Assembly (NCBI GenBank): GCA_002304445.1
Contig: NEVA01000018.1
Span: 1 to 64,000, forward strand
Origin: Opitutia bacterium Tous-C4FEB
GTDB taxonomy: Bacteria > Verrucomicrobiota > Verrucomicrobiia > Opitutales > Opitutaceae
Length of the DNA stretch: 64,000 nt
Direction: 5' to 3'
Positions 1-64,000 of this stretch are shown piece after piece. The translations under genes and the position numbers were made by a program. Positions within the stretch are counted from its first letter, which is position 1. Every line of letters starts with the position of its first letter. The notes under the pieces are model-generated. The model saw only the letters and a program-made list of their open reading frames with translations. It ran no database searches and was not told the origin of the DNA.

Positions 1-1
1 G

Positions 2-586
2 AATCCAGCCGATGCGGCCGAGATGGGCCGGCTCGGGATCTTCGCTTTCGCCAACGGGAGCAAAGATGCCGCGATCCTGACGACGCTCGCGCCCGGCTCC
101 TACACGGCGCACGTCTCCGACCTCAGCGGTACCGGTACCGGGGTCGCTCTAGCCGAGATCTACGATGCCAGCGTAAACCCGACCGCCGACTATCAACGGC
201 TGGTGAGCATCGCCAGCCGCGGCACGGTCACAGTGGGCGACGGTGCGCTCATCGGCGGGTTTGTGGTCGTGGGCAATTCGCCAAAGACGCTGCTGATCCG
301 CGGCATCGGCCCGACCTTGACTAGCTTCGGCCTCGTAGGCGCGCTGGCCGATCCGGTCCTGACGATCTACGACGGCGGCGAAGCCCTCGCGACCAACGCC
401 GGCTGGGCTAACAGCGCCGCCATCGCCACGGCGGCCACGCAAGCCGGCGCCTTTGCCCTCACGGCGGGGAGCCGCGACGCCGCGTTGCTGGTCACGTTAA
501 AACCCGGGTCCTACACCGCGCAGGTCAAGGCGGCGCAGGTCACCTCCTCAGGCGTGGCGTTGATCGAGATCTACGAAGTGCCGTGA
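2..586 (+). CDS. C-terminal part of a large secreted/surface protein (5' end outside window)
   Basis: The reading frame is open from base 2, so this is the 3' end of a longer gene and the first internal ATG (base 23) is not a real start. Two copies of a repeat are visible, each with a G-S-K/R-D-A-A core, then A/K-P-G-S-Y-T-A and a closing G-V-A-L-x-E-I-Y strand, about 130 residues apart. Between them lies a segment with S-P-K-T-L-L-I-R and G-P-T-L. Such repeats are familiar as C-terminal domains of large exported proteins in Opitutus-like Verrucomicrobia, and a surface or secretion-sorting role is inferred. The catalytic or binding part of the protein lies to the left of the window, so its function cannot be told. 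Confidence 0.75.
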   Translation, partial: NPADAAEMGRLGIFAFANGSKDAAILTTLAPGSYTAHVSDLSGTGTGVALAEIYDASVNPTADYQRLVSIASRGTVTVGDGALIGGFVVVGNSPKTLLIRGIGPTLTSFGLVGALADPVLTIYDGGEALATNAGWANSAAIATAATQAGAFALTAGSRDAALLVTLKPGSYTAQVKAAQVTSSGVALIEIYEVP

Positions 587-787
587 GTCCGACGTAGGGC
601 AGAGTCTCCGACTCGCCCTCCACGCCCCGCGCGCACGCCCGCCCAGCCAATCCATCACCCGTCAATTGCTCCGACCAAGCCCCGTCATCCGACTCAGCTT
701 GAACGCCGCTTACACCGACGTCCCTCGATAAGCCGACTGTCATTGCGAGCAATCCAGCTGAATTGCCACGGCGCGCTCAACTAAGGC

Positions 788-1753
788 TCAGCGCAGCCCG
801 CACGCCTTGCGCGCTCGACCGATCACCTGCTCCGCCACCGCCCGTGCCCGTTGCGCGCCTTCGCGCAGCACCGCTTCGACGTGATCCGGATTCGCCGCGA
901 GTTCAGCCCGCCGCGCCCGCGCCGCCGCGAAGAAATTCCAGTAGTGCTCAAACAAAGCCTTCTTTAAATCACCGTAACCCAGCCCGCCCGCCCGCAGCCG
1001 GTTTTCGTAATCCAGCGTCACCTCTGCCGGCGCAAAAAATTTCAGCAGCTGGATCGCCAGATTTTTATCCGCATCCGGCTTGGGCTCCGCCGGCGTGCGT
1101 GAGTCCATCACGATGCCCATGATTTTTTTCCGCAGCGCTTTCTCGTCGCCGAAAATCTCGATCGTGTTGCCGTAGCTCTTCGACATTTTCTGCCCGTCAA
1201 GCCCGGGAATCACCGCGACTTCGTCACGGATCTCCGACTCCGGCACCACCAGCGTTTCGCCGTAGGCCTCGTTGAACTTGATCGCCATGTCGCGCGTCAT
1301 CTCGACGTGCTGCTTCTGGTCGCGACCCACCGGCACGCGGTGCGTGTCGTAGAGCAAAATATCCGCCGCCATCAGCACCGGATACGCAAACAGCCCGAAG
1401 TTCGGCGAAATTCCTTTGGCCGTCTTATCCTTAAAACTGTGCGCCCGCTCCATCAGGCCCATCGGCGCGAGTGAGCCGAGCATCCACATGAGTTCGCACA
1501 CTTCGGGCACATCGCTTTGCCGCCAGAAAACACTCGTCTTCGGATCAAGTCCGCACGCCAGCCAGTCGAGCGCGATTCCCTGCGTGTTTCTCCGCCGCTC
1601 CGCCGCATCCGTCACCGTCGTCATCGAGTGGTAGTCCGCGATAAAATAGAAACAATCGCCCCGCGATTGCGCCTCGATCGCCGGCCGCATCGCGCCGAAA
1701 TAATTGCCGATGTGGAGCGTGCCGGAGGGCGTGATGCCGGTGAGTGTGCGCAT
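788..1753 (-). CDS. trpS: Tryptophanyl-tRNA synthetase
   Basis: Cytoplasmic class I aminoacyl-tRNA synthetase that charges tRNA-Trp. The 321-residue product has the usual length for bacterial TrpS. The HIGH-type signature appears as HIGN at residues 14-17 behind the T-P-S-G-T-L segment typical of TrpS. The KMSKS loop is exact at residues 189-193, and the GRDQKQHVE segment at 143-151 is characteristic of the family. ATG start. It lies 36 bases downstream of the acyltransferase-like gene at 1790-2470 on the same strand and is probably cotranscribed with it. Confidence 0.96.
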   Translation of the reverse strand: MRTLTGITPSGTLHIGNYFGAMRPAIEAQSRGDCFYFIADYHSMTTVTDAAERRRNTQGIALDWLACGLDPKTSVFWRQSDVPEVCELMWMLGSLAPMGLMERAHSFKDKTAKGISPNFGLFAYPVLMAADILLYDTHRVPVGRDQKQHVEMTRDMAIKFNEAYGETLVVPESEIRDEVAVIPGLDGQKMSKSYGNTIEIFGDEKALRKKIMGIVMDSRTPAEPKPDADKNLAIQLLKFFAPAEVTLDYENRLRAGGLGYGDLKKALFEHYWNFFAAARARRAELAANPDHVEAVLREGAQRARAVAEQVIGRARKACGLR

Positions 1754-1789
1754 GGAAAACCGGAGCTTCGCGGACGTCTCGCCGCGGCG

Positions 1790-2470
1790 TCAATCCCGGC
1801 GCGGCAACAGCGTCACGCCGCCCCGCGACTTCGCGATCGTCGCCGCCGGCAGGTAACCCGAAAATGCCACCGTCGGCATCACCAACGCCCGCGGTCCGAG
1901 CACCGTTCCGGGATTGAGCACCGCGTTGCAACCCACTTCCGCCCGGTCGCCCACGATCGCGCCAAACTTTCGCAGCCCCGTTTCAAACACCTCCGCCGGC
2001 GTCCGCACCGTGATCAGCTTTTGGTCGAGCCGCAGATTGGAACAGATCACACCGGCGCCGAAGTGCGCTCCGTTGCCCAAGATCGAGTCGCCGACATAGC
2101 TGAAATGCGGCACCTGCGCGCCGTCCATCAGCAGGCAGTTCTTAAACTCGCACGCGTTCCCCAGCACGCAATTCGCCCCCACGATCACATTGCCCCGGAT
2201 AAATGCCCCCGGCCGGATCTCTGTCCCTTCGCCAATCCACGCCGGCCCGATGATCGTCGCGTAGGGCGGCAGTTTAACCGTCGGGTGAATGAAAACGAAT
2301 CCTTCGACGTGCACGCCCGCCGGCCGCGCCGGCAACACCGCCTCAAACTTATGCGCCGCGAGCGCCGGCCCAATCCGCTTGAGCCACTCCCACGGCGCCA
2401 CATCCCCAGGGAAATGCGCTGCGAAAAGCGCGAGCGACTGGGGCAGAGAAAAAAAGTCGGAAGCGATCAT
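1790..2470 (-). CDS. Left-handed beta-helix (hexapeptide repeat) transferase-like protein
   Basis: A 226-residue protein whose central part (about residues 60-210) is a chain of hexapeptide-type repeats rich in I/V-G and N-A/C. These are the hallmark of left-handed parallel beta-helix enzymes such as the acyltransferase half of GlmU. There is no nucleotidyltransferase Rossmann domain, so it is not full GlmU. Stand-alone proteins of this type are often annotated as UDP-N-acetylglucosamine diphosphorylase-like or sugar acyltransferases; substrate unknown. ATG start. It lies between the small gene at 2531-2857 and trpS, all on the minus strand. Confidence 0.75.
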   Translation of the reverse strand: MIASDFFSLPQSLALFAAHFPGDVAPWEWLKRIGPALAAHKFEAVLPARPAGVHVEGFVFIHPTVKLPPYATIIGPAWIGEGTEIRPGAFIRGNVIVGANCVLGNACEFKNCLLMDGAQVPHFSYVGDSILGNGAHFGAGVICSNLRLDQKLITVRTPAEVFETGLRKFGAIVGDRAEVGCNAVLNPGTVLGPRALVMPTVAFSGYLPAATIAKSRGGVTLLPRRD

Positions 2471-2530
2471 TGGGACAACGTCGACAAAGTTGGAGCAAAT
2501 CCCGGCACAGGGACAGTGGCATTTTTCGCA

Positions 2531-2857
2531 TCAAAATCCCGGCAACATTTCCGGGCCGGCGTCCGGCTTTTTCTTCTTCGGCCGGGGTTCCACCCACAGC
2601 CGGATCACCAATTCGGCCAAATTCTTCATACTGGTGCGTTTCATACCTTCATGGCGGGCCGCCTCCTTAAACACCGGCACCACCCCGCTCCGCTCGACGT
2701 AGTAACGCCAAAATTCCCCGTCCAACCGCGCCGCCGCCGCATGGTCGTCGTTGAGTGATTTCACGATTCCACGAACCTTCTCCTGCCAAAACTGTCGTTC
2801 GTCGCGATGACCCTGCAAATAGTCGAAAACGCGCTGCTCAAACCGATTCAAACTCAT
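2531..2857 (-). CDS. Small conserved-looking hypothetical protein
   Basis: A 108-residue protein with no motif that I recognise. It is charged and predicted soluble, with a Lys/Arg/Pro-rich tail (RPKKKKP near residue 93) and a mostly helical N-terminal part containing several Trp/Tyr residues. I chose the ATG at 2857 because the same frame continues far upstream but there runs antisense to the coiled-coil gene at 2978-3790. It is 60 bases upstream of the beta-helix gene and probably starts the small minus-strand operon that ends with trpS. Function unknown. Confidence 0.6.
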   Translation of the reverse strand: MSLNRFEQRVFDYLQGHRDERQFWQEKVRGIVKSLNDDHAAAARLDGEFWRYYVERSGVVPVFKEAARHEGMKRTSMKNLAELVIRLWVEPRPKKKKPDAGPEMLPGF

Positions 2858-2977
2858 GCCGCCAACGTGCGTCGCGTGACTCCAAAAACAACCGCAAAAC
2901 CTCGCCTTACGGCGACGTTGCATTCCCGCCTCCGCCGTTACTAATCTCCGCCTCGAAACATTTATCCCCCTTATCCC

Positions 2978-3790
2978 ATGTGGCAAAAATTCAAAGAGCA
3001 GATTCTGGTCATCCTCGTCATCGTCGTCATCGTGGTCGGAGCCGCCTTTTGGCTTAACCAAAAAACTGTCACCGAACTCCAAGCCCAACAGGAGTTGAAA
3101 CTCGCCCCGTTGCGCGAGGCGAACGACGCCCTTAAGGCCCAAAACGAGGAAAACCGCCGCTCCCTCGAGTCCACCAAGAAATTGCTCACGGACGCCATCG
3201 CCAAGCGCGAGTCGGATCTTTTCCGCACCGACGAAGAGGTTCAGAAACTCAACGTCGAGCGCATGGACGCCCTCGCCGAAGCGATCGCGAAGAAGGTACA
3301 ACCTTACAACCCGCTGCCAAAATCGCCGGAAGAGGCCGAGAAAATGCAGAACGAGCAGGTGGACAAAGTCTCCAGCCGCATGACGGAGAAAATCTCCCCC
3401 ATTCTTGCCGAAATGGCCAAGGACCAGAACCTCACCCGCGAGTCCATCGCCACCTACAGTCAGCGGATTTCCGATCAGGTCGGCAACGTCCTGACCGCCG
3501 AACTCGCGAAGAACCAAGTGCTGAACAACAACCTCATGGCGACCCAAGCCGCCGCCCAAGACGCACTGAAATTGTCCCACGAAATCACTGCGCTTTATCT
3601 CAGTTCCTTCAAAGACCAAGGCCTCATCACCCGCTTGCTTACCTTGCCCGCCAACGTCGTTCGCGACGCTGCCAGCCTCAGCATCGTGTCGAGCAGCGAC
3701 CGCAAAAAAGTCGAACAGGAGCTCATGACCAAGATGGCCGACATCGACCGTAAGCTCGCCGAAATCCAGGCTCAGGCGCCAAAAAAATAA
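2978..3790 (+). CDS. Membrane-anchored coiled-coil protein, function unknown
   Basis: A 270-residue protein with a single strongly hydrophobic segment at about residues 8-26, rich in Ile and Val. This is followed by a long Glu/Lys/Gln/Ala-rich region with heptad-like spacing (about residues 35-110), then a helical remainder ending in Q-A-P-K-K. The layout is a short cytoplasmic N-terminus, one membrane anchor and a long coiled coil in the periplasm, which suggests a structural or scaffolding role. I recognise no family. ATG start. A strong terminator follows directly, so it is probably a single-gene transcript. Confidence 0.7.
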   Translation: MWQKFKEQILVILVIVVIVVGAAFWLNQKTVTELQAQQELKLAPLREANDALKAQNEENRRSLESTKKLLTDAIAKRESDLFRTDEEVQKLNVERMDALAEAIAKKVQPYNPLPKSPEEAEKMQNEQVDKVSSRMTEKISPILAEMAKDQNLTRESIATYSQRISDQVGNVLTAELAKNQVLNNNLMATQAAAQDALKLSHEITALYLSSFKDQGLITRLLTLPANVVRDAASLSIVSSSDRKKVEQELMTKMADIDRKLAEIQAQAPKK

Positions 3791-3812
3791 TCTGGCCTGT
3801 TGCTCAAAAACT

Positions 3813-3845
3813 CAGCCGACGCCCCCAAGCGTCGGTTTTTTTTGC
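3813..3845 (+). terminator. Rho-independent terminator after the coiled-coil gene
   Basis: A GC-rich perfect inverted repeat (CCGACGC / GCGTCGG, short C-rich loop) is followed directly by a run of about ten T on the plus strand. It lies 25 bases after the stop codon at 3790. Confidence 0.85.
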
Positions 3846-3910
3846 CTGCTGCGCTTTCGTATAACTCGCACTCGCCGAAACCTCCGAGCTCTGAAACTGT
3901 TCCGCCCCAG

Positions 3911-4309
3911 ATGAAGCGCTTGAAGAAATTTATCACCCCGCAAGTCATAAAATGGTTCGTCGTCGGCGTGGGCTTTTCGGCGTTCGGGGTGCTCGTGCTG
4001 AAGCTTATGGTCGGCATCATGGGTTGGCCCTACATGATTTCGACTCTCGTCTCCGGTGAGATTGGAACCGTTTTGAGATTTCTCGTCGTGGATCGCTGGG
4101 TATTTGCGCACCGCCGCCCGGCTTGGAAACGACTTTGGCAATATCATCTCGCCAACGCCTTGGGCTTCGCGGTCTGGTGGTCGGCGGCCAATCTGCTGGA
4201 GGCGTCCGGCATCCACTACCTGTTGGCCCCTATCCTCGCCATTTTCTTCTCCATCGGCTTCAGCCTCGCGACCAATTTTCTCTGGGTCTGGCGTAAACCG
4301 GCCGCTTAA
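3911..4309 (+). CDS. GtrA-like four-helix membrane protein
   Basis: The 132-residue product has four hydrophobic helices and the spaced motifs of the GtrA family: D-R-W-V-F between helices two and three, and N-F-L-W-V-W-R at the end. GtrA-type proteins are thought to help move lipid-linked sugars across the inner membrane for decoration of cell-surface polysaccharides. No glycosyltransferase lies next to it here, so the partner is unknown. I chose the ATG at 3911 because the upstream part of the frame passes through the terminator and is not protein-like. It ends 160 bases before the convergent lactonase gene. Confidence 0.75.
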   Translation: MKRLKKFITPQVIKWFVVGVGFSAFGVLVLKLMVGIMGWPYMISTLVSGEIGTVLRFLVVDRWVFAHRRPAWKRLWQYHLANALGFAVWWSAANLLEASGIHYLLAPILAIFFSIGFSLATNFLWVWRKPAA

Positions 4310-4469
4310 AATCCCACGGGTTGACCAAGCTCATCTTGCGCGGCTCGCCGCTGCGAATCTGAGGAACGAAACGGGTTCTACCGTCTCCGCGACCGATCTT
4401 CGCCACCCACTTCGTCCCCGGGCGGTTACGCGAACCGCCACCCCGGTCAGTCCCCGCCCCCGCCAACCG

Positions 4470-5606
4470 TTATCGTTGGAGAAAAACGATGCAGATCGGC
4501 GCCGGCACGTTGATCACGCCCTTGGTTTGATAGGTGAGTTCACCCGTCGTCTGATTCACCCGATGCACCGCGACGGTGTTGGAATCGGCCCCGGCCGCGA
4601 GCAACCAACCGCCATCGGGCGAGAGCGCGATGTTGCGCGGAAAAGCTCCGCGCACCGGTTGCACTTGGATCACCTGCAACACCGCTGTCGCCGGATCGGC
4701 GTGATAAACCGTGACCGTGTCGTGGCCGCGATTCGACGAGTAAACAAACTTCCCGCTGGCGTGGACCAGAATCTCGGCGGCGGAGTTAAACGCTTCCTTG
4801 GCCTTCACCGCTTCACTGAGCGCCGGCACGGTCGCGATCAAGGTTGCCGTGCCCGCCGCCGCATCCCAAGCGAAGGACGTGACCGACAACGAGAGCTCGT
4901 TCAGCAGATAGATAAATTTTCCGTCCGGAGAAAACTTCATGTGCCGGGCTCCGCCGCCGGGGACCGACGCAATGACCCCGTGCATCGTGATGGAGGGCGC
5001 CGCGAGGTCGATCCGATGCACCACGATTGCGTCCATCCCGAGATCGGGCACGAGGGCGAATCGGCCGTCCGGTGAAAACGCGCACATGTGCGCATGGGGC
5101 TTTTCCTGGCGGCCAGAGATCACGCCCGAACCCTTGGTTCCGTGCTTCACGACTTGCGCCGTCCCGAGGCGTCCGTCGGCGTCGAGAGGAAACAACGCCG
5201 TTGAACCGCCGCCATACTGGGCCGTCAAAAGGAACTTCCCGCTCGGGTGCACCGCGATATGCGCGCCGCCGCCGTCGGTCGTTGGCGAGGAATTGATGAC
5301 CTCAAGCGCACCGGTCGCGCCGATCCGATACCCGACGGCACTTGGCACCCCGGCGACCCCGGCCACGGCGTAGAGTTTTGTGCTATCCGGATGCAGCGCG
5401 AGAAATCCGGGATTGCCGACTTCAGCCGCCAACTCGGCGGCCGTGAGTTTGCCGGTCTTGGGATCAAAGGTAGCGCGATAGATCCCCTTCGCGCCGCCCC
5501 CGCCCGTGCCGAAATAAACGGGCATCGCCTGGGCCGCCGCCAGCGCAACCGCCCCGCATGAGACTATCCACAACTGTGCCAGCCGAACCAACGTAGGGAT
5601 TTTCAT
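4470..5606 (-). CDS. Exported lactonase, seven-bladed beta-propeller (6-phosphogluconolactonase-like)
   Basis: The 378-residue protein has an N-terminal signal peptide (positively charged start, hydrophobic stretch, A-x-A-Q-A end near residue 27). The rest shows the repeated blades of the YbhE-type lactonase family, including H-P-S/D-G-K-F turns and S-P-D-G repeats. Cytoplasmic relatives hydrolyse 6-phosphogluconolactone; exported relatives are commonly found near sugar dehydrogenases and probably open sugar lactones in the periplasm. The ATG at 5606 gives a clean signal peptide; an upstream extension would not. It is last in a minus-strand operon after an SDR dehydrogenase and a TIM-barrel isomerase, which fits oxidation of a sugar followed by lactone hydrolysis. 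Confidence 0.85.
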   Translation of the reverse strand: MKIPTLVRLAQLWIVSCGAVALAAAQAMPVYFGTGGGGAKGIYRATFDPKTGKLTAAELAAEVGNPGFLALHPDSTKLYAVAGVAGVPSAVGYRIGATGALEVINSSPTTDGGGAHIAVHPSGKFLLTAQYGGGSTALFPLDADGRLGTAQVVKHGTKGSGVISGRQEKPHAHMCAFSPDGRFALVPDLGMDAIVVHRIDLAAPSITMHGVIASVPGGGARHMKFSPDGKFIYLLNELSLSVTSFAWDAAAGTATLIATVPALSEAVKAKEAFNSAAEILVHASGKFVYSSNRGHDTVTVYHADPATAVLQVIQVQPVRGAFPRNIALSPDGGWLLAAGADSNTVAVHRVNQTTGELTYQTKGVINVPAPICIVFLQR

Positions 5607-5661
5607 ATCTCCCACTAAGCAGCGCCGCCCGGTCCGAGCCAAGCCAACAAGGGCCGCGCCG

Positions 5662-6618
5662 TTAGCTCTTGAGCAGCGCCACCGCCCGCCGCATCGCCGC
5701 CGACACCGCGGCGCAGGCCGGCTCGTTTTCCAGGGAATTGAGCACTTTGTTAAACGGCTCGGCCCGCACCGGACCGTCATAACCGAGAGTCACCAGCGCG
5801 GAGAGAAACGCCGCCGCATCGATCACGCCCGTTGCCGCCGGCAATTCCCGCTCGCCGTCTCGTTGCAGGTTCTTCGCCACGCCTTGCGGCGCATCGTTCA
5901 AATCGACGCTGACCACGTCGGTGTTCTTCAATGTCAACAAATCAGCCACCGTATCGCCCGCCTGCCACCAATGCCAGGTATCGAGCACCAAGCCCACGTT
6001 GCCGGTCCCGATCTCCGCGATCAGCTCCCGGGTCTCCGCCAGCGTATGGACAAACGGATACTTGCGCCCGACCAACAGGGTCTGCGTACCCACATACTCC
6101 AGCCCAAGTCCAAGCCCGTGATCCCGCAGCACCCGCGCGACTTCCGCCAACCGCAACGCGTGCTGCTTGAAATTGGCGCGGTAGGTCAGCGCGTCGCTGC
6201 TGGGCATCAGCCACGTGCCCATCCGCCGCACTCCCGCCCGTTGCAGGCCCGCCGCGATCGCCGGCAGCTTCGCCAAGCCCTCACGGAACAGCGCGTCGTC
6301 TTTGCGAAAATCAACCGCCAGCCCCGCTGCGGCCCACGTCAGTTTCTTGGCGGTCAAATCCGCCAGCGTCTCGGAAACCTGCATCGCCGACATCGCCGCC
6401 AACTCATCCGGCCGCGGCTCGACGGCCTCGAAGCCGTGGCGCAGGGCCAGATCGTTGAGCTCACGCTGGCTCGTCACCGCCACGCCGATGCTGCCGGGAG
6501 TCAGCGCGAGTTTAAACGACCGACCGGGGCCGCTGGCCGCCGCCGAGAGTCCCCTCCCCGACAGAGCCACGGTCGCCGCCAGCAATGAGGTGCGTTGCAT
6601 AAATTCGCGTCGGTTCAT
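5662..6618 (-). CDS. Exported TIM-barrel sugar isomerase/epimerase-like protein (Tat signal)
   Basis: A 318-residue protein beginning with a twin-arginine signal (M-N-R-R-E-F, then a hydrophobic A/L-rich stretch ending near residue 28). The mature part looks like the xylose-isomerase-like TIM barrel family of sugar phosphate isomerases/epimerases: a G-L-G-L-E-Y strand, a D-T-W-H-W-W segment carrying probable metal ligands, and an E-P-F near the end. Substrate unknown. The ATG at 6618 is chosen for the signal peptide; an in-frame ATG at 6660 is possible. It lies 60 bases after the SDR gene and 55 before the lactonase gene, so the three probably act on the same sugar. Confidence 0.8.
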   Translation of the reverse strand: MNRREFMQRTSLLAATVALSGRGLSAAASGPGRSFKLALTPGSIGVAVTSQRELNDLALRHGFEAVEPRPDELAAMSAMQVSETLADLTAKKLTWAAAGLAVDFRKDDALFREGLAKLPAIAAGLQRAGVRRMGTWLMPSSDALTYRANFKQHALRLAEVARVLRDHGLGLGLEYVGTQTLLVGRKYPFVHTLAETRELIAEIGTGNVGLVLDTWHWWQAGDTVADLLTLKNTDVVSVDLNDAPQGVAKNLQRDGERELPAATGVIDAAAFLSALVTLGYDGPVRAEPFNKVLNSLENEPACAAVSAAMRRAVALLKS

Positions 6619-6678
6619 CCCGGCACCCCAACCAAATCCCGGCCCCATCGCAATCCGCATCGTTGATCAAAGCGTCGT

Positions 6679-7437
6679 TCACTGCGCCGTCCAACCACCG
6701 TCGATGACGAGGTCGGTCCCGGTCATGAAACCCGCCGCATCCGAACACAAATAAAGCGCCGCCGCCGCGATCTCACTCGGCAGGCCCCAGCGCCCCAGCG
6801 GCGTCTTGGCCAAAAATGTCGCCCGCAGCTCCGGATTCCCCATCAGCGGCGCGTTGATCTCCGTATCGCAGACGCCGGGGCTGATCCCGTTCACCGTGAT
6901 TTTCTCCGGTGCCAATTCCAAAGCCAACGCGCGGTTGAATCCCAGCAGCGCCGACTTGCTCGCCGAGTAAGCCGTGCGGCCCGGCAACGAAATATGGGCC
7001 ATCATCGAAGTCAGATTGATGATCCGGCCGTAGCCGCGCCCGGTCATCAGCGGCACGAACGCACGGCACATCAGAAACGTTCCGGTCAGGTTCGTTTCGA
7101 TCACGCGATTCCATTCCGCGAGCGTGAATTCGGTGATCGGTTTGCGCAGGTTGATCCCGGCATTGTTGATCAGAATATCCAACCGGCCGCCCAGCGCCGA
7201 CTCATACGTTTCCCGCGCGCGGCTCACCGCCGCTTCGTCGCGGACATCGGCCGCCAAAAGTTCGGCGCGGCCGCCGTTCGCCCGGATTCGGTTCGCGACT
7301 TCCGCCGCTTTTGCCTCTTCCCGCGCGAGCAATGCGACCGTCGCGCCGGCCTCCGCGAGGGCGAGCGCCATGGCTTCACCGAGGCCTTGGCCGGCACCGG
7401 TCACGAGAGCAAATCTTCCAAGCAGGGGCGGAGTCAT
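6679..7437 (-). CDS. Short-chain dehydrogenase/reductase (gluconate 5-dehydrogenase / KduD type)
   Basis: A classical SDR of 252 residues. The cofactor loop T-G-A-G-Q-G-L-G is at residues 13-20, N-N-A-G at 91-94, the catalytic Ser at 144, and Y-S-A-S-K with Tyr157 and Lys161. The C-terminal T-D-L-V-I-D-G-G-W is typical of the branch that includes gluconate 5-dehydrogenase, 2-deoxy-D-gluconate 3-dehydrogenase and 3-oxoacyl-ACP reductase. The sugar isomerase and lactonase downstream favour a sugar-acid substrate. ATG at 7437; a TTG two codons upstream is less likely. First gene of the operon. Confidence 0.85.
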   Translation of the reverse strand: MTPPLLGRFALVTGAGQGLGEAMALALAEAGATVALLAREEAKAAEVANRIRANGGRAELLAADVRDEAAVSRARETYESALGGRLDILINNAGINLRKPITEFTLAEWNRVIETNLTGTFLMCRAFVPLMTGRGYGRIINLTSMMAHISLPGRTAYSASKSALLGFNRALALELAPEKITVNGISPGVCDTEINAPLMGNPELRATFLAKTPLGRWGLPSEIAAAALYLCSDAAGFMTGTDLVIDGGWTAQ

Positions 7438-7443
7438 GCGCAA

Positions 7444-7827
7444 AATTCAGCCGCGCCGCCCGCTTCCCCGCAATGGATTTCACCCGCGTCGTATCCGCCC
7501 GCTTTTAAGGCGTCTTTGGCAGCGCCCAGGCCGGCGGGGTCATCGGGTCGAAGCCCATGATCCCGGGAATCAGATTTCAAATCAGCATCGGGTCCGGGAC
7601 TGACGGGGGCGGGATCAGACATCAGCGGGAAAGCAGGTTGGGCGAAGCCGCCAAAGCCGGAGAAATTCTCCGGAGGCTTCAAGGCCGAGTTCAACGGCTG
7701 GGCCCAGTTTGGAAACAGCGCCGAGCTTTTCTAGGCTCGATCCACGCCGCCAATGCGCCCGGTTACGACTGGGTTTCCCTCGACTTTGCCTCTTGGCCCC
7801 CGCCTCGCCGCCGTTTTCGCTCACGGG
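7444..7827. other. Gene-free stretch with possible remnant of a 3' gene end
   Basis: About 380 bases between the divergent SDR and PhoD genes, with no convincing gene. On the minus strand a short in-frame piece ends in T-P-P-A-W-A-L-P-K-T-P followed by a stop near 7505. This resembles the C-terminus of a lost secreted sugar-acting enzyme upstream of the SDR operon; it is inference only. A near-palindrome (CCGGAGAAATTCTCCGG) lies around 7658-7674. Promoters for both flanking genes must lie here but I cannot place them. Confidence 0.35.
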
Positions 7828-9228
7828 ATGAACCATCGCGCATTCGTTTCGATTTTGAGCGTCCTCGCGTTTTCCACCTCCCTTTGCGCCGCCGGCCGGA
7901 TCGTCGCTGGCCCGATGCTGGGCTATCAGGAACACCGCGAGGTGCTCGTCTGGCTTGAAACCGAGGGAGCCGGTCGCGTTGAGCTCTCGGTCCGGCCGGC
8001 AACCTCCGACGCTCCGTCCCGCCTCGTCCCGGCGACCCGCAGCCTCACCAACCCCATCGGAACCCACGTGCATCACTTCGTCGTGGACGGGCTCGTCGCC
8101 GGCCAAGCCTATAGCTACGCCATCATGCTCGACGGCACCGCGCAGCCCGCTACGACCCCGCTTACGTTTCGGGCCAAGGCCCAATGGGAATGGCGGGGCG
8201 ATCCGCCTGCGGTCCGTTTCCTCGTCGGATCGTGCAGCTACTTCAACGACCCGCCCTACGACCGTCCCACCGGCCCCAACCGGCCGCCTTACGGCGCGTC
8301 GCCGGAGATTTTCCGCAACATGGCAAAGCACGGCGGCGATTTCATGCTCTGGCTCGGCGACAACCTTTACCTCCGCGAGCAGGACTGGTCGTCGCGCTAC
8401 GGCATTTTTTACCGCTATAGTGCCGACCGTCGCGCCGAAGCCGTCCAGCCCTTGCTCGCCGCCATGCACCACTACGGCACGTGGGACGACCACGAATTTG
8501 GGCCCAACGACTCCAGCCGCAGCTATGAACTGAAGGACACCACCCTCGAAGCCTTCCGCTGGTATTGGCCGATGCGCAGCGCGGGCGAGACCGACAACCC
8601 CGGCATCTATACCCGTTTTGTGCAGGGCGACGCCGAGATTTTCGTCCTCGACGGGCGTTACCACCGCGACGCCTCCGCGCTGGCCGATGCCACCCCCGGA
8701 AAGTCTTTCCTCGGTCCGCGTCAACTCGCGTGGCTGAAGAGCGCGCTCTCCGATTCCAACGCGAACTCGAACATCGCGCTGCGTTTCATCGCCGTCGGTA
8801 GCCAGTTTTTGAATCCCATGGCCTTTGACGAGAACCTCTCCCGCTATCCGCAAGAGCGGGCCGACATCCTCGACTTCATCCTCAAAAACAAAATCGGCGG
8901 CGTGGTCTTTTTAACCGGCGACCGCCACTTCGGCGAATTTTCCCGGCTTGAACGGGCGGGCGCGCCGCCGGTGCTTGAGCTCACTTCCTCATCGCTCACC
9001 GCCGGCGCAAATCGCCGGCCTGTGACCGAGGGCGAGAAATGGGCCGAGGCCAAAAATCCCGTGCGTGTGCCCGGAAGCATCATCGTCGAAAACAATTTTG
9101 GCGAAATCAACCTCACGGGGCCGCGCCGGGCGCGAATTCTCGGCTTCACCGCCTACAACCGCGAAGGAAAATCCCTCTGGTCGACCTCCGTGCCGGTGGC
9201 CGACCTCCAGTTTGCCCGGGCACCTTGA
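7828..9228 (+). CDS. PhoD-like metallophosphatase, secreted
   Basis: A 466-residue protein with a signal peptide (about residues 1-21, ending C-A-A-G) and the domain order of PhoD-like alkaline phosphatase/phosphodiesterases. A fibronectin-like N-terminal domain is followed by the metal-site motifs V-G-S-C, W-L-G-D-N-L-Y, the T-W-D-D-H-E-F-G-P-N-D block, and T-G-D-R-H-F-G. These supply Asp, Asn and His ligands for Fe/Ca or similar metals. It probably releases phosphate from phosphomonoesters or diesters outside the cytoplasm. ATG 7828 gives the signal peptide; longer in-frame starts do not. No phosphate-regulon genes are next to it. Confidence 0.85.
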   Translation: MNHRAFVSILSVLAFSTSLCAAGRIVAGPMLGYQEHREVLVWLETEGAGRVELSVRPATSDAPSRLVPATRSLTNPIGTHVHHFVVDGLVAGQAYSYAIMLDGTAQPATTPLTFRAKAQWEWRGDPPAVRFLVGSCSYFNDPPYDRPTGPNRPPYGASPEIFRNMAKHGGDFMLWLGDNLYLREQDWSSRYGIFYRYSADRRAEAVQPLLAAMHHYGTWDDHEFGPNDSSRSYELKDTTLEAFRWYWPMRSAGETDNPGIYTRFVQGDAEIFVLDGRYHRDASALADATPGKSFLGPRQLAWLKSALSDSNANSNIALRFIAVGSQFLNPMAFDENLSRYPQERADILDFILKNKIGGVVFLTGDRHFGEFSRLERAGAPPVLELTSSSLTAGANRRPVTEGEKWAEAKNPVRVPGSIIVENNFGEINLTGPRRARILGFTAYNREGKSLWSTSVPVADLQFARAP

Positions 9229-9306
9229 TGCGGCGGGCGCGGGAGGCGAAACGCGTCGGCGCCACAAACGCGTTGTCTTACGCCGCGTCCGCAAGGACGC
9301 TCACGG

Positions 9307-9645
9307 ATGGAAAATCAAACCCAGCCGTGGCCCGAGCGCTTTGGCCTCACGCTTTGTCCTGCGGCCGATGTCGAGACCGCGATTGCCGCGAACGCCTTGG
9401 GCGTCGCCGTGGTCTACTCGGCCGAGAGCGTCTTTCTCGTGATCGAGTCACGCGCCCGCAGTCTTCGCACCGAGTGCCTCCGCCGGCTCACCACCGCCAA
9501 GCTGCCCACGGCCACGCAGCTGATGGTCGCATTCCGCTGCGAGGTCTTGCCGGAGACGAGCCGCGAGCAGATCGACGCCGCCTGTCGCCGCCAAGTCGTC
9601 CTCGCCGGCGAGTTGCGCCGCGCGCTCCGGCCCGCGATGCGTTAA
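9307..9645 (+). CDS. Hypothetical protein
   Basis: A 112-residue Ala/Arg/Leu-rich protein, probably soluble, with no motif I recognise. It has an ATG start, codon use like its neighbours and no convincing competing frame. It lies 78 bases after the PhoD-like gene on the same strand and may be cotranscribed. Function unknown. Confidence 0.5.
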   Translation: MENQTQPWPERFGLTLCPAADVETAIAANALGVAVVYSAESVFLVIESRARSLRTECLRRLTTAKLPTATQLMVAFRCEVLPETSREQIDAACRRQVVLAGELRRALRPAMR

Positions 9646-9884
9646 GCAAATTCAACCGGCCTCAAACACCCCGGATCAGCCCCGGAAGCTGGGATAGATT
9701 CAACCCACGCGCGCGGGACTGAATCTCCGGCAACAAGCGCTCACCCTGCGTCCGGGCCGCACCAGCGCGCGACTCGCCAACGATGAAGCCCAAGTGCGAC
9801 GCTGGAACATCCTTCTGACCGAGCTCACCCCGGCGGAGGCGGTGCCCGCTCCCACCAAACCGTAGTTCAGCCCCGGTCCGGCCA
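9646..9884 (+). other. Intergenic stretch with a start-less protein-like open frame
   Basis: From about 9697 to 9864 the plus strand has an open frame of some 55 codons with protein-like composition, including L-A-N-D-E-A-Q-V-R-R-W-N-I-L-L-T-E-L-T and ending P-T-K-P-stop. It has no ATG, and a TAG precedes it. It may be the decayed 3' end of a gene. Nothing else is visible. Confidence 0.3.
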
Positions 9885-9920
9885 CAAAAAAGCCCGGCGC
9901 CGGCTCAGGCGTCGGGCTCT
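9885..9920 (-). terminator. Rho-independent terminator of the FKBP gene
   Basis: Read on the minus strand, an 11-bp stem (AGCCCGACGCC / GGCGCCGGGCT, one G-T pair) with a six-base loop is followed by T6. It lies about 20 bases beyond the FKBP stop codon. Confidence 0.8.
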
Positions 9921-9939
9921 TGCAGAGGAACGAGCAGGC

Positions 9940-10719
9940 TTACTTGCCGGCAGCGGGAGCGACCGGCATCGCGGGCGCTGGAGCGCTGGGCTTGATGTCG
10001 AGCAGGTCGATTTCGAAAATCAACGTCGACGAGGGCGGGATGTTGCCGCGCGCGTCATCGCCGTAGGCGAGCGACGGCGGGACGTAGAGCTTGATCTTGC
10101 CGCCCTTGTTCACCTTTTGCAGGCCCTCGGTCCAGCCGGGGATAACTTGGTCGAGTTGGAACTCGGCCGGCTCGTTGCGCTGCACCGAGCTGTCGAAAAC
10201 GGTGCCATCAATCAGCGTGCCGGTGTAGTGGACTTTGACGGTCTCGGTGGGCTTCGGCGCAGCGCCGTCGCCTTGCTTGACGACTTCATAGCGGAGGCCG
10301 CTGGGCAGTTCGACGACCGCCTTGTTTTCCTTCAATTTAGCAAAGAAATCACTGCTCTGCTTGAGGCCCTCTTGCTTGAGCTTACCCATGTAAGCGTCCT
10401 GCTTCTTCTTCATGAACTCGTCCATCGCCGGCCCGATCTTCTCGAGTTCGTAGGGCGAATCTTTGCCGGAAACCGCCGCGCCCATGCCTTTAAGCAGGGC
10501 CTCGACTTCCGCCGGACTGAAAGCGAGCTCGGAGAGCCCGATCCGTTTGCCCATGAACCATCCGAAGGTCTCGACGAGTTGAGCCTCGGTGAAAACCGGG
10601 GCGACGGGAGCGGCGGCAGCAGGCTGGCCGGGGATGTTGAGTTTGACCTCCTGAGCTTGGATCGCGGTGGCAGTGCCGAGCGCGAGCAGGGAGAATGTGA
10701 GAGCGGACTTGAGCTTCAT
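9940..10719 (-). CDS. Exported FKBP-type peptidyl-prolyl isomerase (FkpA/Mip-like)
   Basis: A 259-residue protein with a signal peptide (residues 1-22, Q-A-Q end). It has an alpha-helical, charge-rich dimerisation region (about 42-135) and a C-terminal FKBP domain (about 140-243). Key FKBP features are V-H-Y-T-G-T-L, D-G-T-V-F-D-S-S, V-I-P-G-W-T-E-G-L and P-P-S-L-A-Y-G. Ala/Pro-rich tail. This is the layout of FkpA/Mip periplasmic foldases, which catalyse cis-trans proline isomerisation and have chaperone activity. The ATG at 10719 is the true start: the frame stays open upstream for over 1.7 kb but is there antisense to the LOG gene and lacks protein character. Confidence 0.92.
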   Translation of the reverse strand: MKLKSALTFSLLALGTATAIQAQEVKLNIPGQPAAAAPVAPVFTEAQLVETFGWFMGKRIGLSELAFSPAEVEALLKGMGAAVSGKDSPYELEKIGPAMDEFMKKKQDAYMGKLKQEGLKQSSDFFAKLKENKAVVELPSGLRYEVVKQGDGAAPKPTETVKVHYTGTLIDGTVFDSSVQRNEPAEFQLDQVIPGWTEGLQKVNKGGKIKLYVPPSLAYGDDARGNIPPSSTLIFEIDLLDIKPSAPAPAMPVAPAAGK

Positions 10720-10875
10720 ATGTGGGTTGTAGGTGGACCTAGGATGGAAACTGAAACGGCCGATTTGTGCCGGAAAACTTTTGGATGTGCCGGTCTGCCG
10801 CCCCGAAAGCAAACAATTACTCCCCGCTTGTGTCGCAACAAAGCGACCACCACGTTTTCCCTCCGAATCCCACCC

Positions 10876-12783
10876 ATGACCCCCGATCAATTTTGGACCA
10901 GTCAAGACGGCCAGATCCTCAACATTAAGAACAAGGACGACCGCACCACGACCCTCACCCTGGCCTTCTGGCCGCGGAATCCCGCCGAATTCGAATTCCT
11001 CAAGACCCACCTTGCCGATCTCAAGTTCACCGAGCGCAGCTCCCTGGCCCGCATCGGCATCGAGATGCTCTTGCAAGGCGCCCCCGTCGTCGACGGAAAC
11101 CGCATTTTGCTGACCGCCGATACCTTCATTTACGACCAGAGTTTCCCAAACGCACCGTATTGGAAAAAACTGCTCCGATCGGGCGTGCCCGTCGGCCGGC
11201 TCTTTTTTGCCCCCGCCGCCGCCAAACTCTCCAGCACCGAGATCTGGGCGGCAATCCAGGCCAATGCCCTCAAGTTGCCCAACACCATCTCCATCGACTC
11301 CCGCGGGCGCGTTTTCCTCACTCCGCACCAAGTCAACTACACCCTCTCCTCGAGGCTCTCGCGCCTCAACTTCGAGCACATTGTTTCCGGCAACGCCGGC
11401 CGCTCTTTCATCGACAAGGTCCAAGTCCGCCACGACGCCTCGCCGCTCACGATCCCTCCGCGTTCGGGCATCCTCACGAGTTGCTCGATGTATCTGAAGG
11501 AACACTTCGTCGTCCTCAACCAGGGCGAGGGCAACTTCGGCCTCCACACCAGCGCCATCTTGCTCGATCCGATCAAAACCTTCGGCACGAACATCATGCT
11601 CGAAATCTACAACACCGGCGACCAGCCCGTCGTGAATCCGATGGTCTCCGTAGATATCTTCAGAGCCCCGACCTTGGCCGACCCCGAGTTCAAAACCCTC
11701 GCGAAAAAACGCCAACGCCTCCTCAGCACCGCCAACGAACTCTTCAAGTGTCTCGATGCGAATCCTCCCCGGGACAACGCCGAGGCCCGACCGCGCACCA
11801 AAATCACCGTCCGAGGCCAAAGCGGAACCACCGAAAATCGCAGCGTCCTCGTCCGGGCCAACGAGGACCTCAAGAAATTCCTCGACGGCGAAGCCTGCCC
11901 CATTGGCAGCCGCACCATGGTCCAGGCGCTCGACGCCGCCCCACCCGATGCCGACACCCTCATCGTCGATCACTTTCCCGATCTGCTCGAACACATCGAG
12001 CTGCTCACCCGCATCGGTGACGTGAAGCTGAAGCGGATTATTTTCCGCAAAGCCTCGCGGACCCACGGCTATTTTCTCTCCAGCAACGCCCACGCCCGCC
12101 TCGACACGTTCGACGCCATCGGCATCCGCGTCTACTGGTATGACGAGTCCACCAAAGAGCTCTACGCCCACGTTTACAAAAAGGGTCACGGCTTCTTCGT
12201 CCGCGAGGAACTCACCCGCAAATTCCAAGAAACCACGATTCTCGCCTTCTACGGTTCCGCCGTTGGCCTCGATCCCGCCGACACCGCCCGCATCACCGGT
12301 CTGGTCGAAGGCCTCACCGGCTTCATCGGCCCCAACGTCGGCGTGCTCACCGGCGGCGGCGGCGGCGTCATGCGCCTCGCGACCGACCAAGCCCGCAGCA
12401 AAGGCGCGCTCACCGGCGCCTGCTTCCTCGAGCTCGAAGCCCAACCGCCCGAGCTGGGCGTCGATTTCTTCAACACGTTTCAGGAGAGCTCCCGCCACTT
12501 CCGCCAAAAGTGGTTCGAGGCCGCCGATTTCTGCATCTTCAACGTCGGCGGCGTAGGCACCCTCGAAGAAATCGGCATCGAGATGTGCAACCTGAAACTC
12601 GGCATCCGCCCCCGCACGCCGTTCGTTTTCTTCAATTCAAAATTCTGGGGCGACCTCCGCAAACAGGTGAAGACGATGATCGCCACCAAACGCGCCCCCG
12701 CCTGGATCAACGACTACATCCTTTTCACCGACGACCCGGCCGAAGTCGTCGCGTTCTACCGCAAGAAATTGCAGGTACTCTGA
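10876..12783 (+). CDS. LOG-family (lysine-decarboxylase-like) protein with a long unassigned N-terminal region
   Basis: A 635-residue protein. The C-terminal part (about 445-635) is a LOG-type Rossmann domain. A glycine-rich loop G-G-G-G-G-V-M lies at 493-499, and V-G-G-V-G-T-L-E-E (557-565) replaces the usual P-G-G-x-G-T-x-x-E. LOG proteins are nucleotide 5'-monophosphate phosphoribohydrolases (cytokinin activation in plants) or related N-glycosidases. Ordinary bacterial LOGs are about 180-350 residues, so some 430 residues here are extra. I cannot assign that region; a stretch near residues 195-270 (S-C-S-M-Y-L, then L-D-P, G, L-E-I-Y-N-T-G) is loosely reminiscent of the dCTP deaminase/dUTPase fold. 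ATG start. It is divergent from the FKBP gene with a 156-base gap that must hold both promoters. The CPCC protein follows 26 bases later. Confidence 0.8.
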   Translation: MTPDQFWTSQDGQILNIKNKDDRTTTLTLAFWPRNPAEFEFLKTHLADLKFTERSSLARIGIEMLLQGAPVVDGNRILLTADTFIYDQSFPNAPYWKKLLRSGVPVGRLFFAPAAAKLSSTEIWAAIQANALKLPNTISIDSRGRVFLTPHQVNYTLSSRLSRLNFEHIVSGNAGRSFIDKVQVRHDASPLTIPPRSGILTSCSMYLKEHFVVLNQGEGNFGLHTSAILLDPIKTFGTNIMLEIYNTGDQPVVNPMVSVDIFRAPTLADPEFKTLAKKRQRLLSTANELFKCLDANPPRDNAEARPRTKITVRGQSGTTENRSVLVRANEDLKKFLDGEACPIGSRTMVQALDAAPPDADTLIVDHFPDLLEHIELLTRIGDVKLKRIIFRKASRTHGYFLSSNAHARLDTFDAIGIRVYWYDESTKELYAHVYKKGHGFFVREELTRKFQETTILAFYGSAVGLDPADTARITGLVEGLTGFIGPNVGVLTGGGGGVMRLATDQARSKGALTGACFLELEAQPPELGVDFFNTFQESSRHFRQKWFEAADFCIFNVGGVGTLEEIGIEMCNLKLGIRPRTPFVFFNSKFWGDLRKQVKTMIATKRAPAWINDYILFTDDPAEVVAFYRKKLQVL

Positions 12784-12809
12784 GTCGCGCCGCGGACTTT
12801 TTAGATACG

Positions 12810-12989
12810 ATGGAACTTTGCCCGTGCTGCAGATTCAAAACCCTAGAAAAACCAGGGGATGACGAGATCTTTCCCGTTTGTTTTTGGCACGACGACGCAC
12901 AAACCGACGCGATAGCCGACGAAGTGTGGGGCGGTCCGAATGATTTACTGAGTCCGACAGAAGCGCGCGGTCACTACATCAAATGCTGA
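12810..12989 (+). CDS. CPCC-family cysteine-rich small protein
   Basis: A 59-residue protein starting M-E-L-C-P-C-C, followed by K-T-L-E, then F-P-V-C-F-W-H-D-D and a late E-A-R-G-H-Y. This matches the cysteine-rich CPCC domain (C-P-C-C then I-C-P-V-C-F-W-E-D-D). It probably binds zinc; its role is unknown, and such proteins are often found as small immunity-like or accessory proteins. The family usually runs several residues beyond the Y-x-K position; here a TGA comes right after K-C. The next frame continues briefly (C-G-P-F-D-P-R), so a recent frameshift near the end is possible. It lies 26 bases after the LOG gene. Confidence 0.75.
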   Translation: MELCPCCRFKTLEKPGDDEIFPVCFWHDDAQTDAIADEVWGGPNDLLSPTEARGHYIKC

Positions 12990-13060
12990 GCGAACAGTGC
13001 GGGCCGTTTGATCCACGTCAGGCTGCCTAGAAACAGCGAATACAAAAAAATCCCTTTCTA

Positions 13061-14368
13061 ATGTCATCTTCCCAAACATCTCTTCCACGCTCCCTCCTCG
13101 TCGTCGGCTCCGGTGGCCGTGAACACGCGCTCGTCCGCGCCCTCGTCGCCTCGCCCGCCGCGCCCCGTGTCATCTGCGCGCCCGGCAACGCCGGCATCGC
13201 CGAGGAGGTGACTTGCTTTCCCATCGCCGCCGACGATGTCCCCGGCCTCGTCGCCCTCGTGCAACGCGAGCAGATCGCCTTCGTCGTCGTCGGTCCCGAG
13301 GTCCCGCTTTCCCTCGGCCTCGCCGACCGTCTGCGCGAACTCAACATCCCCGTCTACGGCCCCGGCGCTGACGGCGCGCGGCTCGAAGCGTCGAAGATTT
13401 TCACGAAACAGATTCTCCTCAAGCACCGGATCCCGACCGCACCCGCCGCGTTCTTCAGCGCGATCGAGCCCGCCATCACTTACCTGCGCACCCGCTCCCT
13501 GCCCATCGTCGTCAAGGCCGACGGGCTTGCCGCCGGCAAAGGCGTCGTGGTCGCCCAATCCCTCGAAGAAGCCGAAGCCGCCGTGCGCGAAATGCTCGCC
13601 GGGGAAAAGTTCGGCGCCGCCGGCCGACAACTTCTCATCGAAGACTGCCTTTTCGGTGAAGAAACCAGTATCCTCGTCGTCGTCTCCGGTCACGACTACG
13701 TCATCCTCCCGACCTCGCAGGACCACAAACGCATCGGCGACGGCGACACCGGCCCCAACACCGGTGGCATGGGCACCTACTCACCCGCCGAGGTCGTCAC
13801 GCCTGAGCTCCTCGCGCGCATCGATCAAGAAATCGTCCGCCCTTCCGTGCACGCCATCGCCGCCGAGGGCATCGCGTTTTGCGGCACGCTCTTCATCGGC
13901 ATCATGCTCACACCCGCCGGCCCGAGTGTGATCGAATACAACACCCGCTTCGGCGACCCCGAGACCCAAGTGGTTCTGCCGCGACTCGCCACCGATTTGC
14001 TCGCACTGCTTTGGGCCGCGGCCTGCGGCCGCCTCCCCGCCGTCGGCCCGCTTGCGGTCAAACCCGGCTACGCCGTCTGCGTCGTCATCGCCGCCCGCGG
14101 TTATCCCGACGCCTACGCGAAAGGCGACATTATCACCTTGCCCGCCCCCGATGCCCTGCCGCCTGCAACCACGATCTATCACGCCGGCACCGCGAAAAAC
14201 GCCGCCGGCCAACTCGTGACCAACGGCGGCCGCGTCCTCGGCGTCACCGCCCTCGCGCCCACCCTACGCGCCGCCGCAGAACGCGCCTACGCCGCCTGCG
14301 ACCAAGTTCGGTGCGCCACCAAGTATTTCCGCCGCGACATCGCCGCCCGCCAACTCACGCGCTCATGA
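13061..14368 (+). CDS. purD: Phosphoribosylamine-glycine ligase
   Basis: ATP-grasp enzyme of purine synthesis that joins glycine to 5-phosphoribosylamine to make GAR. The 435-residue product has the normal length. The N-terminal G-S-G-G-R-E-H-A is at residues 16-23, V-K-A-D-G-L-A-A-G-K-G marks the ATP-grasp lid, G-P-N-T-G-G-M-G-T-Y and Y-N-T-R-F-G-D-P-E are classic PurD signatures. ATG start. The stop overlaps the start of the next gene in an ATGA. Confidence 0.97.
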   Translation: MSSSQTSLPRSLLVVGSGGREHALVRALVASPAAPRVICAPGNAGIAEEVTCFPIAADDVPGLVALVQREQIAFVVVGPEVPLSLGLADRLRELNIPVYGPGADGARLEASKIFTKQILLKHRIPTAPAAFFSAIEPAITYLRTRSLPIVVKADGLAAGKGVVVAQSLEEAEAAVREMLAGEKFGAAGRQLLIEDCLFGEETSILVVVSGHDYVILPTSQDHKRIGDGDTGPNTGGMGTYSPAEVVTPELLARIDQEIVRPSVHAIAAEGIAFCGTLFIGIMLTPAGPSVIEYNTRFGDPETQVVLPRLATDLLALLWAAACGRLPAVGPLAVKPGYAVCVVIAARGYPDAYAKGDIITLPAPDALPPATTIYHAGTAKNAAGQLVTNGGRVLGVTALAPTLRAAAERAYAACDQVRCATKYFRRDIAARQLTRS

Positions 14369-15009
14369 CGTTTTTTCGCTTACTTGCTCTGGTCCTCACG
14401 ACCGGTTGCTCCTTCGCCGCTCCGCTCACCTTCGATCTGGGTCAAGGCCTCGCCTACCACCGCGCCCACTCGCTCCCGGCCGATCTCCCCGGTTCCTCCC
14501 CGACGCGCCCCCAACCGCTCGTCCTCGACCTCCGCTACGCCGTCGGCGATGCCGACGCCGCCACCGCCCTTTCGGCGTGGCTCAAGTTCCGCGCCGCTCC
14601 GCGCACACCCGTTTTTCTCCTCGCCAACTCCGCCACGAGCCCCGCTTTGCGCGCCGCCTTCGCCGACCGCCAGCACACCGCAGGCCTCATCGTGCTCGGA
14701 CTCGCGGGATCCGACTTTTCCCCCGATATCGCGCTCAAAACCACCCCTGACGCCGAACGTCTCGCTTACGACGCGCTCACCGACGCTTCGGCACTCGCCC
14801 GGTTGATCAATCCTCCCATCACCAAACCTCGCAACGACGAAGCCCGGCTTGTGGCCGACTACCTCGCCGGCCGCACCTCCGAGCCACCCGCCACCGACCC
14901 AGCCCCCACATCCACCGCCCCGACGCCGACCCCGCCGCCCCCAACGGACCCCGTGCTGCAACGCGCCGTGCACCTGCACCGGTCCCTGCTTGCCCTCAAG
15001 CGTCTTTAA
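14365..15009 (+). CDS. Secreted hypothetical protein translationally coupled to purD
   Basis: A 214-residue protein starting in an ATGA overlap with the purD stop. It has an N-terminal signal peptide (about residues 1-19; a Cys is present in the hydrophobic part but no good lipobox). A central alpha/beta region of about 130 residues contains strand-like segments (V-L-D-L-R-Y, V-F-L-L-A-N, L-I-V-L-G-L), then a Pro/Thr-rich linker and a short helical tail. I recognise no family. The coupling with purD is probably positional only. Confidence 0.6.
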   Translation: MTFFRLLALVLTTGCSFAAPLTFDLGQGLAYHRAHSLPADLPGSSPTRPQPLVLDLRYAVGDADAATALSAWLKFRAAPRTPVFLLANSATSPALRAAFADRQHTAGLIVLGLAGSDFSPDIALKTTPDAERLAYDALTDASALARLINPPITKPRNDEARLVADYLAGRTSEPPATDPAPTSTAPTPTPPPPTDPVLQRAVHLHRSLLALKRL

Positions 15010-15075
15010 ACCTCCTCACGCCCCGGATTGCCTTTCGCCGGAAACCCTTTCCCCTCCATTCCGAACCACTCCACG

Positions 15076-15570
15076 ATGCCCGCTCCCGGATACATCCTTG
15101 TCGTTTGCACGGCCAACGTCTGCCGCAGCCCTATGGCCGCCGCGCTGCTCAAGCACGCCTTGGCCGCCCAGCCTGAACCACTGCGCTCCTTGGAAGTGCT
15201 TTCGGCGGGCGTCGGTGGCCGCGATGGCGACCCGGTGAGCGCCAACTCCGTCACCGCGATGAAGAAAGTAAGCCTCGACGTCTCCTCGCACCGCAGCCGA
15301 GCCATCACCGAGGAACTCGTGCGCGGAGCCGTCGCCGTCTTCGGCATGACCGAGTCCCACCGCGCGATGCTTCAATTCGCGATGACCCCGGTCCCGCGCA
15401 ATCTCTACCTGTTCCGCGAGTTCATGCCCCAGCGCGGGCATAAAGAAATCGGCGACCCCTACGGCGGCGCCCTTAAACTCTACGAAAGCACGCGCGACGA
15501 AATGGTCGAAGCCATCCCCAGTCTGATCGAATTTCTCAAGACTCAGGTCAGCGCCAAACCGGCCCGTTAA
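15076..15570 (+). CDS. Low-molecular-weight protein-tyrosine phosphatase
   Basis: A 164-residue protein with the phosphatase loop C-T-A-N-V-C-R-S (Cys11, Arg17; C-X5-R-S) near the N-terminus and the general-acid Asp127 in D-P-Y-G-G. This is the standard arrangement of the LMW-PTP/Wzb family. The Asp-Pro acid and lack of extra cysteines favour tyrosine phosphatase over arsenate reductase. ATG 15076 places the P-loop at the usual distance from the N-terminus; an upstream ATG at 15028 would add an unlikely tail. It lies 88 bases before glyA. Confidence 0.88.
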   Translation: MPAPGYILVVCTANVCRSPMAAALLKHALAAQPEPLRSLEVLSAGVGGRDGDPVSANSVTAMKKVSLDVSSHRSRAITEELVRGAVAVFGMTESHRAMLQFAMTPVPRNLYLFREFMPQRGHKEIGDPYGGALKLYESTRDEMVEAIPSLIEFLKTQVSAKPAR

Positions 15571-15582
15571 ACCGAGATTTCG

Positions 15583-15655
15583 GGTTGCGGATTGCTGATT
15601 AAGAAACTGCCTTGGACACCATCTTTTCGAACCCGCAATCTGCCAGCCGAACCCT
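15583..15655. repeat. Imperfect inverted repeat between the phosphatase and glyA genes
   Basis: The left arm (GGGTTGCGGATTGC type) and right arm (GCAATCTGCCAGCCG type) match at 12 of 15 positions as reverse complements, with about 30 bases between. The units look like degenerate GGATTGCGG minisatellite copies. It fills the glyA leader; whether it folds in RNA is not known. Confidence 0.3.
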
Positions 15656-15658
15656 GCA

Positions 15659-16924
15659 ATGTTGAACGCCACTCCCCTCGCCCAGCTCGATCCCGCCGTC
15701 TACGCGGCCCTCTCCGCCGAGTTTGCCCGGCAACAAAGCCACATCGAGCTCATCGCTTCGGAAAATTTCACCTACCCCGCCGTCATGCAGGCGCAGGGCA
15801 GCGTGCTCACCAACAAATACGCCGAAGGCTACCCCGGCAAACGATGGTATGGTGGCTGCGAATTCGTCGACCAGATCGAGCAACTCGCCATTGATCGCGC
15901 CAAGCTGCTCTTCGGCGCCGACCACGCCAACGTCCAGCCCCACTCCGGCGCTCAGGCCAACACCGCCGTCTACGCCGCTGTCCTCCAACCCGGTGACAAA
16001 CTGCTCGGCATGAACCTCAGCCACGGCGGCCACCTCACCCACGGCAATCCCGCCAATTTCTCCGGCAAACTCTACAACTTCTGCCAATACGGCGTCCGCG
16101 AGGATACCGGTCTGATCGACTACGAGGAACTCGCCACCGTCGCCCTCCGCGAGAAGCCCAAGATGATCACCGTCGGCGCCAGCGCCTACTCGCGCGTCAT
16201 CGACTTCGCCAGAATGGGCGAGATCGCCCGCAGCGTGGGGGCCTACCTTTTTGCCGACATCGCGCACATCTCCGGTCTCGTCGCTGCCGGCGTCCATCCC
16301 TCGCCCGTGCCGCACGCCGATTTCGTCACGACCACCACGCACAAAACCCTGCGCGGTCCCCGCGGCGGCCTCATCCTCTGCCGCGCCGCCCACGCCAAGG
16401 CCATCGACTCCGCCGTGTTCCCCGGGACTCAAGGCGGCCCGTTGATGCATGTGATCGCGGCCAAAGCCGTGTGCTTCGGCGAGTGCCTCAAACCCGAGTG
16501 GAAGGCCTACTCCGAGCAGGTCGTCAAAAACTCCCGCGCCCTCGCCGCCGCCATGACCCAACGCGGCTATAAAATCCTGACCGGCGGCACCGACAATCAC
16601 CTCTTCCTCGTCGATCTTCGCGGCAACCTCCCGGATCTCACCGCCAAAAAAGCCCAAGAGACCCTCGATCTCGCGCACATCACGCTCAACAAAAATACCG
16701 TTCCCTACGAGACGCGCTCCCCGTTCCAAGCCTCCGGCATCCGCCTCGGCACTCCCGCCGTCACCACGCGTGGCCTGCTCGAAGCAGACATGGAAGAAAT
16801 CGCCGCCGCGATCCACCTCGTGCTCCCCGCGATCGGCACGCCCGGCGAAGCCGACGCCCTTGCCGCGGCCAAGCTTCGCGTCGCGGCGCTGATGAGCCGC
16901 TTCCCTTTGCCCTACGTACTCTAG
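15659..16924 (+). CDS. glyA: Serine hydroxymethyltransferase
   Basis: PLP enzyme that interconverts serine and glycine while loading tetrahydrofolate with a one-carbon unit. The 421-residue length is normal. Signatures are E-L-I-A-S-E-N-F-T near the N-terminus, Y-A-E-G-Y-P-G, H-S-G-A-Q-A-N, and the PLP-binding T-T-T-H-K-T-L-R-G with Lys229. ATG start. It ends at the edge of a decayed CHASE-domain gene. It joins serA, tdh and kbl elsewhere in the window in serine/glycine/threonine metabolism. Confidence 0.97.
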
Positions 16925-17697
16925 GATTGCGCCGCCGCCCGCGCCTCGACCGCCCCAACGCCGAGTCTCACCCCACGCACGGCGAAGCACCGGCTGCACG
17001 TCGGACTGATCTTGCTCCTGGGCCCAGCGGTGTCCGTTGCGGTCTGGGCCTACATCAAGTCGACCGAGTCCACCCGCATCGCCGCCGAATTCAATCGACG
17101 GGCCGAAGTGCTCGCGGACGTGGCCCGCGATCAAATCCGGCTCCACGCCGAACTCGTTCGCAGCGTCCGGGCCTACCTCGAAAACTCGCAGGCAGTCCAC
17201 GTGGCCGAGTTTGACTCACACTGCGCTTCCCTCGCCGCTCGCCCATGGACGGCCACGCGACCGCCTCGGGCTACGATCTTGCGGCCAGCGTCGTCACCCG
17301 GCCGATGCTCGACGCCGCCCGCCGGCTTCACGCTTTCCAACTCTACCCTCAAGTCCCTCTCATCCACGACCCCACGAAGCCCCGGGGCGACGGAGTTATC
17401 GTTATCGAACCGGTATTCCGCCCGGCCTCAACCCACGCCCCACCCGACGGCTTGATCGGTTTCGTCCACGCGATCTTTCGCATCGGAATCTTGTTGGGCG
17501 AAGTGCGCTCCGCCCAAGCCACCGCCGCCGATCCCGCGCTCGACTTTGCGTTCATCGACGACAGCGAGTTCACCGACCGCTTGAACCTGCCCTTTGGTTG
17601 GCGCGACGGAAGGCCCTACGTCCGCGAAGAATATCCCGACGCCGCGGGTCTCGACCAACGCGCCTCACTTCCCTTGATCTCTCAGAATCCCACGCCC
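16925..17697 (+). pseudogene. Decayed CHASE-domain sensor gene (frameshift plus internal deletion)
   Basis: In frame 2 (from about 16988) there is a membrane segment (L-I-L-L-L-G-P-A-V-S-V-A-V-W-A-Y). It is followed by a helix-rich stretch (R-R-A-E-V-L, V-R-A-Y-L-E-N-S) that matches the start of CHASE sensor domains. Near 17230-17260 the match jumps to frame 1, where S-G-Y-D-L-A-A, G-V-I-V-I-E-P-V-F and F-A-F-I-D-D continue the domain. The usual middle section is missing, so there was both a frameshift and a deletion of some tens of codons. No kinase or GGDEF output domain follows. CHASE domains sense small molecules outside the cytoplasm in receptor kinases and cyclases; this one is dead. 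Confidence 0.7.
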
Positions 17698-17894
17698 ATG
17701 CCCCTCGCCGCTCTTCGCACCTTTGCCCTCAGTCTGCCCCACACCACTTTTGCGCGAAACGGATGTGGGTAAAAGTCGGCGATCTCGCCGCCCTTCGCGC
17801 CCCCGAACTCGAACGCCACATCCGCCGCAGCTACGATTTGGTCGTCGCCGGCCTGCCAAAAAAGACCCTACTTGCTCTCGCGTTTCCGGTTTAG
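17698..17894 (+). pseudogene. YjbR/MmcQ-type protein remnant with internal deletion
   Basis: The first 24 codons (frame 1 from ATG 17698) read like a YjbR N-terminus: L-A-A-L-R-T-F-A-L-S-L-P-H. They stop at a TAA at 17770-17772. Frame 3 then supplies the C-terminus of the same family (W-V-K-V, then R-R-S-Y-D-L-V-V-A-G-L-P-K-K). The central 60 or so residues, including the G-x-K-M-F region, are missing. The two halves therefore come from one gene broken by a deletion with a frame change. It directly abuts the CHASE remnant in the same frame, so one rearrangement may have hit both. Confidence 0.65.
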
Positions 17895-17992
17895 GCTAAC
17901 CAAAGTCCAGCGCGGGTGAGAGCTCCGGGAACTTCCCCTTGCGCCCCGCCTTTGGCCCGTAATTCTTTCGGCTTCGTTTACCTAGCTCTCAC

Positions 17993-19336
17993 GTGTCTCA
18001 AGCGCCTGTCAGTCAATCTGCCCCGCCCGCCGCACCCAAACGCGCGCTCTCGCTCGGCGTTATTTTCCTCACGCTCTACATCGATCTGATCGGCTTCTCG
18101 ATCATCTTCCCCCTCGGCCCCGATCTGCTCGGCCATTATTTATCGACCGACGGCCGCACGGGCGCTCTCGGCTGGCTCCTCGCGCAGACCGATGCCTTGG
18201 CCGCGAGCCTCGGTCGCGACAATGCCTTCGCCGCCGTCCTTTTCGGCGGCGTGCTCAGCTCGTTTTTCTCGATTCTCCAATTCATCTTCGCCCCGTTTTG
18301 GGGCGCCATCTCGGACAAACGGGGTCGCCGGCCTGTGCTCCTGCTCACCGTCGCCGGCACCGCGCTCGGCTATTTGCTGTGGTTCATCAGCGGTTCGTTC
18401 TGGGTGTTTCTGATCTCACGCATCGTCAGCGGCGCGTTCAGCGGCAACCTGTCCGTTGCCACCGCCGCCGTGGCCGACGTGACCACCCGGCAAGAACGCG
18501 CCAAAGCCATGGGCATCGTCGGGGCGGCGTTCGGCCTCGGTCTCGTAACGGGCCCCATGCTCGGCGCCCTGACCTCCCAGCTCAACCTGCTCACCGCCAA
18601 CCCTGAGCTCGCGCGTTTCGGCATTAATCCGTTTTCGGTTCCCGCCCTTTTTGCCTTCGTTCTGTGCTTGGTGAACCTCGTCTGGATTCATCGCCGCTTC
18701 AACGAAACCCTCACCCCCGCAGTGCGCGCCGAGGCCCGCGATCCGCGTATCCGCAACCCCGTCACCGCCATCTTCGGCCTCGCCGATCCCGGCATCCGCC
18801 GCGTCAACCTCGTGGCCTTCGTGTACGCCCTCGCCTTCGTCGCGATGGAGGCCTCGCTCACGTTTCTCGCCGCCGAACGCTTCGGCTACACCGCGAGGGA
18901 AAACGGCTACCTGCTCGGTTTCCTCGGCGTCTGCTCCATCGTCACGCAGGGTTTTATCGTCCGCAAACTGCTCGCTCGCGTCGAAGAAACCCGCGTTCTG
19001 AGCGCCGGGCTCGTCTGCTCGGCCGTGGGTCTGCTCGCGGTCGGTTTTGCGATGCAGCCTTGGTTGCTCTACTCCGGTCTCGCGCTCCTCGCCGCCGGCT
19101 CCGGTCTCGTCAATCCCGCCAGCACCGGACTCATCTCGCTTTACTGCGGTCCGCATGAGCAAGGCCGCGTGCTCGGGATCTTCCGCTCGCTCGGCTCACT
19201 GGCCCGCGCGATCACGCCCGTCGTGGCCGGCGCGGCATTCTGGCTTTACGGCTCGCGCAGCGTTTTTCTCGCGGCCGCCGTGTTCGCCATCGGAGCGTTC
19301 AGCCTGAGCCTCGCCTTGCCCAAGCCCGCGAAATGA
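17993..19336 (+). CDS. Major facilitator superfamily transporter (TetA-like)
   Basis: A 447-residue protein with twelve predicted membrane helices. The loop between helices 2 and 3 carries the MFS signature as G-A-I-S-D-K-R-G-R-R-P, and helix 5 has the G-x-x-x-G-P antiporter motif (G-L-V-T-G-P-M-L-G). This places it with drug:H+ antiporters such as TetA; substrate unknown. A longer than usual loop (about residues 45-75) lies between helices 1 and 2. It starts with GTG at 17993; no ATG is near. Its stop overlaps the start of the protease gene in an ATGA. Confidence 0.85.
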   Translation: MSQAPVSQSAPPAAPKRALSLGVIFLTLYIDLIGFSIIFPLGPDLLGHYLSTDGRTGALGWLLAQTDALAASLGRDNAFAAVLFGGVLSSFFSILQFIFAPFWGAISDKRGRRPVLLLTVAGTALGYLLWFISGSFWVFLISRIVSGAFSGNLSVATAAVADVTTRQERAKAMGIVGAAFGLGLVTGPMLGALTSQLNLLTANPELARFGINPFSVPALFAFVLCLVNLVWIHRRFNETLTPAVRAEARDPRIRNPVTAIFGLADPGIRRVNLVAFVYALAFVAMEASLTFLAAERFGYTARENGYLLGFLGVCSIVTQGFIVRKLLARVEETRVLSAGLVCSAVGLLAVGFAMQPWLLYSGLALLAAGSGLVNPASTGLISLYCGPHEQGRVLGIFRSLGSLARAITPVVAGAAFWLYGSRSVFLAAAVFAIGAFSLSLALPKPAK

Positions 19337-20523
19337 ACCGACGCCGCCTCATCGCCCTCGCCCTCGCCGGTCTTGGCAGCGCGCTGCTCGCCGGTTGCTC
19401 GACGTTTCGGCGCGAAGCGCCGCGGCCCGGGCGCACGACCCTTGATTCCCCCTTGGTGATTTTGCCCGCCCAGCGCCTGGGCACATATCTCGTCGTCGAG
19501 GGCAAATGGGATCGCGGCGGCCCTTGGCGTTTCCTCGTCGATACCGGAGCCAACACCACGTTGGTGACGCCGGAATTTGCCAAGCGCTACGGCGTCAAAG
19601 CCGACCTCACGGCCCCGGCGGCTCCCGTCACCGTTTTTAGCGCCGACGGCATTCCGGTTTCGCTTCAACCGGTCACGATTCGCGAGCTGGAGCTCGGCGG
19701 TGCCCGATTCGAAAGCATTGCGGCGCGGATCTACGACTGCGCTGCGCTTTCCGCCCACCTGGGCGTCAAGATCGACGGAGTCCTCGGCTTCCCGCTGTTT
19801 CGCGAGACCCGGCTCACCCTCGATTACCCGCGCAACCGCGTCGTTCTCACCCCCAATCGCAGCGAAGCATTGGTCCCGGGGCTCTCCGTGCCGTTCAGCA
19901 ATGCCAATAAAACTCCGCTGATCTCCATCCGGCTCGCCGACCGCACCTTCATTGCCCTCATCGACAGCGGCAGCGACGGCGGTCTGAGCCTGAATCCTGT
20001 CGGACTACTTCCCAACTTCACCTTCGGCCCCCGCGAAGGCAGCACCGTGGGTACATTGGCCGGCGACCGGCCCCAGCAAATCGGGCGGCTCGCCGAGACC
20101 CTGATCATCGCCGACTACGCCTTCCCAAACCCCATCATCGAACTCTCCGACGAGCTGTCCTCGATCGGCGGCTCAATTCTCAAGAATTTCAGCGTCACCT
20201 TCGACCAAGACCGCGATCGCGTGACCTTCTACCGCGACTCGCCCGCCCCGATCCCAACGCCCCGCCGCCGTAGTGCCGGCGTCAGCTTCGCCAAAAATCC
20301 CGCCTACTGGCGCGTCGCCGGGGTGGTGCCCGACTCGCCCGCCGCCGCCGCTCAGGTGGAGTCACGCGACTTGGTGACCCGCATCAATGGCGAGCCGGTG
20401 GCCCGCTGGGATTTCGGCCGTTACGAACAGCTCATCAACACAGCGGACGCGGTCACTTTTACGTTCCTCAACGGCACGAGCGAAACCGAAAAACGTCTTC
20501 CGGTCTTCGACCTCGTGCCGTAG
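19333..20523 (+). CDS. Lipoprotein aspartyl protease with two active-site motifs and a PDZ-like tail
   Basis: A 396-residue protein with a lipoprotein signal (L-L-A-G-C, Cys at about residue 21). Two retropepsin-type motifs follow: V-D-T-G-A-N (Asp70) and I-D-S-G-S-D (Asp211). This suggests a single-chain pepsin-like pair of lobes. The last 90 residues (V-A-G-V-V-P-D-S-P-A-A, then R-I-N-G-E-P-V) form a PDZ-like domain. Bacterial relatives are poorly characterised membrane-tethered proteases. It overlaps the MFS gene by four bases (ATGA), so the two are translationally coupled, which is an unusual pair. Confidence 0.82.
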   Translation: MNRRRLIALALAGLGSALLAGCSTFRREAPRPGRTTLDSPLVILPAQRLGTYLVVEGKWDRGGPWRFLVDTGANTTLVTPEFAKRYGVKADLTAPAAPVTVFSADGIPVSLQPVTIRELELGGARFESIAARIYDCAALSAHLGVKIDGVLGFPLFRETRLTLDYPRNRVVLTPNRSEALVPGLSVPFSNANKTPLISIRLADRTFIALIDSGSDGGLSLNPVGLLPNFTFGPREGSTVGTLAGDRPQQIGRLAETLIIADYAFPNPIIELSDELSSIGGSILKNFSVTFDQDRDRVTFYRDSPAPIPTPRRRSAGVSFAKNPAYWRVAGVVPDSPAAAAQVESRDLVTRINGEPVARWDFGRYEQLINTADAVTFTFLNGTSETEKRLPVFDLVP

Positions 20524-20537
20524 CGTCGTCGAGCTCG

Positions 20538-21875
20538 TCAGAGCTTCTTGCGCAGCAAGAACGCACCCGCTCCGTCGTGACCTGTGACCCAAGGCTGACT
20601 GATGCTCTTGGCTTCGAGCTTAAACGGCCCGCCCGCCCGGCTGTCGAAGAAGGCCTTGATCACGCTCTCATTTTCCTCGGGGTCAATCGAGCACGTCGAA
20701 TAGACCAGCCGTCCGCCCGGAGCCACGAGTCGTGCCGCCGCGTGCAACAACTCGAGTTGCTGCCGGCCGTGCTTGTGAAAATCACCTTCTTGCAGACGCC
20801 ATTTCACGTCCACCCGATGCCGCATGACGCCGGAATTCGTGCAAGGCACATCCAGTAACACCGCGTCGTAGCTCGTCGGCAGCCGCGAGGCGTCGAGCGC
20901 CGCAAATCCATCCTTCGCCACATCCGCCTGCACCAAAGCCACCTCCACCACCTCGGCCCGCGCCAGATTTTCCTTGAGGCGCGCGATCCGCTCCCCGGGC
21001 AGGTCCATCGCGACGACGCGGCCCGGGCCTTTGGCGGACGGTGCGCCGACTCCTGAGACGACCATGGCGTCGGCGATTTGCAGACTCTTTCCACCCGGCG
21101 CAGCGCACACATCAAGCACGGTCTCACCGGCGCGAGGCGCGAGCAAATCCACCGCCAACCGCGTCCCGGGATCTTGGAGGTAAAGCTTCCCCTTTTTTAG
21201 CAACGGCTCGACGTCGCTCCAACGTCCGGACGGAACTTCAAAAAACCCGTTCCATGGCGTGGCCTTCAGCCAATCCGGTGGCGCCGCCGCCCAGTCGCGC
21301 CAACGCGCATAGACTGGTGCCGGGGATTGATTCCACTTCAGCAAAGCCCGCGTATGCTCGGCCCCGAAGTTGGTGAGCCAGCGCTTCGCGATCCACTCGG
21401 GATGCGAGTAATAGCTCGCCAGCACATCCGCCGCCGCCAGGCGGTTGGGGGCGAGTTGGGCGTGCAAGGCGATCGCGAGCTTACGAACGACCGCGTTCAC
21501 CAACCTCGCCTCCGCCGCGCTCGCCAACTGCTTTGCCTGATCGACCGCATGGTGGACAATCTTTGCAACCAATCCCTTGTCCGCGTGCTCCCCTTCAGCC
21601 TCGATGAGTTCGAAGCCTGCGAGATAAAGCACGGACCGGGTCGAGTAGCGCGGCGGGTGCGCGATCAGTTTCGCCAGCTCCCCTTCGAGCCGGCTGGCGT
21701 GACGCACCACCCCGAAAACGAGGTGCTGACAACGCGCCCGCTCCGGCCCGGCCAGCTTACCGGGCAACGTATCAAATAATGCGTCGATTCGCTCGCGGCG
21801 CTCAAGCCAACGGGCGACCAATTGCGCTGCTGCGGGCCAAGCCGTTAGCCGTGATGATTCGTTTGGGTGGCTCAT
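20538..21875 (-). CDS. rsmB: rRNA cytosine-C5 methyltransferase, RsmB/NOP2 family
   Basis: A 445-residue protein with an N-terminal NusB-like helical domain (about 1-150) and a C-terminal SAM-dependent methyltransferase. The SAM loop is D-V-C-A-A-P-G-G-K-S. D-V-P-C-T-N-S-G supplies the first catalytic cysteine and Y-S-T-C-S-I the second, with the usual E-N-E after it. Known RsmB modifies C967 of 16S rRNA; the NusB-like N-terminus supports that over RsmF. ATG 21875. It is divergent from greA, with 83 bases between. Confidence 0.88.
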   Translation of the reverse strand: MSHPNESSRLTAWPAAAQLVARWLERRERIDALFDTLPGKLAGPERARCQHLVFGVVRHASRLEGELAKLIAHPPRYSTRSVLYLAGFELIEAEGEHADKGLVAKIVHHAVDQAKQLASAAEARLVNAVVRKLAIALHAQLAPNRLAAADVLASYYSHPEWIAKRWLTNFGAEHTRALLKWNQSPAPVYARWRDWAAAPPDWLKATPWNGFFEVPSGRWSDVEPLLKKGKLYLQDPGTRLAVDLLAPRAGETVLDVCAAPGGKSLQIADAMVVSGVGAPSAKGPGRVVAMDLPGERIARLKENLARAEVVEVALVQADVAKDGFAALDASRLPTSYDAVLLDVPCTNSGVMRHRVDVKWRLQEGDFHKHGRQQLELLHAAARLVAPGGRLVYSTCSIDPEENESVIKAFFDSRAGGPFKLEAKSISQPWVTGHDGAGAFLLRKKL

Positions 21876-21899
21876 GGGCGCGTGGATTCGAGACTCGGG

Positions 21900-21930
21900 T
21901 TGACAGCGTTAATCATTATCCGCTTAACCT
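21900..21930 (+). promoter_or_regulatory. Candidate sigma-70-type promoter for the long greA gene
   Basis: A perfect TTGACA lies at 21900-21905 on the plus strand, about 55 bases before the greA ATG. The -10 region is weak (CTTAAC or TTAACC near 21923-21929 at 17-18 base spacing). It sits in the short divergent gap between rsmB and greA. Confidence 0.35.
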
Positions 21931-21958
21931 TCCCGTTCAGGCCATCACTCACGCAACC

Positions 21959-23797
21959 ATGAATTCCGCTGAAGTATCCGCGCTCATCGCCAAGAACCCT
22001 ACGCTTAAGGCGTCCAAAGCCAAGTTGGAGTCCATGGAGGCTAACGCCTACGTGGTGCACCGGAGCTGGGGATTCGGCCAGATCAAGCGCTACGACGATG
22101 CTGCCCAAAAGCTCATCATCGATTTCAAGGGCAAGAAGGGTCATTCAATGGATCCTTCGTTCTGCATTACGACCATGGATGTGCTGCCGCCCAAACATCT
22201 GCTCGTCCGTAAAGAGACCGACACCAAGACGATCAACGAGTTGATCGCTGAGAATCCCGCCCAACTTCTCGTCGAGACCCTCCAAGGCTACCCCAACAAC
22301 GCCGCTACCGCCATCGAGGTTGAGATCGTTCTCTCGCAGGTGCTCGGCGAAGAGAAATTCAAGAAATGGTGGTCCGCCGCCAAGAAACTCATCGCCAAGG
22401 ACGCCCGCATCTCGGTTCCGGCCAAGAAGACCGATTGCTACGTGATCCGCGAGACTCCGGTTTCCGCCGAAGACGAACTGGTCGAGCAATTTACCGGCAC
22501 CCGGTCGGCCCGTCGCCGCATCCTTCTCGCCGAAGAGCTGGTCGACGGCTCCGACAAAGCCACCTCCCAAAAGGATTTGATCTCCGTTCTCGCCGGCCTC
22601 GCCGAGTCCGTAAAGGACAGCAACCAGCTCGACGCCGCCGAACGGCTCTACGGAGCAGCAATCCGCGATGATCTGGCGAAGCTTGTCGCATCGGAGACGG
22701 CTTACGAACCCACGCAAGCCAGCCTCATCGCCAACCAGCGCGACCTGCCCGAAATCGCCGAAAAGATCCCGGTCCACTTCCAAAGTCGGTTCCTCGAACT
22801 CATTTTGGCCACCCATCCGATCGAGACCCGCGACATCGTTTTCGGCCTTCTCAAGGTTTCCCAAGGGAAGTTCACCACTGAGTGCATCAACTTTCTCATC
22901 GAACAGAACTACTCCGACGATCTCGCGGCCACCCTCTCCCGTTGGCAAACCGAGCAAAACCTCCGGGCCCCGGTTTTGCTTTGGATCGTTAAGAACCGTC
23001 ATTCAAAGAAATTTGCCAAGCTGCTGAATGACCTGATCACCCCGCGACTGCTCAGTTCCGTCTTCTTCGCAATCGACTACGAAGCACTCCAAGCTGCCAG
23101 CGCGCGCCGAATTCCATTGGCCGACATTCTTTCCGAGGACACCGATCTGATCGCCGATCTGTTGTCCACCGCCGATCCCGAGACCGCCCGCGACCTCGCG
23201 AATACCCTGATGTTGAACCAAGGCTTCGAGGAACTGACCAAAAAGTCGCTCCTCGCCCGCTTCATCAAGATTTTCCCCAAGATCCAATCTCTCGTTGCCG
23301 CCGATGCCGAGAGCAAGGAAGAGCAACTTCTCGTTTCCCGCGGAAGCTACGAGCGCAAGCGCGAGGAATACGAGAGCATCGTCTCCAAGAAGATTCCCGA
23401 GAACTCAAAGGCCATCGCCACCGCCCGCGAGCACGGCGACCTCAAGGAGAACTCCGAATACAAGATGGCCAAGCAGGACCAACAGGTTCTCATGGCGCAG
23501 AAGACCCTGCTCGAAAAAGACCTCGGCCGCGCCCGCATCACCGACTTCAAGGAAGCCTCGATCGAGCAAGTCAGCGTGGGCAGCATCGTCAGTGTTAAGA
23601 CTGGCGGCGACAAGGCTACCTACACCCTGCTCGGCGTTTGGGACGGTGATCCCGACAAAAATATTCTCTCCTACAAGACTCCGATGGGGGCCGCTCTCCT
23701 CGGCAAGAAAGTCGGCGAGACCGTTAAAGTGAAGACCGGTAACTCGGAAGAGTCCTACGAGGTCCTGACCATCGCCCGCTACATCGACACCTTGTAA
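21959..23797 (+). CDS. greA: Transcription elongation factor GreA family with a long N-terminal extension
   Basis: A 612-residue protein. The last 160 residues are a GreA/GreB domain: an N-terminal coiled coil with the G-D-L-K-E-N-S-E-Y motif, then the FKBP-like C-terminal domain (S-V-G-S-I-V-S-V, Y-E-V-L-T-I). GreA rescues backtracked RNA polymerase by stimulating transcript cleavage. Ordinary GreA is about 158 residues. The 450-residue N-terminal part is mostly alpha-helical and its start contains V-V-H-R-S-W-G-F-G-Q-I. The chlamydial GreA is similarly oversized, which supports a PVC-phylum host. ATG 21959 chosen because upstream codons lie in the rsmB gap. A strong terminator follows. Confidence 0.88.
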   Translation: MNSAEVSALIAKNPTLKASKAKLESMEANAYVVHRSWGFGQIKRYDDAAQKLIIDFKGKKGHSMDPSFCITTMDVLPPKHLLVRKETDTKTINELIAENPAQLLVETLQGYPNNAATAIEVEIVLSQVLGEEKFKKWWSAAKKLIAKDARISVPAKKTDCYVIRETPVSAEDELVEQFTGTRSARRRILLAEELVDGSDKATSQKDLISVLAGLAESVKDSNQLDAAERLYGAAIRDDLAKLVASETAYEPTQASLIANQRDLPEIAEKIPVHFQSRFLELILATHPIETRDIVFGLLKVSQGKFTTECINFLIEQNYSDDLAATLSRWQTEQNLRAPVLLWIVKNRHSKKFAKLLNDLITPRLLSSVFFAIDYEALQAASARRIPLADILSEDTDLIADLLSTADPETARDLANTLMLNQGFEELTKKSLLARFIKIFPKIQSLVAADAESKEEQLLVSRGSYERKREEYESIVSKKIPENSKAIATAREHGDLKENSEYKMAKQDQQVLMAQKTLLEKDLGRARITDFKEASIEQVSVGSIVSVKTGGDKATYTLLGVWDGDPDKNILSYKTPMGAALLGKKVGETVKVKTGNSEESYEVLTIARYIDTL

Positions 23798-23830
23798 ACG
23801 AAGGAAGTTCGGTCGCCCCCGGCCGTTCCA

Positions 23831-23864
23831 AGCCCGACCGCGTCACGCGTAGTCGGGCTTTTTT
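23831..23864 (+). terminator. Rho-independent terminator of greA
   Basis: An AGCCCGAC / GTCGGGCT stem (8 bp) with a 13-base loop containing a second small CGCG(T) pairing is followed by T6. It lies 34 bases after the greA stop. Confidence 0.85.
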
Positions 23865-23900
23865 CCGTCCACACCCGATCAACGCTTTCTCCCCCTTAAG

Positions 23901-24515
23901 TTGGACGCCCTCGTCACAGGCGCTTTGGTTGGTTTCTCCATCGCCGTTCCGGTAGGCCCAGTCGGCCTCCTCTGCATTCGCCGCTCGCTTAGTGATGGTC
24001 GGCTCGCTGGCTTCGTCACCGGGATGGGTGCTGCAGCGGCCGACACGCTTTATGGCCTCGCCGCCGCGTTCAGCCTCACCGCGCTAACCACCTTCCTCGT
24101 CGATCATCGCACCTCATTTCAGCTCTTTGGGGGCTTGTTCATGCTGGGCCTAGGCGTTGCAACTTTGCGCTCGCGCCCGGTTGCCTCAACCGCTGACCGC
24201 CCGGCCCACCATGCTGGGATCGCTTTCGTCTCGGCCTTTGCCATCACGGCCACCAATCCGATGACCGTGCTCGCCTTCATCGGCATCTTCGCCGGATTGA
24301 ACCTCCCGGCGGCCGATACTCTTGCCTCCATGCGCCTCGTCTTGGGTGTTTTTCTCGGCAGCGCCGCCTGGTGGTTGATTCTCAGCAACGGCGCCGCCCA
24401 CTTCTCCCGTAAGCTCCGGTCCGGCGGATTCCGCGCCCTGAACTTAACCGCCGGCACTGGCATCGTTTTGATCGCGCTTTGGCAACTCGCCCAACTCGCA
24501 CTTCGTCTCGGGTAA
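23901..24515 (+). CDS. LysE/RhtB-family exporter
   Basis: A 204-residue protein with about six hydrophobic helices. The N-terminal V-P-V-G-P-V-G-L-L-C-I motif is the LysE/RhtB signature, and the A-T-N-P-M-T segment in the middle helix is also typical. Such proteins export amino acids or related small molecules across the inner membrane; substrate unknown. It appears to start with TTG at 23901, 36 bases after the greA terminator; no ATG lies in the first 30 codons that would keep the first helix. Confidence 0.82.
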   Translation: MDALVTGALVGFSIAVPVGPVGLLCIRRSLSDGRLAGFVTGMGAAAADTLYGLAAAFSLTALTTFLVDHRTSFQLFGGLFMLGLGVATLRSRPVASTADRPAHHAGIAFVSAFAITATNPMTVLAFIGIFAGLNLPAADTLASMRLVLGVFLGSAAWWLILSNGAAHFSRKLRSGGFRALNLTAGTGIVLIALWQLAQLALRLG

Positions 24516-24527
24516 ACGGCCGGGACC

Positions 24528-24545
24528 GCGGTCGACTCCGACCGC
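24528..24545. repeat. Short perfect palindrome (GCGGTCG / CGACCGC)
   Basis: A 7-bp perfect inverted repeat with a four-base loop (ACTC), right after the LysE stop codon. There is no T-run, so it is a poor terminator. Similar GGTCGGAG-type sequence appears near 42103-42140 within the helicase gene, and a related GAGTCTCCGACTC-like string near 598-617. It may belong to a dispersed repeat family of this genome. Confidence 0.35.
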
Positions 24546-24618
24546 GCGATTGCGAACCGCGTAACCCACGCCATCCGGAACCTTGCCTCCCTTCGTCCAG
24601 CCCTCACATCCTACCTCC

Positions 24619-25557
24619 GTGAACGCCACGTGGGACATCCTAAAAACTCTCTCCGACCCCACCCGACTCCGCCTGCTTGCGCTCGTACTCAATGAGGAAC
24701 TCTCGGTGGCCGAGTTGCAGGAAATCCTCGGTATGGGCCAGTCGCGCATCTCATCCCAGCTCGCCCTTCTCCGCCAAGCCGGCCTTGTCACCGACCGCCG
24801 CGAAGGGAAAAAAGCGTTTTACTCCTTACGTTCCTCCGTCGCTCCCGCCTCACTCGCCCTGCTCCGCGCCGCCGTTGCCTCCGTCGCGTCCCTGCCCGAA
24901 CTCACCCACGACCGAGCCAACCTTGACCGCATCCTCCAAAAGCGCCGGCGCACTCAGGAACAATATTTCAACCTGATCGCCGGTCGCCTCGGCAAAGCCT
25001 ACTGCCCCGGCCGTTCTTGGGAAGCGATCGGCCACCTCGCCCTGCGCCTCACGCCCGCGATCACGATCGCCGATCTCGGCGCCGGCGAAGGTCTCGTCTC
25101 CCAGCTCCTCGCCCAACGCGCCTCGCAGGTCTGGTGTATCGACAACTCCCCCCGCATGGTCGAAGTCGGCACCGAGCTCGCCGCCAAAAACGGCCTCGCC
25201 AACCTCGCCTACAAACTCGGCGATATCGAGCGCGTCCCGCTCGCCGACGCCTCCGTGGACCTCGCCATCCTCAGCCAGGCCCTCCACCACGCCCAACACC
25301 CGCAACGCGCCGTCGAAGAAGCCCACCGGATCCTCAAACCCGGCGGCCAAGTCCTCATTCTCGACCTCGCCGAACATACCTTTGAAAAAGCCCGCGAGCT
25401 CTACGCCGACGTCTGGCTCGGCTTCAGGGAGAGCGCCCTGCACGGCTTCCTAAAACAAGCCGGTTTTCACCACGTCGAAGTCACGGCCGTCGCCAAAGAA
25501 CCCGCCGAGCCGTTTTTCGAAACTCTGCTCGCCAGCGCGTTCAAGTCCGCGCCGTAG
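24619..25557 (+). CDS. ArsR-type regulator fused to a SAM-dependent methyltransferase
   Basis: A 312-residue fusion. Residues 1-90 are an ArsR winged helix: L-S-D-P-T-R-L-R-L-L-A-L, then a recognition helix Q-S-R-I-S-S-Q-L-A and a G-K-K-A-F-Y wing. Residues 130-312 form a class I methyltransferase with I-A-D-L-G-A-G-E-G and a U-biE-like L-K-P-G-G-Q-V-L. Fusions of this type are often found near methionine/SAM-cycle genes and are thought to read SAM status; no metH or ahcY is present in this window. I chose the GTG at 24619 because the known family begins N-A-T-W-D right there; a TTG at 24583 is possible. Confidence 0.85.
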   Translation: MNATWDILKTLSDPTRLRLLALVLNEELSVAELQEILGMGQSRISSQLALLRQAGLVTDRREGKKAFYSLRSSVAPASLALLRAAVASVASLPELTHDRANLDRILQKRRRTQEQYFNLIAGRLGKAYCPGRSWEAIGHLALRLTPAITIADLGAGEGLVSQLLAQRASQVWCIDNSPRMVEVGTELAAKNGLANLAYKLGDIERVPLADASVDLAILSQALHHAQHPQRAVEEAHRILKPGGQVLILDLAEHTFEKARELYADVWLGFRESALHGFLKQAGFHHVEVTAVAKEPAEPFFETLLASAFKSAP

Positions 25558-25580
25558 AACCGCGCCAATTCGACCGACTG

Positions 25581-26045
25581 CTAAGGCGTCAACCCCTCGG
25601 GGGCCTTCGTGCACTGCGGCTGCGCACCGGCCGGCAGCGGCGGGATCGCTCCTTCGCCCGCCTTGGGCAACGTGCCGTTCAGCTCTTGCCGCCAGTGCGC
25701 GACGTCGCCGCCGGGGCAATAGACATAAATCATATGCATCGGCTCGTCGCCGGTGTTCGTCAGTTGGTGAAACACCGTCGGCGGCATAAAAACAGCCTGC
25801 CCCGCTTTGATCGGACTCCGCTCCGTGCCGACGCAGATTTCGCCTTCGCCCTGCACGATGAAATACACCTCCTCCTGCTCTTGGTTGTGCCACGGCACTT
25901 GGCCGCCCTTTGGCTCCAAAATCGAGTAACCCATCGAAAAACCTTTCGCGGCGATGGGTTGTCCGAGTTGACCAACCAGCCCGCGGCCCCATCGGCGCGC
26001 GGGAAAAGTTCCTCCGGGTAGTTTGGCGAGATCGGCGATAATCAT
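25581..26045 (-). CDS. Cupin-domain protein
   Basis: A 154-residue single-cupin protein. Motif 1 reads W-H-N-Q-E-Q-E-E-V-Y-F-I-V-Q-G-E-G, giving His, Gln/Glu metal ligands, and motif 2 is P-P-T-V-F-H-Q-L-T-N-T-G. It probably binds a metal and a small ligand; no enzyme activity can be assigned. ATG at 26045. It is convergent with the ArsR-methyltransferase gene (23-base gap) and lies 48 bases downstream of the oligopeptidase gene. Confidence 0.8.
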   Translation of the reverse strand: MIIADLAKLPGGTFPARRWGRGLVGQLGQPIAAKGFSMGYSILEPKGGQVPWHNQEQEEVYFIVQGEGEICVGTERSPIKAGQAVFMPPTVFHQLTNTGDEPMHMIYVYCPGGDVAHWRQELNGTLPKAGEGAIPPLPAGAQPQCTKAPEGLTP

Positions 26046-26093
26046 CCGATCACCCTTGGGTCTCACCCAAAGCCGAGGCGAACTTTTTCCTCT

Positions 26094-28166
26094 TCACGCC
26101 GCCGCGAGTCCGCTGCGTTTCAGCAGCGCCGACACATCCGGATCTCGCCCCATAAAATCGCGGAAGAGTTCGAGCGGATCGGCCGCGTTTCCCCGGCTGA
26201 GAATTTTCTCCACGAATTCCCGACCCACTTCGGCACTGAACAACCCTTCGTTCCGAAACCGGGAAAAGGCATCCGCATCCAGCACCTCGGCCCACTTATA
26301 CGAGTAATAACCGGCCGCGTAACCTACCGGATCGGAGAAGAGGTGATTAAAGCGCTTCACAATCGTCGGGAGCGGCGGCTCCGTCGGAACCAAGCAGTCC
26401 GCGATCAGGGCCCGGGCAACCGGCTCGACATCTTCGCCCTCGCTCCAAGCCGCCGTCCGCCGGTGCAGCAGCAAATCCATCTTCGCAAACGCGACTTGCC
26501 GCATTGTCGCGCAGGCCGCCCGGAAGTTTTTCGCCGCGATCAATTTTTCAAAAATCTCATCGGGGATCCGCTCACCGGTCTCAAAGTGCCGCGCGAACAG
26601 ATCGAGGCTCGCCCGCTCCCAACACCAGTTTTCCATGATCTGGGACGGCAACTCGACGAAATCCCACGCCACATTGGTGCCATTGAGCGACTTGATCTCT
26701 ACCTCACCCAAAAGGTGGTGGATCAAATGGCCAAACTCGTGAAACACCGTCTCAACTTCGCGGTGCGTCAGCAGCGCCGGCCGGGCCCCGTTGGGCGGCG
26801 TGAGATTTCCACAAATGTAGCCAAGATGCGGCGCCCGCCCACCTCCCGCAATGGGTCCGCCGGTGATCAACGAGCCCATCCAAGCGCCGCCACGCTTGGA
26901 TTCACGCGGATGCCAATCGGCGTAGAAAGAACCGATATGGCGGCCGCGCCGGTCGTGCATTTCGTAAAACTTCACTTCCGGATGCCACGTCTCAAACGTT
27001 CCTGCGGCGCACTCGCGCACCTGCAATCCAAAGACTCGGTGGGCCAGTTCAAAGAGACCGGCGATGACTCCGGCCATCGGAAAATACGGCCGCAAAATTT
27101 CTTCGTCGAAGGCATATTTTTCGCGGCGCAAACGCTCCGCCCAAAGTGCGACTTCCCAAGGCGCCAAACGGCTTGGGAGCGGCGCTCCCGTCTTTCGGGC
27201 CTTGAACTCCTCCAACTCCCGACACTCGCGGGCAAACGCCGGCGCCGCCCGCGCCTGAAACTCCTCTAGGAAACCAAGTGCGCGCGCACCCGTTTTGGCC
27301 ATACGACGCGCCAACACGAGATCGGCAAAGTCCGCTTGCCCCAACAACGCCGCCTTCTCGGCGCGCAGCGTCAGAATTCGCCGCACGAGTTCCGTGTTAT
27401 CCACCGGCGACGCCGTTCCGATCGCCGCCGCTGCGTGCCACATCTCCCGCCGCAAACCTTCATCTTCAAGATAAGTCATGAACGGCTCCTGCGACGGCAT
27501 GTGCAGCGTGAAACGCCATACCGGCTGCTCGGGTGTGCCCAACTTTTTTGATTCTGCACTCCGCTTCGCTCCGGCCACCGCGTGAGCCGGCAAACCTGCC
27601 AGCTGCCGCTCGTCATTCACGATAAGCTCCCACTTGTTCGTCCCGTCCAAAACATTCTCCGAATAACGCTGCGTGAGCTGGGCCAGCTCGGATTGGAGTG
27701 CTTCGAGCCGTTGCCGTATCTCCAGCGGGAGATCTGCGCCTGCTTGGCGAAAGTCCGCCATCGTCTCATCAACCAGTCGTCGATGCACCCCGGTCAGCGC
27801 CAACGCCGCCGGCGTACCGGCGAAAGCTTTCAACCGTTCCCAAAGCGCCGCGTTGAGTGGGATTCCGGCGTAGAGCGCAGTTACTTTCGGCAGCACGGCG
27901 TTATGCGCCTCGCGAAGCGCCGGCGAATCGGCCACCGATTGCAAATGACCGACCTTGGGCCAGGCGTTACCCAACGATTCGGTCGAAGATTCGAGGGCCA
28001 AAAAAGTCGATTGAAACGTCAACTGGCCGAGCTCTTGACGGGCGATTTCATCAATCGCGGCCTGCGCGCGGTCCACCGCTAGAGAGATATCCGCCATCAC
28101 GTTTGCCGGCAGGTGAGCCGACCAAAGGGGAGGAAACGCAGAATCCAGAAACGGGTGGGAGAGCAT
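26094..28166 (-). CDS. M3-family zinc oligopeptidase (oligopeptidase A type)
   Basis: A 690-residue protein of the normal length for PrlC/OpdA. The zinc site H-E-F-G-H is at residues 476-480 (F-H-E-F-G-H-L-I-H-H), followed by the third-ligand glutamate region (D-F-V-E-L-P-S-Q-I-M-E-N-W), typical of M3. It degrades peptides in the cytoplasm. ATG at 28166; the frame continues upstream for 71 codons but without protein character. It lies 46 bases downstream of the TonB-receptor gene. Confidence 0.93.
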   Translation of the reverse strand: MLSHPFLDSAFPPLWSAHLPANVMADISLAVDRAQAAIDEIARQELGQLTFQSTFLALESSTESLGNAWPKVGHLQSVADSPALREAHNAVLPKVTALYAGIPLNAALWERLKAFAGTPAALALTGVHRRLVDETMADFRQAGADLPLEIRQRLEALQSELAQLTQRYSENVLDGTNKWELIVNDERQLAGLPAHAVAGAKRSAESKKLGTPEQPVWRFTLHMPSQEPFMTYLEDEGLRREMWHAAAAIGTASPVDNTELVRRILTLRAEKAALLGQADFADLVLARRMAKTGARALGFLEEFQARAAPAFARECRELEEFKARKTGAPLPSRLAPWEVALWAERLRREKYAFDEEILRPYFPMAGVIAGLFELAHRVFGLQVRECAAGTFETWHPEVKFYEMHDRRGRHIGSFYADWHPRESKRGGAWMGSLITGGPIAGGGRAPHLGYICGNLTPPNGARPALLTHREVETVFHEFGHLIHHLLGEVEIKSLNGTNVAWDFVELPSQIMENWCWERASLDLFARHFETGERIPDEIFEKLIAAKNFRAACATMRQVAFAKMDLLLHRRTAAWSEGEDVEPVARALIADCLVPTEPPLPTIVKRFNHLFSDPVGYAAGYYSYKWAEVLDADAFSRFRNEGLFSAEVGREFVEKILSRGNAADPLELFRDFMGRDPDVSALLKRSGLAAA

Positions 28167-28212
28167 GGAAAGCCAAGGATTCGCACGAGGGTGCGAAGTC
28201 AAACCACATTCA

Positions 28213-30054
28213 TTACCACGCGTAACCAACCCCGAAAGACACCAATCTTGGCGCGGCTGGAACGGCCGGAACTTCCTGATAATTGCTGCTCCAAAGGTTG
28301 TCGGCCCGCACCGTGGCGCTAAACCCTCGCCAGCCGGCCGGGCGATAAGCCAGGCCGAGCGCACTGAAGAGCGCTTCATCGCCCCCGCGAGCTCGCAGGG
28401 GATTATCCGCCTGAACCCGCGCCGCGTTGTCCAACGCCAGACTCCATTCTGCGCTCAGCCGATAGGTCAGGGCGGCAGTCAGCCGGTGCCGCGCATAATT
28501 GAGCGCATAGAAACTGGCATCCACCGGCGCACCCCGATAATCCGCGTCTTTCAAAAGCCCCGTGTAGCCGACCATCAAATCCACCCGGAACCATGAGCGG
28601 CGGACGACGAGTTCGAATCCGGTCGTATCCACATCCACCGCATTCGCGGAACGGGCCGTCACCCCACGGCGAAAGGTCCAGTCCACCAATCCACGATCCG
28701 CCCGGCGAAACAATGCAGCTTGGCCGATCCAATCCTTAGCCCGCCCCACCAAGCCGAGCTCCAAATTTCGGGAACGCTCACGGCCGAGACCGGCATTGCC
28801 CCGGAACAGCCCCGCCGCCGAATTCGCGTTGAGCGCGGTATAGCTGGGCAACTGCGACGACCCGGCGTAACTCAAAAACATCCGACTCACAGCCGACGAT
28901 GACCACTCGCGACTGACCTCGATCACAGGCGATCCGAATCCCCCGGCGCGGTTGGAGTCGTCATAGGCAGCCCCGAGCTTGGCCCCGGTTCGGCTCGCAC
29001 CGTCCAGGCTCCAGAATTTTTCTCCGACCGCGGCTAACTTGGCGAGTGTGCGCGTTTGATAGCGCCCGAAATTCAAAGAGGTCGACTTGATCTCGTCTCC
29101 CAGTAGCTCGCCGCGAAAAACGACGGCTTTCTCGCGGTCACCCACGCGCCCGGACACCGCTGCTCCGCTGACCCACGTCGTATGTTGGAAGGGGTGAATC
29201 CGGCCAAGCGGCGCGAAACGATTAAATGCATAATCGTCCTTATTTCGCCGGTGATACGCCGAGGCCTCGAGAAATGCCTCCGGCCCAAGCACGAGTCGGT
29301 GATTTAGGGCCCAAAACACCGTTTGCAAGTTCTCGGATTCTGGGGAGTTGAACGGCGTGTAAAGATTACGCAGACCGAAAAATTTTGCCTGGTAGCCTGC
29401 AAACAGGTCGGTCTGCGAGCGAGCCCCTACCCGTTGCACTCGGGCGTTTACGCGCCCAAATTCATGATCGCCGTCCGGCAGCAAACCTTCACTCGATGAG
29501 CGCGCAAAAGCCACATCACCCCGAAGAAATTTTCCCGAAAAACCTTGGTAGAGCGACGCTCCAACCAGTTGTCCCTCGCCGGCCGTGATGCGAAGAGATC
29601 CCTCCGCTCGGATCGGACGCCAGCCATAGCTAACCGCGCCCGAAGTCGCATTCGTAGCATTGATAGCAAAGTCCGTCCCAGTAATCACCTCGGGCGGCTG
29701 CAGCATCTCAGCCGCGATGGGAATCTCGGCCAAATAATGTCCGGTCTGCGGATCGACTACGGAGACTCCGCCAATCCTGATGCCCACGGTTTCAAACGTA
29801 CCTCCGCGGATGGTCAGATCCGCCTGAGCTTCTCCCAAATTGCGCGCGTGAAAATCAACGCGGGGTTCGTAACGCAGCCCCGATACAGGCATCGAGAAGG
29901 TACCTGCCGGCACTTGGTTCGCAACTCGGGCAGACACCACCTGCAACTCGGGCATGATCTCGCCCAACAGCTGCCCGCGTAACGAAGTAGTCCATAGCAC
30001 CAAAATCACCAGCCAGCCCGAAGCAGATGCGATTGCACGCGGCCGATTCGTCAT
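28213..30054 (-). CDS. TonB-dependent outer-membrane receptor (small, BtuB-like)
   Basis: A 613-residue protein with a signal peptide (about residues 1-27). A plug domain follows (about 35-145; I-R-G-G-T-F-E-T-V-G-I-R-I-G-G is the plug core). The barrel of alternating hydrophobic and charged strands ends in an aromatic residue (final Trp), as expected for Bam-dependent outer-membrane proteins. It imports a ligand such as a siderophore or cobalamin using TonB energy. There is no cobalamin riboswitch or Fur-box-like sequence that I can see upstream and no TonB/ABC partner nearby, so the substrate is open. ATG start. Confidence 0.85.
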   Translation of the reverse strand: MTNRPRAIASASGWLVILVLWTTSLRGQLLGEIMPELQVVSARVANQVPAGTFSMPVSGLRYEPRVDFHARNLGEAQADLTIRGGTFETVGIRIGGVSVVDPQTGHYLAEIPIAAEMLQPPEVITGTDFAINATNATSGAVSYGWRPIRAEGSLRITAGEGQLVGASLYQGFSGKFLRGDVAFARSSSEGLLPDGDHEFGRVNARVQRVGARSQTDLFAGYQAKFFGLRNLYTPFNSPESENLQTVFWALNHRLVLGPEAFLEASAYHRRNKDDYAFNRFAPLGRIHPFQHTTWVSGAAVSGRVGDREKAVVFRGELLGDEIKSTSLNFGRYQTRTLAKLAAVGEKFWSLDGASRTGAKLGAAYDDSNRAGGFGSPVIEVSREWSSSAVSRMFLSYAGSSQLPSYTALNANSAAGLFRGNAGLGRERSRNLELGLVGRAKDWIGQAALFRRADRGLVDWTFRRGVTARSANAVDVDTTGFELVVRRSWFRVDLMVGYTGLLKDADYRGAPVDASFYALNYARHRLTAALTYRLSAEWSLALDNAARVQADNPLRARGGDEALFSALGLAYRPAGWRGFSATVRADNLWSSNYQEVPAVPAAPRLVSFGVGYAW

Positions 30055-30100
30055 TTGTTAACAACCGTCGATTAAAAACTTTACTTACTGGGCAATTCCA

Positions 30101-30128
30101 AAAAAAGCCCCCCGAGCCCCGGGGGGCC
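30101..30128 (-). terminator. Rho-independent terminator of the ferredoxin gene
   Basis: A perfect 7-bp stem GCCCCCC / GGGGGGC with a seven-base loop is followed on the minus strand by T6. It separates the ferredoxin gene from the TonB receptor gene downstream. Confidence 0.85.
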
Positions 30129-30145
30129 AAATAACCCGAATAGAC

Positions 30146-30379
30146 TCAATCGCCGTCGTTGCCGATCGCTTCGACCGGGCAACCTTCGAGTGCTTCCATG
30201 CAAAGAGACACCTCTTCCTCGGTCGTGGGCTGTTTGTGAACAAATGAAAACCCGCCTTCGTCATGCCGCGTGAAAAAGGCCGGTGCCGTTTCGCGGCAAA
30301 GATCGCAGTCGATGCACTGCTGATCCACAAAAAACTTACCCGAAGCGTTCTGGGCCCACTTGTCTGCTTTATTTGCCAT
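30146..30379 (-). CDS. Small [Fe-S] ferredoxin
   Basis: A 77-residue protein with C-I-D-C-D-L-C (Cys22, Cys25, Cys28), a further Cys60 and a final C-P (Cys67-Pro). This is the pattern of single-cluster 3Fe-4S/4Fe-4S ferredoxins. It is acidic overall, as expected of an electron carrier. The ATG at 30379 is preferred over longer starts. On the minus strand a TTGACA lies at 30412-30417 with only a weak -10, so it may be transcribed with a very short leader. It is divergent from the rhomboid-like gene. Confidence 0.85.
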   Translation of the reverse strand: MANKADKWAQNASGKFFVDQQCIDCDLCRETAPAFFTRHDEGGFSFVHKQPTTEEEVSLCMEALEGCPVEAIGNDGD

Positions 30380-30532
30380 ATGCTGAGGGAACAAAGTGCG
30401 CCGGCTTACAGTGTCAAGCGGGCGCGGCAATCACCGTAAATCCTCCCCGTTACCCATCATCAGCCCGCATTTCTGTAACAACTGGCTGACGACTTGTGTT
30501 TTCGACCGAGCAACTTAACCGTTCGCCACAAG

Positions 30533-31405
30533 ATGAGGTCAGACCGTTCATATTTAAGGGAAACACCGGCTGAACGAGCGTCAGCATCTCTGATGTGGCT
30601 GATCTCACTCATCGTTGCAGCTTTCCTGATCCAGTTGGTCGTAACTGCATCTTGGTTCAGAATGGGCGTTTATCTCCCACACCATTTCGGAGTTTCCATC
30701 GCAGCACTGCAGGAACTGCGTCTTTGGACCATCGCCACGCACCCGATCCTGCATCGCACCGACAATTTCCTGCATATCATTGCCGTGATCAGCGGCTTGG
30801 TTCTCCTCGGCCGCGAGATGTTGCCCGTAATGGGAGCGCGCCGGTTCATTTGGTTGTATTTTGGTGCCTCTGCGGTGGGTGCGGCCACTTGGGCGGCCGT
30901 TAACTGGAAGGCCGGAGGATCTCTGATCGGCGGCGTCGCCGGGGTTTATGGTCTCTTCGTTCTGTTCGCATGCTTGAACCCGAAGCTCGAAATTCGGTTT
31001 ATGCTCTTCTTTTTCGTGCCGGTCACCCTGAAGCCCCGGACGTTGGCTTCGGCTTTGGTTGTCTTCGATCTGTCCGGCTGTGCCTTTTATGAATTCACTT
31101 CGGCCGTTTCGCCTTTTGCCTACGCGCCCTCCGCTCACTTGGGCGGGATGCTCACCGGCCTGATTTTTTACGCCTACTTTTACTCGGAACGCTCTCTACT
31201 TTCGACCGGGCGAGCCGCCGTCGCATCCGCTTTAACCCCACCTGGCCCGAGCTTGCCCGTCGATTTTGCCCCCGCCAGCAATCAGGATCTGCGGGTCGAG
31301 GTCGATAGGATCCTCGACAAGATCAACACGTCGGGTCTGGCCTCGCTCACCGCCGCCGAAAAGCGACTGCTCGACGAGGCAAAAAATTTATCTCCCCGAA
31401 ACTAA
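30533..31405 (+). CDS. Rhomboid-fold membrane protein lacking the catalytic serine
   Basis: A 290-residue protein with about six membrane helices of the rhomboid type. The catalytic loop, normally G-x-S-G, reads G-V-A-G (residues 134-137), so the nucleophile is Ala136. The histidine of the dyad is kept (His202 in A-H-L-G-G-M-L-T-G). The soluble C-terminal tail (D-R-I-L-D-K-I, L-T-A-A-E-K-R-L-L) matches tails seen on bacterial rhomboids. By analogy with iRhoms it may bind or chaperone membrane proteins rather than cut them. ATG 30533; a TTG further upstream is less likely. The tail-specific protease gene follows 57 bases later. Confidence 0.8.
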   Translation: MRSDRSYLRETPAERASASLMWLISLIVAAFLIQLVVTASWFRMGVYLPHHFGVSIAALQELRLWTIATHPILHRTDNFLHIIAVISGLVLLGREMLPVMGARRFIWLYFGASAVGAATWAAVNWKAGGSLIGGVAGVYGLFVLFACLNPKLEIRFMLFFFVPVTLKPRTLASALVVFDLSGCAFYEFTSAVSPFAYAPSAHLGGMLTGLIFYAYFYSERSLLSTGRAAVASALTPPGPSLPVDFAPASNQDLRVEVDRILDKINTSGLASLTAAEKRLLDEAKNLSPRN

Positions 31406-31462
31406 GCTCCCTCGAATTTTCTCCGCAACTTTCCCCCGTTGAACCGATCTTAACTTTCTTCG

Positions 31463-33673
31463 ATGACCACCGCTTTCTTCAGCAAAAATCTACGTTTCGT
31501 CGCCGCAGTTATCCTCCTCGGCACATCAGCCACTTTATCGGCCGCCGATCGCAAGTTCTCCACGTCCACCTCACTTTCCACCGAGGCCCGGACTCTGATC
31601 CAATTGCTGGAGCAGGCGCACTTCAACCGCGACTCCGTCAAGAGCTCCGACTACACCGAGGTCATTTCCGCCTACATGGGTGATTTGGACGGCCAACGTC
31701 TCTTCTTCCTCGCGAGCGACAAATCGGAATTCGAGGAAAAATACGGCAAAACGGTCTACGAGAACGCCTCGTTTTTGGGCAACATCGACGCCGCCTATCA
31801 AATCTACGCCACCTACGAAAACCGCGCCACTACCCGGATCAACTGGATCTTCGACGAACTCAAGAAAGACTTCGATCTCACAACCGACGCTACTTACGGC
31901 ACCGATCGCACCAAGGCCGATTGGCCCTCAAATCTCGTCAATGCGGACGAACTTTGGCACACTCGGCTTAAGTTCGAACTTGTTGCCGAACTTCTGAACA
32001 AGAAGCCGATCGAGGAAGCCAAGAAGACGGTGCGCAAACGCTACGAGCAAATGCTCAAGAGTCTCAGCGAGACCGAGGGTCGTGACCTCGCCGAAATCTA
32101 CCTCGGTTGCATCGCCCGGCTCTATGACCCGCATTCGACCTATTTCTCCCCGGAAACCTTCGAGGAATTCGGCATCCAGATGAAACTTCAACTCGTCGGT
32201 ATCGGCGCGATGCTCGCGATGGAAGATGACAACTGCATCGTCAAAGAACTCGTCCCCGGCGGTCCGGCGGACCTCGGACGTCAGCTCAAGCCCAACGACC
32301 GCATTATCTCTGTCGGGCAAACCGGGGCCGAGCCGGTCGAAGTCATCGGCATGAAACTTCGCAAGGTCGTGGAAATGATCCGCGGCGAAAAAGGCTCCCA
32401 AGTTCATCTCTTCATCCAGCCGGCCGACGCCACCGACCCCTCGGTACGCCGCACCATCATCATCACGCGCGACGTTGTAAAACTGAATTCCCAGCGCGCC
32501 CATGCCGCGATCTTCCAAGTCCCCGGCGCCGACAACGTCCCCCGTCCGCTCGGTGTCATCACTCTGCCCACCTTTTACGGACCTGCCGCCGATGGAGATA
32601 CCGACAGCGACGGCGGCAAGACCGGCGCCACGCAGGACATCGCCCGCCTGATCGTGAAACTCAAGGAGGCCGGAATCGACGGCTTGGTTCTGGATTTGCG
32701 GCGGAACGGGGGCGGCTATCTCAACGAAGCCATCGATCTCGCCGGCCTCTTCATCAAGAGCGGCCCCGTCGTTCAGGTGAAAGACTACACGGGCAGCATT
32801 CAAATCGACGGGGACAAGTCATCCGCCATCGCCTACACCGGCCCACTCGCAGTGCTCGTCGACCGGTTCAGCGCCTCGGCCTCAGAAATCGTTGCCGGCG
32901 CACTGCAAAACTACGGCCGCGCCATCGTGATCGGCGATACCTCAACCCACGGCAAAGGCACCGTCCAAACCGTGATGGAAATGAAGAATATCTCCCGCCT
33001 CCTCGCCAATTCTCCGGCGAAAACCGGTGCCGCCAAAATCACGATTCAAAAGTTCTATTTGCCCGGCGGTGCCTCAACCCAACTCAAAGGAGTGGTCCCG
33101 GATATCGTGCTGCCATCGATCGACGACTACCTGCCCATCGGCGAGGCTTCATTGCCCCACGCCCTGATTTGGGACCAGATTCCCACCAGCTTTTTTGATG
33201 GCTCTCCCTTGGAGCCCAAAGTGCTCTCGCCACTGCGTCGGGCCAGTCTGGAGCGCCAGAACACGCTCGAAGAATTCGACTACCTGCGCCGCAACATCGA
33301 TTGGTTCAAGCTCCGGCTGGAGGCCCAGAAACTTGTCTCACTGAATCTTGACAATCGCCAGAAACAAAAGGCCGCCGATGCCGAGTTCCGCAAAACGATG
33401 AAGGCGGAACGCGATCGATTGGCGGCGAATGATTTTGGGTTCAAAGAATACCGTCTCGGGCCACCGCCCGCCCCACGCATCAAGGCACCCAAGAAGGATG
33501 ACGACGAGGGCGACGACACTGAGACGGCCGCCGAAGAAAACCAAAGCTATCCCAAGCTGGACATTCACCTCCGTGAAGCATTTCGCGTGATCGTCGACGC
33601 CATGGAGCTAGGCAAGTCCCGCGATTTCACCGACGCCGCCAAGCTGCCGCTGACAGCCAAAAGCAAAAGTTGA
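31463..33673 (+). CDS. prc: Tail-specific (C-terminal processing) protease, S41 family
   Basis: A 736-residue periplasmic protease with a signal peptide (about residues 1-29). It has a PDZ domain around 235-330 and the S41 catalytic core. The serine is Ser472 in S-A-S-A-S-E-I and the lysine Lys498 in H-G-K-G-T-V-Q, the same spacing as in E. coli Tsp/Prc. The long C-terminal region with K/E-rich helices is also Prc-like. It trims periplasmic proteins from the C-terminus. ATG start. It ends only four bases from the convergent prmC stop, with no terminator between. Confidence 0.93.
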   Translation: MTTAFFSKNLRFVAAVILLGTSATLSAADRKFSTSTSLSTEARTLIQLLEQAHFNRDSVKSSDYTEVISAYMGDLDGQRLFFLASDKSEFEEKYGKTVYENASFLGNIDAAYQIYATYENRATTRINWIFDELKKDFDLTTDATYGTDRTKADWPSNLVNADELWHTRLKFELVAELLNKKPIEEAKKTVRKRYEQMLKSLSETEGRDLAEIYLGCIARLYDPHSTYFSPETFEEFGIQMKLQLVGIGAMLAMEDDNCIVKELVPGGPADLGRQLKPNDRIISVGQTGAEPVEVIGMKLRKVVEMIRGEKGSQVHLFIQPADATDPSVRRTIIITRDVVKLNSQRAHAAIFQVPGADNVPRPLGVITLPTFYGPAADGDTDSDGGKTGATQDIARLIVKLKEAGIDGLVLDLRRNGGGYLNEAIDLAGLFIKSGPVVQVKDYTGSIQIDGDKSSAIAYTGPLAVLVDRFSASASEIVAGALQNYGRAIVIGDTSTHGKGTVQTVMEMKNISRLLANSPAKTGAAKITIQKFYLPGGASTQLKGVVPDIVLPSIDDYLPIGEASLPHALIWDQIPTSFFDGSPLEPKVLSPLRRASLERQNTLEEFDYLRRNIDWFKLRLEAQKLVSLNLDNRQKQKAADAEFRKTMKAERDRLAANDFGFKEYRLGPPPAPRIKAPKKDDDEGDDTETAAEENQSYPKLDIHLREAFRVIVDAMELGKSRDFTDAAKLPLTAKSKS

Positions 33674-33677
33674 ATCG

Positions 33678-34532
33678 TTAGGCGCCCGCCATCCAAGCGA
33701 GTAAAAAACGGTCTCTGCCCGTTAGATCTCGACGCGATTCGACCCGGGAAAACCCGCCTGTCAGCGCAAGCTCCGTCAACTCGGCGTGATGAGTGATTCC
33801 TGTTTCCAACGCGATCATGCCGCCCTCGGCCAAAAACAGCGGTGCGGCTCGGACGATCGTTCGTAAATCAGCCATTCCCGCGTCCGCCGCCACCAATGCC
33901 GCCTTCGGTTCATGATTCCTGACTTCCGGCTCCGCGTCGGCTGTTTCCTGGCCCGAGAGATAAGGTGGATTTGAGACGATCAACTCGAACTTGCTGCCGG
34001 GCTCGAGACTCTCGAACCACGCGGATCGCACGCAACTCACCCTTTCCGCCAGATTCGTCAGCAGCCGATTTTCATCGGCGAGTTCAAGTGCCTCTGGGCT
34101 TGAATCCACCGCCGTCACCCGCGACTCCGGCCAAGCGTGGGCCAATGCCAGTGCGATCGCGCCGCTTCCCGTGCCAAGGTCCAGCACCCGTGCCGGTGGT
34201 GGCCGAAAAAGTCCGGTTAAAATCTCCACCAGATACTCGGTTTCCGGCCGCGGAATCAAAGCGCGACGGTCTGTCTTCAATTTGAGCCCGGCAAACTCCG
34301 TCGTGCCGACGATGTAGTGCAACGGCTCACGTTGCGACCGGCGCTTGATCAGTGGCCGAATCAATTCGAGCTCGGGCTCCGTCAACGCACGCTCGAACTG
34401 GAGATAAAGCTGCATCCGCTTTAACTTCAATGCGTGCCCGATCAGGTGCTCGGCATTCAGTCGCGGAGACTCCACGCCCTTAGATCCGAGAAATTCGGCG
34501 CTTTTATGGATGATCTCGAGGACGGATGGCAT
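33678..34532 (-). CDS. prmC: Peptide-chain-release-factor glutamine methyltransferase
   Basis: A 284-residue SAM-dependent methyltransferase that modifies the GGQ glutamine of release factors. The SAM-binding L-D-L-G-T-G-S-G-A-I and the catalytic N-P-P-Y-L-S are both present. An N-terminal helical domain (about 1-80) matches HemK/PrmC. ATG 34532 lies one base after the end of prfA, its substrate gene, as in many bacteria. Confidence 0.95.
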   Translation of the reverse strand: MPSVLEIIHKSAEFLGSKGVESPRLNAEHLIGHALKLKRMQLYLQFERALTEPELELIRPLIKRRSQREPLHYIVGTTEFAGLKLKTDRRALIPRPETEYLVEILTGLFRPPPARVLDLGTGSGAIALALAHAWPESRVTAVDSSPEALELADENRLLTNLAERVSCVRSAWFESLEPGSKFELIVSNPPYLSGQETADAEPEVRNHEPKAALVAADAGMADLRTIVRAAPLFLAEGGMIALETGITHHAELTELALTGGFSRVESRRDLTGRDRFLLAWMAGA

Positions 34533-34533
34533 C

Positions 34534-35655
34534 TTAGTCTTCGTCGTCGGCCGATCCCCGGTTTGGCACAAAAGTATGACCCGTGAGCGCGGCCAACTTG
34601 GCCTCGTAATCCGCCTTTTGCAGCGCAGCGATGATCTCCCCGATGTCGCCCGCCATGATCTGGGGCAGGCTATAAAGGGTCAGCCCGATGCGGTGCTCCG
34701 TCACCCGATTCTGCAAAAAGTGATACGTGCGGATACGCTCACTCCGGTCGCCGGAACCGATCTGATTTTTCCGCACAGCCGCATACTTGGCGTGCTCCTC
34801 ATCTTGACGCTTCTGCAAGAGTCGCGAGCGCAGCACGGTCATCGCCTTCGCCTTATTCTTGATCTGCGAGCGTTCGTCCGCGCAGGTCACAATCAAGCCC
34901 GTCGGCTTGTGCAGAATCTGAACCGCTGAGTCCGTCGTATTCACCCCCTGCCCGCCGGGACCGCTTGCGCGCGCGACGGTGATTTCGAGCTCCTGCGGAT
35001 CAACGACGACATCGACCTCTTCCGCTTCCGGCAAAACCGCCACCGTGACCGTCGACGTATGGATTCGCCCGCTCGCCTCGGTGACCGGCACGCGCTTCAC
35101 GCGCTGCACCCCGCTTTCAAATTTCAGCTGTTTGTAAACATCCGTCCCCGAGATGAGAAAAATCGTCTCACGAAATCCGCCGCGCTCGGAGTAACTCGTG
35201 CTCATCGGTTGAATCTTCCAGCCTTGGGTGTCCGCATAGCGCTGATAGACTCGCGCCAACTCCGCGGCGAAGAGCGCGGCCTCTTCCCCTCCCGTCCCGG
35301 CACGGATCTCCATGACCGTATTCCTTGAATCCGTCGGGTCCGGCGGAATCATGGCCAACAACACGGTCTCGCGCAGTGCCGTTGCCCGCCGCTGCAAATC
35401 GGGCAACTCCGACATCGCGAGCTCCCGGAAATCCGCATCCGCCTTCGGGTCGCGGCTCAATTCCAAGGCTTCGATTTTCTCCTGCTCGATCCGCTCATGT
35501 TGCGCGTGGTCCGAGACCAATCTTTGCAACTTCTGCTGCTCCCGCATCACCTCGGCGGCGCGACGGGAGTTTGCATAAAAGGCAGGCTCGGCCATCTGCG
35601 CATCAAGCTCGTCGAGGCGGCGTTTAAACGGAGCGATATCGGGCAAGGAATCCAT
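34534..35655 (-). CDS. prfA: Peptide chain release factor 1
   Basis: A 373-residue release factor for UAA and UAG stop codons. The G-G-Q that triggers peptide release lies in S-G-P-G-G-Q-G-V-N. The codon-recognition tripeptide reads P-V-T (R-V-P-V-T-E), a variant of the P-x-T that marks RF1 rather than the SPF of RF2. Length is slightly above the usual 360. ATG 35655 preferred over a longer frame. It forms an operon with prmC. Confidence 0.96.
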   Translation of the reverse strand: MDSLPDIAPFKRRLDELDAQMAEPAFYANSRRAAEVMREQQKLQRLVSDHAQHERIEQEKIEALELSRDPKADADFRELAMSELPDLQRRATALRETVLLAMIPPDPTDSRNTVMEIRAGTGGEEAALFAAELARVYQRYADTQGWKIQPMSTSYSERGGFRETIFLISGTDVYKQLKFESGVQRVKRVPVTEASGRIHTSTVTVAVLPEAEEVDVVVDPQELEITVARASGPGGQGVNTTDSAVQILHKPTGLIVTCADERSQIKNKAKAMTVLRSRLLQKRQDEEHAKYAAVRKNQIGSGDRSERIRTYHFLQNRVTEHRIGLTLYSLPQIMAGDIGEIIAALQKADYEAKLAALTGHTFVPNRGSADDED

Positions 35656-35772
35656 TGGCCAAAAGTGTGCGAGAGCGTCGGGCGATTTGCGAATTGCGCG
35701 AGCTGCGGAGCGCGGCTTGTCTGCGTCACGGCGCCGCGTCAGGCAGGGTATGCCTAGCGGTGTTGATCTGCA

Positions 35773-36798
35773 ATGGCCACGACGCTCTTCACTCAAAACA
35801 TCATCGCGTGCATCTGGGATTTCGACAAGACCTTAATCCCCGAATACATGCAGTCACCCCTCTTCCGACGCTACGGCATCGACGAGGCGACGTTCTGGGC
35901 CGAGACCAATGCCCTCGTCAGCCACTATCAAAAACGAGGTTACCACCTCGCTCCTGAGATCAGCTATCTCAATCACTTGCTCACCTACGTGCTCGCCGGT
36001 CCGTTGTCCGGTCTGAGCAATCAGACGCTGCGCGCCTGTGGAAAAGACATCGCCTTCTATCCCGGCCTCCCGTCGTTCTTCGACCTCGCCAAAACTTTTG
36101 TTGCCGAGCGCCCCGAATATCAGAAACACGAAATCTCGCTCGAGCACTACATCGTCAGCACCGGAATTGCCGAGATGGTCAGAGGTAGCGCGATCGAGCC
36201 GCACGTGGACGGCATCTGGGCCTGCGAGTTCATTGAAAATCCGCTGCAGCCGGGCTTCCTGCGCCAAAACGAACTTTCCATTGAGGCCGCCGCCGGCATC
36301 GCCCAGATCGGTATGGTCATCGACAATACCACCAAGACGCGCGCGATTTTCGAAATAAACAAGGGCACCAACAAAAACCCGGCCATCGACGTAAACTCGA
36401 AAATGGCCCAAGCCGACCGCCGCATCCCGTTTCAGAACATGATCTACATCGCCGACGGTCCGAGCGATGTCCCCAGCTTCTCCGTCGTTAAGGGCAACGG
36501 CGGAAAATCCTTCGGCGTCTACAATCCCGCCAAGCCCGAGGAATTTGCGCAGAACGATCGGCTGCGCCAGGTCGACCGCATCGACCATTACGGCCCCGCC
36601 GATTACACCGCCGGCAGCAGCACGACCCAATGGTTGCGCATGCACATCCATCAAATCTGCGACCGGATCGTGACCGACCGTGAAGCCGCCGTAGCCGCCA
36701 AAGCCTCGCGCCCTCCACGCCACCTCAATCCGTCGCCCGAAGAAGCAGCCGCCCACCGCGCCGCCAAAGCCCCGAAGCAGTCATCGTTTTTGGAGTAA
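35773..36798 (+). CDS. HAD-superfamily hydrolase-like protein
   Basis: A 341-residue protein with the HAD motif I as W-D-F-D-K-T (Asp16 and Asp18). A late I-A-D-G-P-S-D corresponds to the Mg-binding motif IV, and a lysine-containing stretch between them is plausible for motif III. A large cap of about 130 residues separates motifs I and II, and the C-terminus has a long Ala/Pro-rich tail. It probably is a phosphatase; substrate unknown. ATG at 35773. It is divergent from prfA with 117 bases between. Confidence 0.78.
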   Translation: MATTLFTQNIIACIWDFDKTLIPEYMQSPLFRRYGIDEATFWAETNALVSHYQKRGYHLAPEISYLNHLLTYVLAGPLSGLSNQTLRACGKDIAFYPGLPSFFDLAKTFVAERPEYQKHEISLEHYIVSTGIAEMVRGSAIEPHVDGIWACEFIENPLQPGFLRQNELSIEAAAGIAQIGMVIDNTTKTRAIFEINKGTNKNPAIDVNSKMAQADRRIPFQNMIYIADGPSDVPSFSVVKGNGGKSFGVYNPAKPEEFAQNDRLRQVDRIDHYGPADYTAGSSTTQWLRMHIHQICDRIVTDREAAVAAKASRPPRHLNPSPEEAAAHRAAKAPKQSSFLE

Positions 36799-37568
36799 GT
36801 ATTGGGGCGAATCCAAGGCCCGCCATTCGGCGCTTCCTGCCCGAGATTCACGACACACGCGGGCGACAAATGAGCGGTGTGTTTGCCGGCTCGTTTAACG
36901 CCCAAGTTCTATCCGGCCAACTCGACGGACTGGTTGCGGGAGTATCGACCGAAATGATCCGAAGCGGCGGCAACGTGGTCGTCCGTTGCGGGTTGATCGG
37001 TTTGTTGCTCACTGGAACGGCAAACGTGAAGCCCGCATTTTCCGTACCGGTCACGGCTACCCGAGACGCGGCTTTGGTGATCGCCTGCCTCCAAACGGCA
37101 ACCTTTTGCTCGCTGCGATCGTGCCCCCGCACTGGTGACTTCCTGCGCGGCTACGACGCTTGGGCCGAGTTCGTCGCTGCGCTGCTTTATACCGCCGCCT
37201 AAGTGGCAGAGGCCAAGGAGCTAGCGGCGGCGTCACCGGCCGTGGCTCGCTACGCGCGCCGCCCCCTTTTTTTTCCTCCAACATTTTTTGCCACAACTCC
37301 GGCGGTGGGTAGGTGCCCAACCTCCCGTTTACCACCCCGCGACCGCGCTGCGGAGCTCGGAAAATCGCCCGCCGCTGCGCTCTTCAGTCCAGTGTTCACC
37401 GCTCAAAAAAGCTTCGAAGCCTCCGCCTGCATCGAGAGTCACGTCTCACCGAAACACCGCAACGGCGCCAGCGGCACCCGCCGGAAGAAACAGCTCCGCT
37501 TTCAGCATGTTCGCCGCCAGCGCTGGAGCGGCCCCATCCCACAACCAATTGGTTTTTCCAGAATCTCT
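36799..37568. other. Unexplained 0.77 kb stretch with no convincing gene
   Basis: No strand or frame shows clear protein character or a recognisable family. The longest plus-strand frame (36870-37202, 110 codons, ATG) has more A/T-ending codons than its neighbours, and two minus-strand frames overlap it. I do not call a gene. Composition is similar to the flanks, with a run of T near 37268. It may be decayed sequence. Confidence 0.4.
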
Positions 37569-38045
37569 CTACCGCGAGGCGAGCCGCAACCGGTCGATGA
37601 GTTCGCCGGCGATGTTTCCGACCCGCACCGCGTAATCATGGCTTCGCCGCGGCGCCCGCCCCCGCACCGTTGCGCTCAAGCCCGCGTTCCACGCCAGCGC
37701 GACATTGTAAATGGAGGGCTCTAGGCCGTTTCGCACCAACCGCGCACACAGCCAATCATGGTGCAACGCCGCCACGTAATCCGACCACCGGCGATCCAAG
37801 GCATCCGAAAAGGGCCGCCGCGTGTGCTGGGCCCAAGTCGCCGCCCGGAACTGATACGCCCCCAGCTCGCCCGCCGGTCCCGGCCGCGTGAGGTTGCGCG
37901 GATTCTCAATCTGATGGATCGCCTCCAGCGTCACCTGTCGTGACATCGCGCGACCCGCGGGGGTCAGCAAAACCAACACGAGCATCACACTGCTCACGGA
38001 TAAGAGACTCCGGACAAACTTTGCAGGTAGGGTAAGGGTGGTCAT
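37569..38045 (-). CDS. Exported lysozyme/transglycosylase-like protein
   Basis: A 158-residue protein with a signal peptide (about residues 1-35). A short domain follows in which the helix E-A-I-H-Q-I-E-N-P with a glutamate, then G-E-L-G-A-Y-Q-F-R, resembles the catalytic-glutamate start of lytic transglycosylase-like domains. The end is helical and Arg-rich. A murein-acting role in the periplasm is likely but not certain. ATG 38045 gives the signal peptide. Confidence 0.6.
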   Translation of the reverse strand: MTTLTLPAKFVRSLLSVSSVMLVLVLLTPAGRAMSRQVTLEAIHQIENPRNLTRPGPAGELGAYQFRAATWAQHTRRPFSDALDRRWSDYVAALHHDWLCARLVRNGLEPSIYNVALAWNAGLSATVRGRAPRRSHDYAVRVGNIAGELIDRLRLASR

Positions 38046-38154
38046 GCCAATTTCGACCGAAACCCCCGATCTCAAGTTCGCGGCAAATCTGCGTAAATCA
38101 CCGTGCCGACGCGGAACTCATCGCCCGTGCATTTTGCAGGCCGCCCTCGTCGCC

Positions 38155-38556
38155 CTATTTCGAAGGTAACTGCTCGATCAAACGGGTCACCAGCGCCGTC
38201 CAGCCCGTCTGGTGGTCCGCGCCCAAGCCTTGTCCCGTGTCCCCGTGGAAATACTCATGGAACCACATCAGCTCTTGCCAGTGCGGGTCGTTTACAAACC
38301 GCGCCTCCATGCCCAACGCCGGCCTTCGTCCACCGCCGTTCGGCAAAAACAAGGTCGTAAGCCGCCACGACAGTTCCTCCGAGATCTGGGCCGGATTCAA
38401 CCGTCGCCCGCTCCCCGTCGGGAACCCCATCGTGAACGCGTCGCCGTAAAAATAGTGATACCGCTCCAGCGCCTCAATCAGCAGGTAATTGAGCCGCATC
38501 CCGACCGGCCGCGGCTCAGTCGCAACTCTTGCCTTCCTCCCTCGTCCTGCCTTCAC
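38155..38556 (-). pseudogene. C-terminal fragment of a GH63-like glycoside hydrolase
   Basis: The minus strand encodes about 110 residues that match the end of long GH63/MGH1-like glucosidases: N-Y-L-L-I-E-A-L-E-R-Y-H-Y, P-T-G-S-G-R, D-P-H-W, then H-E-Y-F-H-G-D-T-G and H-Q-T-G-W-T-A-L-V. The full enzymes are some 800-900 residues, and the rest of the gene is missing: just upstream lies the oppositely oriented NIPSNAP gene (start 38566). The first codons of the open frame (about 38530-38556) do not belong to the family. It is a truncated relic. Confidence 0.75.
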
Positions 38557-38565
38557 CTGTCCTTC

Positions 38566-39411
38566 ATGAATCCCACCCGCCGCACATTTCTAAAAACCTC
38601 CCTCGCCGCTTCTGCCACCGCCGCGCTTTCCCTCCGCGCCGCCGACCGCACCGGCTCGCCGGGCGCACCCCGTGAATTCTACGAGCTTCGGGCCTACCGG
38701 CTGAAGCCCGGCGCTGCCACCGCCCCACTCGACCACTATCTCGAAGCCGCCCTCATCCCCGCCTTGGGCAAGCGCGGCCTTGGCCCCGTCGGCGCGTTCA
38801 CCGAACTGGAAGTGGACAAAAAGGCAGGCACCTCAAAACCCAAAGTCGGCACCGCCGAGGCGCCCGCCGTGCTCTGGTTATTGATCACCCATCCGAACCT
38901 CGACTCGTTCATCGGCGTTGCGGCCGATCTCAACACCGATGCCGGGGTGCAAGCTGCCGGGCGCGATTACCTGCTCACCCCCAAGGCCAGCCCCGCCTAC
39001 ACCCGCGTGGACTCCTGGCTCCTCCGGGCCTTCGCCGGCATGCCCAAATTGGCCGTCCCCGCTTTCTCCAAAACGAAAGTGGCGACCCGTGTCTTCGAGA
39101 TGCGCGACTACGAGAGCCACAGCGAGGAGCGGGCGTTGAACAAGATGGCGATGTTCGATGACGGCGAGATCGAGGTCATGCGCGATCTCGGCATGGCCCC
39201 GCTCTTCTTCGGCCAAGCCGTCGCCGGCCCCAACCTGCCGCACCTCCGCTACATCACGTGCGCCCCCGATCTCACGTCCCACTTGGCCAACTGGAAAAAA
39301 TTCGGTCCCGATCCCCGTTGGGTAAAAATGAAGGACGAGCCGCGCTACAAGGACAACACGTCCAAGAACACGGCGCGTTTCCTTGTTCCGACGCCTTACT
39401 CGCAACTCTGA
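38566..39411 (+). CDS. NIPSNAP-family exported protein (Tat signal)
   Basis: A 281-residue protein with a twin-arginine signal (T-R-R-T-F-L-K, then an Ala-rich stretch ending near residue 26). Two ferredoxin-like NIPSNAP repeats follow: F-Y-E-L-R-A-Y-R near residue 38, and F-E-M-R-D-Y-E-S-H in the second half. Function of the family is poorly known; exported copies are common in Planctomycetes and Verrucomicrobia. ATG at 38566. It lies between gene remnants on both sides. Confidence 0.85.
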   Translation: MNPTRRTFLKTSLAASATAALSLRAADRTGSPGAPREFYELRAYRLKPGAATAPLDHYLEAALIPALGKRGLGPVGAFTELEVDKKAGTSKPKVGTAEAPAVLWLLITHPNLDSFIGVAADLNTDAGVQAAGRDYLLTPKASPAYTRVDSWLLRAFAGMPKLAVPAFSKTKVATRVFEMRDYESHSEERALNKMAMFDDGEIEVMRDLGMAPLFFGQAVAGPNLPHLRYITCAPDLTSHLANWKKFGPDPRWVKMKDEPRYKDNTSKNTARFLVPTPYSQL

Positions 39412-39547
39412 GCCCCCGGTCCGCGCTCGCCCGACGCGGTCGGTGCGAGCGCAATCAGAACAGCCGCTAGATTTCGTCCAGCCCGGCACCGGTCGCCAGG
39501 ACATAGAGCCGTCGGCCGTCCGACCACCCCGCCGCCGCAGCCGAGGC

Positions 39548-39940
39548 CTAGGCCACCAGCGTCGGGGTCTTGCCATGTTTCCGCTCCGACTTCGCGTCGA
39601 TGGGCCGCGCATAAAAATGGAACGAGTGTCCGCCACCCTTGAAGCACACCTCCGCCACCTCGCGTCCGCCGAGACGGACCGGGCGGCAAACCTGAGTCGT
39701 TATTTGCGCGAAGGTTAGGCCGGAACTCGGTGCCTGTTTCCCGCCCGGCGCACGCAGCCACGCTTTCAATTCGCCCTGCGCTGCGGAATACCCCGAGGGT
39801 TCACCCTCGCTCGTACCCGCGATTACGAGACCAGCCAAACATCTTCCCGCTCCGTCCGCGCTGCATCCTCCCGCGAAAAACATTACGGCAACGGCCAGCC
39901 ACAGCGCATCTACCGCCGCCGCTAGCCAGACCGACTGCCG
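39548..39940 (-). pseudogene. Anti-sigma-factor-like remnant (membrane segment and CHRD-like tail)
   Basis: On the minus strand the frame carries a hydrophobic segment (V-W-L-A-A-A-V-D-A-L-W-L-A-V-A-V near 39915-39860). About 60 residues later comes V-A-E-V-C-F-K-G-G-G-H-S-F-H-F-Y, which resembles the C-terminus of transmembrane anti-sigma factors found beside ECF sigma genes. The cytoplasmic sigma-binding N-terminus is missing and the frame is closed upstream by a TAG. It lies immediately downstream of an ECF sigma fragment. Confidence 0.5.
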
Positions 39941-39957
39941 CCACTATCGCCGCGGTA

Positions 39958-40041
39958 TTGCACCAGATCACCCGCGTCGGCCGGCTTAGGCGCCAAGCTC
40001 AGGGCCAAGCGGTAGAGCGACGTAGCGTGCGCCACGACCGA
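39958..40041 (-). pseudogene. ECF sigma factor region 2 remnant
   Basis: Twenty-eight codons on the minus strand read A-T-S-L-Y-R-L-A-L-S-L, then P-A-D-A-G-D-L-V-Q. This is the start of sigma-70 region 2 in ECF factors (L-Y-R-L-A-L-R-L-T-G-x-P-A-D-A-E-D-L-V-Q). A TAA precedes it and the rest of region 2 and all of region 4 are gone; the frame then runs into unrelated sequence. Order and strand (sigma, then anti-sigma) are what a living ECF cassette would have. Confidence 0.55.
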
Positions 40042-40130
40042 TTAGGCAGAGCACGCGTTACTCATGGGTGGGTGGAGTTCGGAGTTGCCAGTATCGGAGT
40101 TTATTCCCGGAACTCACCGTTTCCCGTAAC

Positions 40131-42722
40131 ATGCTTCGCCTCATTCTCCCGCCCAACCTCGCCGCCGCCGTCCTTCGCGACGCCATTCCGGTAAAGGTTG
40201 AGCTCGATCCGACCGCCAACCCCGCTCCCGGCCTGTTCCCCGTTCTAGCCCATCTGCAACGGCTCTGCGGCACCGCCACGCACCCCGTATTTATCCAGCT
40301 CACCCGCGCCCAGCTCCGCGATCTCGCCGCCGCCGCCGCGCTCGAACCTATCTTCGTCCACAACGGCCAGGCCGGCGTCTGGCGCCACGCCGCCCTCCTC
40401 GGCACTCCCCCGCCTCCGGCCGCTTTACCTTCAACCGCAAGATCTCTGCGTCCAATCGCTGAGCAAAAAACGAACATCAAAAATCCGTCTGCCCCCCAAG
40501 CCCTGCTTGTCGATGGCTCCGAAAATTTCCTCGCCCTCACGCTGCCCTCGCCCGAGCACCCGCTCTACGCCCGCGCCGTCGAACTCGTGAAAACGTCCGG
40601 CTTCGTCCTCGATCCGTCTACGCGCAAATGGTGGCTCCGCGACCGCCACAAGACCCTCAATTTCCTCGCCGCCCACGGCGAGCGTCTCCGGAAAACCTTT
40701 GACGCCGACTTCACCGCCAACTTCGAGACGCACACCGCTCGCTTGCGTACCGCCGAAATCATCGCCGACGCCACCGAAACCACCGGCGGTTTCAACCTCA
40801 CGGTCGGCCTGAAAGCCGGCCCCGCCGACGACGCCACTCTCCGCGAAGCCATCGCCACCAACCGCCGCTACCTCGAAGCCGGCGGTCAGGTTTACCTCAT
40901 CGCACCCGAAAAGCTCGAGCAACTCGCCACCGCCCAACGTGCCCTCGCCGGCGATCCCTCCGCCTCCGTCGCCCCCCGCCGCGCCCAACGCGTCAACGCC
41001 GCCCGCGTCGCCGAGGCCGAGACGATCCTCGAGGAACTCGCGCCCGGCTTTCAACCGCCCGAAACGTGGAAGACCCGCAGCTCCGCCCTGCGCAACCTTT
41101 CCACCCTCGCGCCTGCGCCGGTTGAAACCGCGCTCAACGACCAACTCCGCCCCTACCAACGCCTCGGCGTCGCCTGGCTCTGGCACCTCCACCGCTCCGA
41201 ACTCGGCGGCATCCTCGCCGACGAAATGGGCCTCGGCAAAACCCTCCAAGCCCTCGCCCTGCTCACGGCCCTGCAAACCCGGTTGAACGTTGCGGGTGCA
41301 GCGTTGGGCGAACCCAGCCGCCCCCAGTTCCAACTCCGCCGCTCCCCGACGCCCAACTCTCAACCCTCAACGCTCAACGCCCGATCAGCCTCGCTGGTCG
41401 TCGCCCCCGCTAGTCTCCTCGAAAACTGGCGCCGCGAAACGCTCCGCTTCGCCCCCGCGCTGCGCGTCTTCATCCACCACGGCGACCACCGCCTCGCCAC
41501 CGCCGCCGACTTCGCCGCCGCCGATCTCATTATCACCAGCTACGGCACTCTCACCCGCGACCAAGATCTCTTCGCCGGCGTCGACTTCACCGTCGTCATC
41601 GCCGACGAGGCCCAGCACATCAAAAACCGCCGCTCCCAAAACGCCGCCGCCCTCCGGGCCCTTCGCGCCCGCAGCCGCTTCCTCCTCACCGGCACGCCGC
41701 TGGAAAACTCCCTCGACGACCTCCGCTCCCTCTTCGAATTCCTCCTCCCCGGCTATCTGCAAAAAGTCCCCGCCGGCCTCCGCGGCGACGAACGTGGTTG
41801 GTTTGACCAACGCCTCCGCGCCCAGACCGCGCCCTACATTCTCCGCCGCACCAAACTCGCCGTTGCCCCCGAGCTTCCCGAAAAAATCGAACAGATCATC
41901 TGGTGCGACCTCACCCCCGCGCAGGCGAAACTCTACCGCGACACCCAGGAAAACTCCGAACGCCAGTTGCTCGACCTCGCCGCCGCCGGAGCCAGCGAGA
42001 ACCGCCTCCAATTCGCCGCCCTCACCCAATTGCTCCGCCTCCGCCAAATCTGCTGCGACCCCCGACTGATCAACAAACCCGCCGCCAACTCCGAGGTGGA
42101 GCGCGACCTCACGTCGCGTCGTCCGGACTCCGCTCCGACCGGAAAATCCCCAGCCGACTTCGCCGACTCCGCGAAACTAAACGCCTTCACCGAACTCCTC
42201 GCCGAAGCCATCGACGACGGCCACCGCCTCCTCGTGTTTTCTCAGTTCACCTCCCTCCTCGCCCTCCTCCGCGAAGAACTTGACGCCCAGTCGATCAACT
42301 ACTGCTACCTCGACGGTTCAATGACTCCTGCCGCCCGCCAAGCTCAGGTCGACCGCTTTCAAGGTACGACTTCCCCGAAGTCCGGCTCGCGACTCTCAGC
42401 TCTCAATTCTCAGCCTCCCCCGATTTTCCTGCTCTCCCTTAAAGCCGGCGGCACCGGCCTCAACCTCACCGGCGCCGACACCGTGATCCACTTCGACCCG
42501 TGGTGGAATCCCGCCGCCGAAGCGCAAGCCACCGACCGCGCCCATCGCATTGGCCAAACCCGCACCGTGACGAGCTACAAACTCATCTGCGCCGGCACGG
42601 TGGAAGAGAAAGTCTTGGCGCTCCAAGCCGAGAAACGCGCCCTCCTCGCCGACGTCTTCGAAGCCAGCGACGCCGCCGCCGCCAAACTCTCCCTTGCCGA
42701 CCTCCGCGATCTTCTCCGCTAA
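40131..42722 (+). CDS. SNF2/SWI2-type helicase-like ATPase with repeat-derived insertions
   Basis: An 863-residue protein. An unassigned N-terminal region (about 1-330) is followed by the SNF2 core: D-E-M-G-L-G-K-T (motif I, near 364), V-V-A-P-A-S-L-L (Ia), I-A-D-E-A-Q-H (motif II, near 490), L-L-T-G-T-P-L-E-N, then S-L-K-A-G-G-T-G-L-N-L-T and A-H-R-I-G-Q-T (V and VI). It is a double-stranded DNA translocase that remodels protein-DNA complexes, like HepA/RapA relatives; a role in a defence system is not supported by neighbours. Between motifs I and Ia, and before motif V, there are extra segments (R-R-S-P-T-P-N-S-Q-P-S-T-L-N and R-L-S-A-L-N-S-Q-P) made by short CTCAAC-type repeats in frame. 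ATG at 40131. Confidence 0.88.
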   Translation: MLRLILPPNLAAAVLRDAIPVKVELDPTANPAPGLFPVLAHLQRLCGTATHPVFIQLTRAQLRDLAAAAALEPIFVHNGQAGVWRHAALLGTPPPPAALPSTARSLRPIAEQKTNIKNPSAPQALLVDGSENFLALTLPSPEHPLYARAVELVKTSGFVLDPSTRKWWLRDRHKTLNFLAAHGERLRKTFDADFTANFETHTARLRTAEIIADATETTGGFNLTVGLKAGPADDATLREAIATNRRYLEAGGQVYLIAPEKLEQLATAQRALAGDPSASVAPRRAQRVNAARVAEAETILEELAPGFQPPETWKTRSSALRNLSTLAPAPVETALNDQLRPYQRLGVAWLWHLHRSELGGILADEMGLGKTLQALALLTALQTRLNVAGAALGEPSRPQFQLRRSPTPNSQPSTLNARSASLVVAPASLLENWRRETLRFAPALRVFIHHGDHRLATAADFAAADLIITSYGTLTRDQDLFAGVDFTVVIADEAQHIKNRRSQNAAALRALRARSRFLLTGTPLENSLDDLRSLFEFLLPGYLQKVPAGLRGDERGWFDQRLRAQTAPYILRRTKLAVAPELPEKIEQIIWCDLTPAQAKLYRDTQENSERQLLDLAAAGASENRLQFAALTQLLRLRQICCDPRLINKPAANSEVERDLTSRRPDSAPTGKSPADFADSAKLNAFTELLAEAIDDGHRLLVFSQFTSLLALLREELDAQSINYCYLDGSMTPAARQAQVDRFQGTTSPKSGSRLSALNSQPPPIFLLSLKAGGTGLNLTGADTVIHFDPWWNPAAEAQATDRAHRIGQTRTVTSYKLICAGTVEEKVLALQAEKRALLADVFEASDAAAAKLSLADLRDLLR
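41281..41381. repeat. Palindromic repeat inserted in the SNF2 helicase gene
   Basis: A left arm at 41282-41310 (starts GTTGAACGTTG, ends GTTGGGCG) and a right arm at 41350-41378 (starts CGCCCAAC) are reverse complements at 24 of 29 positions, with about 40 bases between. The right arm is built of CTCAAC-like units. The element adds about 35 codons without breaking the frame, between helicase motifs I and Ia. Confidence 0.65.
42389..42414. repeat. Second CTCAG/CTCAA-type repeat inside the SNF2 helicase gene
   Basis: A run of degenerate CTCTCAGCTCTCAATTCTCAG-like units lies between helicase residues for V-D-R-F-Q and the conserved I-F-L-L-S-L-K. It is related in sequence to the right arm of the element at 41350. 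It adds about a dozen residues to a position that is normally short. Confidence 0.5.
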
Positions 42723-42887
42723 CCGACTTCCAGTCACTCGCTGCTTTCTACCTCCAAAAAAGCCGAGCAGAGATAATGCGCGCCGGGGCAATTCCGGCAG
42801 GGCGCTAGGCGCAGGCCTGAGTTAAAAAACTGATCGGCGCGAAGCTCGGTGGGCGCGCAGCGCTCATGGCGTTGCGCAGCTTACCGG

Positions 42888-44249
42888 TCACACCGCGTAT
42901 CGCTCGATGAACGCGGTGATGGCCGCGGGCGTCGCTTTGATCAGGTGCTTCTTGATCGGGCGCGATTTCAGCGCCTCCAAACTGGGATGCTTCGGCTCGA
43001 TGCCAACCGCCGACTGAATCGTCTCGGGAAACTTCGCCGGGCTGGCAGTCGCCAACACCACGCTGACACGATCGGGGTTCAGCTCCTTGAACCCGCACGC
43101 CGTGTGCGGATCGACCAGATAGCCATCCTCGCACAGGACGCGCGCGATGATCGCGGGAATCTCGGCATCCGGGCAGCACGACGAAGAGAAAATCCCGCGG
43201 TCGAACTGCTCAAACCGATAGGCGCCCGTGGCTTTGAAAGTCGCCATCACTTCACGCACCCGCGCCGGGTCGCGACCCACGCTGGCGTAGATGAAACGCT
43301 CAAAATTCGACGCCACCTGAATGTCCATCGAAGGCGCCGCGCTGGGCTGCACCGCACCCACGCGATACTCCCCGGTCGAGAACATGCGGTGGAGAATATC
43401 GTTCTGGTTCGTCGCGACCTTGAAGCCGGCGATCGGCACGCCCATCTGCTGGAGCCACCAACCGGCGAGCACGTTGCCGAAATTTCCCGTCGGCACCACG
43501 AACTCGACGTTACCGCGTTCGCCCGCCGGCAACCGTAGCCACGCCCAAAGATAATAGACACATTGCGCCAGCACGCGCGCGATGTTCACGGAGTTCACGG
43601 CCGAGAGCCGGTGATGCTTCCGGAAAATTTGGTCGCCAAAAATTTCCTTCAGCGCCGTCTGCGCGTTGTCGAACGAGCCGTCCACTGCGAGCGCGAAGAC
43701 GTTCTCCGCCCCCGTGCAAGCCATCTGGCGCTCTTGCAACGGCGATACGCGGCCGTCGGGATAGAGTACGAAAATCGCCGTGCCCGGCTTGCCGAGCAGC
43801 CCGTGAATCGCCGCCGCACCCGTGTCGCCGGAAGTGGCCCCAAGCACGTTGATCGTCTCGCGCCGCACCTCGCACTGGTAGCCGTAGAGGTTGCCGAGGA
43901 GCTGCAGCGCAAAGTCTTTGAACGCGAGCGTCGGCCCGTGGAAGAGTTCGAGGACGTAGCGGTTTTTTCCGAGCGACCGCAGCGGCGCGATCCTCGGATC
44001 GGCAAAGGTCGTGTAAGATTTCGCGACAAGCGCTCGCAGCGTCTCGGCCGGGATATCGGTCGCGAAGCGGCGCAAAAACTCAAAACACAGCTCGGCGTAG
44101 CCCAGCGACTCAAACCGGGCCAAATCCGCCGCTGAAAACTGCGGCAGCGATTCCGGCAAAAACAGTCCGCCATCCGGGGCAAGCCCCGTGGCAACCGCAT
44201 CCGAGAATCCGAGCGGCTCGGTCTGGCCGCGGGTGGAGATGAATTTCAT
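42888..44249 (-). CDS. thrC: Threonine synthase
   Basis: PLP enzyme that turns O-phosphohomoserine into threonine. The 453-residue product starts M-K-F-I-S-T-R-G, a typical ThrC opening, and has the PLP-lysine motif A-F-K-D-F-A-L-Q-L-L. S-G-D-T-G-A-A-A (phosphate loop) and V-P-T-G-N-F-G-N-V-L are also characteristic. ATG at 44249; a longer start is not supported. Last gene of the serA-plsY-hom-lysC-thrC operon, 58 bases after lysC. Confidence 0.95.
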   Translation of the reverse strand: MKFISTRGQTEPLGFSDAVATGLAPDGGLFLPESLPQFSAADLARFESLGYAELCFEFLRRFATDIPAETLRALVAKSYTTFADPRIAPLRSLGKNRYVLELFHGPTLAFKDFALQLLGNLYGYQCEVRRETINVLGATSGDTGAAAIHGLLGKPGTAIFVLYPDGRVSPLQERQMACTGAENVFALAVDGSFDNAQTALKEIFGDQIFRKHHRLSAVNSVNIARVLAQCVYYLWAWLRLPAGERGNVEFVVPTGNFGNVLAGWWLQQMGVPIAGFKVATNQNDILHRMFSTGEYRVGAVQPSAAPSMDIQVASNFERFIYASVGRDPARVREVMATFKATGAYRFEQFDRGIFSSSCCPDAEIPAIIARVLCEDGYLVDPHTACGFKELNPDRVSVVLATASPAKFPETIQSAVGIEPKHPSLEALKSRPIKKHLIKATPAAITAFIERYAV

Positions 44250-44307
44250 CGGTGTAGGGGCGCCGCTTGACGATGCCCGCGAGCGCGAGCGAGGGCGCCC
44301 CGCGGAA

Positions 44308-45525
44308 TCAGACCTTATCCAACTCGAACGCGCCATGCACGACCCGTGCCGCTTCGTCGACCCGGTCGAGGTCGATCACGACGGAGATTTTGATCTCCGA
44401 GGTGCTGATGAGTTCGATGTTGATGCCGGCATCGGCCAGTGACTGGAAGAGCGTCGCGGCCACGCCGCTGTGCGTCTTCATGCCGACGCCGACGACGGAA
44501 AGCTTCGCGATGTGTTCGTGCACGGCAACCTGGCCGCCGCCGATCTCGGCGAGCACGGGTTCGAGGGCCTTCACGGCCTTACGCGTATCGGTCTGAGGGA
44601 CGGTAAACGTGAGGTTGGCGACGCCGTGGCGGCCGACGTTTTGCACGATCATATCCACGAGCACCGAAGCGTCGGCAAGGGCGCGGAAAACGCGGGCCGC
44701 GGAGCCGGGTTTATCGAGGATGTTGCTGACGATAACTTTGGCTTGGTTCTTGTCGACGGCGACGCCGCGGACGACGACCTTTTCCATGTAGGCGACTTCT
44801 TTTTTCACGATAGTTCCTGGATTGTGGTTAAAGGAGGAGCGGACTTCGAACACGACGTCATACTTCGCCGCGAACTCGACCGAACGCGACTGCATGACTT
44901 TCGAACCGGAGGACGCGAGCTCGAGCATCTCGTCGTAGCTGATCTCAGGAATTTTCTTCGCGTTCTTCACGTTGCGCGGGTCGGCGGTGTAGACGCCGTC
45001 CACGTCCGTATAGATTTCGCATTTGTCGGCCTTGAGCGCGGCGGCGAGCGCGATCGCGGTGAGATCCGAACCGCCACGGCCTAGCGTGGTGATGCGGCCC
45101 TCGTCGTCGGCTCCTTGGAAACCGGCGACAATGATGACGCGGCCCGCCTTCAGCTCTTTCTCCATCGGCTTCGGGTTGATGCCTTGGATCTTCGCCTTGG
45201 TGTGGACCTTGTCGGTGAAAATGCCGGCCTGCTGTCCCGTGTAGCTGACGGCGTCGGCGCCGATGCCCTGCAGTGCCATCGCGACGAGGGCGATCGTCTC
45301 CTGCTCGCCGATGGCGAGGAGTTGGTCGAGTTCTCGCTCGCTGGGATCGGGGCACACCGCCTTGGCCCGGGCGATGAGCTCGTTGGTCACGCCGGCACGC
45401 GCGGAGACGACGACGACGACCTCGTTGCCTTCATCGCGGGTGCCCTTGATGCGCTCGGCGACTTTCTTGATGCGTTCGACGTCACCAACAGAGGTGCCGC
45501 CATATTTTTGGACGATACGGGCCAT
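44308..45525 (-). CDS. lysC: Aspartate kinase
   Basis: First enzyme of the aspartate pathway (aspartyl phosphate for lysine, methionine and threonine). The 405-residue length matches the alpha-type aspartokinase. K-Y-G-G-T-S-V near the N-terminus and G-R-G-G-S-D-L-T-A-I in the kinase domain are signatures, and two ACT domains fill the C-terminal third (regulation by threonine and/or lysine). ATG start. It lies 20 bases after hom. Confidence 0.95.
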   Translation of the reverse strand: MARIVQKYGGTSVGDVERIKKVAERIKGTRDEGNEVVVVVSARAGVTNELIARAKAVCPDPSERELDQLLAIGEQETIALVAMALQGIGADAVSYTGQQAGIFTDKVHTKAKIQGINPKPMEKELKAGRVIIVAGFQGADDEGRITTLGRGGSDLTAIALAAALKADKCEIYTDVDGVYTADPRNVKNAKKIPEISYDEMLELASSGSKVMQSRSVEFAAKYDVVFEVRSSFNHNPGTIVKKEVAYMEKVVVRGVAVDKNQAKVIVSNILDKPGSAARVFRALADASVLVDMIVQNVGRHGVANLTFTVPQTDTRKAVKALEPVLAEIGGGQVAVHEHIAKLSVVGVGMKTHSGVAATLFQSLADAGINIELISTSEIKISVVIDLDRVDEAARVVHGAFELDKV

Positions 45526-45545
45526 GGTCAGGTTTAAAAAAAGAA

Positions 45546-46865
45546 TCAGTCATTGAAGTCGCCGATGCGGAGGAGCACCGGTTCCTCGAGCACACTGGCG
45601 AGGCCGCCCAGGTTCTTTAGGGTCGCGCGGATTGCGCGCTCGTCGCTCTCGTGGGTGGTCAGCACGAGTGAAGCGGCGCCCGCCCGCTCGGACGGTGTCT
45701 GAATCACGCTGGCGATGCTCACATGGTGTTTCGCCATGACCGAAGCGACCCGGGCCAGAACCCCGGGCTGATCCTTCACCGACAGGCGCACGTAATAACG
45801 GCCGCGGATCCGCTCAGGAGGAGCAAGCCGGCAATCGCTGCACAACGGCGCATCGTCGCCCATGTGGTGCGCACCTTTGCCATGGCGCAGCAGCGCGACC
45901 GCGTCGCCGATGTCGCTGATGACGGCGCTGGCCGTCGCATCCTGCCCGGCGCCGCGGCCGATGTAGAGGGTGGTGCCAACGACATCGCCGGTGACGGAGA
46001 CGGCGTTGAACACACCGCTCACATTGGCGAGCACATTGCCCTCGGGCAGCAGGGTCGGTTGCACGCGCACGCTCAATTCGTCGGTCGCGTGGTCGCGGGT
46101 GATGACGGCGAGCAACTTGATACCGTAGCCGAGGGTGGCGGCGGTCTTAAAGTCAGCCGGAGTGATGCGGCTGATGCCCTCGACGATCATGCGGTCGGGC
46201 TGGACCCACATGCCGTGCGCCAACCACGCGAGAACCGCGGCTTTGTGCGCGGTGTCCCAGCCGTCGACATCGAGCGACTCGTCGGCCTCGGCGTAGCCCA
46301 GGCGTTTTGCATCGGCGAGGACGGTCGCGTAGGGCGCGTCGTGTTCCTCCATTTGCGTGAGGATGTAGTTACAGGTGCCGTTGAGGATGCCGTAGATCCG
46401 CGTGAAACGATTGGCGACGAGGCCCTCGCGCAGGGCCTTGATGAGCGGAATACCGCCGGCGACGCTGGCTTCGAAAAAGAAATGCCCGCCGTGCTTCCGC
46501 GCCGTGGCAAAAATCTCCGCGCCATGGGCACAGATCAGCGCCTTGTTGGCTGAGATCACGATCTTGCCGCGAGCAAGCGCCGCGAGGGTGACCTCGCGGG
46601 CGAGGCCGGTGCCGCCCATCAGTTCGCAAACGATATCGATTTTCGGATCGGTCGCGATGGCGAGCGGATCCGCGGTGAGCTTGGCCGCGGGGATCTTTAC
46701 GCCGCGGACCTTCTTGAGGTCGCGCACCGAGGCTCGGGCGAGCACGAGCTTGGCCCCGAGGCGCGCCTCGATCGTCGCGCGGGCGCGGGTGAGGTGTTTC
46801 CAGACGCCCTGGCCGACCGTGCCAAAACCGCAGATGCCGATCGTGTAAGTCGGGAGGGAGGTCAT
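45546..46865 (-). CDS. hom: Homoserine dehydrogenase
   Basis: NAD(P)-dependent reduction of aspartate semialdehyde to homoserine. The 439-residue protein has G-F-G-T-V-G-Q-G-V (nucleotide loop) near the N-terminus, the G-T-C-N-Y-I-L-T and E-A-D-E-S-L-D-V-D-G-W-D blocks of the catalytic core, and a C-terminal ACT domain for threonine feedback. ATG at 46865 overlaps the plsY stop by four bases (ATGA). Confidence 0.95.
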   Translation of the reverse strand: MTSLPTYTIGICGFGTVGQGVWKHLTRARATIEARLGAKLVLARASVRDLKKVRGVKIPAAKLTADPLAIATDPKIDIVCELMGGTGLAREVTLAALARGKIVISANKALICAHGAEIFATARKHGGHFFFEASVAGGIPLIKALREGLVANRFTRIYGILNGTCNYILTQMEEHDAPYATVLADAKRLGYAEADESLDVDGWDTAHKAAVLAWLAHGMWVQPDRMIVEGISRITPADFKTAATLGYGIKLLAVITRDHATDELSVRVQPTLLPEGNVLANVSGVFNAVSVTGDVVGTTLYIGRGAGQDATASAVISDIGDAVALLRHGKGAHHMGDDAPLCSDCRLAPPERIRGRYYVRLSVKDQPGVLARVASVMAKHHVSIASVIQTPSERAGAASLVLTTHESDERAIRATLKNLGGLASVLEEPVLLRIGDFND

Positions 46866-47530
46866 GGCGCGGATTTTTTGACGAAGCGGTTCTCAGTGCC
46901 GTTGAGCAGCCGGGTGATGTTTGTCCGGTGGCGGATGATGACGAAAAGCGCGGCGATGCCGGCGAAGATAACGAGCGGCAGCGGCTGATTCAGAAAAAAC
47001 ACCGACACCGGTAAGGCCAGCGCCGCGAGAATCGAGGCGAGCGAAACGTAGCGGCTCGAATAAAACGTCACCGCCCAAACGGCCGCTCCGATCAACGTCG
47101 CGATCGGCATCAACACCAGGCAACCGCCTGCCGCCGTAGCCACGCCCTTGCCGCCGCGAAATCCGGTGAAGCACGAGAAACTGTGACCAAGCAGCGCGCC
47201 CACGAGGCCCGCCATGCCGAGGTTGACCCAGTCGGCCCCGACGTAGGTGCGGTTGAGCAAATTGAGCAGCGGCGCGTCGAGATCGACGACCATCTTAGAC
47301 CCGAGCGCGCCCAGCGCCCATGCCGCTGCGACCGAGCCCTTGAGCGCATCGAGGGCGAACACGAGGTTGCCCGGACCGGCACCCAGCACCCTACGCACGT
47401 TGGTCGCACCGGGATTCTTGCTGCCGACCTCAAAGATGTTCACGCCCTTCGCTCGCGCGATGAGGTAGCCGAAGGGCAGCGAGCCCAAAAGATACCCGAC
47501 AAGCGCAGTGAAGACGAGGGCGACGAACAC
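46862..47530 (-). CDS. plsY: Acyl-phosphate:glycerol-3-phosphate acyltransferase
   Basis: Membrane enzyme that begins phospholipid synthesis by acylating glycerol-3-phosphate. The 222-residue protein has about five membrane helices and three PlsY motifs: S-K-N-P-G-A-T-N-V-R-R, G-L-V-G-A-L-L-G-H-S-F-S with G-F-R-G-G-K-G-V-A-T, and a later R-H-R-T-N-I-x-R. GTG start at 47530. It sits inside an amino-acid operon between serA and hom and overlaps hom by four bases, although it has no metabolic link to it. Confidence 0.93.
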   Translation of the reverse strand: MFVALVFTALVGYLLGSLPFGYLIARAKGVNIFEVGSKNPGATNVRRVLGAGPGNLVFALDALKGSVAAAWALGALGSKMVVDLDAPLLNLLNRTYVGADWVNLGMAGLVGALLGHSFSCFTGFRGGKGVATAAGGCLVLMPIATLIGAAVWAVTFYSSRYVSLASILAALALPVSVFFLNQPLPLVIFAGIAALFVIIRHRTNITRLLNGTENRFVKKSAP

Positions 47531-47550
47531 CGTGGGGAGAAAACCGTGGT

Positions 47551-49140
47551 TTAGAGTTGGACAAACTTCGCGAGCTTGATGGCCGCGTGGGACTTCAACT
47601 CGGCGCGGGCGGCGGTGCTCGGCTCACTGTCGAGGTTGATCACCATGAGAGCGGTCTCTCCCGCTTGCTGCCGGCTGAGCGACATGTTGGCGATGTTGAC
47701 CCGGTCTTTGCCGAGCAGCGTGCCGACGTAGCCGATCATTCCGGGAGCGTCCGCGTTTTCGATGATCAGGAGCTTGCCGGTGGCGGCGACTTCGACGGCG
47801 CGACCGTTCACAGCGACGATGCGCGGGGTGTTGACCTTGGTGACCAACGTGCCAGCCGCACTGCGCACGGCCCCGTCGGCGGCGACCGCTTCAACCAACA
47901 TGAGCTCGGTGTAATCGGAGTCGTCGGTCGACTTCACGACCTCGAGACTGAGGCCGAGGCGTTCGAGCATCACCGGGGCATTGACGACATTGACGCCGTC
48001 GCCGCTGATGCGCGCGAGGTAGCCGCGCTGGATGGCGCGAGTGATGGCGTTGGCGTCGAGTTCGACGATCTTGCCGTAGTAGGTGATGCGGAGCTTGGCG
48101 ACGGCCGGGAGTGCGAGTTGTTGCACCAGGGTACCGAGCTTGGCGCCGAGATCAAGGTAGGGCCCGAGGATCTTGGCGGTGGCGGCATCGACCGAGGGCA
48201 GATTGACGGCGTTGCGGACCGCGCCGTTGAGCAACACATCGGCGATCTGCTCGGCGACCTCGATGCCGACGGCCTCCTGGGCCTCGGTGGTCGAAGCCCC
48301 GAGGTGCGGCGTGAGCGTGACGTTGGCCAGACTGCGCAGCTCGCTGTCCTTGGCCAACGGCTCGTCTTCGAACACATCGAGACCAGCGGCGGCAACCTGA
48401 CCGGATTTCACCGCCGCGATCAGGGCGGTTTCCTTGATGATCCCGCCGCGGGCACAGTTGAATATCCGCAGGCCCTTCTTCGCCTTCGCGAAAGCCGCTT
48501 CGTCGATCATGTATTTGGTATCGTCGGTGAGCGGCATGTGGACCGTGATGTAGTCCGACTGGGCCAGCAGTTCATCCAACGTGACCGCCTCCACCTGCAT
48601 GGCCTTCGCGCGGCTGGGTGCGAGATAAGGATCATAAGCCATGACGCGCATGCCGAAAGCCTGGGCGCGCTTCGCGACCTCGCCGCCGATGCGGCCAAAG
48701 CCGACGACGCCGAGGGTTTTTTTGAAAAGCTCGATGCCGGAAAAACTCTTCCGATCCCATTGGCCCGCCTTCATGGAAGCCGCAGCCTGCGGCACCGGCC
48801 GGGCGCCGCATAGAATATGGGTAAACGTCAGCTCGGCCGTCGCGATGGTATTGCCCGAGGGCGTGTTCATGACAATGACGCCGCGCTCTGTGGCCGCCTC
48901 GACATTGACATTATCCACCCCGACCCCGGCCCGACCGACCACTTTCAACAGCGGCGCCGCGGCAAACACCGCCGCGGTAATCCTCGTCTCCGACCGCACC
49001 GCGATCGCATGGACGTCTTTGACCAGTTCCAACATCTTTTCAGGCGACGAGCCGTAAGCCTCGATGACTTCCAAGCCCGGCTGCGCGCGCAGGTAGGCTA
49101 CTCCTTTGGGTGAGATCTTATCGGCAACGAGGACTTTCAT
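47551..49140 (-). CDS. serA: D-3-phosphoglycerate dehydrogenase
   Basis: First step of serine synthesis from 3-phosphoglycerate. The 529-residue protein is the long SerA type. The NAD-binding G-F-G-R-I-G-G-E-V-A is near residue 147, the R/E/H catalytic set is present (N-C-A-R-G-G-I; D-V-F-E-D-E-P-L; L-T-P-H-L-G-A-S-T), and an ASB-type domain plus a C-terminal ACT domain follow, for regulation by serine. ATG start. It heads the operon, 20 bases before plsY. Confidence 0.95.
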   Translation of the reverse strand: MKVLVADKISPKGVAYLRAQPGLEVIEAYGSSPEKMLELVKDVHAIAVRSETRITAAVFAAAPLLKVVGRAGVGVDNVNVEAATERGVIVMNTPSGNTIATAELTFTHILCGARPVPQAAASMKAGQWDRKSFSGIELFKKTLGVVGFGRIGGEVAKRAQAFGMRVMAYDPYLAPSRAKAMQVEAVTLDELLAQSDYITVHMPLTDDTKYMIDEAAFAKAKKGLRIFNCARGGIIKETALIAAVKSGQVAAAGLDVFEDEPLAKDSELRSLANVTLTPHLGASTTEAQEAVGIEVAEQIADVLLNGAVRNAVNLPSVDAATAKILGPYLDLGAKLGTLVQQLALPAVAKLRITYYGKIVELDANAITRAIQRGYLARISGDGVNVVNAPVMLERLGLSLEVVKSTDDSDYTELMLVEAVAADGAVRSAAGTLVTKVNTPRIVAVNGRAVEVAATGKLLIIENADAPGMIGYVGTLLGKDRVNIANMSLSRQQAGETALMVINLDSEPSTAARAELKSHAAIKLAKFVQL

Positions 49141-49326
49141 GACGGTAATAGTTCCTGGAGGGAAATCTCGGCGCCCAACCCTAGCAAGGAAAACGTTAGT
49201 GATATGACGGGATGCGGTCGGCCTTCATGGTACGCATCTTGCGCCCGCTGGGCCGAAACTCTTACTACGCGCGCTCGTCTTTTTGCCTGCTTCACCCCGT
49301 TTTCTGTGCACATTCCCCTTCCACCG

Positions 49327-50595
49327 ATGTTACACCAACCCCTAATTCCCGGAGCTCAACGCCTGCTCCTTCCATTGCTCGGACTTGGCTTGCTTCTGGG
49401 ACTGACGGGATGCGCCGACAAAGCCAAAGCACCCGCTGGTCGCGGCGGCGGCGCGGCCCCGGTGGTGGCGGGCAAAGTCGAGCGCCGGGTCGTTCCACTT
49501 ATTCTCAACGCGATCGGCTCGGTCGAACCCAGCCGCACCGCCACCGTTCGCTCCCAAGTCACCGGCACGCTCATCAAGATTCACTTCACCGAGGGCCAAG
49601 TCGTGAAGCAGGGCGATGTTCTCTTCGAGATCGACTCCCGGCCTTTTCAAAACTCATTGCGTTCCGCCGAGGCCGACCTGCAACGGATCAAAGTCCAGCT
49701 CGGCACGGCGCAGGCTCAAGTCGACCGCTACCGCACGCTCAACGAGGGCGCGCTCGTTTCGCAGGAGCAGTTCCAATCCATCGCCGACTCCGCCCGCGCC
49801 CTCCAATCCCAGCAACTCGCCAGCGAGTCCGCCGCCGCCAATGCCCGTCTCCAGCTCGACTACTGCCTGATCCGCGCGCCCCTCGACGGCCGTACTGGCA
49901 ACGTCACGGTTCACGAGGGCGACCTGATCCGCGGCAACGACTCGGCCGGCCAACTCGTCACCGTGCACCAAATCAGCCCGATCAACGTCACCTTCAGCGT
50001 GCCGCAGCAATACTTCGGTTCGCTCGTCCAATACCGCTCTCAAGGAGCACTCAAGATCAAGGTGACCCCGCCCGGCCCCGACGACCGACCCGAGGAAGGC
50101 GAACTCACGTTCATGGACAACACCGTCGATGCGTCCACCGGCACGTTGAAACTCAAAGGCACGTTCCCCAACCCCAACCAGCGCCTCTGGCCCGGGCAAT
50201 TTGCCACCGTTACTCTCACCTTGGCCGCGCCCGAGGTCCTCACCGTGGCCAGCAGCGCCCTCCAGACTTCCCAAACCGGGCAACACGTCTTCGTGATCAA
50301 AGAAGACAAAACCGCCGAGCTTCGTCCGGTCACCGTCGAGCGTCTCGCCGGCCCCTTGGCCGTCGTTGCCAAGGGCGTGGCCGACGGCGAAACCATCGTC
50401 ACCGATGGTCAACTTCGCGTAATTCCCGGCCGCCCGGTCGAAATCAAAACCGCCGATACTCCATCCGGTGGCAAGTCCGGCAAAGCCCCCAAAACCGGCG
50501 AAAAAACCAAGGGCAAAGCTGCCGAACCTTCGGCTCCCGCAGCTTCGCCCACTAACCCCGCCGTCACGCCCAAGATGGAGAAAAAAGCGCCATGA
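49327..50595 (+). CDS. RND efflux periplasmic adaptor (membrane fusion lipoprotein)
   Basis: A 422-residue protein with a lipobox (L-G-L-T-G-C, Cys near residue 28). The order is that of AcrA/MdtA adaptors: barrel-sandwich lipoyl half (I-G-S-V-E-P, F-T-E-G-Q-V-V-K-Q-G-D-V-L-F), a coiled-coil hairpin (about 120-190), the second lipoyl half (I-R-A-P-L-D-G-R-T-G), then beta-barrel and membrane-proximal domains. The tail is Lys/Ala/Pro-rich and of low complexity. ATG 49327 gives the lipoprotein signal. It overlaps the RND pump gene in an ATGA. No outer-membrane channel gene is next to it. Confidence 0.9.
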   Translation: MLHQPLIPGAQRLLLPLLGLGLLLGLTGCADKAKAPAGRGGGAAPVVAGKVERRVVPLILNAIGSVEPSRTATVRSQVTGTLIKIHFTEGQVVKQGDVLFEIDSRPFQNSLRSAEADLQRIKVQLGTAQAQVDRYRTLNEGALVSQEQFQSIADSARALQSQQLASESAAANARLQLDYCLIRAPLDGRTGNVTVHEGDLIRGNDSAGQLVTVHQISPINVTFSVPQQYFGSLVQYRSQGALKIKVTPPGPDDRPEEGELTFMDNTVDASTGTLKLKGTFPNPNQRLWPGQFATVTLTLAAPEVLTVASSALQTSQTGQHVFVIKEDKTAELRPVTVERLAGPLAVVAKGVADGETIVTDGQLRVIPGRPVEIKTADTPSGGKSGKAPKTGEKTKGKAAEPSAPAASPTNPAVTPKMEKKAP

Positions 50596-53500
50596 GCATT
50601 CCCGAACACTTCATCCGCCGGCCAGTGATGACGACGCTCGTCACCTCGGCGATCACGCTTTTCGGCTGGATGGCCTACGAGCGCCTCCCCGTCAGCGATC
50701 TGCCCAACGTCGATTTCCCCACCATCTCCGTCTCCGCCAGCCTGCCGGGAGCTAGCCCCGAGACGATGGCCGCCTCCGTCGCCACGCCGCTCGAGCAACA
50801 GTTTTCCAGCATTGCCGGCATCGAATCGATGACCTCGACCAGCTCTCTCGGGAGCACGTCGGTCACGATGCAGTTCACCCTCGACCGCAGCATCGACGGC
50901 GCCGCCCAAGACGTCCAATCCGCCATCGCCGCCGTCCAGCGCCGGTTGCCGCAGGACATGCCGAGCCCGCCGTCATTCCGAAAGTCCAACCCCAACGACG
51001 ACTCGATTCTCCTTCTCGCCCTCTCCTCCAAAACTCTCGCCCTCTCCGAGATCAACGAACTCGCCGAGACCGTTCTCGCCCAGCGCATCTCCACCGTCGA
51101 CGGCGTCTCCCAAGTCAATGTCTTCGGCGCGCAGAAATACGCCGTCCGCGTCCGCGTCGATCCCCGCGCCCTCGCCTCCCGGAGCATCGGCATCGACGAG
51201 GTCCGCACCGCCCTCAGCACCAATAACGTCAACCTCCCCGCCGGCGTGATCGACGGCGCCTCCAAGGCCACTACCCTTCTCGCCACCGGCCAGCTGAAAG
51301 ACGCCGCCGGCTTCCGCAACGTGATCGTAACCTACCGCAACGGCGCCGCCGTGCGCCTCGGCGACGTCGCTCAGGTCACCGACAGCGTTGAGAACGAAAA
51401 GTCAGTCAGCTGGTTCGACCCGCGCTTCATCAACGGCATCGAAGACCCGGAATTCGCCGCCGGCACCAAAGAGACCCGGGCCATCGTGCTTTCCATCCAG
51501 CGCCAGCCCGGCACCAACACGATCAAGGTCGTCGATGGCATCAAGGAACTCCTGCCCGCATTTCGGGCCCAGCTCCCCGCCACCATCGACCTTGAAATCG
51601 TCGTCGACCGCTCGATTTCAATCCGCGATTCCGTCCACGACGTGAAGTTCACCTTGGTCCTCGCGATCATTTTGGTCGTGCTGGTGATCTTCCTCTTCCT
51701 GCGCGCGCTCTCGGCCACGATCATCCCCAGCATCGCGATGCCCATCGCCATCATCGGCACCTTTGCCGTGATGTATTTCTTCGGTTTCAGCATCAACAAC
51801 GTCACCCTGCTCGCTCTCACCCTCTCCGTCGGCTTCGTGGTGGATGACGCGATCGTGATGCTCGAAAATATTGTCCGCCACATCGAGAAGGGCGAATCGG
51901 TCGTTGCCGCCTCCCTGCGCGGCTCGCGCGAAATCGGCTTCACGATCGTTTCGATGACCATCTCTCTGGTCGCGGTGTTCATCCCCGTGCTCTTCATGGG
52001 CGGCGTCTTGGGCCGCTTGCTCCACGAGTTCGCCATCACCATCTCGGCCGCCATTCTCGTCTCGGGCTTTGTTTCTCTCACTTTGATTCCGATGCTCTGC
52101 AGCCGGTTTCTCAAACCCGTCGACCACGCAAAGCAGCACGGAAAAATCTACGCCGCCAGCGAGCGCGTTTTCCAGCGGAGCGTCGATTTCTACGAGCGCA
52201 CGCTACGTTACTCGCTCCGCCGGCGCGTCCTCACCATGGGCGTCGCTCTCGCCACCGTTGGCCTTACACTGTGGCTGATCGTCATCATCCCGAAGGGCTT
52301 CATTCCCACCGAAGACACCGGCCGCATTCAGGTCATCGTCGAAGCCGCGCAAGACACGTCCTTCGAGGCAATGACCGGCTACCAGCGTAAGGTCATGGCC
52401 GCCATCAAGGCCAACCCCGGCGTGCGGGACATCATCGCGTTCACCGGCTCATATGGCCGGGGCGGCGGCGCCAGCAACACCGGGCGCATGTTCGTCGGCC
52501 TGGTCGATACCGAACGCTTGCCCGCCGCCGAAATCGCCCAACAGCTCCGCGCCGCCACCGCGGGGATTCCCGGCGTCCGCGTCTTCCCGACCGTGCCTCC
52601 CAGCATCCGACTCGGCTCGCGCGGTTCTTCCTCCGTTTATCAATACACGCTTTACGGCACCGATTTGCAGGAACTCTACCGCACCACCCCGCTGGTCTTG
52701 GAGCGCGTGCGCGAAGTGCCCGGAATCATCGACGTCAGCTCCGACCTGCAGATCACCAGCCCGCAGCTGATCATCGACATCGACCGCGACAAAACGTCCT
52801 CCCTCGGCCTCAACGCCCAACAGGTTCAAGAGGCTCTCTACAGCGCGTTTGGCTCGCGGCAGGTTTCCACGATTTACACCTCCACCAACCAATACGCCGT
52901 CATTCTTGAACTGGAGGAGAAATACCTCCGCGACCCCGCTTCGCTCGCCCTGCTCTACTTGCGCAACCGCGAAGGCAAACTCATCCCGCTGGAGGCCGTC
53001 GCCAAGCTGCGCCCTTCCGTGGGCCCGCTCACCGTCGCCCACCTCGGCCAGGTGCCCGCCGTCACGATCAGCTTCAACCTCAAGCCTGAACTCGCTCTCA
53101 GCCAAGCCACGGAAGAGATCGAGAAGATCGCGCGAGAAATCCTGCCCGCCACCGTCAGCGGCACGTTTCAAGGCACCGCCGCGGCCTTCACCAGCTCGCT
53201 GCAAGGGCTTGGGCTCACGCTCATCATTGCCGTACTCGTGATCTACTTGGTGCTCGGCATTCTTTACGAAGACTTCGTTCACCCGATCACGATTCTCTCC
53301 GGCCTGCCCGCCGCCACGTTCGGCGCGCTCGTCACGCTGCTCGCTTTCGGCGAGGAGCTAAACATGTATGGCTACGTCGGCCTGATTATGCTCATCGGGA
53401 TCGTGAAAAAGAACGCGATCATGATGATCGATTTCGCCCTCGATGCCCGACGCCAACACGGCAAATCCGCCGAGGACGCCATCTTCGAAGCCTGTATCGT

Positions 53501-53771
53501 CCGCTTCCGCCCGATCATGATGACGACGTTTGCGGCCATCGCCGGCACCTTGCCCATTGCCCTCGGCTGGGGCGCCGGCGCCGACGCCCGTCGCACCCTT
53601 GGTCTCGCTGTCGTCGGCGGCCTAGTCGTCTCCCAGATCCTGACCCTCTACATCACGCCCGTGTTTTATCTCTACATGGAACGCTTCTCGAAGCACCTCA
53701 CGCCCAAGCCCGTCACCGAGATCGAGGGTTCTTCGACCGCGCTTCCCCAGCCCGCGTTCTTGGGCAAATAA
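50592..53771 (+). CDS. RND-type efflux pump inner-membrane transporter (AcrB/MdtB type)
   Basis: A 1059-residue protein with the twelve-helix RND layout and two large periplasmic loops. The proton-relay pair is present as F-V-V-D-D-A-I (Asp418-Asp419, equal to AcrB Asp407-408). Typical blocks such as R-P-V-M-T-T-L, G-V-S-Q-V, P-K-G-F-I-P-T-E-D-T-G and G-I-V-K-K-N-A-I-M-M-I-D-F-A are all in place. It exports hydrophobic drugs or other small molecules using the proton gradient. Start codon overlaps the adaptor stop, so they form one unit. Confidence 0.94.
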   Translation: MSIPEHFIRRPVMTTLVTSAITLFGWMAYERLPVSDLPNVDFPTISVSASLPGASPETMAASVATPLEQQFSSIAGIESMTSTSSLGSTSVTMQFTLDRSIDGAAQDVQSAIAAVQRRLPQDMPSPPSFRKSNPNDDSILLLALSSKTLALSEINELAETVLAQRISTVDGVSQVNVFGAQKYAVRVRVDPRALASRSIGIDEVRTALSTNNVNLPAGVIDGASKATTLLATGQLKDAAGFRNVIVTYRNGAAVRLGDVAQVTDSVENEKSVSWFDPRFINGIEDPEFAAGTKETRAIVLSIQRQPGTNTIKVVDGIKELLPAFRAQLPATIDLEIVVDRSISIRDSVHDVKFTLVLAIILVVLVIFLFLRALSATIIPSIAMPIAIIGTFAVMYFFGFSINNVTLLALTLSVGFVVDDAIVMLENIVRHIEKGESVVAASLRGSREIGFTIVSMTISLVAVFIPVLFMGGVLGRLLHEFAITISAAILVSGFVSLTLIPMLCSRFLKPVDHAKQHGKIYAASERVFQRSVDFYERTLRYSLRRRVLTMGVALATVGLTLWLIVIIPKGFIPTEDTGRIQVIVEAAQDTSFEAMTGYQRKVMAAIKANPGVRDIIAFTGSYGRGGGASNTGRMFVGLVDTERLPAAEIAQQLRAATAGIPGVRVFPTVPPSIRLGSRGSSSVYQYTLYGTDLQELYRTTPLVLERVREVPGIIDVSSDLQITSPQLIIDIDRDKTSSLGLNAQQVQEALYSAFGSRQVSTIYTSTNQYAVILELEEKYLRDPASLALLYLRNREGKLIPLEAVAKLRPSVGPLTVAHLGQVPAVTISFNLKPELALSQATEEIEKIAREILPATVSGTFQGTAAAFTSSLQGLGLTLIIAVLVIYLVLGILYEDFVHPITILSGLPAATFGALVTLLAFGEELNMYGYVGLIMLIGIVKKNAIMMIDFALDARRQHGKSAEDAIFEACIVRFRPIMMTTFAAIAGTLPIALGWGAGADARRTLGLAVVGGLVVSQILTLYITPVFYLYMERFSKHLTPKPVTEIEGSSTALPQPAFLGK

Positions 53772-53828
53772 CCGCCGGCCGACGACCCGCTGGCGGGGTG
53801 CGGACCGCCGCCACCCTGCCACCGCGTC

Positions 53829-54557
53829 TCACCAACGCATGTGCACGCCGAGGTGAAAATACCCGCCGCTTGGTCCCTCCGGCGGCAACAGCGCGAGCGC
53901 CACACTGGTCTTGGCCCCGTCGGCGATTTCCAACGGTGCGCCCGCACCGCCCATGTCCGTCTTGACCCAGCCCGGATGCGCCGAGTTCACCTTGATCGCC
54001 GTGCCCTTCAACTCCTGCGCGAGCTCGACGGTAAACATGTTCACGGCCGCCTTTGAAGCATCGTAGCCGAGCAACCGCGCCGGATAGATCGGTGAGTTCA
54101 CATCGCCGTGCTCCGTGAGTGAACCGAGGATCGACGAGAGATTCACGATCCGCCCCGCCCCCGATTTTTTCAGCAACGGCAGAAATGCCTGAGTCACCGC
54201 CACGAGCCCGAAAAAATTCGTGTCGAAGGTCGCCCGCAACGATACCGCCGTCACCGTGCTCGGCCCCGTTTCCGTCGCGTAGTCGAGCACGCCCGCGTTG
54301 TTCACCAAAATATCCAACCGACCGAATTCCTGTTCCACCCGCGCCGCAGCCGCCCGGATCGATCCTTCGTCCGTCACCGTCAGGTCCAACGCGCGCGCGT
54401 CGATCCCTTCCGCCTTAAGCTGCGCTGCCGCAAGGGCGCCACGGCCCGCATCGCGCGAACCGAGCAGCACCGTGATATCTTGGCGCCCGAGTTGCCGGGC
54501 AGTTTCGAGACCGATGCCTTTGTTGGCGCCGGTGATGAGAGCAATTTTGTTCTTCAT
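53829..54557 (-). CDS. Short-chain dehydrogenase/reductase (carbonyl-reductase-like)
   Basis: A 242-residue classical SDR. The cofactor loop is T-G-A-N-K-G-I-G-L-E near the N-terminus, N-N-A-G follows, the catalytic Ser lies in V-N-L-S-S-I-L-G, and Y-D-A-S-K-A-A-V-N supplies Tyr and Lys. The T-G-A-N-K-G-I-G form and the late A-H-P-G-W-V-K-T-D-M-G are typical of the carbonyl reductase branch. ATG start. It follows the old-yellow-enzyme gene by 44 bases, suggesting joint action on enones or aldehydes. Confidence 0.85.
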   Translation of the reverse strand: MKNKIALITGANKGIGLETARQLGRQDITVLLGSRDAGRGALAAAQLKAEGIDARALDLTVTDEGSIRAAAARVEQEFGRLDILVNNAGVLDYATETGPSTVTAVSLRATFDTNFFGLVAVTQAFLPLLKKSGAGRIVNLSSILGSLTEHGDVNSPIYPARLLGYDASKAAVNMFTVELAQELKGTAIKVNSAHPGWVKTDMGGAGAPLEIADGAKTSVALALLPPEGPSGGYFHLGVHMRW

Positions 54558-54602
54558 AGAGTTTGTAGGAGCAGCTTTATGCCGCGATTCTCGGCTTCTT
54601 CC

Positions 54603-55658
54603 TCATCCCACCATCGCTGGATAATCTGTATACCCAGCCGCACCGGCACCGTAGAACGTCGCAGGCACTGGCTCATTCAGCGCCGCTTGCACCGCAAATC
54701 GCCGCGGCAGATCCGGATTGGCGATAAAAAGCTTTCCCCACGCCACCGCGTCCGCGTTGCCCGCCGCGAGCTCGGCTTCACCCTCGGCCGCGGTGAATCC
54801 TTGATTTGCAATAAACACCCCGCCAAACGCCCGCTTGAGCACAGGCCCAAGCCGCGGCTCCGCGAGTCCTTCGCGCGCACACAGGAACGCCAGCTTCCGC
54901 TTGCCGAGCTCCGTCGCGAGATAGCCAAACGTCGCCGCCAGACTCGAGTCGCCCATGCCGTGCGCGTCACCCCGCGGAGCGAGGTGGTAGCCGACGCGGT
55001 CCGCGCCCCATACGCTCGTAACTGCGTCGGTCACCTCCAACGCGAACCGCGCGCGATTCTCCACCGTCCCGCCATAATCATCGCTCCGGTGGTTCGAGGA
55101 ACTCTGCAAAAACTGATCGAGCAGATAACCGTTGGCCCCGTGAATCTCCACCCCGTCAAAGCCGGCGCGGCGCGCGTTTTCCGCCCCGCGCCGAAACGCC
55201 TCGACCACGCCCGCAATCTCCGCCCGCTCCAGCGCCCGGGGCGTTTCAAACGCCTTTTGCGGTCGGATATGGCTCACGTGCCCAGTTGGCGCGATCGCAC
55301 TGGGCGCCACCGGGAGTTTTCCATCGAGATACACGGGGTCGGAAACGCGTCCCACGTGCCAGAGCTGCAAAAACATCCGCCCGCCCGCCGCGCGCACCGC
55401 CGCCGTGATCGGCGCCCAGCCCGCGACCTGCGCCTCCGACCAGATACCCGGGGTATCCGGATAACCCACGCCCATCGGATCCACCGCCGTCGCCTCGGAA
55501 AGAATCAGCCCCGCGCTCGCCCGCTGCACGTAATAGTCGCGCATCAGCTCATTCGGCACCCGTCCCGCCGAAGCTCGGCAACGCGTGAGCGGCGCCATGA
55601 TGATCCGATTCGGCAGCGTGAGCGCGCCGAGTTGAAGTGAAGCATGCAATAATCCCAT
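54603..55658 (-). CDS. Old yellow enzyme-type alkene reductase (NemA-like)
   Basis: A 351-residue FMN-dependent TIM-barrel reductase. L-P-N-R-I-I-M-A-P-L-T-R-C-R-A near the N-terminus, Q-L-W-H-V-G-R, and the catalytic H-G-A-N-G-Y-L-L-D-Q-F-L-Q are signatures of the OYE class that includes NemA. It reduces activated C=C bonds or nitro groups with NAD(P)H. Start at ATG 55658 fits the family opening; an ATG at 55679 is also in frame. It is the first gene of the pair with the SDR. Confidence 0.88.
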   Translation of the reverse strand: MGLLHASLQLGALTLPNRIIMAPLTRCRASAGRVPNELMRDYYVQRASAGLILSEATAVDPMGVGYPDTPGIWSEAQVAGWAPITAAVRAAGGRMFLQLWHVGRVSDPVYLDGKLPVAPSAIAPTGHVSHIRPQKAFETPRALERAEIAGVVEAFRRGAENARRAGFDGVEIHGANGYLLDQFLQSSSNHRSDDYGGTVENRARFALEVTDAVTSVWGADRVGYHLAPRGDAHGMGDSSLAATFGYLATELGKRKLAFLCAREGLAEPRLGPVLKRAFGGVFIANQGFTAAEGEAELAAGNADAVAWGKLFIANPDLPRRFAVQAALNEPVPATFYGAGAAGYTDYPAMVG

Positions 55659-55758
55659 AAGTGTTACCCGATGACTCATTCCATGGTTGCGCAACCTCAC
55701 CTTTGAAAAAATTTGATCCCGGATTGCACGTCCAACCGCCCGCCGACTCACTTTCAAC

Positions 55759-56421
55759 ATGACCCCACTTCACTACCTCCGACTTCTTTTCGCCGCGGCG
55801 TTTCTTTTTTCGGCCCACGCTTTCGCCACCCCGGAAAAATGGGCGAAAGAGATCGAAAAATACGCCCAAGCCGACGCACTTAAGGTTCCCGCAAAAGGCG
55901 GCGTGGTCTTTATCGGGAGTTCCTCGATCCGCCGCTGGACCAGCCTCGCCACCGACTTCCCCGGCGTCACCCTGCTCAACCGCGGCTTCGGCGGCTCGGA
56001 GTTGCCCGACAGTGTTTTCTACGCCGACCGTATTGTCATCCCCTACGCCCCGCGTCTCGTGGTCGTTTACGCCGGCGAAAACGACCTTCAGGCTGGTAAA
56101 TCCGCCGAGTCCATCCTCGCCGCTTTCCAAGCTTTCCACGCCAAGGTCCACGCCGCGCTCCCTCAAACCAAAATCATCTTCCTCGCGATCAAGGAGAGCC
56201 CCTCGCGCGCCAAAATCCGCGACAAAGTTCTCCTCGCCAACAAGCTCATCGCCGCCGATTGCGCCCAAGACCCGCGCCTCACCTTCGTCGACGTCGCGAC
56301 TCCGATGCTCGACGCCCAAGGCCAAACCCGCCCCGAACTCTTCATCGCCGACCAACTCCACATGAATCCCTCCGGCTACGTCATCTGGACCAAGGCGCTC
56401 GCGCCCTACCTCAAGCCATGA
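55759..56421 (+). CDS. SGNH/GDSL-family hydrolase, secreted
   Basis: A 220-residue protein with a signal peptide (about residues 1-23). The SGNH blocks are F-I-G-S-S-S-I-R-R-W (nucleophile Ser), N-R-G-F-G-G-S, Y-A-G-E-N-D (Gly and Asn), and D-Q-L-H-M-N (Asp and His). It is an esterase or deacetylase, possibly acting on acylated carbohydrate. ATG start. Its stop overlaps the HD-domain gene start (ATGA). Confidence 0.88.
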   Translation: MTPLHYLRLLFAAAFLFSAHAFATPEKWAKEIEKYAQADALKVPAKGGVVFIGSSSIRRWTSLATDFPGVTLLNRGFGGSELPDSVFYADRIVIPYAPRLVVVYAGENDLQAGKSAESILAAFQAFHAKVHAALPQTKIIFLAIKESPSRAKIRDKVLLANKLIAADCAQDPRLTFVDVATPMLDAQGQTRPELFIADQLHMNPSGYVIWTKALAPYLKP

Positions 56422-57032
56422 GCCGCGATCATTCTGTCGCTCGGCTTGCGCAGCAAATCACTTTCATCGCTGAGTGTGATAAATTGAAGGAAATCTTCCG
56501 CCAGACCATCAACATTACGAGCCGCCGCCCCGAAAATGACGCCGAGCACTCTTGGGCGTTTTGCCTCTGCGTCATGGTCCTCGCCGAACACGCTAATGTT
56601 CCGCACCTCGATGTGCTTCGCGTGTTGAAGATGGGCCTTATCCACGACCTCGTCGAAATCGACGCCGGCGACACCTTTGCCTACGACTCCGCCGCGATGG
56701 CGGGCCAACACGACCGCGAAGCCCGCGCCGCCGATCGCATTTTCGGTCTGCTCCCCGTCGATCAGGCCCGCGAATTCCGCGCGCTCTGGGACGAGTTCGA
56801 AGCCCGCGCCACACCTGAAGCAAAATTTGCTCACGCCTGCGACCGTTTTCAGCCGATGCTTCTCAACGCCCACACCGAGGGCGGCAGTTGGCGAAAACAC
56901 CGCGTCAGCCTCCCGCAGGCCCAAACCCGCGCCGCGCCCGTCGCCGATGGCTCGGTCGGGCTCGCGGCCGCCATCGACCAAATGCTGCGCGATGCCGTCG
57001 CCGCCGGCCAACTCGCTCCCACCACCACTTGA
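56418..57032 (+). CDS. HD-domain phosphohydrolase (YfbR / HDDC2-like nucleotidase)
   Basis: A 204-residue protein. The HD-type metal site is visible as R-R-P-E-N-D-A-E-H-S-W-A-F, then I-H-D-L-V-E-I and a late D. These are the features of YfbR and HDDC2, which dephosphorylate deoxyribonucleoside 5'-monophosphates; substrate here is inferred. ATG at 56418 overlaps the SGNH gene stop. A second HD enzyme, dGTPase, lies 0.8 kb away. Confidence 0.85.
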   Translation: MSRDHSVARLAQQITFIAECDKLKEIFRQTINITSRRPENDAEHSWAFCLCVMVLAEHANVPHLDVLRVLKMGLIHDLVEIDAGDTFAYDSAAMAGQHDREARAADRIFGLLPVDQAREFRALWDEFEARATPEAKFAHACDRFQPMLLNAHTEGGSWRKHRVSLPQAQTRAAPVADGSVGLAAAIDQMLRDAVAAGQLAPTTT

Positions 57033-57063
57033 TAAACTCCGTCACTTTAGCACTCTTCTCCCC

Positions 57064-57807
57064 ATGAATCGCCGCTCTTTCCTCACCCGGACCTCCACCG
57101 CGGCCCTCGCCGCGTCGCTCACGCCCGCGCTTTCGAAACTCTCCGCCGCCACCGCGACCACTCCCGCCGCTGCCGGCGCCACCTACCCGTTCGCCGTCTC
57201 GCCTCTCGCCTACGACTTCGCCGCGCTTGAGCCCCACCTCGACGCCGCGACGATGAAACTCCACCACGGAAAACATCACGCCGCCTACGTCACCAATCTC
57301 AACGCCGCCCTCAAGGACCATCCCAAGCTCCACGGGCAAACCGTCGAGCAACTCCTGCGGCAGCGCGAAACCCTCCCGGCGGCCCTCCAGCCCGTCGTCC
57401 GCAACCACGGCGGCGGTCACTTGAACCACGAATTCTTCTGGCAGATTATGCGCCCCGTCGGCACCGCCGGCGCCGGTGGCCAACCGGGCGAGAAACTCGC
57501 CGCCGCCATCACCGCCGAGTTTGGCTCGTTTGAAAAATTCCGCGAGGCCTTCAACGCCGCCTCGCTCCGGGTCTTCGGCTCCGGCTGGTCCTTCGTCATC
57601 GTCGATCACGCCACGAAGAAACTGAAGATCACCACCGCTCCCAATCAGGACGGCGAACTTTACCAGACTGACCGCACCTGCCTGCTCGCCTGCGATGTCT
57701 GGGAGCACGCCTATTATCTGAACTACCAAAACCGCCGCGCCGACTACCTCAAAGCTTGGTGGAACGTCGTCGCTTGGGACATCGTAACGCGTCGGTTCGC
57801 CGCTTGA
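57064..57807 (+). CDS. Superoxide dismutase, Mn/Fe family, with Tat signal
   Basis: A 247-residue protein. The first 32 residues are a twin-arginine signal (N-R-R-S-F-L-T-R-T, Ala-rich stretch). The enzyme shows K-L-H-H-G-K-H-H-A-A-Y-V, N-H-G-G-G-H-L-N-H (with the second His ligand), F-G-S-G-W-S-F and D-V-W-E-H-A-Y-Y (Asp and His ligands). The G-G-H plus A-P-N-Q-D pattern is closer to manganese than iron type. It detoxifies superoxide outside the cytoplasm. ATG 57064. It follows the HD gene by 31 bases. Confidence 0.92.
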   Translation: MNRRSFLTRTSTAALAASLTPALSKLSAATATTPAAAGATYPFAVSPLAYDFAALEPHLDAATMKLHHGKHHAAYVTNLNAALKDHPKLHGQTVEQLLRQRETLPAALQPVVRNHGGGHLNHEFFWQIMRPVGTAGAGGQPGEKLAAAITAEFGSFEKFREAFNAASLRVFGSGWSFVIVDHATKKLKITTAPNQDGELYQTDRTCLLACDVWEHAYYLNYQNRRADYLKAWWNVVAWDIVTRRFAA

Positions 57808-57810
57808 GGC

Positions 57811-57838
57811 CGAGCCCGATGTCCCCATCGGGCTTTCC
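57811..57838. terminator. Bidirectional terminator between sod and dgt
   Basis: A perfect 9-bp stem (AGCCCGATG / CATCGGGCT) with a four-base loop lies between two convergent stop codons, four bases after the superoxide dismutase stop. The T tract on either side is short, so strength is uncertain. Confidence 0.6.
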
Positions 57839-57853
57839 GTCCTTCGTCTCCCC

Positions 57854-59122
57854 TCAGCTCAAATCGCGGATCGATCCGAACTCCGGGTCAAACAACCGCT
57901 GGTAAGTCCGCACAATCATCCCGTCGGTCAATCCCGCCAACCAGTCGCAGATTTGCCGCGCCTTGCCCGCTTCGGTCGGTTCCGCCGCGATCAACCGCCC
58001 GACCCGCGGCGGCAAGATGTGGATAATGCGGCCCTTTCGCTCGACGTAATTTTTCCAAGCCGAGTCCCATAACTCGCACATCACCTTCCGAGCCTTATGC
58101 TCCATCTGCTGGAGCTGCGGGCTTTCAAAGATGATGGCGTTGGCCATTTTCTTATAAAACGCCGCCTCCCGCTCGGCGGCCGCGCCGACGACCAATTCGA
58201 AGCGGTAGCGGTTCGTCGCCGCGCTCATAAAATTCGTCCGCTCGCGCAGCCGACACGCCGTGATAAATGTCCCGATCTTCGCCGAGAACACATTCTCCAA
58301 TCGGTCGCCGCGCATGGCCGCGAACAGCCCGTCGAGCCACGCCTGCCGCTCCGAATCGAGCGCCTCGTCCGCCGCCCAAGCCTCGACGCGCTCCATCGTC
58401 AAAAACCCAGCCTTCACCCCGTCGACGATGTCATTGAGCGAGTAAGCCGCATCGTCCGCCCAGTCCATGATTTGGCACTCCACGCTTTTGAACGCATTCA
58501 GTTTTTCTCCGCCGTGCATCTCCGCTGGGATCGCTTGGGCCCCAAAAACAAAACTACGGGCCGCCCCCTGCGGATCATATAAAAAATGGTTTGCCGGCGG
58601 GGTCGGAAATTCCGCGAACAGTTTCTTGTATTTTAACACCCCGTCCAGCAGCGCCCGCGTCGCCTGCATCCCGCGCACGCCAGATTCGTTCTGATACATC
58701 GTCTCGGTCAGCAGGTGCAGCGTCTGCGCGTTCCCCTCAAATCCACCCCAAGGTAGCATTAACTCCTGCAACGTCCGCTCACCCGAATGTCCAAACGGCG
58801 GATGCCCGAGATCGTGCGCGAGACACACCGCCTCAACCAAATCCCCGTCCACAAAAAAATCCGCGCCAAGCGGATCACCCTGCATTCGCAAAAAGTGGCA
58901 AATGGACCGCCCGATTTGCGCGACTTCCATCGAGTGCGTGAGGCGGGTGCGGTAGAAATCGTATTCTCCCGACAGGAAAACCTGCGTCTTGGACTGCAGC
59001 TTTCGAAACGCGTGCGCGTGGATGATCCGGTCGCGATCGATCTGAAACGCATTGCGGTAATCCGTTTTGCGGACCGCTCCATAAGTCTCGGCGTCGAAGT
59101 CGGAGTAGAAGCGGTTATTCAT
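57854..59122 (-). CDS. dgt: Deoxyguanosinetriphosphate triphosphohydrolase family
   Basis: A 422-residue HD-superfamily protein. H-A-F-R-K-L-Q-S-K-T-Q-V near the N-terminus, the H-S of R-L-T-H-S-M-E-V-A-Q, and the metal-site A-H-D-L-G-H-P-P-F-G-H-S-G-E are signatures of dGTPase-type enzymes, which split dNTPs to deoxynucleoside plus triphosphate. ATG at 59122. It is divergent from ogt with a 37-base gap. Confidence 0.93.
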   Translation of the reverse strand: MNNRFYSDFDAETYGAVRKTDYRNAFQIDRDRIIHAHAFRKLQSKTQVFLSGEYDFYRTRLTHSMEVAQIGRSICHFLRMQGDPLGADFFVDGDLVEAVCLAHDLGHPPFGHSGERTLQELMLPWGGFEGNAQTLHLLTETMYQNESGVRGMQATRALLDGVLKYKKLFAEFPTPPANHFLYDPQGAARSFVFGAQAIPAEMHGGEKLNAFKSVECQIMDWADDAAYSLNDIVDGVKAGFLTMERVEAWAADEALDSERQAWLDGLFAAMRGDRLENVFSAKIGTFITACRLRERTNFMSAATNRYRFELVVGAAAEREAAFYKKMANAIIFESPQLQQMEHKARKVMCELWDSAWKNYVERKGRIIHILPPRVGRLIAAEPTEAGKARQICDWLAGLTDGMIVRTYQRLFDPEFGSIRDLS

Positions 59123-59159
59123 CGGCTTTGGTTTCGACAGGACCGGCACACCGCCCACG

Positions 59160-59660
59160 ATGCAAACTCATATGCAACGCCACCGTTTTTCCACTGCATT
59201 CGGCGACTGCGCCGTCGCGTGGGACCAGCGGGGACTGCTCGGCTTTTCTCTCCCCGGTGGCGATTTGCCCGAACTCGCCGAGGCACTTCCGCCGCCGTGG
59301 CTCACTGCGCTGGTCGAGGCAGTTCAACGGCACCTCGGCGGCGATTTTCAGACGTTTGCCGAAGTGCCGTATGTTTTCTCGACCGTGACGGACTTTGAAC
59401 GCCGCGTTTACGTCGCCGCTCTCGCGATCGTTCCAGGCGTCACGCGGAGTTACGGCGAGCTCGCCACTACGCTCGGACTCCCGGCCGGCAGCGCCCGCGC
59501 CGTTGCCGCCGCCCTCGGGGCCAACCCATGGCCCCTATTGGTGCCGTGTCACCGAATCGTCGGTGCCGACGGCTGCATGACCGGGTTCTCCGGTCCCGGC
59601 GGCATTCGCACCAAAACCCGGCTCCTTGCCCTCGAGGGAGCGCTCCTTCTTTCTGAATAA
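59160..59660 (+). CDS. ogt: Methylated-DNA-protein cysteine methyltransferase
   Basis: A 166-residue DNA repair protein with the active-site P-C-H-R-I-V (Cys130), which takes the methyl group from O6-methylguanine. The preceding [11 protein letters not shown] and [11 protein letters not shown] are the helix-turn-helix typical of the family. ATG at 59160; an ATG four codons later is possible. It is followed by tdh after 16 bases. Confidence 0.93.
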
Positions 59661-59676
59661 CCCAGCATTCTCTGCT

Positions 59677-60702
59677 ATGCGTGCCATCGCCAAACTCTCA
59701 CCCGGCCCCGGCCTTTCACTCACCGATGTCCCGGTCCCGACGCCGGGCGTCAACGACGTCTTAATCAAGGTCAAAAAAACCTCCATCTGCGGGACCGATA
59801 TTCACATTTATAACTGGGACGCTTGGGCCGAGAAAACGATCAAGACGCCAATGGTGATCGGCCATGAGTTCGTCGGTACCATCGCCGCCGTCGGGGCCAA
59901 TGTTGTTGGCTTCCAACCTGGCGATCTCGTCGACGGCGAAGGTCACATCGTCTGCGGTCTCTGCCGCAACTGCCTCGCCGGCCGCCGCCACCTTTGCAAA
60001 GACACCAAAGGCGTGGGCGTAAATCGCGACGGCGCGTTCGCCGAATACCTCTGCATCCCCGCGAGCAATGCCGTTCATGTCGACCCCTCGATCCCGCTCG
60101 ACGTGCTTTCCTGCTTCGACCCACTCGGCAACGCCACGCACACCGCGCTCCAATACGACCTCGTCGGCGAAGACGTGCTCATCACCGGCGCCGGTCCGAT
60201 CGGTTGCATGGCTACCGCCATCGCGTGGCAAGCAGGCGCACGAAAAATTGTCGTCACCGACGTCAACCCCGACCGCCTCGCCCTCGCTGCCCGCATGGGC
60301 GCGACGCGCACCGTCGATGTTTCCCAAGAAAAACTTCCCGATGTCCAACGTGAGATCGGCATGAAGGAAGGGTTCGACATCGGCTTGGAAATGTCCGGCA
60401 ACCCCGTCGCCTTAAACACCATGATCGACAACATGGCCCACGGCGGCCGCATCGCCCTGCTCGGCATCATGCCCGGTGCCGCCGCCGTCGATTGGAACAA
60501 AGTCGTCTTCAACATGCTCACGATCCGCGGCATCTACGGCCGCGAGATGTATGAGACCTGGTATAAAATGACCTCCCTCATCCAGCGGGGCCTCGATATC
60601 TCACCGGTCATCACGCACCGGTTTCACTATACCGAGTTCCAAACTGCTTTTGACCTTATGCGCTCGGGCCGCAGCGGCAAAATCATCCTCAACTGGGATT
60701 GA
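59677..60702 (+). CDS. tdh: L-threonine 3-dehydrogenase
   Basis: Zinc-dependent oxidation of threonine to 2-amino-3-oxobutanoate. The 341-residue length is exact for Tdh. The catalytic zinc site has Cys38 (S-I-C-G-T-D) and G-H-E-F-V-G; four more cysteines (C-G-L-C-R-N-C, H-L-C) form the structural site. [10 protein letters not shown] is the NAD fold. ATG at 59677. It is three bases from kbl, its pathway partner. Confidence 0.95.
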
Positions 60703-60705
60703 GCC

Positions 60706-61896
60706 ATGACGCCCGCCTACCTCGCGCATCTCCAAAAAACCCTCGGCGAGATTGAGGTCGCCGGCCTCACCAAGCGCGAGCGCCTCATCGCCACCCCGCA
60801 GTCGGCCCACATCGCGATCGCGGGCGGCCAACAGGTCCTGAATTTTTGCGCGAACAACTACCTCGGCCTCGCTGACCGCCCCGAGATCATAGCCGCCGCC
60901 CACGCCGCCCTCGACCGCTGGGGCTACGGACTTGCCTCGGTGCGTTTCATCTGCGGCACCCAGGAAATCCACCGCGAACTCGAATCCAAGCTCAGTGCGT
61001 TTCTCGGCACCGCCGACACCATCCTTTATCCCTCCGCCTTCGACGCCAACGGCGGGCTCTTTGAAACCCTGCTCTCCGCTGAAGACGCGATCATCAGCGA
61101 CGAACTCAACCACGCCTCGATCATCGATGGTATCCGCCTTTCAAAGGCCAAACGCTTCCGCTTTCGCCACAACGATATGGCGGATCTTGAAAGCCAACTC
61201 CGTGCCGCTCAAGCCGCCGGGGTGCGCCACACCTTGATCGCAACCGACGGCGTCTTCTCGATGGACGGCACGATCGCCAATCTTCCCGCCATCGTCGCTC
61301 TCGCCGAAAGTTACGGCGCGCTCACGATGATGGACGATTGCCACGCCTCCGGCTTCCTCGGCCGCACCGGTCGCGGCACCCACGAGCACCACGACCTCGT
61401 CGGTCGCATCGACATCATCACCGGCACTCTCGGAAAAGCCTTGGGCGGAGCCAGCGGAGGTTTCACCGCCTCATCCGCCGAGATCGTCGCATTGCTCCGC
61501 CAGCGCTCACGCCCCTACCTGTTTTCCAACTCCGTCGCACCCGTGATCGTCGCCGCCTCGCTCGCCACGCTCGACCTGCTTTCGCGTTCTACCGAACTCC
61601 GGGACCAACTGGCGGAGAACACCCGGTTCTTCCGCGCCGGCCTGACCGCCGCCGGTCTTACGATCAAGCCCGGCCCTCACCCCATCGTGCCCGTGATGCT
61701 GGGCGACGCCGCGCTCTCCCAAAAGTTCGCTGCGCGCATGTTGGAAAAAGGCGTTTACGTTGTGGGCTTCTTTTATCCGGTGGTCCCGCAAGGCACCGCG
61801 CGCATCCGCACGCAGGTAAGCGCTGCCCATAGCCGGGCCGATCTCGAGCTTGCCATCAACGCCTTCGCCGAGACCAAACAAGAACTCGGCCTTTAA
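60706..61896 (+). CDS. kbl: Glycine C-acetyltransferase (2-amino-3-ketobutyrate CoA ligase)
   Basis: PLP enzyme that splits 2-amino-3-oxobutanoate with CoA to glycine and acetyl-CoA. The 396-residue length is normal. The PLP lysine lies in [14 protein letters not shown], and [15 protein letters not shown] and the C-terminal [10 protein letters not shown] are typical. ATG start. It closes threonine breakdown begun by tdh. Confidence 0.96.
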
Positions 61897-61908
61897 CCCG
61901 CCAAAACC

Positions 61909-62367
61909 ATGGCCAAGAAACTTCCCGCCCCCCTTTGCCTCGGCCTCGAAAAAGCCGCGCGAACAGCCGCGCGCGCCTCCTACTCGCCGTATTCGAAATT
62001 CTCCGTCGGCGCGGCGATTCTGGCCGGTTCGGGAAAAATTTACACCGGCTGCAACGTCGAGAACGCCTCTTTTGGGCTCTGCAACTGCGCCGAACGCACC
62101 GCGATCTTCACCGCCGCCGCCGCGGGCGAACGCGTAGTGCGAGCCGTGGTTGTCTACACGCCCACCCCCACTGCGACGAGTCCTTGCGGCGCGTGTCGCC
62201 AAGTCATTAACGAACTCGGCCCAACCGCCATCGTCATATCGATCTGCGATTCTAACGAGCGCATCGAGACGACGCTGGATCTCCTCCTCCCACACGCTTT
62301 CGGTCCTTCCGATTTAAAGCAAAAAAGTGAGCGCAGACGCGCCGACCGTTCCGGACGACGCACCTAG
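61909..62367 (+). CDS. cdd: Cytidine deaminase
   Basis: Zinc enzyme that deaminates cytidine/deoxycytidine. The 152-residue protein has N-C-A-E-R (Cys60 ligand, Glu62 proton shuttle) and P-C-G-A-C-R (Cys93, Cys96), the standard set of Cdd. The last 20 residues are a Lys/Arg-rich tail. ATG start. It is 12 bases after kbl. Its TAG stop shares the palindrome CTAG with the hisS stop on the other strand. Confidence 0.93.
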   Translation: MAKKLPAPLCLGLEKAARTAARASYSPYSKFSVGAAILAGSGKIYTGCNVENASFGLCNCAERTAIFTAAAAGERVVRAVVVYTPTPTATSPCGACRQVINELGPTAIVISICDSNERIETTLDLLLPHAFGPSDLKQKSERRRADRSGRRT

Positions 62368-63674
62368 CCCGTAAAGAATTCGCGCACGGCCGACATCACA
62401 TCCGCGCTCGGAACCTCGCTCTCCGTGCGGTCACCGAGATTTCGGATCTTCACGACACCTTTTGCCAACTCGTCTGCGCCGAAAATCAACGCCAGTTTCG
62501 CGCCCGAGTCAGAGGCCGCCTTCAGTTGTTTGCCGAACGCGACGTCCCTCATCGGATAATCCACCCGATAGCCCGAAGCGCGGATCGTCTGGATAGCCCC
62601 AAACGCCGCTATCCTCTCCGCCTCGCCGCCGATCACGCAGTAGACATCAGGCGACTGCACCATGGTCGGCGTTAAGCCGCGTTGCTCCAGCAACAACGCA
62701 AACGTCATGTCGCCGATGGCGAAACCCACCGCAGGAAACGCCGGACCGCCGAGCTTTTGGACTAGATCGTCGTAGCGTCCGCCACCGGCCAATGCCCGCA
62801 GTTCGCCTTTCCGGTCAAACGCCTCAAACACGAAGCCCGTGTAATACGCCAACCCCCGCACCACGCCCAAATCGACCTCGATGAACCGCTCAAGTCCCAT
62901 CGCCTTGAGACCGCCGAGCAACTTGCGCCACTCCACCAATCGCGCGGCCAGCTTCTCGCCACCGATGGGAGCGAGCAGTGCCTCCAGGGCGGCGAGAGAC
63001 TTGATCTGCAAGAACGCAAGCACCTTGGCCTTCAGCGCGGCGTCGAGCTCACCGAACTGCTCCGTGTAGGACTTAAACGCTTCGTCGCCAGCCTTTTCAA
63101 ATTTATCCACGACCCCGAGCACCGACCGGATGCGGGGTTCATCGAGCCCAAGAGCCTCGAGGTAATAGAACCACAGATTCCGATCACTCAGGCGCACGTA
63201 GAAATCCTGCTCGGTTAACCCGAAGGCGCAGAGACACTGAGTGAGCAACGCGATCAACTCGATCTCCGCTTCCGGTCCGGGTTCGCCAAAGATATCGGCG
63301 TTAAACTGGGAGAAGCATCTTCCACGCCCCTTCTGCATCCGTTCATAGCGATAGAATTCACCGATGCTAAACCATTTGATCGGACGCTTGAGCGCGCTCG
63401 CCTTGGCCCCGATCAGTCGGCAAACCGTCGGGGTCATCTCGGGACGTAGAGCAACCTCACGCCCGCCTTTATCCGTGAAGCTAAAGAGCTGACCCTCGAT
63501 TTCGTCGCCTGACTTTGCCTTATAGAGTTCAAGCGGTTCCAAAACCGGTGCGTCATATTCGACGAATCCGTAGGTGCTTGCCGTCTGCCGCCACAAACGG
63601 AACACATGATTCCGACGGGCAAAATCCTCGGGATAGAATTCTCGGAATCCGGGTAGCGTCTGAAAAGTAGCCAT
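62364..63674 (-). CDS. hisS: Histidyl-tRNA synthetase
   Basis: Class II synthetase that charges tRNA-His. The 436-residue protein has motif 2 (F-Y-R-Y-E-R-M-Q-K-G-R-G-R-C-F-S-Q-F), the histidine-binding blocks G-L-A-Y-Y-T-G and A-G-G-G-R-Y-D-D, and a C-terminal anticodon-binding domain. ATG at 63674; the frame runs upstream but the longer start has no support. Confidence 0.95.
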   Translation of the reverse strand: MATFQTLPGFREFYPEDFARRNHVFRLWRQTASTYGFVEYDAPVLEPLELYKAKSGDEIEGQLFSFTDKGGREVALRPEMTPTVCRLIGAKASALKRPIKWFSIGEFYRYERMQKGRGRCFSQFNADIFGEPGPEAEIELIALLTQCLCAFGLTEQDFYVRLSDRNLWFYYLEALGLDEPRIRSVLGVVDKFEKAGDEAFKSYTEQFGELDAALKAKVLAFLQIKSLAALEALLAPIGGEKLAARLVEWRKLLGGLKAMGLERFIEVDLGVVRGLAYYTGFVFEAFDRKGELRALAGGGRYDDLVQKLGGPAFPAVGFAIGDMTFALLLEQRGLTPTMVQSPDVYCVIGGEAERIAAFGAIQTIRASGYRVDYPMRDVAFGKQLKAASDSGAKLALIFGADELAKGVVKIRNLGDRTESEVPSADVMSAVREFFTG

Positions 63675-63713
63675 GGGGGAATAAGCGTGCCGATACGTCC
63701 TATTCTTCGCCAA

Positions 63714-63751
63714 CAAAAAAACCCGGATCCGATTCGCATCGGTCCGGGTTT
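63714..63751 (-). terminator. Rho-independent terminator of the HU-like gene
   Basis: A near-perfect inverted repeat (AACCCGGACCGATGCG arm against GCATCGGATCCGGGTT-type arm; about 11 bp with one mismatch) is followed on the minus strand by T7. It lies between the HU-like gene and hisS. Confidence 0.85.
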
Positions 63752-63768
63752 AATCAAAAAACAAAGGC

Positions 63769-64000
63769 TTAGCGAAGCTTCGCGAGGTCGATCTTCTTGA
63801 GCTGTTGCTTAAGGATTTTCCCCGACTTGAATTTCACCACCGCACGTTGAGGGATAATGACTTCAGCTTCGGGCTTATTGGGATTGCGGCCGATGCGTTG
63901 CTTGCGAACTTGCACCTCTAACACGCCGAAATTCCGAAGTTCAACGTTTCGGGCATCCGCGAGGGCTTTTTGAATGATATCGAGCGTCTGTTGCACGGTA
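63769..64000 (-). CDS. HU/IHF-family DNA-binding protein (5' end outside window)
   Basis: The frame is open to the right edge, so the gene is cut and its start is outside. The visible 77 residues carry the HU/IHF core: L-R-N-F-G-V-L-E-V, R-I-G-R-N-P-N-K-P (the arm tip with the DNA-intercalating proline), and V-V-K-F-K-S-G-K. It is a small nucleoid protein that bends DNA. The GTG at 63994-63996 is not a plausible start. Confidence 0.88.
   Translation of the reverse strand, partial: TVQQTLDIIQKALADARNVELRNFGVLEVQVRKQRIGRNPNKPEAEVIIPQRAVVKFKSGKILKQQLKKIDLAKLR

Follow-up and report, generated by a model that had tools for sequence, protein, structure and literature searches.

Gene Organization and Conservation

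The window, that is, the whole stretch of DNA that was analysed, covers 64,000 nucleotides of an Opitutaceae genome (Opitutia bacterium Tous-C4FEB). The gene under study encodes a protein in which a LOG-type domain is fused to dCTP-deaminase-like domains, and it lies in the following arrangement.

9940..10719, reverse strand: FKBP-type peptidyl-prolyl isomerase (Pfam FKBP_C), divergent conserved neighbour
10876..12783, forward strand: whole gene of the fusion protein P0001 (635 amino acids), an open frame of 635 codons without stop
12810-12989, forward strand: CPCC mini-protein gene (Pfam Cys_rich_CPCC, E 1e-12), between the fusion gene and purD
13061..14368, forward strand: purD (GAR synthetase), co-directional conserved neighbour that in most loci lies no more than about 100 bases past the end of the fusion gene

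The frame at 10876-12783 is a real gene, far beyond a chance frame: full-length homologues were present in more than 100 genomes. When 387 genomes of the phylum were searched with the family profile, the gene was found full-length in 35 of the 37 Opitutaceae genomes, and no match was obtained outside this family at E <= 1e-20. Four further full-length members, with 50-58% identity and belonging to two other families, came from an order-wide search, and the complete architecture is present in every true member. The initial annotation had allowed for a fusion confined to the source species; instead it is kept intact across Opitutaceae and beyond. The 80 close relatives considered here were taken from species genomes, and the pattern-based contig scan for the gene covers close relatives only. 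Within genus g16 of Opitutaceae, G433 carries a diverged copy and G223 and G452 have none, which is a natural loss of the gene. An antisense open frame of 855 codons (9940-12507, reverse strand) also runs through most of the fusion gene as an extension of the FKBP frame, and seems to result merely from high-GC codon use.

The homologue survey for a conserved neighbour that had been proposed at the outset gave two: the divergent FKBP gene was present in 84 of 90 loci, and purD in 74, with a median gap of 89 bases between purD and the fusion gene. The CPCC gene does start 26 bases downstream of the fusion-gene stop (at 12810), as had been annotated, but the link to the fusion did not hold, being found in 1 of the 90 loci (L028). 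The mini-gene is therefore probably a recent local insertion, and we rejected it as a functional partner. Among the Opitutaceae members examined, those that have diverged most (51-52% identity) kept FKBP and purD and lacked ywlE and glyA. Three homologues with 50% identity had neither purD and FKBP nor a purine-degradation context. The homologue with 58% identity, from another family, is located at the end of a purine-degradation cluster, where it adjoins a purine permease, XdhC, and a MobA-like gene; this context was found in a single genome.

G389:C37:381000-411591 (loci L150 and L117): complete purine-degradation cluster with xanthine dehydrogenase, uricase, OHCU decarboxylase, allantoinase, allantoate amidohydrolase, and PreA, and the fusion homologue at its end

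The LOG Domain

12232..12780, forward strand: LOG-type phosphoribohydrolase domain, residues 453-635 (183 residues; PF03641 and solved LOG structures)
12493..12510, forward strand: RHFRQK, residues 540-545, invariant; by motif alignment to the LOG of Corynebacterium glutamicum (CgLOG), R543 corresponds to the catalytic Arg99
12544..12570, forward strand: VGGVGTLEE, residues 557-565, a variant of PGGxGTxxE; E565 corresponds to the catalytic Glu122 of CgLOG

The assignment of the C-terminus to the LOG family was borne out by the Pfam model Lysine_decarbox/LOG (PF03641), which matched residues 543-625 with an E-value of 1.2e-8 (35.6 bits against a cut-off of 27), and by the comparison of residues 453-635 of the AlphaFold2 model with solved LOG enzymes (Z about 9-10). 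The nonstandard V-G-G-x-G-T reported for this domain is indeed there, at 557-565, and it is a family trait: the complete PGGxGTxxE is absent, every member having V, T, or I in place of the leading Pro.

In CgLOG, the catalytic pair is formed by Arg99 and Glu122 and the base and prenyl pocket by Met96, Lys100, Glu125, and Trp129 (PMC4979012; for LOG enzymes see also PMC5379747). By motif alignment, the four pocket residues become R540, Q544, I568, and N572 in the fusion protein. These four changed residues, together with R543 and E565, are all invariant in the 138-row family alignment, in which some sequences appear twice. Judging from these positions, the protein has probably retained the LOG chemistry and acquired another base specificity; it is not a cytokinin LOG, the cytokinin (prenyl) pocket being lost.

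dCTP-Deaminase-Like Domains at the N-Terminus

10876..11220, forward strand: domain 1, residues 1-115, a shortened dUTPase/dCTP-deaminase-like domain that keeps the phosphate-binding motif (2r9q superposition, marginal sequence support)
11221..11676, forward strand: domain 2, residues 116-267, dCTP-deaminase-type (hhalign, structural matches)

From 35 sequences, the distant ones among them, we made a profile of residues 110-275 and compared it by hhalign with a dCTP deaminase profile. The comparison gave a score of 38.0 (P 2.5e-5), which none of 100 column shuffles reached (maximum 22.0), and the reversed profile scored 19.2. The alignment spans from the first helix (LSSTEIWAAI on LSDxxIxxxI) to the catalytic Glu (MLEIYN on TLELxN). 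The structural evidence points in the same direction: the best match to residues 2-267 of the model was the two-domain Agrobacterium dCTP deaminase 2r9q, which superposed over 216 residues with Z 11.8 and rmsd 4.8, and domain 2 matched the single-domain dCTP deaminases 2qlp, 4xjc, and 2v9x with Z 9-10. By profile comparison, domain 2 is homologous to dCTP deaminase. The beta fold of this kind suspected at 195-270 was thus confirmed by both profile and structure, and it is larger, a whole domain at 116-267. The initial annotation found no match for the first two thirds of the protein; residues 1-267 have a known fold and residues 300-450 a weak match.

For domain 1, sequence support is marginal (1 of 100 shuffles was as good), but the alignment falls on the functional stretch, with RSSLARIGIEM on RSSLxRLGL and GVPVGRLFFAP on GMxIGQLxFxx. 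We consider it very likely that domain 1 is a second dCTP-deaminase-type domain that would pair with domain 2.

The likeness to dCTP deaminase could also be a chance jelly-roll match, the N-terminus being an unrelated beta domain. Pfam gave nothing above the cut-off in residues 1-440, with no DCD, dUTPase, or DCD_N match in the protein scans; the profile of long dCTP deaminases, which was shallow as available, scored within the shuffles against the N-terminus; and the full-length AlphaFold2 model has a mean pLDDT of 65 and is poor at 150-240 and 435-560. Against this stand the margin of the domain 2 score over its shuffled and reversed controls, along an alignment from first helix to catalytic Glu, and the structural list for the N-terminus, headed by dozens of dCTP deaminase and dUTPase chains. 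A chance match is disfavoured, and we regard it as very unlikely. The matches to PDB "Pizza" sequences at 126-156 were discarded: they are short hits to repeat proteins, and almost none contains a stretch that passes alone.

A Proposed Split Active Site

11035..11058, forward strand: RSSLARIG, residues 54-61, corresponding in the profile alignment to RSSLARLG 110-117 of E. coli dCTP deaminase; R59 corresponds to Arg115
11545..11604, forward strand: HTSAILLDPIKTFGTNIMLE, residues 224-243, with the equivalents in the profile alignment of His121, Asp128, Gly133, and Glu138 of E. coli dCTP deaminase

The reference positions in E. coli dCTP deaminase (R110, S111, R115, H121, D128, G133, and E138) were read from the translated locus; we take Arg115 and Glu138 to be the two essential residues of this enzyme. 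In the fusion protein the motifs are divided between the domains: RSxLAR is in domain 1, where no Glu is conserved at the place of E138, and the His, Asp, and Glu equivalents are in domain 2, which has GEGNFG in place of the RSS motif. R54, S55, A58, R59, and G61 of domain 1 are invariant in all family sequences, as are H224, D231, P232, G237, and E243 of domain 2, so that both half-sites remain invariant though the proteins fall to 50% identity. The long dCTP deaminases that we compared, from alphaproteobacterial plasmids, divide the motifs likewise, with KSSTGR in the first domain and VGEFRVHYAGFFDPGFG...VLEV in the second. Considering this same split, and that in the dCTP deaminase/dUTPase superfamily the active sites sit between subunits (PMC4827122), the natural reading is that domains 1 and 2 would form one composite site between them.

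The lack of an RSS motif in domain 2 and of the catalytic Glu in domain 1 would also fit an inactive N-terminal module, a structural or oligomerising remnant on what would be an atypical LOG-family nucleosidase. A scaffold, however, would not need complementary half-sites that are invariant down to 50% identity, and we think this explanation unlikely.

The Middle Domain

11773..12225, forward strand: middle domain, residues 300-450, alpha/beta (separate AlphaFold2 model), weakly resembling the cytidine/dCMP deaminase fold

Modelled alone, residues 300-450 reached a pLDDT of 74. Their best match was human dCMP deaminase (2w4l), with Z 6.9, a range where common arrangements also score, and most of the listed rows have the cytidine-deaminase fold; Foldseek gave nothing significant for this region. 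The HAE/CAE and PCxxC zinc motifs are absent from the family alignment of these residues, and S394, R395, H397, E372, and E375 are invariant. Cytidine deaminases, PurH, and PpnN were tried as sequence relatives and rejected, with nothing convincing against shuffles; PurH scored just above 30 shuffles over a short stretch outside its transformylase part. The fold resemblance, taken from models, may serve as a weak lead.

Other Nucleotide Enzymes and Alternative Functions

Genome scans of the source genome with the dCTP deaminase, dUTPase, and DCD_N models (PF22769, PF00692, and PF06559) gave no match, as is the case in most genomes of the order. The dimeric dUTPase PF08761 is present in nearly all genomes of the order, including the source genome, which also has dCMP deaminase and cytidine deaminase; with these three enzymes it does not depend on the fusion protein for dUMP. 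We rejected on these grounds the idea of the fusion as a stand-in for a missing dUTPase or dCTP deaminase. Three Opitutaceae genomes (G080, G099, and G143) have the trimeric dUTPase PF00692 and no dimeric PF08761, unlike nearly all their relatives, which is a clean replacement of one by the other. A cytidine deaminase-type gene is located in the same window (61951-62238, forward strand), unlinked to the fusion gene.

These data bear on the main rival to the function that we propose below, a two-step enzyme whose N-terminal module would deaminate dCTP, or a CTP-like nucleotide, and perhaps release the monophosphate, which the LOG domain would then cleave to base and sugar phosphate. The equivalents of Arg115, Glu138, Ser111, and His121 are all invariant, and the long dCTP deaminases with the same division of motifs are taken as active. 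That the Arg115 and Glu138 equivalents never vary in the alignment suggests catalysis and not mere binding, and counts against gating. However, dCMP deaminase and dUTPase are already in the genome, most of the order does without dCTP deaminase and has no trouble, the C-terminal residues of dCTP deaminase were not seen, and the purD linkage points toward purines. A two-step enzyme is a real, if doubtful, possibility.

dCTP deaminases take part in known phage defence, and the homology of domain 2 could place the fusion in an anti-phage system of this type. However, there was no PADLOC match and no relevant PHROG match, and the fusion gene had no matches among the phage, plasmid, or viral records searched; it is a single-copy gene, in a fixed position beside purD, and near-universal in Opitutaceae. 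We find a defence role scarcely credible.

Proposed Function

By analogy, we tentatively put forward, at somewhat less than an even chance, a purine-turnover NMP nucleosidase with a nucleotide-gated tandem module of dCTP-deaminase type. The LOG domain would convert NMP and water into base and ribose 5-phosphate in purine nucleotide turnover. The tandem N-terminal module would form one composite nucleotide-triphosphate site from RSxLAR of domain 1 and the His, Asp, and Glu of domain 2, and a (deoxy)nucleotide bound there would gate or tune the nucleosidase, as the alarmone-binding domains do in PpnN. In that enzyme, the binding of pppGpp by the flanking domains opens the LOG-like core (PMC6717881), and dCTP deaminases are cooperative dTTP sensors (PMC4827122). 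The purine role is favoured by the purD linkage, kept at 51-52% identity, and by the one purine-degradation cluster. Points against the proposal are the low confidence of the full-length model, the single genome behind the purine-degradation context, and the absence from the fusion protein of the domains that flank the core of PpnN. What was observed directly is the LOG catalytic pair, the relationship of domain 2 to dCTP deaminase, the two unvarying half-sites, the fixed fusion, and the purD linkage; that domain 1 pairs with domain 2, that a nucleotide binds and gates the enzyme, and what the substrate and ligand are is what we infer.

A bolder version, which we hold to be doubtful, would make these proteins a hitherto undescribed family of nucleotide-sensing regulators of the purine pool in Opitutaceae: the tandem fold would read (deoxy)pyrimidine triphosphates through the composite site and switch the LOG nucleosidase, which would split purine nucleotides into base and ribose 5-phosphate, so that a single polypeptide associated with purD would balance the pyrimidine and purine pools.

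Comparison with Known Systems

The fusion consists of known domains in a new combination, family-wide and linked to purD. Both LOG enzymes and dCTP deaminases have been studied in depth, and the fusion of the two is new as far as we found: no description of it appeared in the literature searched, a search that most subscription journals fell outside. Its putative split active site is open to a single-mutation test. If the proposal is true, the principle of PpnN, the nucleotide-gated destruction of NMP, would extend to a different sensor in another phylum.

The Rossmann-type LOG domain, with its GGxGTxxE core and catalytic Arg and Glu, is shared with CgLOG (5its) and the type II LOG (5wq3/1wek); from these phosphoribohydrolases the fusion differs in the V for P in the motif, the changed pocket residues, and the 450-residue N-terminal extension. 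E. coli Dcd and the bifunctional dCTP deaminase-dUTPase (2qlp, 4xjc) align with domain 2 over the whole stretch between the N-terminal helix and the catalytic Glu, whereas in domain 2 the RSS motif is degenerate (GEGNFG) and the C-terminal arm is absent. The long dCTP deaminase of Agrobacterium (2r9q) has in common with residues 2-267 the tandem dUTPase-type domains, with the phosphate motif in the first and the His/Asp/Glu motif in the second; the first domain of the fusion is, however, much shortened, there is little sequence similarity, and two further domains are attached. With the cytidine/dCMP deaminase fold (2w4l), residues 300-450 share a weak structural likeness, and differ in the absence of the zinc motifs and of sequence similarity. 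Finally, the extra domains of PpnN (YgdH), the NMP nucleosidase of E. coli, are unrelated to those of the fusion by Pfam and profile comparison: its flanking domains DUF4478 and DUF3412 were absent from the fusion protein in Pfam, and neither residues 1-300 nor 300-452 had profile similarity to it. In both proteins, nevertheless, a LOG core is set within a larger multidomain protein, and a role in purine-nucleotide turnover like that of PpnN is what we propose for the fusion.

Follow-up and report, generated by a model that had tools for sequence, protein, structure and literature searches.

A DUF6576-tailed bacterial pseudo-rhomboid encoded beside prc in Opitutaceae

Introduction

Rhomboid pseudoproteases, such as the iRhoms and Derlins, are known mainly from eukaryotes. 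In the iRhoms, TM1 and TM2 are separated by a large luminal iRhom homology domain. In the six-TM rhomboid topology, exemplified by GlpG, the cavity opens to the periplasm and the C-terminal tail is cytosolic. YqgP is itself proteolytically active, carries a metal-sensing domain at its N-terminus and has FtsH as its partner; we know of no link between YqgP and either DUF6576 or prc. A study of B. subtilis YqgP (GluP) describes a substrate adaptor for FtsH whose function is independent of catalysis: the S288A variant still hands MgtE to FtsH, and an unoccupied active site is needed; its authors argue that the adaptor function can precede catalytic loss (PMC7231995). The accessible part of a 2025 review treats the pseudoproteases through iRhoms and Derlins (PMC12615303). 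Our literature search, whose coverage of subscription literature was partial, found no paper on a bacterial rhomboid family of the kind described here and none on DUF6576.

The protein described here is encoded in the window, the 64,000-nucleotide stretch of Opitutia bacterium Tous-C4FEB DNA that was analysed. It has the fold, His202, the HxxxN His and the TM6-motif Gly in common with the GlpG-type rhomboid proteases (PF01694). Unlike them, it is without the catalytic Ser (V135 instead) and the oxyanion Asn (V85 instead), and it carries a DUF6576 tail. The direct orthologues are the DUF6576-tailed rhomboids of Verrucomicrobiota, which possess the tail, a GASA or GASG loop at the same position and, in many cases, a prc neighbour. 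Most of these keep Ser, Asn and His, whereas the window's clade has lost Ser and Asn. That the window protein is a genuine bacterial pseudo-rhomboid, a pseudoenzyme, is well supported by the results below.

Materials and Methods

The initial relatives were the best 80 of 403 confirmed loci and are skewed to the window's own kind. The family sample comprised 127 loci from 126 of the 229 matching genomes, taken mostly by similarity to the window. The order search gave 141 match rows, from which 30 and 100 loci were taken and 11 left out (weak or partial matches; G078). The alignment held 322 of the 327 loci, and 243 nonredundant rows remained once rows at least 97% identical had been dropped. 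The five loci left out of the alignment were L001, L003 and L004 (phmmer-negative), L002 (a duplicate of the window) and L221 (fewer than 180 residues matched). "Family-like" refers to all nonredundant rows minus the order-level loci, with the loci drawn from genome contigs assumed to belong to the family. Open frames were read from stop to stop.

Gene and domain architecture

The pseudo-rhomboid gene (30533..31405, plus strand), at the coordinates given in the first-pass annotation, encodes 290 amino acids. It begins at an ATG whose Met is also the start in most relatives; an in-frame TTG lies 39 bases 5' of this ATG. The Pfam Rhomboid domain (PF01694; E 7.8e-10, 39.6 bits, cut-off 22.6) covers residues 63-217 (30719..31183, plus strand), and the first TM helix, residues 12-38, lies ahead of it. 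A remnant of the HxxxN motif is found at 30773..30787 (plus strand), with His81 kept and Asn85 changed to Val. The GxSG loop reads G133-G134-V135-A136-G137 (30929..30943, plus strand), with V135, codon GTC at 30935-30937, in the place of the catalytic Ser. The His of the catalytic dyad, His202 (31136..31138, plus strand), is kept and is His in 239 of the 243 nonredundant relatives. We take His81, Asn85, V135 and His202 to be the equivalents of GlpG His150, Asn154, Ser201 and His254. The DUF6576 tail (PF20216; E 9e-09, 35.8 bits, cut-off 27.3) spans residues 255-282 (31295..31378, plus strand). A search of NCBIfam with the window rhomboid protein returned no family at E 0.01.

Downstream, prc (31463..33673, plus strand) encodes a tail-specific (C-terminal processing) protease. 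Its product has a signal-peptide-like N-terminus and the SASAS and GKGTVQ motifs. A 4Fe-4S ferredoxin gene (PF13370; 30146..30397, minus strand) is the divergent neighbour on the other side. The placement of the gene between ferredoxin and Prc, the rhomboid fold and the conserved-looking soluble tail, all noted in the first-pass annotation, are borne out, the fold by the PF01694 match and the predicted structure and the tail by its assignment to DUF6576.

Register of the active site

The first-pass annotation read G134-V135-A136-G137 as GxSG and so placed the catalytic loss at Ala136, as a Ser to Ala change. The loss of the catalytic Ser stands, but the residue is Val135. All 243 nonredundant relatives have Gly at residue 133. 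Since this Gly is invariant, the GxSG motif begins at G133 and the catalytic Ser falls in column 135. This column holds Ser in 194 of the 243 rows, Thr in 25, Gly in 9, Met in 5, Val in 4, Leu in 2, and Trp, Phe, Ala and Ile in 1 each. At column 136, Ala occupies 186 rows and Gly 30. The usual family motif is thus G133-A-S135-A/G136; most members read GASA rather than GASG, and the rows with Gly136 are mostly plain GASG. Ala136 is the usual residue of active-looking members.

The register was tested again because a 61-row profile matched E. coli GlpG (E 0.004) one residue out of step, in the Ala136 register. The same profile matched H. influenzae GlpG (2nr9) at E 7.3e-06 in agreement with column 135. 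Three modes of MAFFT were applied to the canonical rhomboid of the window's own genome (L001, GASG) together with 14 DUF6576 rhomboids that lie outside the order; in each mode their Ser, Asn and His fell in columns 135, 85 and 202, respectively. An 18-row profile (A2), which includes most of these sequences, matched the E. coli and H. influenzae GlpGs at E ~1e-13 to 1e-12, with Ser aligned to Ser and the HxxxN Asn to Asn. This far stronger match overrides the weak E. coli GlpG match that favoured Ala136. Another rhomboid of the same genome, L003 (GLSG by eye), slipped three residues in the MAFFT alignment and is uninformative for the register. Ala136 as the substituted catalytic residue is ruled out by the column counts, the MAFFT alignments and the A2 match to GlpG.

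With the register settled, the window protein is S135V and N85V, with His81 and His202 kept. The retention of His202, which the first-pass annotation had recognised, is confirmed by the alignments and the profile match to GlpG; the second loss, Asn85 of HxxxN to Val, had been overlooked. As aligned, the protein is without a Ser nucleophile and without an oxyanion Asn. It could still be a protease if another nucleophile or a rearranged active site compensated for S135V. His202 in 32 of 32 members of the window's clade (described below), His81 in 59% of them and Thr135 in 25 of the 243 relatives would suit such an enzyme, and weak activity could in principle be kept in the Thr135 relatives. However, the V, G, M, L and F found at column 135 are incapable of acting as a nucleophile, and the oxyanion Asn is gone in 32 of 32 members. 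Among columns with 97% or more conservation in the clade, S200 is the sole Ser, Thr or Cys, and active-looking forms conserve it to the same degree. We consider a compensated protease very improbable. PDB titles name GlpG S201T an active-site mutant, and we assume that S201T is inactive.

Predicted structure

An AlphaFold2 model of the window protein, made from 61 sequences, has a mean pLDDT of 88.9. Its tail is a confidently predicted two-helix hairpin (helices 250-267 and 274-286) that follows a low-confidence linker. The fold search covered model residues 10-224, and the best solved matches were GlpG structures (6pj4_A: Z 18.6, rmsd 3.2, 174 aligned residues at ~15% identity, model residues 14-220), followed by iRhom1 (Z 16.6) and Derlin-1 (Z 12.3). 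With phmmer, the window protein alone gave a marginal GlpG match in the PDB (E 0.22).

The window protein is a rhomboid by fold, without the rhomboid-protease motif and without the domain make-up of iRhom or YqgP. The N-terminal globular cytosolic domain of YqgP is absent, as only 11 residues precede the first helix. The large luminal domain of iRhom is absent as well, since the first two membrane helices are separated by ~40 residues (38 to 79). What the protein has in common with iRhoms and Derlins is a rhomboid fold without catalysis, and the A2 profile reaches iRhom2 at E 1.9e-05; the iRhoms and Derlins are, in contrast, eukaryotic and have other partners. From the six-TM rhomboid topology, the DUF6576 tail is expected in the cytosol.

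History of the catalytic residues

The window protein lies in a 32-row clade with support of 95/82 in a 90-row IQ-TREE and 0.77 in FastTree. In this clade, Asn85 is absent from 32 of 32 rows and Ser135 from 26 of 32, with T, G, V, M, L or F in its place, and His202 is present in all 32. Other branches outside the clade also hold serine-less rows. Ser135 is absent in 46 of the 127 family loci, which is not an unbiased rate because this sample was ordered by similarity to the window. The full set of Ser135, Asn85 and His81 is found in 172 of the 243 rows.

By Fitch parsimony on a 243-row FastTree built without the catalytic columns, there are at least 13 changes between Ser and non-Ser (shuffled mean 45), 11 between Asn and non-Asn, and 2 at His202. 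The 90-row IQ-TREE of the window's larger clade has 10 Ser/non-Ser and 7 Asn/non-Asn changes. Change counts cannot separate loss from gain, so the direction rests on rhomboids from outside the order. Among the best 30 DUF6576 loci of the phylum search, 14 of the 14 His-bearing loci from outside the order read H/N/S/H, and Ser is therefore ancestral. As far as the aligned sequences record, the ancestral form possessed Ser, Asn and His, and one lineage lost the oxyanion Asn and, variously, Ser. Co-loss of Ser135 with Asn85 or His81 was examined over independent pairs; with only 6 supported pairs, p cannot reach 0.05.

Active-site loss appears to have followed another route in a nine-row branch (L054, L068, L071, L074, L079, L081, L086, L092 and L100), where Ser135 is kept with Gln81 and Tyr85. 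Within it, L079 and L100 have Arg for His202. Separately, in the distant order members L138 and L164, His202 is replaced by Asn and position 135 holds Leu or Ile, with Asn85 kept.

The V85/V135 pair is also found in L035 (100% identical to the window protein), L036 (95%) and L037 (96%), whose sequences equal those carried by G184 and G177, two genomes of the same genus. Counting that of the window, three assemblies thus provide three distinct sequences, 95-96% alike, with V85/V135, which excludes sequencing error. Val at both positions also occurs in a more distant row, L284. The genome G184 holds two copies, L215 and L222, which are 100% and 95% identical to the window and lie on two contigs; it is perhaps a mixed bin.

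Selection and retention

Values of dN/dS were computed with our own script (Nei-Gojobori) for pairs of at least 65% identity, leaving out pairs with dS of at least 2.5 or undefined. The median was 0.166 over 21 serine-less pairs and 0.168 over 138 serine-bearing pairs, where pairs sharing a species are non-independent. Within the window trio, the values were 0.10, 0.12 and 0.20. Compared with 76 full-motif family rows, the 32-row clade is most relaxed at column 135, with 81 and 85 also in the top seven. Mean entropy of the rhomboid domain is 1.44 in the clade and 1.47 in the 76 rows. The tail has the lowest mean entropy of the protein in both sets (0.83 in the clade and 0.74 in the 76 rows), and 13 of the 25 invariant columns of a 61-row alignment lie between residues 258 and 283. 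On these comparisons of sequence, the fold, His202 and the DUF6576 tail have remained under purifying selection. The presence of His202 in 32 of 32 clade members would be unexpected under full loss of catalytic constraint, unless this residue has a structural role.

A relative (E 1e-10 or better) is present in 229 of the 252 genomes of the family and 139 of the 177 of the order; among good genomes, the counts are 158 of 165 and 119 of 136, respectively. Within the genus, the gene is present in 8 of 13 genomes. No copy was found at E 1e-10 in the other 5, which include 2 of the 5 good genomes and of which several are incomplete, so the gene can be lost.

These data bear on the idea that the gene was recently inactivated and is being lost, or that it reflects an assembly error. 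The first-pass annotation held that orthologues with a serine would suggest as much. Such orthologues are indeed the majority (194 of 243), and the absence of the gene from 5 of 13 same-genus genomes, several of them incomplete, points the same way. However, V85/V135 is common to L035, L036 and L037, dN/dS is low in the trio and across the serine-less pairs, the serine-less clade is old, and the open frame and tail are intact. A recent pseudogene or sequencing error is ruled out by the shared V85/V135 together with the low dN/dS, and we give recent inactivation or assembly error hardly any credence. The alignments and trees indicate that the serine loss is old.

DUF6576 relatives and paralogues

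DUF6576 is found in 120 of 145 Verrucomicrobiota genomes; among 14 control genomes, a match was obtained only in Bacteroides ihuae. The window's own genome encodes a second DUF6576-tailed rhomboid-like protein (L004/L354; G000:C1:267208-267870, minus strand), in which HxxxN and the TM6 His are absent and GESG is present. The TM6 His is absent in 8 of the 30 DUF6576 loci (L328, L329, L333, L338, L342, L343, L354 and L356). As five of the eight are from outside the order, a tailed family without an active site may be old in Verrucomicrobiota.

The conserved tail raises the alternative that the dead rhomboid is a mere membrane anchor or scaffold, with a DUF6576 tail that binds a cytosolic partner and a cavity that no longer binds clients. 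The tail being the most conserved part of serine-less and serine-bearing forms alike, the spread of DUF6576 through the phylum, and the tailed paralogue without the TM6 His and HxxxN are all consistent with a scaffold. Such a role does not account for a rhomboid domain that is as conserved in the clade as in the 76 full-motif rows. It also sits poorly with W125, G128, G129 and G137, around the pre-TM4 loop, whose conservation is higher in the clade, although common descent may account for some of the difference. We regard a pure scaffold as unlikely but worth keeping in view.

The two other rhomboids of the genome, L001 (GASG, HAGG) and L003 (GLSG, HLAG), are active-looking, with motifs read by eye. 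Their presence would allow the pseudo-rhomboid to be a dominant-negative regulator that binds the substrates of L001 and L003 and shields them from cleavage. There is precedent in the iRhoms, which inhibit rhomboid-dependent signalling (PMC3149277). No genetic link was seen between these loci, however, and regulation of this kind leaves no evident part for the DUF6576 tail or for prc. It is an improbable explanation.

Association with prc

The gap between the rhomboid gene and prc is 57 bases in the window and a median of ~98 bases over 169 loci, with prc starts estimated. In a search with the window's Prc at E 1e-15, which distant prc genes may escape, prc was adjacent in 43 of 47 testable serine-less rows and 126 of 189 testable serine-bearing rows. 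Among family-like rows, the counts were 42 of 44 testable serine-less and 72 of 78 testable serine-bearing rows, and in the 32-row clade all 30 testable members have prc directly 3' on the same strand. The co-occurrence with prc suggested for checking in the first-pass annotation therefore holds, and equally so for serine-bearing relatives. Because adjacency is alike in both groups, it says nothing specific to the dead form; prc is durably linked to the rhomboid gene whether the rhomboid is active-looking or dead. A distance of ~2.6-2.9 kb separates the rhomboid gene and prc in L054, L071, L076, L118, L119, L125 and L137.

Outside the family, 84 loci had at least 5 kb downstream. In 41 of these prc is adjacent (26 of them without prmC), in 8 it lies further on, and in 1 there is prmC without prc; neither prc nor prmC was found downstream in 34. 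The ferredoxin neighbour is a weaker link than prc, present at 39 of the 48 serine-less rows and 102 of the 191 serine-bearing rows that were testable, and probably stands outside the rhomboid/prc unit.

Discussion

The first-pass annotation proposed a non-proteolytic pseudo-rhomboid. In substance this stands, given the missing Ser and Asn, the retained fold, purifying selection of unchanged strength, the conserved tail and the persisting link to prc; it was mistaken as to the exact residue. Since the gene is kept under selection despite the lost cutting residue, its product probably has a job other than cutting. The dead rhomboid probably serves as an adaptor that binds clients and cooperates with a protease, be it Prc or another. 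That it delivers membrane proteins to a protease, as the first-pass annotation also raised, is possible by analogy with YqgP.

As a client-binding adaptor, the protein would bind its membrane-protein clients by their transmembrane or juxtamembrane segments in the rhomboid cavity, which is open on the periplasmic side, and would hold or present these clients. The cytosolic DUF6576 tail would anchor the pseudo-rhomboid to a cytosolic partner or recruit one. The co-directional prc gene would supply a periplasmic protease that cuts what the pseudo-rhomboid holds, or the two would share one envelope quality-control task. The receiving protease may be Prc, FtsH or neither. Because the tail is expected in the cytosol and Prc in the periplasm, the most conserved part of the protein should not touch Prc. 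The adaptor job would have come first, after which catalysis would have become dispensable. Taken whole, a catalytically dead rhomboid that holds or presents clients, with its tail anchored to a partner and a link to prc, is the explanation we favour, with a slight lean towards its being correct. If so, the pseudo-rhomboid would work like a Derlin or like YqgP in its adaptor mode.

We offer a further reading tentatively and with considerable doubt. The locus may be a bacterial membrane quality-control unit whose rhomboid has repeatedly abandoned its own catalysis and turned into the client receptor of a second protease, a co-transcribed Prc, with active-looking and dead orthologues at the same gene position within one order.

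What is new is a bacterial pseudo-rhomboid that is natural, under selection and shared across a clade, and whose nucleophile was lost repeatedly and in parallel. One family with a durable neighbour provides matched active-looking and dead orthologues, and its Ser column has changed state at least 13 times. These matched orthologues make the idea that the adaptor preceded the loss testable by orthologue swap. If the quality-control reading is true, the evolution of a pseudoprotease adaptor would be caught here in many parallel steps, which bears on the origin of rhomboid pseudoproteases.
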